36,882 nt of DNA, taken from the NCBI GenBank assembly GCA_902578675.1, contig CACHDV010000012.1:1-36882 (forward strand). Reading direction: 5' to 3'. The notes beneath the pieces are model-generated. The model searched no databases. It saw nothing but the letters and a program-made list of their open reading frames with translations, and was not told the DNA's origin. Within the stretch, counting starts at the first letter, position 1, and each line of letters starts with the position of its first letter. The position numbers and the translations under genes were made by a program. Origin of the DNA: an uncultured Alphaproteobacteria bacterium. GTDB lineage: Bacteria > Pseudomonadota > Alphaproteobacteria > Thalassobaculales > Thalassobaculaceae. This document shows positions 1-36,882 of this stretch, in pieces.

Positions 1-2
1 TA

Positions 3-1598
3 GCTAAGGCTCAAAAACAAATAGCACGTTTAAAAGCCAAAACAAGTTCTTTAACTGACACTACCGCAGAGGAATTGGAACTACTTCTAGACGCTCACGC
101 GGCGATGCTTGTCTCTACTCGAATGCTGTTGGGAATAGAAAAGAATATAGCGGAATTAAACCTTAATGCCGAAGCAGCTTTACAGATAGTTGTAGAAGAA
201 ATTGCTCGGGGCTTTGAGAAAGTTAAGGATGCGTATCTGGCTGCAAGGGTCCAGGACATTAAAGATGTAGGGTCCAGAATACTTCGGCAACTTATGAAAA
301 CTCCTTATCAGGTTTATTCAAAAATACCCAAAGGGTCTATAATTGTCGCTCAAGAATTAAGCCCTGCAGACACAGCTTTAATGGACCCTGCGAGTATCGC
401 CGGGCTTATCACCGAACAAGGTGGTTCAGATGGACATACAGCCATAATGGCGAGGTCATTGAATATACCCGCAGTACTTGGGGTTACAAAAATTTTATCC
501 AAAATATCTGATGGCGATACAATCATTGTTGATGGTGACCACGGGCGTGTGATCGTAAGTCCTGACCATGATACCTTAGAAGAATTTAAACGCAAAATAG
601 AAGCACGTAGACGTCTCAATAGACAACTTAACCGCTTGCGCTCACTACCAGCAGTAACCCAAGACGGGGTATTAGTAGGAATGCAGGCGAATATAGAACT
701 AGCTCGTGATGTAGAGGAGGCAATACAAGCTGGCGCGGAAGGAATTGGGCTTTTAAGAACAGAGTTTATGTTTCTCAACCGTTCATCGGCTCCAACTGAA
801 GAAGATCAGTATCAAACTTTGAAAACGATCGTCACCGAAATGTCAGGTAGACCAGTAACGATTCGTACATTTGACTTGAGCACAGACAACCTGCCCCAAT
901 CAAAAAATATTTGGACAAATAAATCTAGCAACCCACTTCTCGGCCTGCGTGCAGTTAGACTTTCTTTACGGCAACAACGGCTATTCGAGATACAACTTTC
1001 TGCAATATTGCGAGCAAGCATACATGGTGAAATCAGGATCCTTTTGCCTATGGTATCGAGCATCCATCAGGTGCGCGAAGTGAAAAAGATACTGAGGCGA
1101 GTTCATTCACGACTTCAAAAACAAGATAAAATTTCAACGGACAAAGTACCGCCATTAGGCGCAATGATTGAAGTACCCGGGGCAGCTCTTATCGCAGACT
1201 CTATTATTCAAGAAGTTGATTTTCTTGCAATCGGGACTAACGATTTGACGATGTATACGCTAGCCATTGATAGGGAGGATGAGCAAGTTTCTCATCTTTT
1301 TAATCCTTTGCACCCTGCAGTACTACAGCTAATACAGATTACACTCCAAGCTGCACAACGCAGTAAGAAACCAGTCAGCATCTGTGGAGAAATAGCTGGA
1401 GATCCGCGTTTCGCTCCCCTTTTGATAGGCCTCGGTGTTCGCGAATTATCGATGACTTCACAAAATTTACCACGAGTGAAACAGAGAATAAGAGCGTTGA
1501 AAACTGGCCCTGCTACTCGACGAGCAATGGCCATTCTTGATCAAACAGACGAGGATCAAGTTCAACGCCTGTTAGATGATTTTAACGACGGAATTTGA
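3..1598 (+). CDS. ptsI: Phosphoenolpyruvate-protein phosphotransferase (PTS enzyme I), 5'-truncated by window edge
   Basis: Frame is open from base 3 (AKAQKQIARLKAK...). Contains the phospho-His motif GGSDGHTAIMARSLNIPAVLG, GIGLLRTEFMF, GTNDLTMYTLAIDR and active-site CGEIAGDP. ptsI versus ptsP cannot be decided because the N-terminus is missing. Confidence 0.93.
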   Translation, partial: AKAQKQIARLKAKTSSLTDTTAEELELLLDAHAAMLVSTRMLLGIEKNIAELNLNAEAALQIVVEEIARGFEKVKDAYLAARVQDIKDVGSRILRQLMKTPYQVYSKIPKGSIIVAQELSPADTALMDPASIAGLITEQGGSDGHTAIMARSLNIPAVLGVTKILSKISDGDTIIVDGDHGRVIVSPDHDTLEEFKRKIEARRRLNRQLNRLRSLPAVTQDGVLVGMQANIELARDVEEAIQAGAEGIGLLRTEFMFLNRSSAPTEEDQYQTLKTIVTEMSGRPVTIRTFDLSTDNLPQSKNIWTNKSSNPLLGLRAVRLSLRQQRLFEIQLSAILRASIHGEIRILLPMVSSIHQVREVKKILRRVHSRLQKQDKISTDKVPPLGAMIEVPGAALIADSIIQEVDFLAIGTNDLTMYTLAIDREDEQVSHLFNPLHPAVLQLIQITLQAAQRSKKPVSICGEIAGDPRFAPLLIGLGVRELSMTSQNLPRVKQRIRALKTGPATRRAMAILDQTDEDQVQRLLDDFNDGI

Positions 1599-1629
1599 TC
1601 CTCATTTTAAATTTTAAATAGGAGTTTAA

Positions 1630-2694
1630 ATGAAAACGATAAAAATAGGTCTCATCGGTGCAGGGGGTAATACTAGAACCAGGCATATTCCCGGGTTTAA
1701 AGCCATAGAAAATATTGAATTATCGGCTGTCGCGAATAGAAGCATGGAGTCGTCAAAAAAAATAGCTGCCGAGTTCGGAGTGCGAGAGGTCGCTACTAGT
1801 TGGAGACAAATTATCGAAAATCAAGATATCGACGCCGTTTGTATTGGGACTTGGCCCTACATGCATTGCCCAATTACTATTGCAGCGTTAGAGAATCATA
1901 AGCACGTACTTTGTGAAGCTCGCATGGCGCTCAACGCTAACGAAGCGCATAAAATGTTAGATGTTTCTAAAAAACACCCCGACCTAATAGCTCAGATTGT
2001 TCCAGCGCCACACACACTGGCTATAGATCAGACGATTATTGAGCTCATCGGATCTGGTTTTATTGGAGATCTAATAAGTATGGATGGTAGGATCAATTCA
2101 GGAAGTAACTTTCCATTGCCGGAAAGCCCACCTCATTGGCGGCACAACAAAGATCTATCTGGGAACAACATCATGAATATGGGCATTTGGTATGAGGCAA
2201 TCATGAGATGGTTAGGGGATATGACAGGTGTTTTTGCTTTGGGGAAAACAACAATTTCCCATCGGGTGGACGCAGAAAAGCGCCGTATACCAATGCCTAT
2301 TCCAGATCATATCGATATTTTGGGGCATTTTGCTCAAGGTGGACAAATGCGTCTTACAGTTTCTACTGTTATAGGGCTCTCGCCCACCGAAGTTGACCTA
2401 CTTATTTTTGGCACAAAAGGAACGCTTCGAATTCTTCAAAAAAAGGATGATGAGATTGAACTTTTTGCAGGTGATAAAAATGCCTCCCAACTGGAACGCA
2501 TAACGATAGAATCAGAGAAAAAGGGAAAATGGCGTGTTGAGGAAGAATTTGTAAATGCAATACGTGGCATTGAGGAAATAACGCATACAGACTTCACGAC
2601 GGGGGCAAAATACATGGAATGGACAGATGCTGTTACAATTTCAATGCAGACAAGAGAATTAGTGCCTCTCCCATTATCGAATGGTATGCGTTGA
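1630..2694 (+). CDS. Gfo/Idh/MocA family oxidoreductase
   Basis: N-terminal Rossmann motif IGLIGAGGNTRTRHIPGF; C(E/K)-type EAR motif region HVLCEARMALN; SD-like aggag upstream. Confidence 0.88.
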   Translation: MKTIKIGLIGAGGNTRTRHIPGFKAIENIELSAVANRSMESSKKIAAEFGVREVATSWRQIIENQDIDAVCIGTWPYMHCPITIAALENHKHVLCEARMALNANEAHKMLDVSKKHPDLIAQIVPAPHTLAIDQTIIELIGSGFIGDLISMDGRINSGSNFPLPESPPHWRHNKDLSGNNIMNMGIWYEAIMRWLGDMTGVFALGKTTISHRVDAEKRRIPMPIPDHIDILGHFAQGGQMRLTVSTVIGLSPTEVDLLIFGTKGTLRILQKKDDEIELFAGDKNASQLERITIESEKKGKWRVEEEFVNAIRGIEEITHTDFTTGAKYMEWTDAVTISMQTRELVPLPLSNGMR

Positions 2695-2712
2695 ACGTGC
2701 TAATTTGGTAAT

Positions 2713-3912
2713 TTGGAAAAATTCATGGCCTTTCCAATTAATTCTAATGTGGTTAACGCTGTGGAGCCTCCAATAGCAGAGGCCCAGTCTTGGATCGCTG
2801 GAAAAAAATTTCCAAAAAACAAACCCCTGCTTAACCTAGCACAGGCCGTTCCAAGTTATCCCCCGGCAAGTTCGATGTCCGAGCATCTAGCAAGTAATGT
2901 AAAATTATTTGAAACCGCTCAATACACAGCAATTGCGGGAATCCCAGCACTTAGAGACAGCCTCGCATCTAATATGATGATTTCACACGGAGGCCGGATC
3001 GAGGCAGAAAATGTTTTGATTTCCGCCGGCTGTAATCAAGCTTTTTGCATTGCGATTATGGCTATAGCCAAAGCTGGGGATGAAATTATCCTATCAGCCC
3101 CATACTATTTTAATCATATTATGTGGCTAGAAATGCAGGGCATTAAGCCAGTTATACTACCATTCAGAGGTGATCTAAACTCCGTCCCATCTCCAATGGA
3201 TGCGGCGAACTTAATTACAAAGAAAACAAAAGCTATCGTCTTAATTAGTCCTAATAATCCTACGGGTGCAATTTATCCAGCAGATATCTTGAGCCAATTT
3301 TTTGATCTTGCTCACGCATCGAAAATAGCTTTGATAGTTGACGAGACATACAAGGACTTCATTGAAACAATGCCTCCGCATAACATTTTTCTCTCACCTT
3401 ATTGGGAAGAAACATTCATACAACTTTATAGTTTCTCGAAAGTATTTAGTTTAACAGGCTACCGTGTGGGATCTATTATCGGAGGCCAAAATATTATAAA
3501 TTCTGCAACTAAAGTTATGGATACCCTTGCTATTTGCGCACCACGGATTGCGCAGGATGCAGCGCTTTTTGGCCTTAATAATCTTGAACGGTGGGTTTCC
3601 GATAAGAGAGTAGGCATTCTAGAGAGATTAAATTACGTTAACAAAATTTTTCGAAATAGCGAAACCCCATATGAACTTATCTCAAGTGGCGCTTATTTTG
3701 CTTATGTAAAGCATCCGTTTAGAGAAAAATCATCAAAAGAGGTGGCAAAACAGCTGGCGGAAAAAGAAAATATTCTTTGCTTACCCGGATCTTTTTTTGG
3801 ACCGAACCAGGAACAATTTTTGAGAATTGCGTTTGCAAACGCAACTGTGGAAGAACTATCACTTCTATCGAAAAGACTTGAAAGAAGCCTCAGAAGTCTA
3901 ACTCCGGCTTAA
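2713..3912 (+). CDS. Pyridoxal phosphate-dependent aminotransferase, class I/II
   Basis: SPNNPTGAIYP, VDETYKDF, SFSKVFSLTGYRVGS (PLP lysine). TTG start at 2713, or ATG at 2725. Confidence 0.9.
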   Translation: MEKFMAFPINSNVVNAVEPPIAEAQSWIAGKKFPKNKPLLNLAQAVPSYPPASSMSEHLASNVKLFETAQYTAIAGIPALRDSLASNMMISHGGRIEAENVLISAGCNQAFCIAIMAIAKAGDEIILSAPYYFNHIMWLEMQGIKPVILPFRGDLNSVPSPMDAANLITKKTKAIVLISPNNPTGAIYPADILSQFFDLAHASKIALIVDETYKDFIETMPPHNIFLSPYWEETFIQLYSFSKVFSLTGYRVGSIIGGQNIINSATKVMDTLAICAPRIAQDAALFGLNNLERWVSDKRVGILERLNYVNKIFRNSETPYELISSGAYFAYVKHPFREKSSKEVAKQLAEKENILCLPGSFFGPNQEQFLRIAFANATVEELSLLSKRLERSLRSLTPA

Positions 3913-3961
3913 TTTTAAATCTTGAAAGTAATAAAACTTATTTTATTTCTTAGGATGAATC

Positions 3962-4022
3962 TATTGCTCATTTACATAAGCACTGTTATACGCCAGTTTA
4001 AGCAACATGAATGAGCCTAATA
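3962..4022 (+). promoter_or_regulatory. Candidate structured 5' leader upstream of ahcY
   Basis: Stem tattgctcatt (3962-3972) / aatgagc-ct-aata (4010-4022), 11 bp with a 2-nt bulge, enclosing hairpin actg (3982-3985) / cagt (3994-3997). Confidence 0.35.
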
Positions 4023-4047
4023 ATAACCCATAAGGAAAAATGGACGA

Positions 4048-5343
4048 ATGAGCACTTTCACAGACTGCAAAATCGCAGACATTTCTTTGGCTGAGTGGGG
4101 ATACCGCGAGATAAAGATAGCGGAGACAGAGATGCCAGGCCTGATGGCGGTGAGAGCCGAGTACGGTCAGTCAAAACCACTGAGCGGTGCGAGAATAACC
4201 GGTTGTTTGCACATGACAATCCAAACTGCGGTGCTTATCCAAACTCTAGTTGAATTAGGTGCGGAAATTCGCTGGTCATCTTGTAATATTTTTTCTACAC
4301 AAGATCACGCAGCAGCTGCAATCGCTGCAGATAACATACCTGTTTTTGCTTGGAAAGGTATGACAGAGGAGGAATATGATTGGTGTATAAGACAAACGAT
4401 CGAGGGACCAGACGGTTGGCGCCCAAATATGTTACTCGATGACGGAGGCGATCTAACAAAAATTATGCACGAAGATTACTCGGAACTATTGAAAAATGTC
4501 CGTGGTGTGTCTGAAGAAACGACGACGGGGGTATTGAGGCTAGTCGAGATGCAAGAAGCTGGTTCTTTGAAGATTCCAGCCTTCAATGTCAATGATAGCG
4601 TAACAAAGTCAAAATTTGATAATTTATACGGCTGCAGGGAAAGTCTGACCGATGGAATTCGCCGGGCGACAGATGTAATGTTGTCAGGAAAAGTCGCTGT
4701 GGTAAATGGTTATGGTGATGTCGGCAAAGGTTCCGCATCAAGTTTAAGAAACGGTGGAGCCAGGGTTATCGTTACGGAAGTTGACCCAATTTGTGCGCTT
4801 CAAGCGGCAATGGAAGGGTTCGAAGTAGCTACTATGGATGAATATGCTCCGAAAGCTGACATCTTTGTGACCGCTACTGGCAACAAGGATATAATCACGG
4901 TCGATCATATGCGCCAAATGAAGGACCGCGCAATTGTCTGCAATATTGGTCACTTCGATACAGAAATCCAGGTGGAAGGTCTAAGAAACTTCAAATGGCA
5001 TCCAGTAAAGCCCCAGGTTGATGAGGTAGAGTTTCCAGATGGGAAAAGAATTATTCTTTTAGCGGAAGGACGTCTCGTCAATCTTGGCTGTGCTACAGGG
5101 CATCCCAGCTTTGTCATGAGTGCGTCTTTTACAAACCAAACCCTGGCTCAAATAGAACTTTGGGGCAATCCAGGTAAATATTCCAATGAGGTGTACATCC
5201 TACCTAAGTCACTGGACGAAAAAGTCGCTGAACTCCACCTCGCCAGAGTAGGTGCCACGCTTACCAAAATGAGTGAAGAACAGGCTTCCTATATAGGTGT
5301 TTCTCAAGAGGGCCCATTTAAGTCTGAAAACTATAGATATTGA
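4048..5343 (+). CDS. ahcY: Adenosylhomocysteinase (S-adenosyl-L-homocysteine hydrolase)
   Basis: [68 protein letters not shown]-terminal FKSENYRY. Confidence 0.98.
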
Positions 5344-5428
5344 GCTATCCAAAGCAACAGTTACTTAGACGGTACACTATGGGGAAAAGTTTTTCACAGT
5401 AAGGAAAATAAGTTCCAAGGAGAGAAGT

Positions 5429-5800
5429 ATGAGTGTTTTGATACATAGTAATGCGGAAGTTTTCATATCAAAAAACTCTAATCTCCCTATAGCCCGCGTT
5501 ATTACTCAAGAAACAGGTTCGGGTGCGTGCGAGCTTTGGGAACAACCTCTCAAGCCAGGTGATGTTATCCCAATGCATTATCATCTTGTTGAAGAGACGA
5601 TTACTTTTGCCAGCGGCAGGATCAAAGTAATTCTTGATGGGAACGAGCATGAAATTAACGCGGATCGCGATGGAACAAGCTCTTTGTTAATACCGACCCG
5701 TTTACATCACGAAATCAAAAACATAGGAAGCAACCCAACATCAATGATAGCTTTTTTCCCCGCGGTCCAGCCTCAGATATTCCCAGTGAGAGATAAGTAA
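5429..5800 (+). CDS. Cupin-domain protein
   Basis: Short protein with cupin motif (GDVIPMHYHLVEETITFASGRIKVILDG ... TRLHHEIKNIG); aaggagag SD upstream. Confidence 0.8.
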   Translation: MSVLIHSNAEVFISKNSNLPIARVITQETGSGACELWEQPLKPGDVIPMHYHLVEETITFASGRIKVILDGNEHEINADRDGTSSLLIPTRLHHEIKNIGSNPTSMIAFFPAVQPQIFPVRDK

Positions 5801-5837
5801 CACCCACAAATTAAATTTACCAAATTAGACTTTAATC

Positions 5838-6065
5838 TTGATGGAATTTACTTATATGGAAAAACATTCTGTCACCTTGTCTGGACATCCAACAAGTATT
5901 TCGATTGAGAGAGAATTTTGGGATATCCTTAAAAAGATAGCAAAAAATAGAAACCAAACAATGAACTCACTCATTTCCGACTTGGATAAAAAACGGCAAG
6001 GTAACCTTTCTAGTGCCATCCGTCTTTTTGTACTTCGAGAAGTTCAACTGAAGAGTGAAGAATAA
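5838..6065 (+). CDS. Ribbon-helix-helix domain protein (RHH_4-like)
   Basis: KHSVTLSGHPTSISIEREFWDILKKIAKNRNQTMNSLISDLDKKRQGNLSSAIRLFVLREV resembles RHH_4-type proteins. Start codon uncertain (TTG 5838, ATG 5841 or 5856). Confidence 0.75.
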   Translation: MMEFTYMEKHSVTLSGHPTSISIEREFWDILKKIAKNRNQTMNSLISDLDKKRQGNLSSAIRLFVLREVQLKSEE

Positions 6066-6080
6066 TTCTATCCTCTAAAA

Positions 6081-6698
6081 TTAAACGATTTTACAAACTT
6101 CATCGAATTCTAATCTTGGTGCTCTATTGGGAATATTATCCCAAACCCCATAACCGAGATTACAGAGAAAATTGGACTTGATTTCGGTCCCGCCAAAAAA
6201 CTCTTCATCTACTTTCACGTTATCAAATCCAGACATTGGTCCACAATCCAACCCTATGGAACGAGCAGCTAAAATAAAATATGCCCCCTGCATAGAGCCA
6301 TTTCGAAAGGCAGTTGTTTCAGCGAACTGAGGGTTTTCAGTAAAGAGCTGGCTCATATCTTTGAACGGAAATAGTTTATCTAAATTCTTCCAACATAATA
6401 CGTCATATCCAATGATTGCGCAGACAGGGGCAGTCATAGTCTTTTCTACATTTCCAGAAACAAGCGCTGGCCGCAGCCGCTCTTTGGCTTCACTACTCTT
6501 TACGAAAACAATACGAGCAGGCGAGATATTCATACTTGTAGGCGCCATTTTCATTAGGTGATATAAGTGTTCAAGAACACTCGCCTCAACATCTCTATCC
6601 TGCCAAACAGTATGAGTGCGAGCTTCGATGAACAAAAGATCTAAAGCTAAGGGATCGAGCTGTGATACAGTATTGGCAAATACTTTTTGCATTGGCAA
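6081..6698 (-). CDS. Nitroreductase-family protein, RutE-like (malonic semialdehyde reductase family)
   Basis: SQLDPLALDLLFIEARTHTVWQDRDV, APTSMNISPARIVFVKS, RNGSMQGAYFILAARSIGLDCGPMSGFD are typical of RutE/HadB-type nitroreductases. Confidence 0.85.
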   Translation of the reverse strand: MPMQKVFANTVSQLDPLALDLLFIEARTHTVWQDRDVEASVLEHLYHLMKMAPTSMNISPARIVFVKSSEAKERLRPALVSGNVEKTMTAPVCAIIGYDVLCWKNLDKLFPFKDMSQLFTENPQFAETTAFRNGSMQGAYFILAARSIGLDCGPMSGFDNVKVDEEFFGGTEIKSNFLCNLGYGVWDNIPNRAPRLEFDEVCKIV

Positions 6699-6813
6699 TT
6701 CCTTTTGTTAATTTTCAACGATAAGTATATAACTTTCACAACGCATTTCCAATTCAAGGTCTGACCGTTGCAAGCAACCCCAATCAGTAAACATTTATAA
6801 TAAAGGCGTAATT

Positions 6814-7584
6814 ATGGACTTTCTACTTCAATTCATACCCGCCGAATTAACTTCAGTTGAAGCCTTGGGGTTAATAATATTTAGCTACTTCACCTCAGCT
6901 GTGACGGTTACTTTTGGTATCGGTGGGGGTGTAATGATGTTAATGGCGATGGCGTCAATATTACCTGTTGCAACAGTTATACCTGTCCATGGCGCCGTAC
7001 AGATGGGATCAAATGGTGGTAGAGCAATTATGATGGGTTCACACCTTAACTGGTCGATCTTCAAATACTTTGTTCTTGGGTCTGTACTAGGAGCAATAAT
7101 TGCAGGGCAGGTCGTTGTCTCGCTTCCTAAAGACTGGTTACGCTTAATACTTGGCGTATTTGTCATTTGGGTCGTATGGGCGCCAAAATTAAATAAACGA
7201 AATACCAATCCAATTGCTTTTTTACCAATTGGATTGGGTACAACATTTGCTAGCATGTTTGTGGGTGCAACTGGGCTCCTAGTCGCTGCTTTCTTATCTC
7301 CAGAAAAGCTTGGCAGGATGGCAACTGTTAGTACACAAGCTACATGTACGATGGTACAGCACGGCCTTAAAGTTTTAGTATTCGGCGCACTGGGTTTTAC
7401 TTTCTGGGAATGGTTGCCCCTCATAGTTATCATGGTAATAACTGGGTTTATCGGAACATACACCGGAAAATATATTCTACACAAAATACCGGACCGATTG
7501 TTTGGGATGCTATTTAAAGCTATGTTAACTCTACTTGCTATCCGACTTGTTTATATAGCCGGCCTAAATCTTCTGCCGTTTTAG
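6814..7584 (+). CDS. TauE/SafE family sulfite/sulfonate-type membrane transporter
   Basis: Hydrophobic multi-TM protein; GIGGGVMMLMAMASILPVATVIPVHGAVQMGSNGGRA motif of the TauE/SafE family. Confidence 0.85.
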   Translation: MDFLLQFIPAELTSVEALGLIIFSYFTSAVTVTFGIGGGVMMLMAMASILPVATVIPVHGAVQMGSNGGRAIMMGSHLNWSIFKYFVLGSVLGAIIAGQVVVSLPKDWLRLILGVFVIWVVWAPKLNKRNTNPIAFLPIGLGTTFASMFVGATGLLVAAFLSPEKLGRMATVSTQATCTMVQHGLKVLVFGALGFTFWEWLPLIVIMVITGFIGTYTGKYILHKIPDRLFGMLFKAMLTLLAIRLVYIAGLNLLPF

Positions 7585-7625
7585 TTGGGCACGGTTCGTA
7601 ATAACTAAAGCACATGACTTTTTTC

Positions 7626-8600
7626 TCATTCCCACACTTGGCTTAAGAAATTTAACCAATTTTCACCTAAAACCCGGCGTATTTTCGTTTCGTTCCAACC
7701 AGCCCTTTCCATTGCAGGAACGAAATTTCCAAAATGACCAAGCGTTTCCAATCCCTTAGGCATACTCGGCACTTTTTTATGTGGTGTAGAAGTTGGTCGG
7801 CCCTTACCTTTATCAGAGGAAAGATAATTAAAAAAATGTATGTCTTGGTCCTGAACCCAGTCTGTCCCGATACCTGCTTTTTCTTCACCTACAATATTGA
7901 TCAAATAGTCGAGAGCCGTTATGCAGTCATCCAATGTCGTATCTTCCCCTTTTGGCAAAAAGGGCGTGTAACTTGCAAAACCAACGAAGCCGTCAGCATC
8001 TGCAATTTCTCTAAGTTGTTCATCGGTTTTATTTCTGGCATGCTTCTTCAACATTGGACAGCAATGAGTATATGCAACCGGTTTTTTAGAAAATTTAATT
8101 GCATCCGAACTTGTCTTCGGCCCTACATGAGACAGATCTATGAGTATTCCTAACTTGTTCATTTCGTCAATGACATGCCGACCGAAGTCACTTAGACCAC
8201 TATCATTTGTTTCCCAGCACCCGGCCCCAACAAGGTTTTGCGAGTTGTAAGTTAATTGTATAATCCTTACACCAAGTTCCCTAAATAGAGCCAAGTAACG
8301 CACATCATCGTCTATCCCACTTGTGTTTTGCCAGCCTAAGATTATACCAACTTTGTTCTGGGATTTAGCAGTTCGAATATCTTCGGCGTTATAAACTTGA
8401 GTGATTAGATCACTGTGTTCTTCAAACCATGACTTCCATTGGGATATATTATCCATTGTTTCTGAAAAACTATCCCATACACAACAGGTGCAGTTAGCTG
8501 CTGTGATACCGCCCTTAAGCATGTCTTCAAAAATCGCTCGAGAAAACTTTGAGATATTAAGACCATCTATAAAAATTGCGTCTTTGAAGTTATTTTCCAT
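7626..8600 (-). CDS. Membrane dipeptidase (peptidase M19) family protein
   Basis: DGLN, GIILGWQNTSGIDDDVRYLALFRELGVRIIQLTYNSQNLVGAGCWE, LIDLSHVGPKTSSDAI, AYTHCCPMLKKHARNKTDEQLREIADADGFVG. ATG at 8600 is preferred over the 8699 ORF start, which would overlap the upstream gene. Confidence 0.88.
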   Translation of the reverse strand: MENNFKDAIFIDGLNISKFSRAIFEDMLKGGITAANCTCCVWDSFSETMDNISQWKSWFEEHSDLITQVYNAEDIRTAKSQNKVGIILGWQNTSGIDDDVRYLALFRELGVRIIQLTYNSQNLVGAGCWETNDSGLSDFGRHVIDEMNKLGILIDLSHVGPKTSSDAIKFSKKPVAYTHCCPMLKKHARNKTDEQLREIADADGFVGFASYTPFLPKGEDTTLDDCITALDYLINIVGEEKAGIGTDWVQDQDIHFFNYLSSDKGKGRPTSTPHKKVPSMPKGLETLGHFGNFVPAMERAGWNETKIRRVLGENWLNFLSQVWE

Positions 8601-8634
8601 TTTTCTATAATCACTTTCCACTAAGTTGGTATGT

Positions 8635-10116
8635 TCAAAGTTCAGGCCACCAGCGTTTGTTTTCCGGTATTTCGTCCCCATGCAACTCTGGTTCTTCATA
8701 AGAATACAAGTTACTCAAATGTTTCGGGAAGTCTTCCTGAAAGATACTAGCAGTTATTCCCTTCACTAATCGGTCCGCGCCATCACTGATTGCAGGAATG
8801 TCTCCACTGACATTGCCATGACTAACCGTGGCTGCAAATGTAAATTCGTGAAGGTTTTTGAGATAGGGAGATTTTCCTAAAACTTTCTCTTGCAGCTCAA
8901 AATCGGACCCGAGGTCTGGGAAATCCAAAAATTCGCCAAAAGTTTTGTTATCCGCTAACGACTTTGTGTCGCGGAAAGTTTTTATTTCGTCGGAAAAGGG
9001 TTTAAGTACCCTAGGCGCATTCACGTTAATTTTAAACCCCGTTCCAAGAATCACATGATCAACTTTAATCCGATGATGTCTCGTCAACAGTAATAGCTTT
9101 CGCTTTTCTTTTTTTACCTCAGTCAATTCAGCATCAAGATGTAACTTTACATTCTTGTGTTTCCATACTCTCTGCACAGAATTTTGTGGTGGAGCGACGC
9201 GATACTTAAAGACATAAGAAAGAAGGTCCATTCGTTCAGCCAAAGAGAGCCTAGGGAAACCATTTGTAAATCCAGAATACACTGTGCTTTTCATTTTATT
9301 TACTCGGGGAACGGCAGGCGCTCGCGCCAGTATGTGCACCATAGAAGCTCCCGCTTCCAGTGCGGTCGCTGCATTGTCTATAGCTGAAGCACTAATGCCA
9401 ATGACGGCGATCTCTTTTCCATGCAGATCATCAAAATTTATATCTTCTGAACTGTGTTGGCATTGCGGACCAAAAGCGTCCTGCAAAGGGCTAGGGATCC
9501 TCGGTTCTGCCATTCCTTCGCGGCCAGTTGCAAGTATGATTTTTCTTACCGGTATTTCTTCTTCGATTACACCATACTTAATCCTTATATTAAAACCGTG
9601 ATCCGCCACTTCGATTTGCTCAACGGATGTTCTATTCTCAATCTTTAAACTCAATACTTCTCGATACCATATGAGGTAGTCCATCCATGTTTGTGTCGGG
9701 ATACGGCCCAATTCACCCCAAGCATCTCGTCCCCATTGAGCTTCATACCAGGCCTGAAATGTTAAGCTTGGTAATCCTAAGGCAGGTCCGGCAAGCGTTT
9801 TGGGAGAACGAAGAGTTTCCATACGAGCGTATTTGGGCCAAGGCCCCTCTCGACCTTCTTCGTTGGAATCAAATGTTCTGATATTACTTATACCCGCTCT
9901 TAACAGAGCGAAAGTGGCAACAAGGCCGCACATACCTCCACCTATTACCGCAACATCTAAAACAGGCTGCCCATCATTGGTCTGGCGTGGAATTACCCAA
10001 TCAGCTGGCGGGTATTGTAACATTTCGAGGTCACGCCTGATCCTTCGCCCAAGTTTTTCAAGCCCAATTTGACTTTCTGACAAGATCCGCTCCCATACCG
10101 GATGAATTACATGCAA
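8635..10116 (-). CDS. FAD/NAD(P)-binding oxidoreductase (flavin-containing monooxygenase-like)
   Basis: DVAVIGGGMCGLVATFALLRAG (FAD GxGxxG), second nucleotide-binding motif KEIAVIGISASAIDNA, ATG-like ILATGREGMAEPRIP. Confidence 0.82.
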   Translation of the reverse strand: MHVIHPVWERILSESQIGLEKLGRRIRRDLEMLQYPPADWVIPRQTNDGQPVLDVAVIGGGMCGLVATFALLRAGISNIRTFDSNEEGREGPWPKYARMETLRSPKTLAGPALGLPSLTFQAWYEAQWGRDAWGELGRIPTQTWMDYLIWYREVLSLKIENRTSVEQIEVADHGFNIRIKYGVIEEEIPVRKIILATGREGMAEPRIPSPLQDAFGPQCQHSSEDINFDDLHGKEIAVIGISASAIDNAATALEAGASMVHILARAPAVPRVNKMKSTVYSGFTNGFPRLSLAERMDLLSYVFKYRVAPPQNSVQRVWKHKNVKLHLDAELTEVKKEKRKLLLLTRHHRIKVDHVILGTGFKINVNAPRVLKPFSDEIKTFRDTKSLADNKTFGEFLDFPDLGSDFELQEKVLGKSPYLKNLHEFTFAATVSHGNVSGDIPAISDGADRLVKGITASIFQEDFPKHLSNLYSYEEPELHGDEIPENKRWWPEL

Positions 10117-10120
10117 AATA

Positions 10121-10167
10121 TAATAATAATGAGCTGGAGTATCTAGTATTAGCCCGTATTATTATTA
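10121..10167. repeat. 10-bp perfect inverted repeat (taataataat ... attattatta, 27-nt spacer) in a divergent intergenic region
   Basis: Arm 1 at 10121-10130, arm 2 at 10158-10167, between divergent starts at 10116 (-) and 10193 (+). Confidence 0.5.
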
Positions 10168-10192
10168 ATGTTTTTGCTACTTGGATACTACC

Positions 10193-10849
10193 ATGTCTCT
10201 TCGCATTGTTTTGATTCACGCCGTACCTATGGCAATTGAGCCGATTAAATGTGCATTTAATGAACTCTGGCCAGAGCCTGAGATAGTAAATTTATTTGAC
10301 GACTCACTAAGTGTTGACCGCGCAAAATCAAATGTTCTCACGACTGGCATGGAAAAACGTTTTTCTGATCTTGGAAATTATGCAGAAAGTATAGGAGCAG
10401 ACGGAATTCTGTTCACGTGCTCAGCCTTTGGCCCCGCCATAGACAAAGTGGCTTATAAGTTAACGATACCAGTTTTAAAACCAAATGAGGCGATGTTTGA
10501 GCAAGCACTTAATACTGGACACAAAATTGGTATGCTTGCCACTTTCGAGCAAAGTATTGCATCAATGTCTAGAGAGTTTTGCAAAATTCGAGATAGTTTA
10601 TCGGCGACTGGTTCTCTTGACACCAAGCTCGTTGAAGGCGCAATGGAATTTCTTAGACAAGGCCACCAAACAAAACACAATGAATTAATAGCCAAAACCG
10701 CGGCAACTCTTAAGCACTGTGATGTATTAATGTTGGCTCAATTCTCTATGGTCAGCGCTAAATCAGCTGTTTTTAAGGAATTAAACATCCCAGTTTTGAC
10801 CGCTCCAGAGGCGGCAGTAAAAAAATTACGTGGAATACTAATGCAATAA
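10193..10849 (+). CDS. Asp/Glu/hydantoin racemase superfamily protein
   Basis: FTCSAFGPAID with first catalytic-type Cys, followed by two-domain racemase-like architecture. ATG at 10193 preferred over TTG at 10181. Confidence 0.75.
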   Translation: MSLRIVLIHAVPMAIEPIKCAFNELWPEPEIVNLFDDSLSVDRAKSNVLTTGMEKRFSDLGNYAESIGADGILFTCSAFGPAIDKVAYKLTIPVLKPNEAMFEQALNTGHKIGMLATFEQSIASMSREFCKIRDSLSATGSLDTKLVEGAMEFLRQGHQTKHNELIAKTAATLKHCDVLMLAQFSMVSAKSAVFKELNIPVLTAPEAAVKKLRGILMQ

Positions 10850-10902
10850 GTCTAAGTTTAATTTTATCTTGTAAATCTTAATCACGATCCGGAAAGTAGC
10901 TC

Positions 10903-11838
10903 ATGGCAAATACTCACGATATTCAAGCCTCACCCTCCACAGTTCACTGGGGTTATTTTGACGCTGAACTCGACCCGGTCATGGAGATTGCCTCCGGCGA
11001 TACTATTAATCTCAACTCTGTTTCAGGAGGACCTGATAATCTTCCAGGACCAGATTATTATATACCACCAGAACTTTTAGAGATTCATAAAAAAGTTCCG
11101 AAGAGAATGCATGGCCATATTTTGACTGGGCCTATTCGAATAAGCAACGCAAAACCAGGACAAGTTTTGCAAGTCGATATTCTAGATATCGGGTTAAGGC
11201 AAGATTGGGGCTATAACTTCGTTAAACCATTATCTGGCGGTTTGCCAGGGGAGTTTGATGAGGAATCTCATATTACTATCAAACTGGACAAAGAAAAAAA
11301 TGAGGGCGAGTTGCCCTGGGGAACAAGACTTCCTCTCAACCCATTTTTTGGAGTGATGGGCTGCGCACCTCCAAAAAATTGGGGAATGATAACATCAATT
11401 ATCCCACGGGCACATGGTGGCAACATGGATAATAAAGAGCTGGTTTCAGGCACATCAGTTTTCTTACCTATTTTCGTAGAGGGAGCCAATTTCTCAGCCG
11501 GCGATGGACACGGCTGCCAAGGAGATGGTGAGGTTTGCGTAACCGCTATAGAGACCGCTTTGGAAGGAAAATTTCGTTTAACGGTGAGAGACGATCTATC
11601 TTTGACTCTGCCACAGGCTGAAAGTCCATCGCATTTTATTACTATGGCCTTTGATGAAGATCTTGACGATGCAGCTAAAGAAGCACTTCGTCAAATGATA
11701 ATCCTGATAACCCAACGGACAAATTTATCAAAATCTCAGGCCTACTCCCTCTGTTCATTAGCTGCTGATCTGAGGGTTACCCAGATTGTTAACGGCAATA
11801 AGGGTGTACATGTAATGTTACCCAAGACAGTCTTATAG
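10903..11838 (+). CDS. Acetamidase/formamidase family protein
   Basis: HWGYFDAELDPVMEIASGD, LTGPIRISNAKPGQVLQVDILDI, PRAHGGNMDNKELVSGTSVFLPIFVEGANFSAGDGHGCQGDGEVC. Confidence 0.93.
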   Translation: MANTHDIQASPSTVHWGYFDAELDPVMEIASGDTINLNSVSGGPDNLPGPDYYIPPELLEIHKKVPKRMHGHILTGPIRISNAKPGQVLQVDILDIGLRQDWGYNFVKPLSGGLPGEFDEESHITIKLDKEKNEGELPWGTRLPLNPFFGVMGCAPPKNWGMITSIIPRAHGGNMDNKELVSGTSVFLPIFVEGANFSAGDGHGCQGDGEVCVTAIETALEGKFRLTVRDDLSLTLPQAESPSHFITMAFDEDLDDAAKEALRQMIILITQRTNLSKSQAYSLCSLAADLRVTQIVNGNKGVHVMLPKTVL

Positions 11839-11847
11839 GAGTTTAAA

Positions 11848-12744
11848 ATGTTAAAGCAACATAATAGGTATCCATATTCAAGTCTTCCATCGAGAGCCCA
11901 ATATGAATGGCCGGACGGAAAGAAGCTTGCTGTATATGTAGCCATGAATATCGAAGCATTTAGCTATGGAGAAGGTAAAGGCGCTGCAATAGCACCCCCC
12001 GAACAAGCTAGAAGCCATAGTATTTTCTCATGGCGAGATTACGGAAACCGGGTTGGTTTTTGGCGATTGATGGATATGTTTGACGAGTTGAATATCCCCG
12101 TGGAGCATCAAATAAACACAGCAATCTATGAGGAATGCCCAGATATTCCATCAAGAATACGGGAAAGAGGTGATGAATTCCTGGGCCATGGCTACACGAA
12201 CTCAGAAGAGCAGGAAGGACTTTCTGAAGATGACGAGAGGGCCATGATACGCTCCTGTACAAAAGCAATATCAGAACAAGAAGGTAAACGTCCTATTGGC
12301 TGGATGAGCCCTTGGCTTTCAAATAATGAGACTACAATGGATATTCTCCAGGAAGAAGGTTATAGGTATGTCATGGATTGGACAATGGATGACCAACCTG
12401 TCTGGATAAAAACTAGAAATGGCAAGATCCTATCCATGCCATATCCCGTCGAAGCGAATGACAACCGAGGTATCGTTTGGTATCGGTATACATCGGCGGA
12501 ATTTACCGAAATGCTGATTGATAACTTTGACGAAATGTTGGAGCAATCCAATAACGATGGGCACGCCCTAGTTTGTCCCATATCACTGCACCCGTTTGTA
12601 GTTGGACGACCTTATCGAATACGACAGCTTCGCCGAGCCTTCGAACATATTCTCAATTACCGTGATAAAATCTGGCTAACTACACCAGGAGAAATATGCA
12701 CTCATATAGAAAATCTTCCGGATGGTGTAGTTCCCTTTGCATGA
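11848..12744 (+). CDS. Polysaccharide deacetylase family protein, PuuE/allantoinase-like
   Basis: RDYGNRVGFWRLMDMFDELNIPVEHQINT, GDEFLGHGYTNSEEQ, RPIGWMSPWLSNNETTMDILQEEGYRYVMDWTMDDQPVWIKT. Confidence 0.85.
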   Translation: MLKQHNRYPYSSLPSRAQYEWPDGKKLAVYVAMNIEAFSYGEGKGAAIAPPEQARSHSIFSWRDYGNRVGFWRLMDMFDELNIPVEHQINTAIYEECPDIPSRIRERGDEFLGHGYTNSEEQEGLSEDDERAMIRSCTKAISEQEGKRPIGWMSPWLSNNETTMDILQEEGYRYVMDWTMDDQPVWIKTRNGKILSMPYPVEANDNRGIVWYRYTSAEFTEMLIDNFDEMLEQSNNDGHALVCPISLHPFVVGRPYRIRQLRRAFEHILNYRDKIWLTTPGEICTHIENLPDGVVPFA

Positions 12745-12757
12745 TATGAAAGAGGAT

Positions 12758-14179
12758 CTAGGTTATACTTGAAGCTGTTTGTTGGATCTGCGCCCAAGCA
12801 TCCTTAACATGTCTCAACTCCGTGTTCGTCTGACCGATTGACCATCGTATGGCAAAATGACCGCGCACCCGGTTTTGCGTGAAGTAGGTTGTGCCACTGT
12901 CATTTAAGTCATTCAAAAGTTTCAAGTTTAATCTATCAATGTCTGGTACCTTGCCACTTTGCTTGGAAAGAAGTCTGAAGTTAAGTAGAGATAGTGATCG
13001 CGGGGCCACTAACTCAAAATTTTTAGAATCATTTATCCATTCCTCTACTTGGGAGGCAAACTCGATATGTTTTCTAATCATTTTTTGCAGCCCCCCCACC
13101 CCGTAATACCTGATGACAAACCAAAGTTTTAAAGCTCTGAACCGCCGGCCGAGTGGAATACTCCAATCACGATAATCAATTATATCTTCACTTTCCTTAC
13201 TCTTAAGGTATTCGGGTAAAATTGAAAGCGTACTTGTCAGTGCAGTGGGATCCTTCACAAAGTGAGCAGAACAATCAAAGTTCGTTAAAAGCCACTTATG
13301 AGGATTAATAACGATACTATCAGCTAACTCCATTCCGTCCGCCATCGATCTATGTTCAGGAAGTATCATTGCGGCTCCCGCCCATGCCGCATCAATGTGT
13401 AGGAAAATGTCAAACTCCTTGCACAATGTTGCAATTTTTTTGATTGGGTCAACAGCTCCAACACCTGTCGTCCCAATAGAAGCAACCACACAAGTAGGAA
13501 CAAACCCCTTGTCTAAATCGGATTGAATTTCTTTTCGTAGGGTGTTTGCGCACATAATAAATTTATTATCTGTGGGAATGAAGCGTATATTATCCTTACC
13601 AAAACCTGCAATTTTTGCCCCCTTCTCAATGGAGGAATGTGCTTCTTCAGATGTATAAACAATTAATTTTTTCTCTATAGTCATGAAGCCTAATTCATTA
13701 GTTTTCCAGGAAGTGGCTTTCTCTCGAGCAGTTAACAGCGCACAAAGTGTTGCACTGGAAGCAGAATCTTGAATAACGCCACTAAACTTCTTTGGAAGGT
13801 CAATCATACTTGCTAGCCATTGCATCATACGTGTTTCCATCTCTGTGGCAGCTGGACTAGTCTGCCACAACATACATTGTGCACCGAGTGTAGCTGTCAG
13901 CATTTCCGCTAAAACAGATGGAGGACTTGAATTGGCTGGGAAATATGCAAAAAAACGGGGATGTTGCCAGTGGGTTATACCGGGAAGAATCGTCGTTTTA
14001 AAATCGTCTATTATATTCTCCATAGGTTCGCCGTTTATTGGCGGTTTCTCTTTCAAACGATTGGATATTTCACCTGGCTTTACCTGAGAACGCACAGGCA
14101 GTTTTTCAACCGTGTCCATGTAATCAGCCATCCAATCAATAAGTTGATGACCATGCTTTCTAAACTCATCGATATCCAT
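12758..14179 (-). CDS. Pyridoxal-dependent aromatic L-amino-acid decarboxylase family protein
   Basis: HWQHPRFFAYFPANSS, EEAHSSIEKGAKIAGFG, HIDAAWAGAAMI, SIVINPHKWLLTNFDCSAHFVKD (PLP Lys), IDYRDWSIPLGRRFRALKLWFV. Confidence 0.93.
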   Translation of the reverse strand: MDIDEFRKHGHQLIDWMADYMDTVEKLPVRSQVKPGEISNRLKEKPPINGEPMENIIDDFKTTILPGITHWQHPRFFAYFPANSSPPSVLAEMLTATLGAQCMLWQTSPAATEMETRMMQWLASMIDLPKKFSGVIQDSASSATLCALLTAREKATSWKTNELGFMTIEKKLIVYTSEEAHSSIEKGAKIAGFGKDNIRFIPTDNKFIMCANTLRKEIQSDLDKGFVPTCVVASIGTTGVGAVDPIKKIATLCKEFDIFLHIDAAWAGAAMILPEHRSMADGMELADSIVINPHKWLLTNFDCSAHFVKDPTALTSTLSILPEYLKSKESEDIIDYRDWSIPLGRRFRALKLWFVIRYYGVGGLQKMIRKHIEFASQVEEWINDSKNFELVAPRSLSLLNFRLLSKQSGKVPDIDRLNLKLLNDLNDSGTTYFTQNRVRGHFAIRWSIGQTNTELRHVKDAWAQIQQTASSIT

Positions 14180-14202
14180 AACCAGCTCTCTTCATTTTTT
14201 CA

Positions 14203-15324
14203 TTAAGGGTGCAAACGCTCAACAATCCTTGCCCATTCAGATTGAACAACTTCGTCCTGCTCTTTAAGAAAAAGTGCTTCATAACTCGCTTGTATAACCT
14301 TTTTGTCACCTATTTGGCCTAATGCCCACACGGCCATGGATCGAACAATTGGTTCAGGGTCAAAAAGTAACTTTGATAAAATAGGAGGCACCTCTGATAT
14401 TTTTGAATTACCAACTGCAACTAGCACATTTCGGATAAACCTATCTCTACCGATCCTCTTTATTGGCGAGCGGGAGAAATAGTTACGAAAACTCTGATCA
14501 TCTAGTAGCAGGAGTTCTTCTAGAAGTGGCAGGTTAAGTTGATCTCTTGGGATAAAAGCTATTTCACTAGCGGTTTTTGCAAACTTATTCCAAGGACACA
14601 CAGCCAAACAATCATCACAACCATATATTCTATTTCCGATGAGCTTACGGAACTCAATCGGAATGTGACCCTTGTGTTCGATCGTCAAATATGAGATGCA
14701 CCTCCTAGCATCAAGTTGATAAGGAGTAGGGAAGGCATGCGTCGGGCAGATATCCAAACATTTAGTGCAACTTCCACAGTGATCTTGCCCTACCCTATCA
14801 GGTTCTAAATCAAGGGTGGTGAAGAGTTCTCCTAAAAACAACCACGAGCCAAACTCCTTGTTTACTAAATTCGAATGTTTGCCTTGCCATCCAATTCCGG
14901 CGTTCTGGGCGAGTGGCTTTTCGAGTATAGGCGCAGTATCCACAAACACTTTAAGCTCGCACTGAAAGTATTCTCCGAGCCATCTACCAAGTGTTTTTAG
15001 TTTTTTTTTTAAAACATCATGGTAATCCCGATTACGGGCGTATACTGAAATATTTCCTCGATCAAAAGCGTTCAAGTCATTAAGCGGATTATTTTTTGGG
15101 CCATAATTGCAAGCTACCACAATAATAGATCGGGCTTCTGGCCAAAATAGCTTGGGATCCCTGCGACGACTAGCATTTTTAGCCATCCACTCCATGTCAC
15201 CAAAAAACCCATTCGATATAAAGTTGTCGAAGTTTTCTGTTACATTGCTATTCAATGACGGCGCCGTGAAACCGATAGCATCAAAACCAATTTCAAGAGC
15301 CTTCCTTTTTATAAGCTCTTTCAT
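14203..15324 (-). CDS. queG: Epoxyqueuosine reductase
   Basis: Two 4Fe-4S cysteine clusters (CGSCTKCLDICPTHAF, YGCDDCLAVCPWNKFA), AQNAGIGWQGKHSNLVNKEFGSWLFLGEL, C-terminal HEAT-like segment. Confidence 0.96.
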   Translation of the reverse strand: MKELIKRKALEIGFDAIGFTAPSLNSNVTENFDNFISNGFFGDMEWMAKNASRRRDPKLFWPEARSIIVVACNYGPKNNPLNDLNAFDRGNISVYARNRDYHDVLKKKLKTLGRWLGEYFQCELKVFVDTAPILEKPLAQNAGIGWQGKHSNLVNKEFGSWLFLGELFTTLDLEPDRVGQDHCGSCTKCLDICPTHAFPTPYQLDARRCISYLTIEHKGHIPIEFRKLIGNRIYGCDDCLAVCPWNKFAKTASEIAFIPRDQLNLPLLEELLLLDDQSFRNYFSRSPIKRIGRDRFIRNVLVAVGNSKISEVPPILSKLLFDPEPIVRSMAVWALGQIGDKKVIQASYEALFLKEQDEVVQSEWARIVERLHP

Positions 15325-15373
15325 TTAATAATCCATTTCAAGCGTTGGCCTAACTTAAAATACATTGAACACT

Positions 15374-16501
15374 TCATTTTATCGGGGCTATATCACCTAA
15401 GCTTTGTTCATCATGAAACAAGGTAGTAAACTCGGCCAGCAAACCATTCTTTATTGCTTCCCTCAATCCTCGCATTAAGTCTTGGTAATATCTAAGGTTA
15501 TGCCAGGTTAATAACATAGCCCCAAGAATTTCCCCGGATTTCACCAAGTGATGGAGATAGGCTCTGCTGAACTGTTGGCAAGCAGGACAATTACATTCGG
15601 CATCTAAAGGCCGTGGGTCAGATGCATGCCTAGCATTCCTTAAATTCACTTCACCTCTTCTTGTAAATGCTTGTCCAGTTCTGCCAGAACGAGTTGGAAG
15701 CACACAATCAAACATATCCACACCATTTTGCACTGCTGCCAATAAATCACGCGGCTTTCCGACACCCATTAAGTATCGGGGCTTATCCTCTGGTAAACAC
15801 GGAACTGTCATTTTCAAAACATTAATCATAGTTTCATGACCTTCGCCAACAGCAAGGCCACCAACTGCATAACCATCAAAACCAATTCTTTTCAGTTTTT
15901 CAGCCGATTGAATTCTTAAACTCTCAAAAATGCTTCCTTGCACTATTCCAAATAAACCAAAGCCATCTCTGTCGTTAAAGGATTGCTTTGATCGCTCTGC
16001 CCATCTCATTGACAAAAGCATCGATCTTTCTGCTTCCTCTTCAGAAACCGGAAACGGAGTGCATTCATCGAACGCCATAGTAATATTTGAACCCAAATCT
16101 TGCTGAATTTCGATCGATTTTTCCGGCGTTAATTTATGATACGAACCATCTATATGGCTTCTGAAAGTTACGCCGTCTTCATCAAGCTTACGAAGTTGCG
16201 AGAGCGACATGACTTGATAACCACCGGAATCCGTTAATATAGGTCCATCCCAACCCATAAATTTCTGAAGCCCACCTAAATCTTTAATGCGGGACGCACC
16301 CGGCCTCAGCATTAAATGGTAGGTATTACCAAGAAGTATTTGGGCACCAGTTTCTTTAACGGAAGCAGGCATCATTGCCTTCACCGTTGCGGCGGTTCCA
16401 ACAGGCATGAAAGTTGGAGTGTCTATTTTGCCATGTCGAGTTAACAGGCTGCCGCATCGAGCAAAACCGTCCTTGCAATCCACAGAAAAAGAGATCGACA
16501 T
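15374..16501 (-). CDS. tgt: tRNA-guanine transglycosylase (queuine/preQ1 tRNA-ribosyltransferase)
   Basis: [64 protein letters not shown], zinc site CNCPAC...H. Confidence 0.98.
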
Positions 16502-16557
16502 AATTAAAAACTTTCAGAAGTAAACCGTTCGCGTGTATCGCAAAATACACTATGCAA

Positions 16558-17241
16558 CTAGCGATTATTTCCAAATATTAGATTGTAGTTAGATGTTTCA
16601 ATTTCTGACCCGACCAAAGAGAATCTTGGTAGACCATCTTTTGGTAAACTGCTTATCGATCGCGATGCCGTCACACTATCTTGTGCTTCAACTATTATAA
16701 TCCAAGAGGGTGTTTCATTTTCTGGAATTTCAATGCCTTGCGCTTGACGACCCTTATTTACTACTTCCAGGTTATTTTCGGCCAAAATAGCCCCCACTAC
16801 ACCAGGCGCTTGCACAATTTCTTTAAGAAATTCATCTCGAAAATAATCTCTTAGATCATCCATAACGTCAATCTTCGGATTAAACCAGGCGATAGAACAT
16901 CCCCCGCCAAACCCATGAGAAAAATCAATAGTGATATCAGCTGTTATTCGTTCAAATTTTGTGAATTTAGCCATTACTTTTTTGGACCAATCAGACTGGT
17001 CTTTGAGTAGTTCCATATATTCGGGGTCGGCTAGATCCTGAACAACAGTTGTTTCATAGGTTGCAAAATACTTAAAAGAGGCTGTTCCATCCGCATCTAT
17101 ATATCGCCGTGCCCGATGAAAACCAGGCATCCAGACGCGCTCATCAATGTGCTCTCTGTTGTACCACTCGTTGAAATCCATTTCATCTTCATTCAAAGTC
17201 TCTGTGAAGGTCATCAGCATACCTTTTCCGTAGAGGCCCAT
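16558..17241 (-). CDS. Uncharacterised protein with two alpha+beta (dimeric ferredoxin-like/EthD or DUF4286-like) halves
   Basis: MDFNEWYNREHIDERVWMPGFHRARRYI matches the WYdeEH...PGF..aRR pattern of DUF4286/EthD-like proteins. Ends 12 bp from the next operon gene. Confidence 0.65.
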   Translation of the reverse strand: MGLYGKGMLMTFTETLNEDEMDFNEWYNREHIDERVWMPGFHRARRYIDADGTASFKYFATYETTVVQDLADPEYMELLKDQSDWSKKVMAKFTKFERITADITIDFSHGFGGGCSIAWFNPKIDVMDDLRDYFRDEFLKEIVQAPGVVGAILAENNLEVVNKGRQAQGIEIPENETPSWIIIVEAQDSVTASRSISSLPKDGLPRFSLVGSEIETSNYNLIFGNNR

Positions 17242-17253
17242 ATTTTCGCTCCA

Positions 17254-18117
17254 TTAAAATTTGTTTATTCTGTCGATAAAAATTTTCAATTTCATGCCAA
17301 CTTGACAACCAAGCTTTTCGGCCTCGCTATTAAAGTGTGATATAACACCATCATTATAAACGGATTCACCATCTCCTATTCGAGCCGACATTCCATCAAC
17401 TGTTGCCGCGATTATACCCCTTTCGTTGAGGGGCTCTAATCTCGTTATACCGGCGGCGCTCTTTCCTATTCCACCATTGTGAAAAAAGCCCGCGAAAGCA
17501 TCATGTTTCATTGCAGTTTTTGGATCTTTTCCAAGCATACCGCCATGACTACCCGAGACGACAATTTTGTCCCTATCCTTTTCAGTAACAAGAGATATTG
17601 AATCCATCAAAATAATTTCCCGCTTACTTTGGCTAGATGTTAATTCTTTTCGCGCTTCCGAATATTCCTCCGAAATCTTATCACTCGCCTTGGCCAGGGT
17701 AAGTTTATTTGCCGCTAAAATAGCGGGCATACCTTTTTCTACACCTAATAACTTTGCCGTGTTATTAACATAAGAAATTATCCCTTCGTTTCTCATGCTT
17801 TCCCCATCGCCAATCCTGCAAGAGTATGATCCTACCGTAGCAAACGGGACACCTAAGCTATCGCAATATTTGCCCCCCGATATTCCTGAGTCATCTTTGG
17901 CAAAGCCCGCGTCATTTAAAATTATACCGAGGGCTCCCGACTTTACTGCTAAAAAAGCTGCATAAGTGGCACCGTGTGACCCTGCCAAGACAACATGTCC
18001 AAAACATTGGTCACCTAGCGTTGTGACTGAATTAGCCACTACTATTTTGCTTGGTAAGACTCGATCTTTCAAAATTACCGCCAAAGTTTTTCTATTTAAA
18101 GCCTGCAGAAACCGCAA
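17254..18117 (-). CDS. Uncharacterised protein with two tandem homologous domains (GSHG...RIGDGES...G(V/I)IS repeats)
   Basis: 287 aa ORF overlapping the upstream E1 beta gene by 26 bp; the two halves align to each other (GSHGATYAAF / GSHGGMLGKD; LNDAGFAKDDSGI / HNGGIGKSAAGI; RIGDGESMRNEGIISYVN / RIGDGESVYNDGVISHFN). No family recognised. Confidence 0.75.
   Translation of the reverse strand: MRFLQALNRKTLAVILKDRVLPSKIVVANSVTTLGDQCFGHVVLAGSHGATYAAFLAVKSGALGIILNDAGFAKDDSGISGGKYCDSLGVPFATVGSYSCRIGDGESMRNEGIISYVNNTAKLLGVEKGMPAILAANKLTLAKASDKISEEYSEARKELTSSQSKREIILMDSISLVTEKDRDKIVVSGSHGGMLGKDPKTAMKHDAFAGFFHNGGIGKSAAGITRLEPLNERGIIAATVDGMSARIGDGESVYNDGVISHFNSEAEKLGCQVGMKLKIFIDRINKF
17293..17616 (-). 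repeat. Second copy of the internal protein-level duplication (aa 168-275)
   Basis: IILMDSISLVTEKDRDKIVVSGSHGG...SARIGDGESVYNDGVISHFNSEAEKLGCQVGM. Confidence 0.7.
17728..18042 (-). repeat. First copy of the internal protein-level duplication (aa 26-130)
   Basis: VVANSVTTLGDQCFGHVVLAGSHGA...SCRIGDGESMRNEGIISYVNNTAKLLGVEKGM. Confidence 0.7.
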
Positions 18118-19081
18118 CCGATTTTCTGGCCGCTTCTACGATTTGTTCAGAAGACACCCGGATCTTAGCTTCAAGGGGTGGGGCATAGGAAATTGGGACG
18201 CGAGGCGCGGCACAACGAGTTATAGGCGACTTCAGGACCGAGAATAATTGCTCGGCGACAGTAGCTGCTATCTCTGCACCGAAACCGCCCACGGAAACAC
18301 TTTCATGCGTAATTAATAGCCGGCCAGTTTTTTCAACAGAATCAAAAACCATTTGTCTATCCCACGGCCACAACGTTCGTAGATCAATCAACTCTGCAGA
18401 GATTCCCTCTGCTTGTAATAAAGTCGCTGCGTTTGCAGCGATATGCATTTGAGCTGACCAAGAAACGATTGTTATGTCATCGCCCTCTTTCTCTAGCCGT
18501 CCCTTCCCAAACGGAATTAGAGTTTCATCTTCCGGCACGTCACCTTCATAGCCCCATATATTTTTATGCTCGAGATATACAACTGGGTCGTCAGATCTTA
18601 TCGCTGTTTTTAAAAGCCCCCTATTATCTGCCGGAGTGGATGGAACCGCAACAACGAGACCAGGGATGTGGGTATACCAACTTTCTAGTGACTGGCTGTG
18701 TTGCGCTGCAGACGATCGCCACATTCCCATCGGCTCTCTTATCACCATAGGTACTTTCACCTGGCCGCCTAACATGTAACGTGCCTTTGCTGCCTGGTTG
18801 ATTAACTCATCAACGGCACAGAGAGCAAAATCGGCAAAGCGCATTTCAACAACGGGTCGTGTTCCAGCCATAGCCGCCCCTACGCTTGCCCCCATAATAG
18901 CTGATTCAGAAATAGGTGCATCAGATATTCTCTCTGGCCCAAACTCATTCAAAAGCCCCAAATATTGGCCAAATACACCCCCGCGCCCGAGATCTTCTCC
19001 TATAGCCCATACAAGCGGGTCCCTTCTCATTTCCTCTGCAAGTGCTAGCTTCGCTGCTTCGGCATAGGTCATTTTAACCAT
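18092..19081 (-). CDS. TPP-dependent 2-oxoacid/acetoin dehydrogenase E1 component, beta subunit
   Basis: MTYAEAAKLALAEEMRRDPLVWAIGEDLGRGGVFGQYLGL, PISESAIMGASVGAAMAGTRPVVEMRFADF, KVPMVIREPMG, LIDLRTLWPWD. Confidence 0.95.
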   Translation of the reverse strand: MVKMTYAEAAKLALAEEMRRDPLVWAIGEDLGRGGVFGQYLGLLNEFGPERISDAPISESAIMGASVGAAMAGTRPVVEMRFADFALCAVDELINQAAKARYMLGGQVKVPMVIREPMGMWRSSAAQHSQSLESWYTHIPGLVVAVPSTPADNRGLLKTAIRSDDPVVYLEHKNIWGYEGDVPEDETLIPFGKGRLEKEGDDITIVSWSAQMHIAANAATLLQAEGISAELIDLRTLWPWDRQMVFDSVEKTGRLLITHESVSVGGFGAEIAATVAEQLFSVLKSPITRCAAPRVPISYAPPLEAKIRVSSEQIVEAARKSVAVSAGFK

Positions 19082-20082
19082 TAAAATGCTCCTTCGCGTG
19101 GATCACCAAGGTCTTGTACATCGGAAAAAGCATTATCATCGCTGGGCCACGGCGCTTCCTTGGCAGTTTTGTATACTCTTTCCATTTCCTCCAGTGCTAT
19201 TTTTCTATGTTCATTAAGAATTTCTCGGGATATTCCCAACCTTGAAAGCAATTCTGAACATCTTTCGATTGGATCCTCTTTCCAAGCTGCTTCAACTTCC
19301 GCCGCAGGCCTATAAGAGGCTGGATCGGATGCCGTATGCCCATGCAGTCTGTAAGTGTTGAATGAAATTAGATGTGGCCCGTTCCCGTTCCTAATATTAG
19401 CAATATATTCTCGTGTTATCTCATCTACTGAGACGATGTCATTGCCATCAACTTCTATTGCTGTGATTCCCATTGATCGTGCTCTAGCTGCAGCACCTTC
19501 TCCTGATGTCATAGCATCCGTCCGGGTTGTGGAAGCGAACCCATTATTTTCACAAACAAATAAAACCGGAAGATTGAAAACACCTGACCAATTCAAACCC
19601 TCTAGGAAAGGCCCGCGGTTGATCGCGCCATCACCAAAAATGCAACATGAAATATTTGTTTCTCGCTTAAGCTTGATCGCATGCGCGGCGCCAGTGGCAA
19701 TATTTATGTTCGCCGCCACAACACCGTTGGCACCCAGCATTCCAACACTTGCATCTGCTATGTGCATCGACCCACCTTTTCCTTTACATATTCCTCCACG
19801 CCTTCCCAATAATTCAAGCATCATAGCCTCTGGATCGGCGCCTTTTGCTAGAGTATGCCCGTGGCCTCTGTGCGTACTCAGTAGAAAATCTTCCTTCATT
19901 AAATTTTTACAGACCCCCGATGCGATAGCTTCTTGTCCTATCGACAAGTGGATAGCCCCTAGAACGAGTTTATCCTGATTGGCTCTCGCTGCAGTTTCCT
20001 CAAAAGCTCTTATACGATGCATCATAATGTGGTGTTCGAGAAACCAGTCTTTGTCGATATTCTGATTAAGGGGCTGTATCAC
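19081..20082 (-). CDS. TPP-dependent 2-oxoacid/acetoin dehydrogenase E1 component, alpha subunit
   Basis: HLSIGQEAIASGVC, THRGHGHTLAKGAD, GKGGSMHIAD, TPP motif GDGAINRGPFLEGLNWSGVFNLPVLFVCENNGFA, YRLHGHTASDP. Its stop overlaps the E1 beta ATG by 1 bp (TAATG). Confidence 0.95.
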   Translation of the reverse strand: MIQPLNQNIDKDWFLEHHIMMHRIRAFEETAARANQDKLVLGAIHLSIGQEAIASGVCKNLMKEDFLLSTHRGHGHTLAKGADPEAMMLELLGRRGGICKGKGGSMHIADASVGMLGANGVVAANINIATGAAHAIKLKRETNISCCIFGDGAINRGPFLEGLNWSGVFNLPVLFVCENNGFASTTRTDAMTSGEGAAARARSMGITAIEVDGNDIVSVDEITREYIANIRNGNGPHLISFNTYRLHGHTASDPASYRPAAEVEAAWKEDPIERCSELLSRLGISREILNEHRKIALEEMERVYKTAKEAPWPSDDNAFSDVQDLGDPREGAF

Positions 20083-20235
20083 TGTGTTTCTCCCTGTGTC
20101 TTCTCACACTTAATACTATGTCCGAGGTGAAAACTAGGCAAGAATAGCCGTGAAATAAAAATATGTTTGGACAAAAAAGAGGTTTAAGATTATCACAGCC
20201 GTACGACCAAATTCTTATACCAAGGAGCATTAAAG

Positions 20236-20784
20236 GTGCATGCACTAAGACCAATATTTTTCGGTGTAATAGCTATGGCTATAGTCGTTGCTGTATCGAA
20301 TGTCGCCGTCGGTTATCCGATAAACGACTGGATAACATGGGGAGCTTTGACATATCCTGTAGCATTTTTAGTTACTGATGTGATGAACCGATCATTTGGG
20401 GCCTCAAACGCCAGAAAAGTAGTATATGGAGGTTTTTTAGTTGGGGTTATTTTTTCAATTTGGCTTGCCGACATTAGGATCGCACTAGCCTCAGGCACAG
20501 CTTTCTTAACAGCGCAATTAATCGATATATTTGTTTTTAATAAAGTCAGTCAAAAGACGTGGTGGCAAGCCCCTTTTATTTCCTCCTCACTATCGTCAGC
20601 AATCGACACCGTGTTATTCTTTTCCATTGCTTTTATCGGATCTGGGCTCCCATGGGTTACATGGGCTGCCGGCGATTACGCCATAAAATTAGCCATGGCC
20701 ATGTTATTGTTGTTGCCATTTAAGTTGGTCATTTCCATAATTACAAACCAAGCTACGGTCGTTCCTAGGGACACCACACCTTAG
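20236..20784 (+). CDS. yhhQ: Queuosine precursor transporter (YhhQ/VUT family)
   Basis: GALTYPVAFLVTDVMNRSFGASNARKVVYGGF, AQLIDIFVFNKVSQKTWWQAPFISSSLSSAIDTVLFF. GTG start with SD aaggag 8 nt upstream. Confidence 0.93.
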   Translation: MHALRPIFFGVIAMAIVVAVSNVAVGYPINDWITWGALTYPVAFLVTDVMNRSFGASNARKVVYGGFLVGVIFSIWLADIRIALASGTAFLTAQLIDIFVFNKVSQKTWWQAPFISSSLSSAIDTVLFFSIAFIGSGLPWVTWAAGDYAIKLAMAMLLLLPFKLVISIITNQATVVPRDTTP

Positions 20785-20786
20785 AA

Positions 20787-21830
20787 ATGGATGTCGACTT
20801 ATTTGATTACGAACTACCCCCAGATTTTATTGCACAAACACCGATAAATCCAAGGGATGCTGCCCGTCTCTTGGACCTTACGAAAGGGGGCCTAAGAGAT
20901 CGCTTTATTCAGGAACTTCCATTCATACTGGAACCAGGCGACTTACTCGTCGCTAACAACACCCGTGTAATACCCACGAAATTACAAGGTCAGTGTGCAA
21001 GCAAAAGGATAACCGTAAACCTCCATAAAAAGATTTCTCCGAGCATATGGTTCGCTTTTGCACGACCTGCAAAACGGGTTGCCGAGGGCGATTTGATAAT
21101 ATTTCATGACTCGGTCGTTGCAAAAGTGTTGAAAAGAAACCGCGGTGAACTGCTTTTAGAGTTTCAATTAAATGATAAAGATTTAATGGGTTTTCTTCAA
21201 CAGCGTGGCAGTATGCCACTTCCTCCTTACATCAAACGCAATGACCTGTCATCTAATATCGCAGACCTAAAAGATTACCAATCCATTTTCGCCGAACATG
21301 AAGGGGCTGTAGCAGCACCTACGGCTAGCCTTCACTTTACGGATCGCCTTGTTGCTAGTTTGAAAAAAAATAGTATAGACATTGCCTATCTCACACTTCA
21401 CGTAGGAGCTGGAACATTTCTTCCAGTAAAAGTAAAAGATACAGATAACCACGATATGCACAGCGAGTGGGCCGAATTGGGATCTAAAGCTGTAGAAAAA
21501 ATTAAAAACGTAAAAGCAAGAGGCAATAAAGTTATTGCACTTGGCACCACCAGCCTGCGCGTTTTAGAAACGGCATCTATTGGCGGCACGATAAAACCGT
21601 TTGCGGGCGATACTGATTTGTTTATAACCCCTGGGTTTAAGTTCAACGCAACAGACGCACTTATAACAAATTTCCATTTACCAAAATCTACGCTCATAAT
21701 GCTAGCATCTGCTTTGGCTGGCAGAGAGAGGCTCTTAAATGCATACGAGCACGCAAAACGGGAAAATTATCGGTTTTTTTCCTATGGCGACGCGTGTTTG
21801 ATTGACCATTTCAAAGATAACAATATTTGA
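20787..21830 (+). CDS. queA: S-adenosylmethionine:tRNA ribosyltransferase-isomerase
   Basis: YELPPDFIAQTPINPRDAARLL, GSMPLPPYIKR, TASLHFTDRLV, LTLHVGAGTFLPVK, TDLFITPGFKFNATDALITNFHLPKSTLIMLASALAGRE. Confidence 0.98.
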   Translation: MDVDLFDYELPPDFIAQTPINPRDAARLLDLTKGGLRDRFIQELPFILEPGDLLVANNTRVIPTKLQGQCASKRITVNLHKKISPSIWFAFARPAKRVAEGDLIIFHDSVVAKVLKRNRGELLLEFQLNDKDLMGFLQQRGSMPLPPYIKRNDLSSNIADLKDYQSIFAEHEGAVAAPTASLHFTDRLVASLKKNSIDIAYLTLHVGAGTFLPVKVKDTDNHDMHSEWAELGSKAVEKIKNVKARGNKVIALGTTSLRVLETASIGGTIKPFAGDTDLFITPGFKFNATDALITNFHLPKSTLIMLASALAGRERLLNAYEHAKRENYRFFSYGDACLIDHFKDNNI

Positions 21831-21921
21831 CTAGAGTTGCTGGATAGCCGAGACTTACGATTTTTCGGAGTTGGCATTTTACCTAGCAAAAGGTGCACCC
21901 TATAACTTTACATGTACTGCG

Positions 21922-23244
21922 ATGGCTTTTGTGGAAACAAATATTAAGCAACCGGACATTTTTCTGAAATCCCTTTTTGAGGCGGCGACCTGTTCGGCCA
22001 ACCCTAGACATTGCTTGCCGCCGCAACTTATGGGCATTATTACCTCCCCTCCTAAAGGGAAAGTCATTGTTATAGGAGCCGGGAAAGCTGCTGGTTCGAT
22101 GGCTCAGTCGTTTGAATATTTTTGGCTAGAACATTTTCCTGCGGTCCCACTGAACGGTATGGTAATTACCCGTTATGGCCACGCACTTCACTGCAGATAC
22201 ATTGATGTTGTTGAAGCCGGCCACCCACTTCCAGATGTAAATGGAACTTTGGCAGCCAATAAAATCTTTGAGTTAGTAAATACTTTAACTAAAGACGATC
22301 TTGTGGTCTGCCTTATCTCAGGTGGTTGCTCAGCCCTGCTTTCTTTACCGGCAGATGGCATCGAATTAGAGGAAAAGCGAGCTCTAACACAGCAGCTTTT
22401 AGCTTCGGGGGCAACGATTCATGAAATGAATTGTGTGCGAAAACATCTGTCAAAAATAAAAGGAGGCAGGCTCGCGAAGGCAAGCTACCCAGCGCAACTA
22501 TTGACCCTCTGCATATCAGATGTTCCCGGTGACGAGCTGCACACGATTGGTTCTGGACCAACAGTGCCTGACCCGACCCAACTAGAAGATGCCATCAACA
22601 TTCTCAATAAATATGGAACATCATACTCAACAAGAATATTAGAACATCTCTCAAACCCAGAAAACGAAACACCAAAACCCGGTCACCCGGTCTTCAGAAA
22701 AACAAAAATTTCGCTTATAGCAACACCACAGCTAGCCTTAGAGGCTGCCGCCAAGGAAGCCCATAAAGTTGGCTTAAACGCGGTGATCTTAGGAGATGCA
22801 ATTGAAGGGGAAGCAAGGGAAGTCGCGCGAGTTCACGCCGCTATAACGGGTCAAATTCTCCGACATAATCAACCAGCACCAGCACCAGTTGTTTTGCTTT
22901 CCGGTGGCGAGACAACTGTAACAATCAAAGGCACTGGACGTGGTGGACGCAATACAGAATTTCTTCTTGCATTCGCGATCACACTTTTCGAACGATCAAA
23001 TCAACATCTTTCGCGTGTATCTGCTATTGCTTGCGACACCGATGGTATAGATGGGACAGAAGACAATGCCGGGGCACTATACTTACCAACTACGTTCCAA
23101 ATGGCACGAGAACAAAACATTAACCTCGCAAGAGCATTACAAGAAAATGATGGATACGGAGCATTTAAAAAATTAGGAAACCTCGTTATAACCGGCCCAA
23201 CATTAACAAACGTTAATGATTTTAGAGCTATTTTGATTCAGTAA
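21922..23244 (+). CDS. Glycerate 2-kinase (MOFRL family)
   Basis: KVIVIGAGKAAGSMAQSFE, VEAGHPLPDVNG, CLISGGCSALLSLPADGI, LSGGETTVTIKGTGRGGRNTEFLLAFA, ACDTDGIDGTEDNAGA. ATG at 21922 chosen over TTG at 21871. Confidence 0.95.
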   Translation: MAFVETNIKQPDIFLKSLFEAATCSANPRHCLPPQLMGIITSPPKGKVIVIGAGKAAGSMAQSFEYFWLEHFPAVPLNGMVITRYGHALHCRYIDVVEAGHPLPDVNGTLAANKIFELVNTLTKDDLVVCLISGGCSALLSLPADGIELEEKRALTQQLLASGATIHEMNCVRKHLSKIKGGRLAKASYPAQLLTLCISDVPGDELHTIGSGPTVPDPTQLEDAINILNKYGTSYSTRILEHLSNPENETPKPGHPVFRKTKISLIATPQLALEAAAKEAHKVGLNAVILGDAIEGEAREVARVHAAITGQILRHNQPAPAPVVLLSGGETTVTIKGTGRGGRNTEFLLAFAITLFERSNQHLSRVSAIACDTDGIDGTEDNAGALYLPTTFQMAREQNINLARALQENDGYGAFKKLGNLVITGPTLTNVNDFRAILIQ

Positions 23245-23313
23245 ACAACTTTACATCTTATTGAAGATTGATTCATTTAAGGGAAATAAAATTGAAAATC
23301 TGAGGTATTTAAA

Positions 23314-24018
23314 ATGACGTCATCTTATAACCAGAGAGATTGGACTGTTCATCCAAGCTATTTTTCCGAGAATTATAAGTCCACTCATCTGCGGAGCCCT
23401 ACTAAAGCGCCTATAAAAATTGAGCAAACAAACTCGGAATTGACGGCACCTAGCTTTTTTCCATTAATCAACCACGAGCAAGAAAATGACTTAACCAAAA
23501 ACGGGGCAGTAAACGGGCAACAACCTTTGGGCGAACGTATCGTGGTTACCGGCCGCGTTGTTGACGAAAACGGGAAGCCTCAACCAAATACCTTAATTGA
23601 AATTTGGCAATGTAATTCATCTGGACGATATATTCACGCAGCAGACCAACACGACGCACCTTTGGACCCAAATTTTTTTGGTGCAGGAAGATGCATCACA
23701 GATAACAATGGTATTTATAAATTTTACTCGATAAAGCCAGGCGCGTATCCATGGGGCAACCACAAAAATGCTTGGAGGCCAGCCCACATTCATTTCTCTC
23801 TCTTTGGTCCCGCATTTGCGACAAGACTTATAACCCAGTCATATTTCCCTGGCGATCCTTTATTAGAATTGGATCCTATTTTTCAATCAACCCCAAAAAA
23901 AGCAAGAAAACTACTCATAAAGACTTTCGACATTGAGGCCACCGAAGAAGGTTTTGCTTTAGGCTATAAATTTGATTTCATTTTGCGGGGGCCCAAAGCA
24001 ACTCCAATGGAGAAATAA
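23314..24018 (+). CDS. pcaH: Protocatechuate 3,4-dioxygenase, beta subunit
   Basis: GERIVVTGRVVDENGKPQPNTLIEIWQCNSSGRYIHAADQHDAPLDPNFFGAGR; Fe-ligand region YPWGNHKNAWRPAHIHFSLFG. Confidence 0.95.
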   Translation: MTSSYNQRDWTVHPSYFSENYKSTHLRSPTKAPIKIEQTNSELTAPSFFPLINHEQENDLTKNGAVNGQQPLGERIVVTGRVVDENGKPQPNTLIEIWQCNSSGRYIHAADQHDAPLDPNFFGAGRCITDNNGIYKFYSIKPGAYPWGNHKNAWRPAHIHFSLFGPAFATRLITQSYFPGDPLLELDPIFQSTPKKARKLLIKTFDIEATEEGFALGYKFDFILRGPKATPMEK

Positions 24019-24019
24019 C

Positions 24020-24613
24020 ATGTCGTTTAAACAAACACCCTCTCAAACGATTGGCCCGTTTTTCGCTTACGGTCTCACCCCCAAACAATATGGCTACAAT
24101 GAAATTAAAGATATTGCTTCCAATGACTTAAATTCAGAGGGAACCATTGGGGAAAGAATAAGCATTGAAGGGATTGTATTTGACGGGAATAATGAACCTG
24201 TAGACGATGCATTAATTGAAATTTGGCAGGCATCTAGTTCTGGCCTGTATGTTACGTCAAAAAACCTAAAAGATACGAACGATAGTTTTTCCGGTTTTGG
24301 GCGATGCGGCACAGGCACAAATCCGCAACGAAAATTCTCGTTCACAACAATTAAACCAGGCGCTACCGGCGATAATCAAGCGCCTCATATTAATTTTACT
24401 GTTTTCATGAGGGGTCTTCTTTCTCATGTCTATACAAGGATGTATTTCCCTGAAGAGGAAGGAGCCAATCAACACGATAGTTTTCTCCTCAATGTTCCGA
24501 AAAACCGACGTCAGACACTTATTGCCAAACAAATTCCGTCCAATAAAGGTAAAGCATACCAATTTAATATTTACATGCAGGGAGTCAATGAGACAGTCTT
24601 CTTCGATGTTTAA
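24020..24613 (+). CDS. pcaG: Protocatechuate 3,4-dioxygenase, alpha subunit
   Basis: TPSQTIGPFFAYGLTP, GIVFDGNNEPVDDALIEIWQASSSGLY, FSGFGRCGTG, APHINFTVFMRGLLSHVYTRMYFPEE; immediately downstream of pcaH. Confidence 0.93.
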   Translation: MSFKQTPSQTIGPFFAYGLTPKQYGYNEIKDIASNDLNSEGTIGERISIEGIVFDGNNEPVDDALIEIWQASSSGLYVTSKNLKDTNDSFSGFGRCGTGTNPQRKFSFTTIKPGATGDNQAPHINFTVFMRGLLSHVYTRMYFPEEEGANQHDSFLLNVPKNRRQTLIAKQIPSNKGKAYQFNIYMQGVNETVFFDV

Positions 24614-24728
24614 TTTTTTTAAATCTTGGAGTACGCCTTAATTCTATTCAGTTGCAAAAACATGGTTTAAAGTTTTGTTTTATATTTATGAGTTGTTGTA
24701 GAAAAAAGTAATTTAGAGAGGAGCTTGA

Positions 24729-25586
24729 GTGAACTTTCGACGGATAGCAATAGAACCCGTTTCTGGAAATCTAGGGGCAATAATAAAAGGTGTTGATTTA
24801 GCAAAGTTGGACGATGAAACATTTGCTGAAATTCACCAAGCTTGGCTCAAATACTCCGTTATTTTCTTTCGGGATCAAAAGCTAAGACCATTACAACAAA
24901 TTGACTTCGCTAAAAGGTTTGGTGAAATTCATTTCCATCCATATATGCGAGGTTTAGACGACCATCCAGAAATATTAGAAATCATTAAAGAACCGGGTGA
25001 TGAATATACATTCGGGGCCGTCTGGCATACTGATCAAATGTTCAACCCGGAACCAGCAAAAGCAACGATGCTTTATGCTCATGAAGTTCCCACAAGTGGC
25101 GGGGATACGCAATTTTCAAATCAATACTTAGCTTACGAAACCTTATCTGAGCCGATGAAGGGCATTTTAGAAAACCTTAAAACCTTTAACGTAGGCGATG
25201 GCTTTCGACGCGGCGTGGGAAAGGTAAATAGGAAAGATCGGTATGCCAGCAATCCGAAAATGCAAGCGAAAATTAGAGAGCCAGGAAACGTGCCTACAGA
25301 ATCTGTTCATCCCTTAGTACGAACACACCCCGAGACTGGACGAAAATCACTATACATAGGTAGCCACACTCAAAATCTTTTCGGCTTTAACGAAAATGAA
25401 GCAGATACACTTATCGATTTTTTGCGTAATCACTCAACCCGCCCCGAATTTACCTGTCGCTTCAGATGGGAAGTTGGATCACTAGCCCTCTGGGACAACC
25501 GATGTGTCCAACACCAGGCTCTCGCAGATTATAACGAGCGTCGACGCATGCACAGAATCACAATTGCAGGTGATGAGCCCTTCTAG
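24729..25586 (+). CDS. TauD/TfdA family Fe(II)/2-oxoglutarate-dependent dioxygenase
   Basis: IIKGVDLAKLDDETFAEIHQAWLKYSVIFFRDQ, WHTDQMF (HxD), GGDTQFSNQYLAYE, LWDNRCVQHQALADY; GTG start with gagaggag SD. Confidence 0.94.
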   Translation: MNFRRIAIEPVSGNLGAIIKGVDLAKLDDETFAEIHQAWLKYSVIFFRDQKLRPLQQIDFAKRFGEIHFHPYMRGLDDHPEILEIIKEPGDEYTFGAVWHTDQMFNPEPAKATMLYAHEVPTSGGDTQFSNQYLAYETLSEPMKGILENLKTFNVGDGFRRGVGKVNRKDRYASNPKMQAKIREPGNVPTESVHPLVRTHPETGRKSLYIGSHTQNLFGFNENEADTLIDFLRNHSTRPEFTCRFRWEVGSLALWDNRCVQHQALADYNERRRMHRITIAGDEPF

Positions 25587-25598
25587 ATTGGACGAGTA

Positions 25599-26552
25599 AT
25601 GAAATTTGGAATTCATTTAGGTATTAGAGGTCCTGTCGCGCATCCTGATACCCTCAGGATAATTGCTCTTGAGGCTGAAGAATTAGGTTTTAGTTACCTT
25701 GGCTTTAGTGACCATGTTGTAATAGCCAAAGATGTAAACTCTCCTTATCCTTATACTAAGTCAGGGCGCTGGTTTGCCGAGGACACCGGGGAATGCCTCG
25801 AACAACTGAGCACTTTAAGTTTTGTCGCTGCCTCAACAAGCGTTATACGATTGCTTACATCGGTAATGGTTATACCACACCGCCCGCCTATTTTGACCGC
25901 AAAGATGACCAAGACCATTGATGTTTTGTCCAAAGGACGCTTAACCGTGGGGGTTGGCGTGGGGTGGATGGAAGAAGAAATACAACTTTTAAACGGTCCC
26001 GCTTTCAAAGACAGGGGGGCCGCATCTGACGAATATATTGCAGCGTTCAAAAACTTATGGACCGAGGAATCACCATTCTTCGAAGGCAGTCACGTTAACT
26101 ACTCGGGCTTAAAATTTTTCCCAAAGCCGGTCCAATATCCCCATCCCCCACTTTGGATTGGCGGAGAAGCTAGACTTGCAAGACAACGTGCTGCAAAATT
26201 TGGGGATGGATGGTATCCGGTTGGTAATAATCCCAGGGCACCTTTTGATACAGCAGAACGTTATGGTCAAGGATTGAGAGAGGTACACGAAAATGCAGAG
26301 CTAATAGGGCGGTCAACTTCCGATATAACGGCCGGTTTGCTAGCCATCTGGTATAAGCTTGGCACTTCGGATAAGACAAATACTGGGGCACGACGGGCCT
26401 TCACCGGCAGCAGTAAAGAAATCATAAGGGACGTTGAAGCCTATAGGGAAAAAGGTCTTCAGTGCCTTATAATAGGGGGCGAAAATTCAAATTTAGAGGC
26501 ATGCTTACATCGCATGAGAGAATTTAAAACGGAAATTATAGAGCACCTTTAG
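25599..26552 (+). CDS. LLM class (luciferase-like) flavin-dependent oxidoreductase
   Basis: EAEELGFSYLGFSDHVV, LLTSVMVIPHRPPILTAKMTKTIDVLSKGRLTVGVGVGWMEEE, PPLWIGGEARLARQRAAKFGDGWYPV. Confidence 0.92.
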   Translation: MKFGIHLGIRGPVAHPDTLRIIALEAEELGFSYLGFSDHVVIAKDVNSPYPYTKSGRWFAEDTGECLEQLSTLSFVAASTSVIRLLTSVMVIPHRPPILTAKMTKTIDVLSKGRLTVGVGVGWMEEEIQLLNGPAFKDRGAASDEYIAAFKNLWTEESPFFEGSHVNYSGLKFFPKPVQYPHPPLWIGGEARLARQRAAKFGDGWYPVGNNPRAPFDTAERYGQGLREVHENAELIGRSTSDITAGLLAIWYKLGTSDKTNTGARRAFTGSSKEIIRDVEAYREKGLQCLIIGGENSNLEACLHRMREFKTEIIEHL

Positions 26553-26636
26553 CATTTTCATAGACTATTTTTGTATGGAGGTTGGCATCTTTCTGTTCAC
26601 AACGAATTCCCTAAAGTTTGATAGGATAGCAAAATT

Positions 26637-27224
26637 ATGACTGCTTTAAATAAAAACCGATTAATTATAGGGATTAGCGGTGCGTCGGGCATCATCTACG
26701 GATTAACCTTGCTGCAAATCCTGAAAAATCTAGGAGACACTAAACGACCAGAATTACACTTAGTGATGTCACGCTCCGCCGAAATAACGTTAGCATATGA
26801 AACAAGAATGAAGATCAAAGAAGTTCATCAACTGGCAGATGTCGTCCATGCAAATAAAGACATCAGTGCATCAATCGCCTCAGGGTCTTTCAAAACTGAT
26901 GGCATGATCATCGCGCCATGTTCAATGAAAACGCTCGCAGAGATAGCATCTGGTGTCACAAACAATTTAATATCTAGGTCAGCGGACGTAACATTGAAAG
27001 AACGTCGCCGCCTCGTTTGTCTAACACGAGAAACGCCTTTACATATAGGGCATCTAAAAAATATGTTGGCACTATCTGAAATGGGCGGAATAGTTGCGCC
27101 CCCCGTCCCCGCTTTTTATGCAAAACCAGAAACTATTGATGATATTGTGGGGCACACAGCTGGCCGGATTTTAGATCTTTTTGATATAGAAGTAGGTTTA
27201 GTGAAAAGATGGAAGGATAGTTAA
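26637..27224 (+). CDS. ubiX: UbiX family flavin prenyltransferase
   Basis: LIIGISGASGIIYG, MIIAPCSMKTLAEIASGVTNNLISRSADVTLKERRRLVCLTRETPLHIGHLKNML, GGIVAPPVPAFY. Confidence 0.94.
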   Translation: MTALNKNRLIIGISGASGIIYGLTLLQILKNLGDTKRPELHLVMSRSAEITLAYETRMKIKEVHQLADVVHANKDISASIASGSFKTDGMIIAPCSMKTLAEIASGVTNNLISRSADVTLKERRRLVCLTRETPLHIGHLKNMLALSEMGGIVAPPVPAFYAKPETIDDIVGHTAGRILDLFDIEVGLVKRWKDS

Positions 27225-27292
27225 ACGTTATTCGGATTTTCACTTAGTACTAATCTCTGTCTTGAGTAAGCACCATGATTATTTAGTCTAAA

Positions 27293-28642
27293 TCAAACGT
27301 TTAAAACTACCTTTTCTATACAATTAGCCACTTCGAGAAGCTTTTCGTCTTCTCCTGTATTTCCCATAACCATCATGCCAACTGGTGCTTCTCCAGGTTG
27401 ATGAATGGGTAACGAAATTGCGCATCTATCCAGAAAGTTTCCGAAAGAACAATTACGGAGCATCAATAAATTAGTTTCATGATATGCTGTGTCGGATTTT
27501 TCTAAGTGATCAAGTATAGGCGCTATTGTCGGAACCGTCGGCATAAGTAGCCCATCATAATGTCGCGTTATCTCATCAGCTTCTTTCCTTATCTTTACAG
27601 TTGCGTCTAGTAATTCGAGATACTCCACCCCTAACATTTCGGCCCCCCTCCTTACTCTGACAGCCACTCTTGGATCAAAATTTGACTCATCCTTTTCCAA
27701 AAGATCCCGCAGTGTGTGGAAAGCTTCAACTGCCGCAAAACCTCCTTTGCTATTAGCTAATGGTATCTGAGAGAAAATACTGCAGGGGTGCTCCACAATA
27801 CGCACACCAGACTCGGACAAGCTTTTTACAATATTTTCAAATTTTTCAGCTACCGTGCGATCCATATCATCGAGCACAATAGTTTGTGGAATAGCCAAAG
27901 TTAAACTATCAACGGGCTTATCAAGCAGTGCATTTACTGCTGCACCCCGCATGGTCTGATCCAAAATTGAGCAGCATGAGACGCTATTTGCAAGTGGGCC
28001 AATAGAATCTAATGTAGTTGAAAGAGGAAATGCGCCTTCTTTAGATACTCTGACAGCTGTAGGCTTGAAACCGGTCAAACCACATAAAGCCGAGGGTATT
28101 CGAACAGATCCACCTGTGTCTGTACCAATTGCAGCCGCCGCCATGTTGTCGGTAACTGATATAGCTGCACCACTTGACGAACCTCCCGGAATTCTCCCCA
28201 TTTTTCTGTCCCATGGATTTAACGGTGTGCCATAATGAGGATTAATCCCCAAACCAGAGAATGCAAACTCCGTCATATTAGTTCGACCAATTAATATTGC
28301 ACCGGCGGCTCGTAGCTTAGAAACAATATGGGCATCATATTTAGCCGGAATACTTTTTCTTCTAACTATTGACCCAGATAAGGTGATTTCACCTGCAACA
28401 TCAAATAGATCTTTGATCGATATCGGAATACCAGCAAGAGGGTGTAATTCAACGCCAGACTTTCTAACTTGATCTATGGCCTTCGCCTGAACCATAGCCT
28501 TGTCGTCATAAACCTTTATGAAAGTTTTATCCCCTTGTCCTTCCGAAGACTTCACAGATGCCAGAGCTTCTTCTACGAGTTGTTCACTCGTCACTTCTCC
28601 TCTTTGGAGCTGTAGCCGAATATCTTGAAGAGTTTTTGCCAT
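27293..28642 (-). CDS. Amidase (amidase signature family)
   Basis: PISIKDLFDVAGEITLSGS (catalytic Lys), GGSSSGAAISVTDNMAAAAIGTDTGGSVRIPSALCGLTGFKPT (Ser-cisSer-Lys). Confidence 0.95.
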   Translation of the reverse strand: MAKTLQDIRLQLQRGEVTSEQLVEEALASVKSSEGQGDKTFIKVYDDKAMVQAKAIDQVRKSGVELHPLAGIPISIKDLFDVAGEITLSGSIVRRKSIPAKYDAHIVSKLRAAGAILIGRTNMTEFAFSGLGINPHYGTPLNPWDRKMGRIPGGSSSGAAISVTDNMAAAAIGTDTGGSVRIPSALCGLTGFKPTAVRVSKEGAFPLSTTLDSIGPLANSVSCCSILDQTMRGAAVNALLDKPVDSLTLAIPQTIVLDDMDRTVAEKFENIVKSLSESGVRIVEHPCSIFSQIPLANSKGGFAAVEAFHTLRDLLEKDESNFDPRVAVRVRRGAEMLGVEYLELLDATVKIRKEADEITRHYDGLLMPTVPTIAPILDHLEKSDTAYHETNLLMLRNCSFGNFLDRCAISLPIHQPGEAPVGMMVMGNTGEDEKLLEVANCIEKVVLNV

Positions 28643-28686
28643 ATTACTACCTCATATTTAAATAATAAAATTTTAACTACACCGTT

Positions 28687-29211
28687 TCACAAAAAACTTT
28701 GATTGAATACTTCTTGAGAGAGATTGGGGAACAACGACAAAGCTATTTTATTAAACATAGACTTTATAGGTTTATCGAAAGAAATTTTTTCATGTTCCAG
28801 GTATTTTAAAATATTGTAGTGCATTATTAGGATATACTCGCCCTCAGCCACTTTGCCCTCCACCGCAATATCTGGCAAACTTTCGACTAATATACGCTGT
28901 TCTATGCGTTCTCCCTCTAATTCAACATCGAGAATAGCCTTTTTTAATTTTTCATAATCAGTTGGAAGGTCTATATTTTTTAAAAAACGCCGCGAACTCC
29001 GAAGTGGCACAATAAACTGTTGTCTAAGTGATTTAACGTTCTCACAGCAGCGATTTACCTCTTCAATACTTAGTCTTCTCCCCTTCTTTCCTAACCAGTA
29101 ACAAAATAAAAGGAGGTTTACATCTAATGACCTTCTGTCTTGCAGCCATAAAAAGCTCGTATATGATTGAGCATATATCTTTTTTGAGTACTCCCAAAAC
29201 TCTTCTTCCAT
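28687..29211 (-). CDS. TIGR02444-like uncharacterised protein
   Basis: EEEFWEYSKKIYAQSYTSFLWLQDRRSLDVNLLLFCYWLGKKGRRLS resembles the TIGR02444/DUF2390 N-terminal signature. ATG at 29211 preferred over 29235. Confidence 0.7.
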   Translation of the reverse strand: MEEEFWEYSKKIYAQSYTSFLWLQDRRSLDVNLLLFCYWLGKKGRRLSIEEVNRCCENVKSLRQQFIVPLRSSRRFLKNIDLPTDYEKLKKAILDVELEGERIEQRILVESLPDIAVEGKVAEGEYILIMHYNILKYLEHEKISFDKPIKSMFNKIALSLFPNLSQEVFNQSFL

Positions 29212-29448
29212 CAGCACCTCTACGCAGCTTGCCAACTATGAAAGCGATTATAACCTAATCCATCGTTATAAAAAATTTCTATGTTCTGGAGATGGATATG
29301 CTCTCTGAAGAAAAAATTAACGCAACATTCTCTATTATTGTGAGATTTGCAAAAAATCAAATTGGTTATTTCACTTGAAAAGTACCACCTATTTTGTCTA
29401 CAACTTGGTTTTAAGTAATGGAGGTCAGCAAAACGCTGGGTTATTATT

Positions 29449-29949
29449 TTGTCCAAAGAACGTCCAATTGTAGGAATAGTAATGGGTAGCCAATCAGATT
29501 GGCAAACCATGCGTAAAGCCTCCGAAATTTTGGAAGAGCTTTTAATTCCACATGAAATAAAAATTGTATCTGCCCACCGAACCCCTAAGCGGATGGCGGA
29601 ATATGCTGATACAGCCAGAGCCAGAGGTTTAAAAATCATTATAGCCGGCGCCGGCGGATCAGCACATTTACCGGGTATGATTGCCGCACAAACATCGCTG
29701 CCAGTTCTCGGTGTCCCGATAGAGAGTAAAGCTTTAAACGGGATCGACAGCCTTCTATCAATTGTGCAAATGCCAAAAGGGGTGCCCGTGGGGACACTAG
29801 CAATCGGCGCAGCTGGTGCAGGCAACGCCGCTTTGTTAGCGGTATCTATTTTATCGACGGAAGATAAAGAAGTAACGAAGCGACTGGAGCAGTGGCGTTC
29901 TCATCAAACAGATTCCGTAGCCAATATACCAAGTGATGACGTGTGTTAG
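29449..29949 (+). CDS. purE: 5-(carboxyamino)imidazole ribonucleotide mutase
   Basis: [61 protein letters not shown]. Apparent TTG start. Confidence 0.97.
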
Positions 29950-31022
29950 AGAACAGTAAACTCTCGCTTTCTCCCGGAGCCATAATTGGCATTTTAGGCG
30001 GAGGACAGTTAGGGAGAATGTCCGCCCTCGCCGCAGCTCGTCTTGGTTTTCGTTGCCATATTTTTACCCCAGAACATAATAGTCCAGCGAGTCATGTCGC
30101 ATTTAAAACCACAATAGCCAACTACGAAGATCAGGACGCGCTTAGGTCATTTGCCAATGAGAGCGATGTAATTACATATGAATTTGAAAATATTCCCATA
30201 GAAACGGCATTATTTCTTGAGCAACTTAAACCTGTATATCCAAGTCCCTCTATTTTAGCAATTTCGCAACATAGAGGGTCTGAGAAAAAGTTTGCTACTG
30301 ATCACGGGATCAAAGTTGCACCCTACGAATTAGTCACCAATTACACTGAATTAGAACGCGCTATAACTAAATTAAAAACACCATGCATCTTAAAGACATG
30401 CCGTTTTGGTTATGATGGCAAAGGACAAGAAAAGCTATCAGATCTCAATTCTGCTAAAAAGGCCTGGGAGAAACTGGCTACACAAGATGCAATACTCGAG
30501 CAGTTTGTCGAATTTGAAAAGGAAATTTCTGTAATAATTGCTAGGAATAATAAAGGAGCTTTAGAAGCGTATCCGCCTGTGGAAAATCAGCATGAAAACC
30601 ATATTTTAGCTATTACAATGGCACCTGCAAAAATAGAAGAGGCGACTTCAAAGCAAGCATTAGAAATAGCTCGAACATTGGCCGAGGCTTTGGATTTAAT
30701 AGGTATTCTTGCGATAGAAATGTTTGTGCTTCCTAATGGGCAAGTTGTAATGAATGAGCTAGCCCCTCGACCGCATAATTCTGGTCACTGGAGCCAAGAT
30801 GGCGCCGTCACATGTCAGTTTGAACAATTTATAAGAGCAATATCTGGTCAGTGCCTCGGAAGTACAAAATTGGTCAAAACAACAAAAATGATAAATTTAA
30901 TTGGGGATGCGGTTAACGATTGGCCTAAATATTTGAGTACTCCTAATGCTAAAGTTCACCTTTACGGCAAGGAAGAAACAAAACCTGGTAGAAAAATGGG
31001 ACACGTTAACTTTATTGATTAA
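29943..31022 (+). CDS. purK: 5-(carboxyamino)imidazole ribonucleotide synthase
   Basis: [33 protein letters not shown]-grasp features ([14 protein letters not shown]), [33 protein letters not shown] start overlapping the purE end by 7 bp. Confidence 0.97.
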
Positions 31023-31065
31023 ACTCAATCAACAAAATAAGATTTCAGCTTTAACAAGCTAACTT

Positions 31066-32955
31066 TCAGGGTCTAGATGTAAAAGTTGGCACCAATTCAG
31101 ATAAATAATTCAGCGTTGCTTTCTCATCTTGCCTATCAACTGCTTTTTCAAGTTGTTTTAACTTTTCGTCAAACTCTACTGTCTGTTTAATGCTAGATGA
31201 TACGAGCTTAATATCGGAAATAGTCGTCTTGAGAAGAGTTTCGTTTTGATCAAATAACTCTTCGTAAAGCTTTTCACCAGGTCTTATCCCAGTATATTTT
31301 ATTGCTATGTCTGTATTCGGTCGAAGGCCTGACAACCTAACCAGTTGCATAGCAAGGTCTAGTATCTTTACAGGCTCACCCATTTCTAAAACGAATATGT
31401 TACCGTTTTGGTTCTTTACAGCATCTAGTGGGATAGCTGCCGCCTGCAGAACTAAAGATGTCGCTTCTTTTACTGTCATGAAAAAACGCGTCATATCTGG
31501 GTGCGTAATCGTTATAGGCCCGCCTGCCGCGATCTGCCTTTCGAATAGCGGTATCACGGAACCTGTAGAACCCAAGACATTACCAAACCTAACAGATACG
31601 AACTTACAAGAAGTTGACCCAAGCTGAAAGTTGTTACAAATCAATTCCGATAGTTTTTTGGTCGCCCCCATAATGTTAGTTGGGTTCACTGCCTTATCCG
31701 TCGAGATCAAGACCATGGCCTTAACATTCTTTTTAATTGCTGTTGATGCTACATTGCGCGTTCCCAAGACGTTTGTACGAACGGCAGCAATTATATTTTC
31801 TTCTGCTACAGGAACATGTTTAAGCGCCGCTGAATGGAGGATAACATCTGGCGTATATAACCCGATTGCGTTCTCAACATCCGAAAGTCTTTGTACGTCT
31901 CCAAGAACAGCATGTCGTTCGACTTTAGGGTACGTCTCTTCCAATTGTAGATTTATCTTGTAGAGGTGAAATTCTGAATTATCTAATATAATTATTTTCG
32001 CCGGCTGAAAGCCTGCCACCTGCTGGGCTAATTCACTGCCAATCGTCCCCCCGGCTCCGGTTATTAACACTATGCTGCCAAAGAATAAATTTTTAACGGG
32101 AATGGGGTCTAAGACCGTTTGAGGCCGACCAAGCACATCCTCAACATTTATGGGTCTTATTTCAAAGCTATTTGGCCTAGAACCCATATTTCCAAGATTG
32201 GCGACCTGAGGCATACGTGAAATTGGTAATCCTAGTTTTTCGGCAATTTCAATAATATTTCTAACAGTTTGCCCATCAATAATGGGATCTGTAATAACAA
32301 CTCTTTGAGGAGCAATGCCGTCACGTTCAAGTTGTTTAAATATGTCTGGCATCGCCGCAAGGTTCCCTAATACTGGAACCCCACGAATGCTTCGACCAAC
32401 TCGCTTGTCTGTTTCATCAATTATTCCAATTATCCTATAAGGTGCCTCTCTGCCACGTTTCATTTCCCTAATAAATAAATCGCTGTCATCACCTGCTCCT
32501 AATAAAAGTACAGGTGTCCTATTGTAATTGGCTTTTTCTAATAGAGCTCCAAATTCCCCGTCTTTCAGAAAGCGATAGAGGAATCGTGGGCTAGTTATCA
32601 TAGCTGTCAAAATAAAAAATTCTATGACCAAAAAGGATCTGGGAAAGGCATCCAGTCTATTATAAACAAACTGGCAGACTATGAATATTATCAGAGTGAG
32701 GCCTACACATCTTAAAATCTTCCCCATATCGCCAAGAGAAACATATCTCCAAATAATTTTATCTAAACGCAGAGAAATAAAAACAACAGTGGCCACTGAT
32801 GTGAAAATTATCAATCCTATGAAGATATCCATTTTTGGCCACGAGAATAATTCAGCCCCGAGTCTCAAATAAAGTGAGACGATAAAAGAAAGAGCTGCCA
32901 TTCCAATGTCATGCAAAAAACTTAGAATTATTCGCCTAAGCTGATGGATACTCAA
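31066..32955 (-). CDS. Membrane-bound polysaccharide biosynthesis nucleoside-diphosphate sugar epimerase/dehydratase (CapD/WbpM/FlaA1 family)
   Basis: Four N-terminal TM segments, LITGAGGTIGSELAQQV, HSAALKHVPVAEEN, ISTDKAVNPTNIMGATKKLSE (Met in place of the SDR Tyr, as in the WbpM group), FFMTVKEAT, GIRPGEKLYEELF. Confidence 0.95.
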   Translation of the reverse strand: MSIHQLRRIILSFLHDIGMAALSFIVSLYLRLGAELFSWPKMDIFIGLIIFTSVATVVFISLRLDKIIWRYVSLGDMGKILRCVGLTLIIFIVCQFVYNRLDAFPRSFLVIEFFILTAMITSPRFLYRFLKDGEFGALLEKANYNRTPVLLLGAGDDSDLFIREMKRGREAPYRIIGIIDETDKRVGRSIRGVPVLGNLAAMPDIFKQLERDGIAPQRVVITDPIIDGQTVRNIIEIAEKLGLPISRMPQVANLGNMGSRPNSFEIRPINVEDVLGRPQTVLDPIPVKNLFFGSIVLITGAGGTIGSELAQQVAGFQPAKIIILDNSEFHLYKINLQLEETYPKVERHAVLGDVQRLSDVENAIGLYTPDVILHSAALKHVPVAEENIIAAVRTNVLGTRNVASTAIKKNVKAMVLISTDKAVNPTNIMGATKKLSELICNNFQLGSTSCKFVSVRFGNVLGSTGSVIPLFERQIAAGGPITITHPDMTRFFMTVKEATSLVLQAAAIPLDAVKNQNGNIFVLEMGEPVKILDLAMQLVRLSGLRPNTDIAIKYTGIRPGEKLYEELFDQNETLLKTTISDIKLVSSSIKQTVEFDEKLKQLEKAVDRQDEKATLNYLSELVPTFTSRP

Positions 32956-33000
32956 GATTCCAAACCCCGTTTTTCTGTTTAAACCTAGCTATGGTAGAAT

Positions 33001-33960
33001 TCATAACGTCTGCTCATTACCTAGCGCTGCCTTTGGAACCGACAATGCTAACCCTTCATGAGCATTAAAAGGTGCTTCCCAGCACAGACTCGTCTTTATT
33101 AACTCATCATCTATTCTTAAAGAATCATAAAGCCGGCTTGCCAAGCTTGGTAACAAACTTTTAACACTTGCTTCGACAATCGAAAACGGATCACCAATCA
33201 ATTTTTCTGGCCTATTCATTGCCCGCAGTAAAATTTTACAAAGTTGTGTTGTTGAGACCATTTGTGGATCCCTAACTAGAAAAAGACGTGAGGTTTCAGT
33301 CTTATCTTCCACACTACTGATTATCGCCGAGACCAAATTATCTATGAAGATCAATGATCTTTCATTCTTCACATTACCAAGTGGGATCGCCCAGCAAGGA
33401 AAATTGGCTAATAAATTAACAAGGGATTTGATGTTACCTTTGCCTGCGGGTCCATAAACCGCAGGTGAGCGTATTATTGTGGTCGTTAATCCTTTTTCAG
33501 ATAAAGCTAATAGTTGCTGCTCAGCAGCCAACTTAGCTCGGGCATATTTTGTCGCAGGGCTTGGCTTTGAATCAACTGTAAAAACCCGCTCATCGCTTGT
33601 TTCGCCATTTACCTTAATACTACTCAAAAAGATCATTCGTTTTACGTTGCTAGTTATGCAAGCTTCAGCAAGAGCCGTTGCACCACCGATAATTACCCGG
33701 TCATAATCTTTAACTTGCAAACTGTTTGGCTTATCTACAGCTTTTGGCGAGGCTAAGTATATTACAGCGTCAATATCTCTGATCAGTTCGTGCCATCGTT
33801 CTTGTGGCCCGGCATCGTTTATAAATATTACGCTACTACATTGGAGGTCTTTGGTTTCAAGGCAACGAACCAATGCCAATACATTATGACCCGCAAGTTT
33901 AAGAGCGGAACAGAGCGACCTTCCTACAAACCCATTTGCGCCGATGACTGCCAACCGCAT
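33001..33960 (-). CDS. NAD-dependent epimerase/dehydratase family protein
   Basis: MRLAVIGANGFVGRSLCSALKLAGHNV, YARAKLAAEQQ (YxxxK), IIRSPAVYGPAGKGN. ATG at 33960 preferred over 34011. Confidence 0.9.
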   Translation of the reverse strand: MRLAVIGANGFVGRSLCSALKLAGHNVLALVRCLETKDLQCSSVIFINDAGPQERWHELIRDIDAVIYLASPKAVDKPNSLQVKDYDRVIIGGATALAEACITSNVKRMIFLSSIKVNGETSDERVFTVDSKPSPATKYARAKLAAEQQLLALSEKGLTTTIIRSPAVYGPAGKGNIKSLVNLLANFPCWAIPLGNVKNERSLIFIDNLVSAIISSVEDKTETSRLFLVRDPQMVSTTQLCKILLRAMNRPEKLIGDPFSIVEASVKSLLPSLASRLYDSLRIDDELIKTSLCWEAPFNAHEGLALSVPKAALGNEQTL

Positions 33961-33968
33961 TTCGCACC

Positions 33969-34988
33969 TTATTTCGTCAAAGATTTTTTTGAAAATACAC
34001 CGCGCATCCAAAACAAAAGAAGCGTAACAATTGCTAAACCTATCGTTATTGAAACCGAGATATTAAATTCTATACACAAAAGTACGGCACCAAACAAAAT
34101 TAAATTCGCCAAAATGATAGCTCCGCAAACTTGACCATGCGATAAGCCTCTATCAACTGCAAACTGATAAAAGTGCTCCCGATGGGCTTGAAATATATTT
34201 TTTTTACATAGAAAACGCCTGATAATTGTTATTGTAGCATCGGCATAGTAGTAGGCTGGCAAAAGAACTATAGTCAAAAGCTCTATCCCAAAGCTATTGC
34301 TTGGAATAACGATAGATATTAGAAGCCAACCAATCAAGTAACCCAAAGGCACGCTTCCGACATCACCCATGAAAACTTTAGCAGGGGCCCAGTTCCATAT
34401 CAAAAACCCCAAAGCACAAGCAACAATGAGCATAGCGGGGATGAACACCCAAGAATTCAGTAGGCCGAATACCGATAAAAGTGATAAGCCAAGGCCAATA
34501 CTGATCATTTGGACTGCGGTGATTCCATCGATTCCATCCATAAAATTAAAAAGATTTATAAACCACAGCCACATCAAACCAGTTAGTGTTAGATCTATCC
34601 AGATAGGCAACCAAGCTTGAAAAATGGCACCTCTATTATTCACAATAATGAGGCTAGCTGCCACTGCGATAATTTGAAATAATAATTTCAAATATGGTGA
34701 CAGTCCCCGCAGATCATCAACAAAACAAACAATGCCGAGCAGTGCGGCTATTATTAGAATAAAAAGTTCACCGGCAATCCATTGTTGAGAGAGATATCTG
34801 TCTACTAACCAAAAACAGATTAAGGCTGATAACACAGCTATGCCGCCTCCCCTGGGAATTGAGGATACATGACTACTCCGTTCATTTGGAATATCCATAA
34901 TATTACCTCTCTTTAAGATAATAATGAGTAATCCTGTCCCTATTGCTGTAAAAATGAAACAAAGCGTTGTGAGGACTACTATATTCAT
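33969..34988 (-). CDS. Glycosyltransferase family 4 (WecA/WbpL/MraY-like undecaprenyl-phosphate sugar-1-P transferase)
   Basis: Multi-TM; DIPNERSSHVSSIPRGGGIAV, FVDDLRGLSPYLKLLFQ, FNFMDGIDGITAVQ, KVFMGDVGSVPLGYLIG, AHREHFYQFAVDRG. Confidence 0.95.
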   Translation of the reverse strand: MNIVVLTTLCFIFTAIGTGLLIIILKRGNIMDIPNERSSHVSSIPRGGGIAVLSALICFWLVDRYLSQQWIAGELFILIIAALLGIVCFVDDLRGLSPYLKLLFQIIAVAASLIIVNNRGAIFQAWLPIWIDLTLTGLMWLWFINLFNFMDGIDGITAVQMISIGLGLSLLSVFGLLNSWVFIPAMLIVACALGFLIWNWAPAKVFMGDVGSVPLGYLIGWLLISIVIPSNSFGIELLTIVLLPAYYYADATITIIRRFLCKKNIFQAHREHFYQFAVDRGLSHGQVCGAIILANLILFGAVLLCIEFNISVSITIGLAIVTLLLFWMRGVFSKKSLTK

Positions 34989-35044
34989 TGCTCATCCAAT
35001 TCGATTTTCTCTCTGGACCTTTTCAAAAAACCACTAGCTCGAAA

Positions 35045-35833
35045 TTATTCAGGCACTCGGAGGTCTGACTGAACTTTAAATGTTTCAGGATTACATATCA
35101 GTTCAAAGATCGCTTGGGCGGCTTCCCGTAGTAATTGTTCGCCTTTGGCACTGGACGATTGGCTGGGGTCTCCGATTACGCCATTAGAAGTAACATGCGT
35201 TAGCGAACGCCATCTATAAGAACCTTTTCCAGCAGCAAGAAAATCTAGTTTCATAGGCCCTTTTGCCTCATTCAAAAGACTATCCACGACTAGACTGGGC
35301 TCCAATGCCATCATCATAGAGGTCTCAGCCTCACAAGCGTGCATTACATTTGTTTGTGTTTCTAATATTTTAGCAAATCTATCTGCCGCCTCAAGCCAAT
35401 AAGTAGCGGCAACGATCGGCAGTGATAATTCCATGCTTATATCTTGTGCGCAGACTTCGGCAGCGGTGATATTTCCCCCATGCCCGTTTAATATGAGAAA
35501 CTTTGAAAATCCATGCCTCGAAATGCTTTTTATTAAATCTCTAACTATTAAAAAAAATGTATTAGAAGTTAATGTAACAGTACCTCCAAAAGGCATATGG
35601 TGCTCAGATAAACCATGCCATACTACCGGTAATGTTATTATCGGTAACCCTTTATCAACTCCCAAAGAAGCAGTTCGCTTCGAAACTTCTTCGACAAGCC
35701 GACTATCTACCATTACTGGTAAATGGGGGCCATGTTGTTCGAGGGCAGCTACAGGTAAGATAACGACAGTATCGTCCTGAGAATATTTACGAAGCTCGTC
35801 AGCTCTCAATCGCGCCCATTCGTATTCCGCCAT
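35045..35833 (-). CDS. Creatininase family protein
   Basis: VVILPVAALEQHGPHLPVMVDSRL, GLSEHHMPFGGTVTLT, LILNGHGGNITA, HACEAETSMMM. Confidence 0.93.
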   Translation of the reverse strand: MAEYEWARLRADELRKYSQDDTVVILPVAALEQHGPHLPVMVDSRLVEEVSKRTASLGVDKGLPIITLPVVWHGLSEHHMPFGGTVTLTSNTFFLIVRDLIKSISRHGFSKFLILNGHGGNITAAEVCAQDISMELSLPIVAATYWLEAADRFAKILETQTNVMHACEAETSMMMALEPSLVVDSLLNEAKGPMKLDFLAAGKGSYRWRSLTHVTSNGVIGDPSQSSSAKGEQLLREAAQAIFELICNPETFKVQSDLRVPE

Positions 35834-35844
35834 TTTTTACTCCC

Positions 35845-36882
35845 TTAAGATTGTCCTACTCTACTCACCGCACCTCTTTCTTTTGAAAGAGACCACCGTA
35901 CTACTACCCTGTTTTTATCTCTTATATCTTGTAGGGAACGCACAACAGTTATTTGCTCCGTTCGCTGCCTTATTGCTGTCCCTAAGTACAAACTTTCTTC
36001 CAATGCCATGGCAGAGTCAGTTTTAAAACGCCAGAAGCCACCCGACGTCGGGCGTAAGAGAATAGACGATCCATCTTGCACCAAGGAAGCTCTAACGCGC
36101 GGATGAAGGTGAAATCTCACAACTGCTTTTTCAGGGATACCTCCAGGAGCGCCTGAATAATTGAGAGTTTCTTCTCCTCGTAAATCGGTTCCATCCGCTG
36201 ATAGATATAAATTACGATTATGGGTCAAACCATAACTTTCGCCATAACCTTCGTGGGTAATTTCTATGAGGCTACAGCCATCTACTAACTTTCTGGTGAC
36301 TGAAGTAAAAAGATTACGTGAACTGTTAGGTTCTTTTCTAGCCGTCATTCCTATACTTTTATCATCAACGGTTAACATAGAATGGGCGGAGGATACCTTA
36401 AGAGCTTCTCGAAGCTCAAAATTTCCAGGACTCGTTCCACAATTCACTATTAAACGTTGTTTGCCAGTACTAAATTCAAAAGCAGACAGGCTATCGTGAT
36501 TTTCATCATTTAAATTCACACCCGCACCTGTGTCCACGATCAAATTTGAGCTGCCAGCCGATATTTTATGAAATCCTGTTTGATCGGCAGAATATATCGT
36601 TTTTTGTTGGGATTCGACCTGTCCAAGGACACTATCAATTAGAGGTTTTCCATTTTCCTGAGAATTATGAAAAAGTGCTAGTTTGCCATCACCGTGCCGC
36701 CACAGGCGCAGCATCCGTGACATTTTTGCTATATATATTTGGAAATCTTCGCTGGTTTCTAACCCATAACGCCTCAAAATATTTCTGATATCAATTAGGG
36801 CCATGATAAATTCTATATGGGTCGACGGCGACCTTGAAGCATGGCCTCCATCTAAGAATATTTGTGCCTCCAATTCTCTATG
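35845..36882 (-). CDS. Heparinase II/III family protein, N-terminally truncated by window edge
   Basis: EAQIFLDGGHASRSPSTHIEFIMALIDIR, KMSRMLRLWRHGDGKLALFHNSQE, VDTGAG, ALKVSSAHSMLTVDDKSI. Frame stays open to the end of the window. Confidence 0.85.
   Translation of the reverse strand, partial: HRELEAQIFLDGGHASRSPSTHIEFIMALIDIRNILRRYGLETSEDFQIYIAKMSRMLRLWRHGDGKLALFHNSQENGKPLIDSVLGQVESQQKTIYSADQTGFHKISAGSSNLIVDTGAGVNLNDENHDSLSAFEFSTGKQRLIVNCGTSPGNFELREALKVSSAHSMLTVDDKSIGMTARKEPNSSRNLFTSVTRKLVDGCSLIEITHEGYGESYGLTHNRNLYLSADGTDLRGEETLNYSGAPGGIPEKAVVRFHLHPRVRASLVQDGSSILLRPTSGGFWRFKTDSAMALEESLYLGTAIRQRTEQITVVRSLQDIRDKNRVVVRWSLSKERGAVSRVGQS

What the first reader, a model, noticed from the sequence alone, without database searches (positions are those of the whole stretch)
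16558..20082. Four-gene operon coupling a TPP-dependent E1 alpha/beta pair to two uncharacterised proteins, with no E2/E3
The minus-strand genes are almost fused: E1 alpha/E1 beta overlap by 1 bp, E1 beta/tandem-repeat protein by 26 bp, and the last gap is 12 bp. Known acetoin, pyruvate and branched-chain dehydrogenase operons usually continue into a lipoyl E2 and an E3. Here they are replaced by a double-domain unknown protein and a double ferredoxin-like (DUF4286/EthD-like) protein. This could be a stand-alone 2-oxoacid/acyloin decarboxylation or ligation module with its own accessory proteins. The module function is inference.
Basis: partly seen in the sequence, partly recalled or inferred. 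Interest (0 to 1): 0.7.

Follow-up and report, generated by a model that had tools for sequence, protein, structure and literature searches.

The report
E2-less thiamine-enzyme gene module
A marine alphaproteobacterium carries a pyruvate-dehydrogenase-like enzyme pair (E1) without its usual lipoyl partners; across hundreds of genomes the pair travels instead with a second thiamine enzyme and a never-studied duplicated protein, which points to an undescribed route for breaking down a carbon compound.

Summary
The four minus-strand genes are real. E1α and E1β overlap by 1 bp; the 26-bp overlap comes from taking too early a start for the third gene, which probably starts at TTG 18072. The same-strand run continues into tgt, queG and a PLP decarboxylase.

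The suspected coupling holds and is stronger than proposed. In 36 genomes of the order, this E1 lineage occurs in exactly the 22 that have the third gene (REP). In 385 genomes of the class, 36 of 37 E1 genomes have REP (chance about 4.5; Fisher p=1e-39). This genome has it on another contig. No E2 accompanies this E1.

REP is a duplicated domain with a confident model (pLDDT 95) and no full-length PDB match. The fourth gene is a tandem ABM-like barrel, only loosely tied.

Best reading: a lipoyl-free thiamine module that breaks down or rearranges a branched hydroxy-keto acid, often TRAP-imported. The gene association is well supported. The chemistry is inference, resting partly on a PDB ligand recalled from memory.

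The parts
19081..20082 (-). E1 alpha subunit (ThDP-binding), GTG start
   Evidence: PF00676 E=9.8e-74; ThDP motif GDG...ENN kept against human PDH E1 alpha
18092..19081 (-). E1 beta subunit
   Evidence: PF02779 and PF02780; aligned to solved E1 beta proteins; member of a 59-row clade apart from PDH E1 beta
17254..18072 (-). REP: duplicated protein of unknown function, probable start TTG 18072 (the ORF could start at 18117)
   Evidence: halves 30% identical, E=3e-17; start by alignment of homologues; pLDDT 95.4; no PDB match at E<=0.001
16558..17241 (-). DUFC: tandem dimeric alpha/beta-barrel (ABM/EthD-like) protein, loosely associated
   Evidence: Foldseek to anthrone-oxidase-like 5f9p, E=2.5e-10; family is paralogous and in 61 of 385 genomes
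15374..16501 (-). tRNA-guanine transglycosylase (tgt), same-strand continuation of the run, 56-bp gap
   Evidence: ORF and translation, naming by recognition; synteny kept in related genera
14203..15324 (-). epoxyqueuosine reductase (queG), same-strand continuation, 49-bp gap
   Evidence: ORF and translation, naming by recognition; synteny kept in related genera
12758..14179 (-). PLP-dependent decarboxylase, same-strand continuation, 23-bp gap
   Evidence: ORF and translation, naming by recognition; synteny kept in related genera

Best explanation
The genes are the local part of a conserved three-component, lipoyl-free thiamine-diphosphate (ThDP) module: (1) an E1 alpha/beta heteromer that works without E2/E3, (2) an acetolactate-synthase-like ThDP enzyme (ALSL, in this genome at contig C4:1836-3563), and (3) REP, a duplicated protein that I infer to be an enzyme. 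Shown: the E1 ThDP motifs are intact, the three genes are inherited together, and no E2 accompanies them. Inferred: the module breaks down or rearranges a branched 2-hydroxy-3-oxo acid of the acetolactate type, imported by a TRAP transporter in relatives that have one. REP would act on that acid (isomerisation, decarboxylation or hydrolysis); the ThDP enzymes would cleave the resulting alpha-hydroxy-ketone or 2-oxo acid and pass the ThDP-bound acyl anion to an aldehyde, ketone or 2-oxo-acid acceptor instead of to lipoamide. DUFC is probably an ABM-like auxiliary protein added in the window's own lineage.
For: Phyletic identity: order level, E1 lineage in exactly the 22 of 36 genomes with REP; class level 36 of 37, p=1e-39; ALSL in 34 of those 37, p=8e-43. 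Linkage: of 80 REP loci 48 have E1 alpha, 46 E1 beta, 48 ALSL, 32 all three; the operon E1a-E1b-ALSL recurs. No E2: order genomes mostly have about two E2 genes, and the PDH one sits beside its own ~44% identical E1 beta; E2 is near 2 of 80 REP loci only, next to a second E1 pair. Independent recruitment of another E1 lineage beside REP-ALSL in L078, L094, L099, L102. E2-free carboligation by E1 alpha/beta pairs is known (PMC12247030). Substrate hints: DctP beside the module is nearest to 4p8b; REP beside OiaX/OiaK-like genes in haloarchaea.
Against: No assay exists for any member of the module. The acetolactate ligand of 4P8B is from memory and could not be checked. OiaX- and OiaK-like neighbours score below their curated cut-offs. 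No close DctP was found in the window's order, so uptake there is unknown. The Thermus sister E1 has a small lipoyl protein, so the wider E1 lineage may use lipoyl transfer in some species. E3 was not searched. REP in this window has Asn at the conserved Asp199.
Confidence: 0.45

Rival explanations
1. It is the E1 of an ordinary 2-oxoacid or acetoin dehydrogenase complex that borrows E2/E3 encoded elsewhere (from PDH or OGDH); REP and ALSL are further enzymes of the same catabolic pathway, not replacements for E2.
For: E1 fold and motifs are typical; every well-sampled genome of the order has PDH and OGDH E2 genes that could be borrowed; the Thermus relative has a dedicated lipoyl protein.
Against: In the order E2 is nearly universal (33 of 36) while this E1 is in 22, so no E2 matches its distribution; no E2 lies beside this E1 in the loci examined; ALSL, not E2, follows E1 beta in the operon form.
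Confidence: 0.3
2. The three genes are a linked catabolic cluster whose members act on different intermediates of a larger pathway (with SDR, FAH, LLM and TRAP genes), with no direct hand-over between them; REP may even be non-enzymatic.
For: SDR, FAH, LLM and TRAP genes occur near many of the loci; REP occurs without E1 or ALSL in haloarchaea and in 11 class-level genomes.
Against: Accessory genes vary between lineages while E1, ALSL and REP stay together even when unlinked on the chromosome, which suggests a tighter functional tie.
Confidence: 0.2
3. The operon belongs to queuosine metabolism, since it is embedded between yhhQ/queA and tgt/queG.
For: Synteny with queA, tgt and queG is conserved in the window's genera and in Thalassobaculum-like genomes.
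Against: Most loci outside this lineage (Neoroseomonas, Microvirga, other marine alphas, gammas) showed no queuosine genes nearby. No queuosine step known to me uses ThDP.
Confidence: 0.05

Closest known systems
Acetoin:DCPIP oxidoreductase (AcoA/AcoB) and other alphaKADH2 E1 alpha/beta pairs such as KbDH-alpha/beta
   Same: Two-subunit E1-type ThDP enzymes, some of which do carboligation without E2 (PMC12247030).
   Different: Those act in acetoin breakdown or sugar branching; here the partners are REP and ALSL. No activity is known for this lineage.
Pyruvate and branched-chain 2-oxoacid dehydrogenase E1
   Same: Same Pfam domains and ThDP motifs.
   Different: No E2 in the locus or following the E1 lineage; separate clade; below curated PDH E1 alpha cut-offs.
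Acetohydroxyacid (acetolactate) synthase large subunit / glyoxylate carboligase (for ALSL)
   Same: Three TPP-enzyme domains; nearest solved structures are these enzymes.
   Different: Below all the AHAS equivalog cut-offs shown; genomic partners are E1 and REP.
DUF1805 proteins (YunC/TA1206 type) (for REP)
   Same: Sub-threshold Pfam hits and a 56-column local structural match to 1qw2.
   Different: REP is longer, duplicated, and below the gathering score.
3-oxo-isoapionate pathway (OiaX, OiaK)
   Same: Haloarchaeal REP genes lie beside OiaX-like and OiaK-like genes.
   Different: Those neighbours are below the equivalog cut-offs, and no such genes lie near the window's locus.

Membership tests
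2-oxoacid dehydrogenase complex (PDH, BCKDH, acetoin DH) | E1 alpha and beta catalytic domains with intact ThDP motifs | tested here: met
2-oxoacid dehydrogenase complex (PDH, BCKDH, acetoin DH) | Dedicated lipoyl E2, in the operon or co-distributed elsewhere | tested here: not met
   None in the window; E2 near only 2 of 80 REP loci and beside a second E1 pair; E2 distribution does not match. Own assembly has no PF00198 match but is 62% complete
2-oxoacid dehydrogenase complex (PDH, BCKDH, acetoin DH) | Dedicated E3 | not tested
   No E3 search was made
PDH E1 alpha (NCBIfam TIGR03182, TIGR03181) | Above curated cut-off | tested here: not met
   293 of 394 bits and 210 of 411 bits
E2-independent alphaKADH2 carboligase | E1 alpha/beta pair without genomic E2 | tested here: met
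E2-independent alphaKADH2 carboligase | Carboligation or acyloin cleavage without lipoamide | not testable with these tools
   Needs an enzyme assay
Acetolactate synthase (for ALSL) | TPP_enzyme N, M and C domains | tested here: met
Acetolactate synthase (for ALSL) | Above AHAS equivalog cut-offs | tested here: not met
   Best acetolactate synthase models 390 of 673 and 374 of 538 bits
DUF1805 (for REP) | Above Pfam gathering score | tested here: not met
   23.3 of 29.5 bits
DUF1805 (for REP) | Same fold | tested here: inconclusive
   Local match to 1qw2, 56 columns, probability 0.95 but E=0.15; that 1qw2 is a DUF1805 protein is from memory
Dimeric alpha/beta barrel (ABM/EthD) superfamily (for DUFC) | Tandem ferredoxin-like barrel fold | tested here: met
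   117 PDB matches at E<=0.001, best 2.5e-10, probability 1.00
DUF4286 (for DUFC) | Above Pfam gathering score | tested here: not met
   17.3 of 25.8 bits

The most novel reading that the evidence does not exclude
REP is a new enzyme family (duplicated, without a full-length PDB counterpart) acting on branched 2-hydroxy-3-oxo acids, and E1 alpha/beta + ALSL + REP form an undescribed catabolic pathway in which two ThDP enzymes hand an acyl carbanion between substrates with no lipoamide or CoA step.
Probability: 0.3. Interest if true: 0.8.

Novelty: new variant of a known kind. Interest (0 to 1): 0.6.

Why it matters
Stand-alone E1 alpha/beta genes are usually annotated as pyruvate or acetoin dehydrogenase. 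This lineage, found in about one tenth of the sampled Alphaproteobacteria (37 of 385 genomes), almost always comes with two fixed partners and no E2, so those annotations are probably wrong for it. The result also hands biochemists a testable partner set for a protein family with no known function and no full-length solved relative, and names a substrate class to try first.

Tried and rejected
(a) DUF1805 and IMS hits on REP: below cut-off. The IMS (Y-family polymerase) hit rests on a shared N..A..GV..GM stretch and was set aside.
(b) Queuosine link: lineage-specific synteny only.
(c) DUFC as a core member: its family is in 61 of 385 genomes, often with several matches per genome, and its association with REP (odds ratio 8, p=9e-10) is far weaker than that of E1 or ALSL.
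(d) A close DctP in the window's order: none in 36 genomes.
(e) Checking the 4P8B ligand: the source paper is not held and the library does not mention the entry.
(f) Literature searches for DUF1805 function, apionate/RuBisCO-like clusters and a described E1 + ALS + TRAP cluster found nothing relevant.
(g) ALSL in the plasmid collection: no match.

Full report
What is there. The window holds, on the minus strand, E1 alpha (19081-20082), E1 beta (18092-19081), a duplicated protein here called REP (17254 to about 18072) and a tandem ferredoxin-like protein here called DUFC (16558-17241). E1 alpha and beta share one base (TAATG). The 26-bp E1 beta/REP overlap is not real if, as the alignment of homologues indicates, REP starts at TTG 18072. 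The same-strand run continues into tgt, queG and a PLP decarboxylase with gaps of 56, 49 and 23 bp, and this order is conserved in related genera. The genome is a 1.67-Mb assembly, 62% complete; its nearest named relatives are marine Rhodospirillaceae and SAR116-type genomes.

The E1 pair. Both subunits keep the ThDP motifs of solved E1 enzymes. E1 alpha is well below the curated PDH cut-offs. In a maximum-likelihood tree E1 beta belongs to a 59-row clade (support 100/99) apart from E2-linked PDH E1 beta proteins. Its sister in the tree is a Thermus plasmid E1 with a free 82-aa lipoyl protein and a TRAP transporter; the tree tool flagged that long-branch join as unsure.

Coupling to REP. Of 36 genomes of the order, 22 have REP. 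The E1 beta lineage at 69-100% identity (next tier at most 46%) is in exactly those 22. Over 385 genomes drawn evenly from the class, REP is in 47 and the E1 lineage (E at most 1e-100) in 37; 36 of those 37 also have REP, Fisher p=1e-39. Five of the 47 REP hits are half-length; without them 34 are shared, p=1e-37. These tests treat genomes as independent, so the p-values overstate the evidence; the sampling across many families is what carries the argument.

The missed third member. Around 80 REP loci from the genome collection an acetolactate-synthase-like enzyme (ALSL) recurs: E1 alpha is in 48, E1 beta in 46, ALSL in 48, DUFC in 18, and E1 alpha, E1 beta and ALSL together in 32. Many of these loci are cut short by contig ends, so the counts are lower bounds. 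In several genera the operon is E1a-E1b-ALSL, with ALSL standing where E2 would be. At class level ALSL is in 36 genomes, 34 of which have E1 and REP. In 33 genomes with full REP and E1 (the window's own left out), REP lies within 10 kb of E1 or ALSL in 30. The window's own genome has ALSL at C4:1836-3563, next to genes recognisable as sdhCDAB. In L078, L094 and L099 (and L102, with a doubtful ORF in between) a different E1 lineage, about 43% identical, occupies the same E1a-E1b-REP-ALSL arrangement, which reads as independent recruitment.

No E2. PF00198 proteins in the order mostly number about two per genome, and the PDH one sits beside its own, about 44% identical, E1 beta. E2-like sequence occurs near only 2 of the 80 REP loci (L100, L109), next to a second, distant E1 pair. 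In the window's genus, G003, G004 and G005 have a separate E2-linked E1 beta, so the window's E1 is not the stand-in PDH. The own assembly has no PF00198 match at all, which its incompleteness explains. E3 was not searched.

REP. AlphaFold gives pLDDT 95.4. Foldseek finds no PDB match at E at most 0.001; the most credible local match is 1qw2 (TA1206, which I recall as a DUF1805 protein), 56 columns. Pfam DUF1805 is hit below its cut-off by 12 of 19 members. Both halves carry GSHG, DAG and SARIGD motifs; residues conserved in 92% or more include His33, Asp54, Arg86, Asn103, Asp157, His176, Asp199, Arg231 and Asn248. The window's copy has Asn for Asp199, unlike its sisters L049 and L050, so its second site may be altered. 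One relative at 29% identity is fused to a carboxymuconolactone-decarboxylase-type domain (L044).

DUFC. pLDDT 90.2; fold of anthrone-oxidase-like and ABM-type tandem barrels. Its family is paralogous (five matching stretches in this genome) and its link to REP is weaker, though REP-DUFC adjacency is conserved in the window's order, also where E1 lies elsewhere.

What it may do. Where a transporter lies next to E1 or ALSL it is often a DctP-type TRAP system whose binding protein is by far nearest to PDB 4p8b (E=4e-117 in Neoroseomonas, 6e-121 in Azospirillum, 2e-101 in Thermus). I recall 4P8B as an acetolactate-bound protein from the EFI screen. A review confirms that this screen found 2-acetolactate as a TRAP ligand (PMC5812351), but the entry itself could not be checked. 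Haloarchaeal plasmids put REP beside OiaX-like and OiaK-like genes, an SDR, an aldolase and a TRAP system. The OiaX/OiaK substrate, 3-oxo-isoapionate, is by my recollection of its structure a hydroxylated acetolactate. Together these suggest a branched 2-hydroxy-3-oxo acid as the common substrate type and REP as the enzyme that acts on it. This step is inference. E2-free carboligation by E1 alpha/beta pairs is established for Ao:DCPIP oxidoreductase and KbDH (PMC12247030), so the E1 need not have an E2 to work.

Verdict. As a kind it is a new variant: known ThDP enzyme families in a lipoyl-free partnership with an uncharacterised protein family.

Noticed in passing
window 14203-16501 and 20236-21830: The module is flanked by queuosine genes: tgt and queG downstream on the same strand, a yhhQ-type transporter and queA divergent upstream; the arrangement is conserved in related genera.
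   Followed up: partly
window 17254-18072 (REP residue 199): The window's REP has Asn where 98% of relatives, including its closest sisters L049 and L050, have Asp in the second-half DAG motif; a real substitution or an assembly error.
   Followed up: partly
L179 1833-7103 (own genome contig C4): In the window's lineage the ALSL gene sits directly after what look like succinate dehydrogenase genes sdhCDAB, away from E1 and REP; order kept in several genera (L180-L187).
   Followed up: partly
L078, L094, L099, L102: A different E1 alpha/beta lineage (about 43% identical) is found in the same E1a-E1b-REP-ALSL arrangement, as if recruited independently.
   Followed up: partly
L129, L130, L133 (haloarchaeal plasmids): REP homologues annotated as hypothetical sit beside a RuBisCO-like (OiaX-like) protein, an OiaK-like kinase, an SDR, an HpaI-type aldolase and a TRAP transporter, with no E1 or ALSL.
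   Followed up: partly
L061, L065, L066, L069 around REP-DUFC: In Thalassobaculum-like genomes REP-DUFC is followed by hydantoinase A/B-type genes, and in L061 a fumarylacetoacetate-hydrolase-family gene lies between REP and DUFC.
   Followed up: partly
L044 4996-6177: A distant REP relative is fused to a carboxymuconolactone-decarboxylase-type domain (Pfam CMD, E=1.5e-7).
   Followed up: no
L191 4033-8992 (Thermus plasmid): Sister E1 alpha/beta followed by a stand-alone 82-aa lipoyl-domain protein and a DctPQM TRAP transporter: an E1 with a free lipoyl carrier and no E2 core.
   Followed up: partly
window 23314-24613: Two adjacent genes that look like intradiol (protocatechuate-type) dioxygenase subunits beside TauD- and LLM-type oxygenase genes; synteny conserved in relatives. 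Named by eye only.
   Followed up: no
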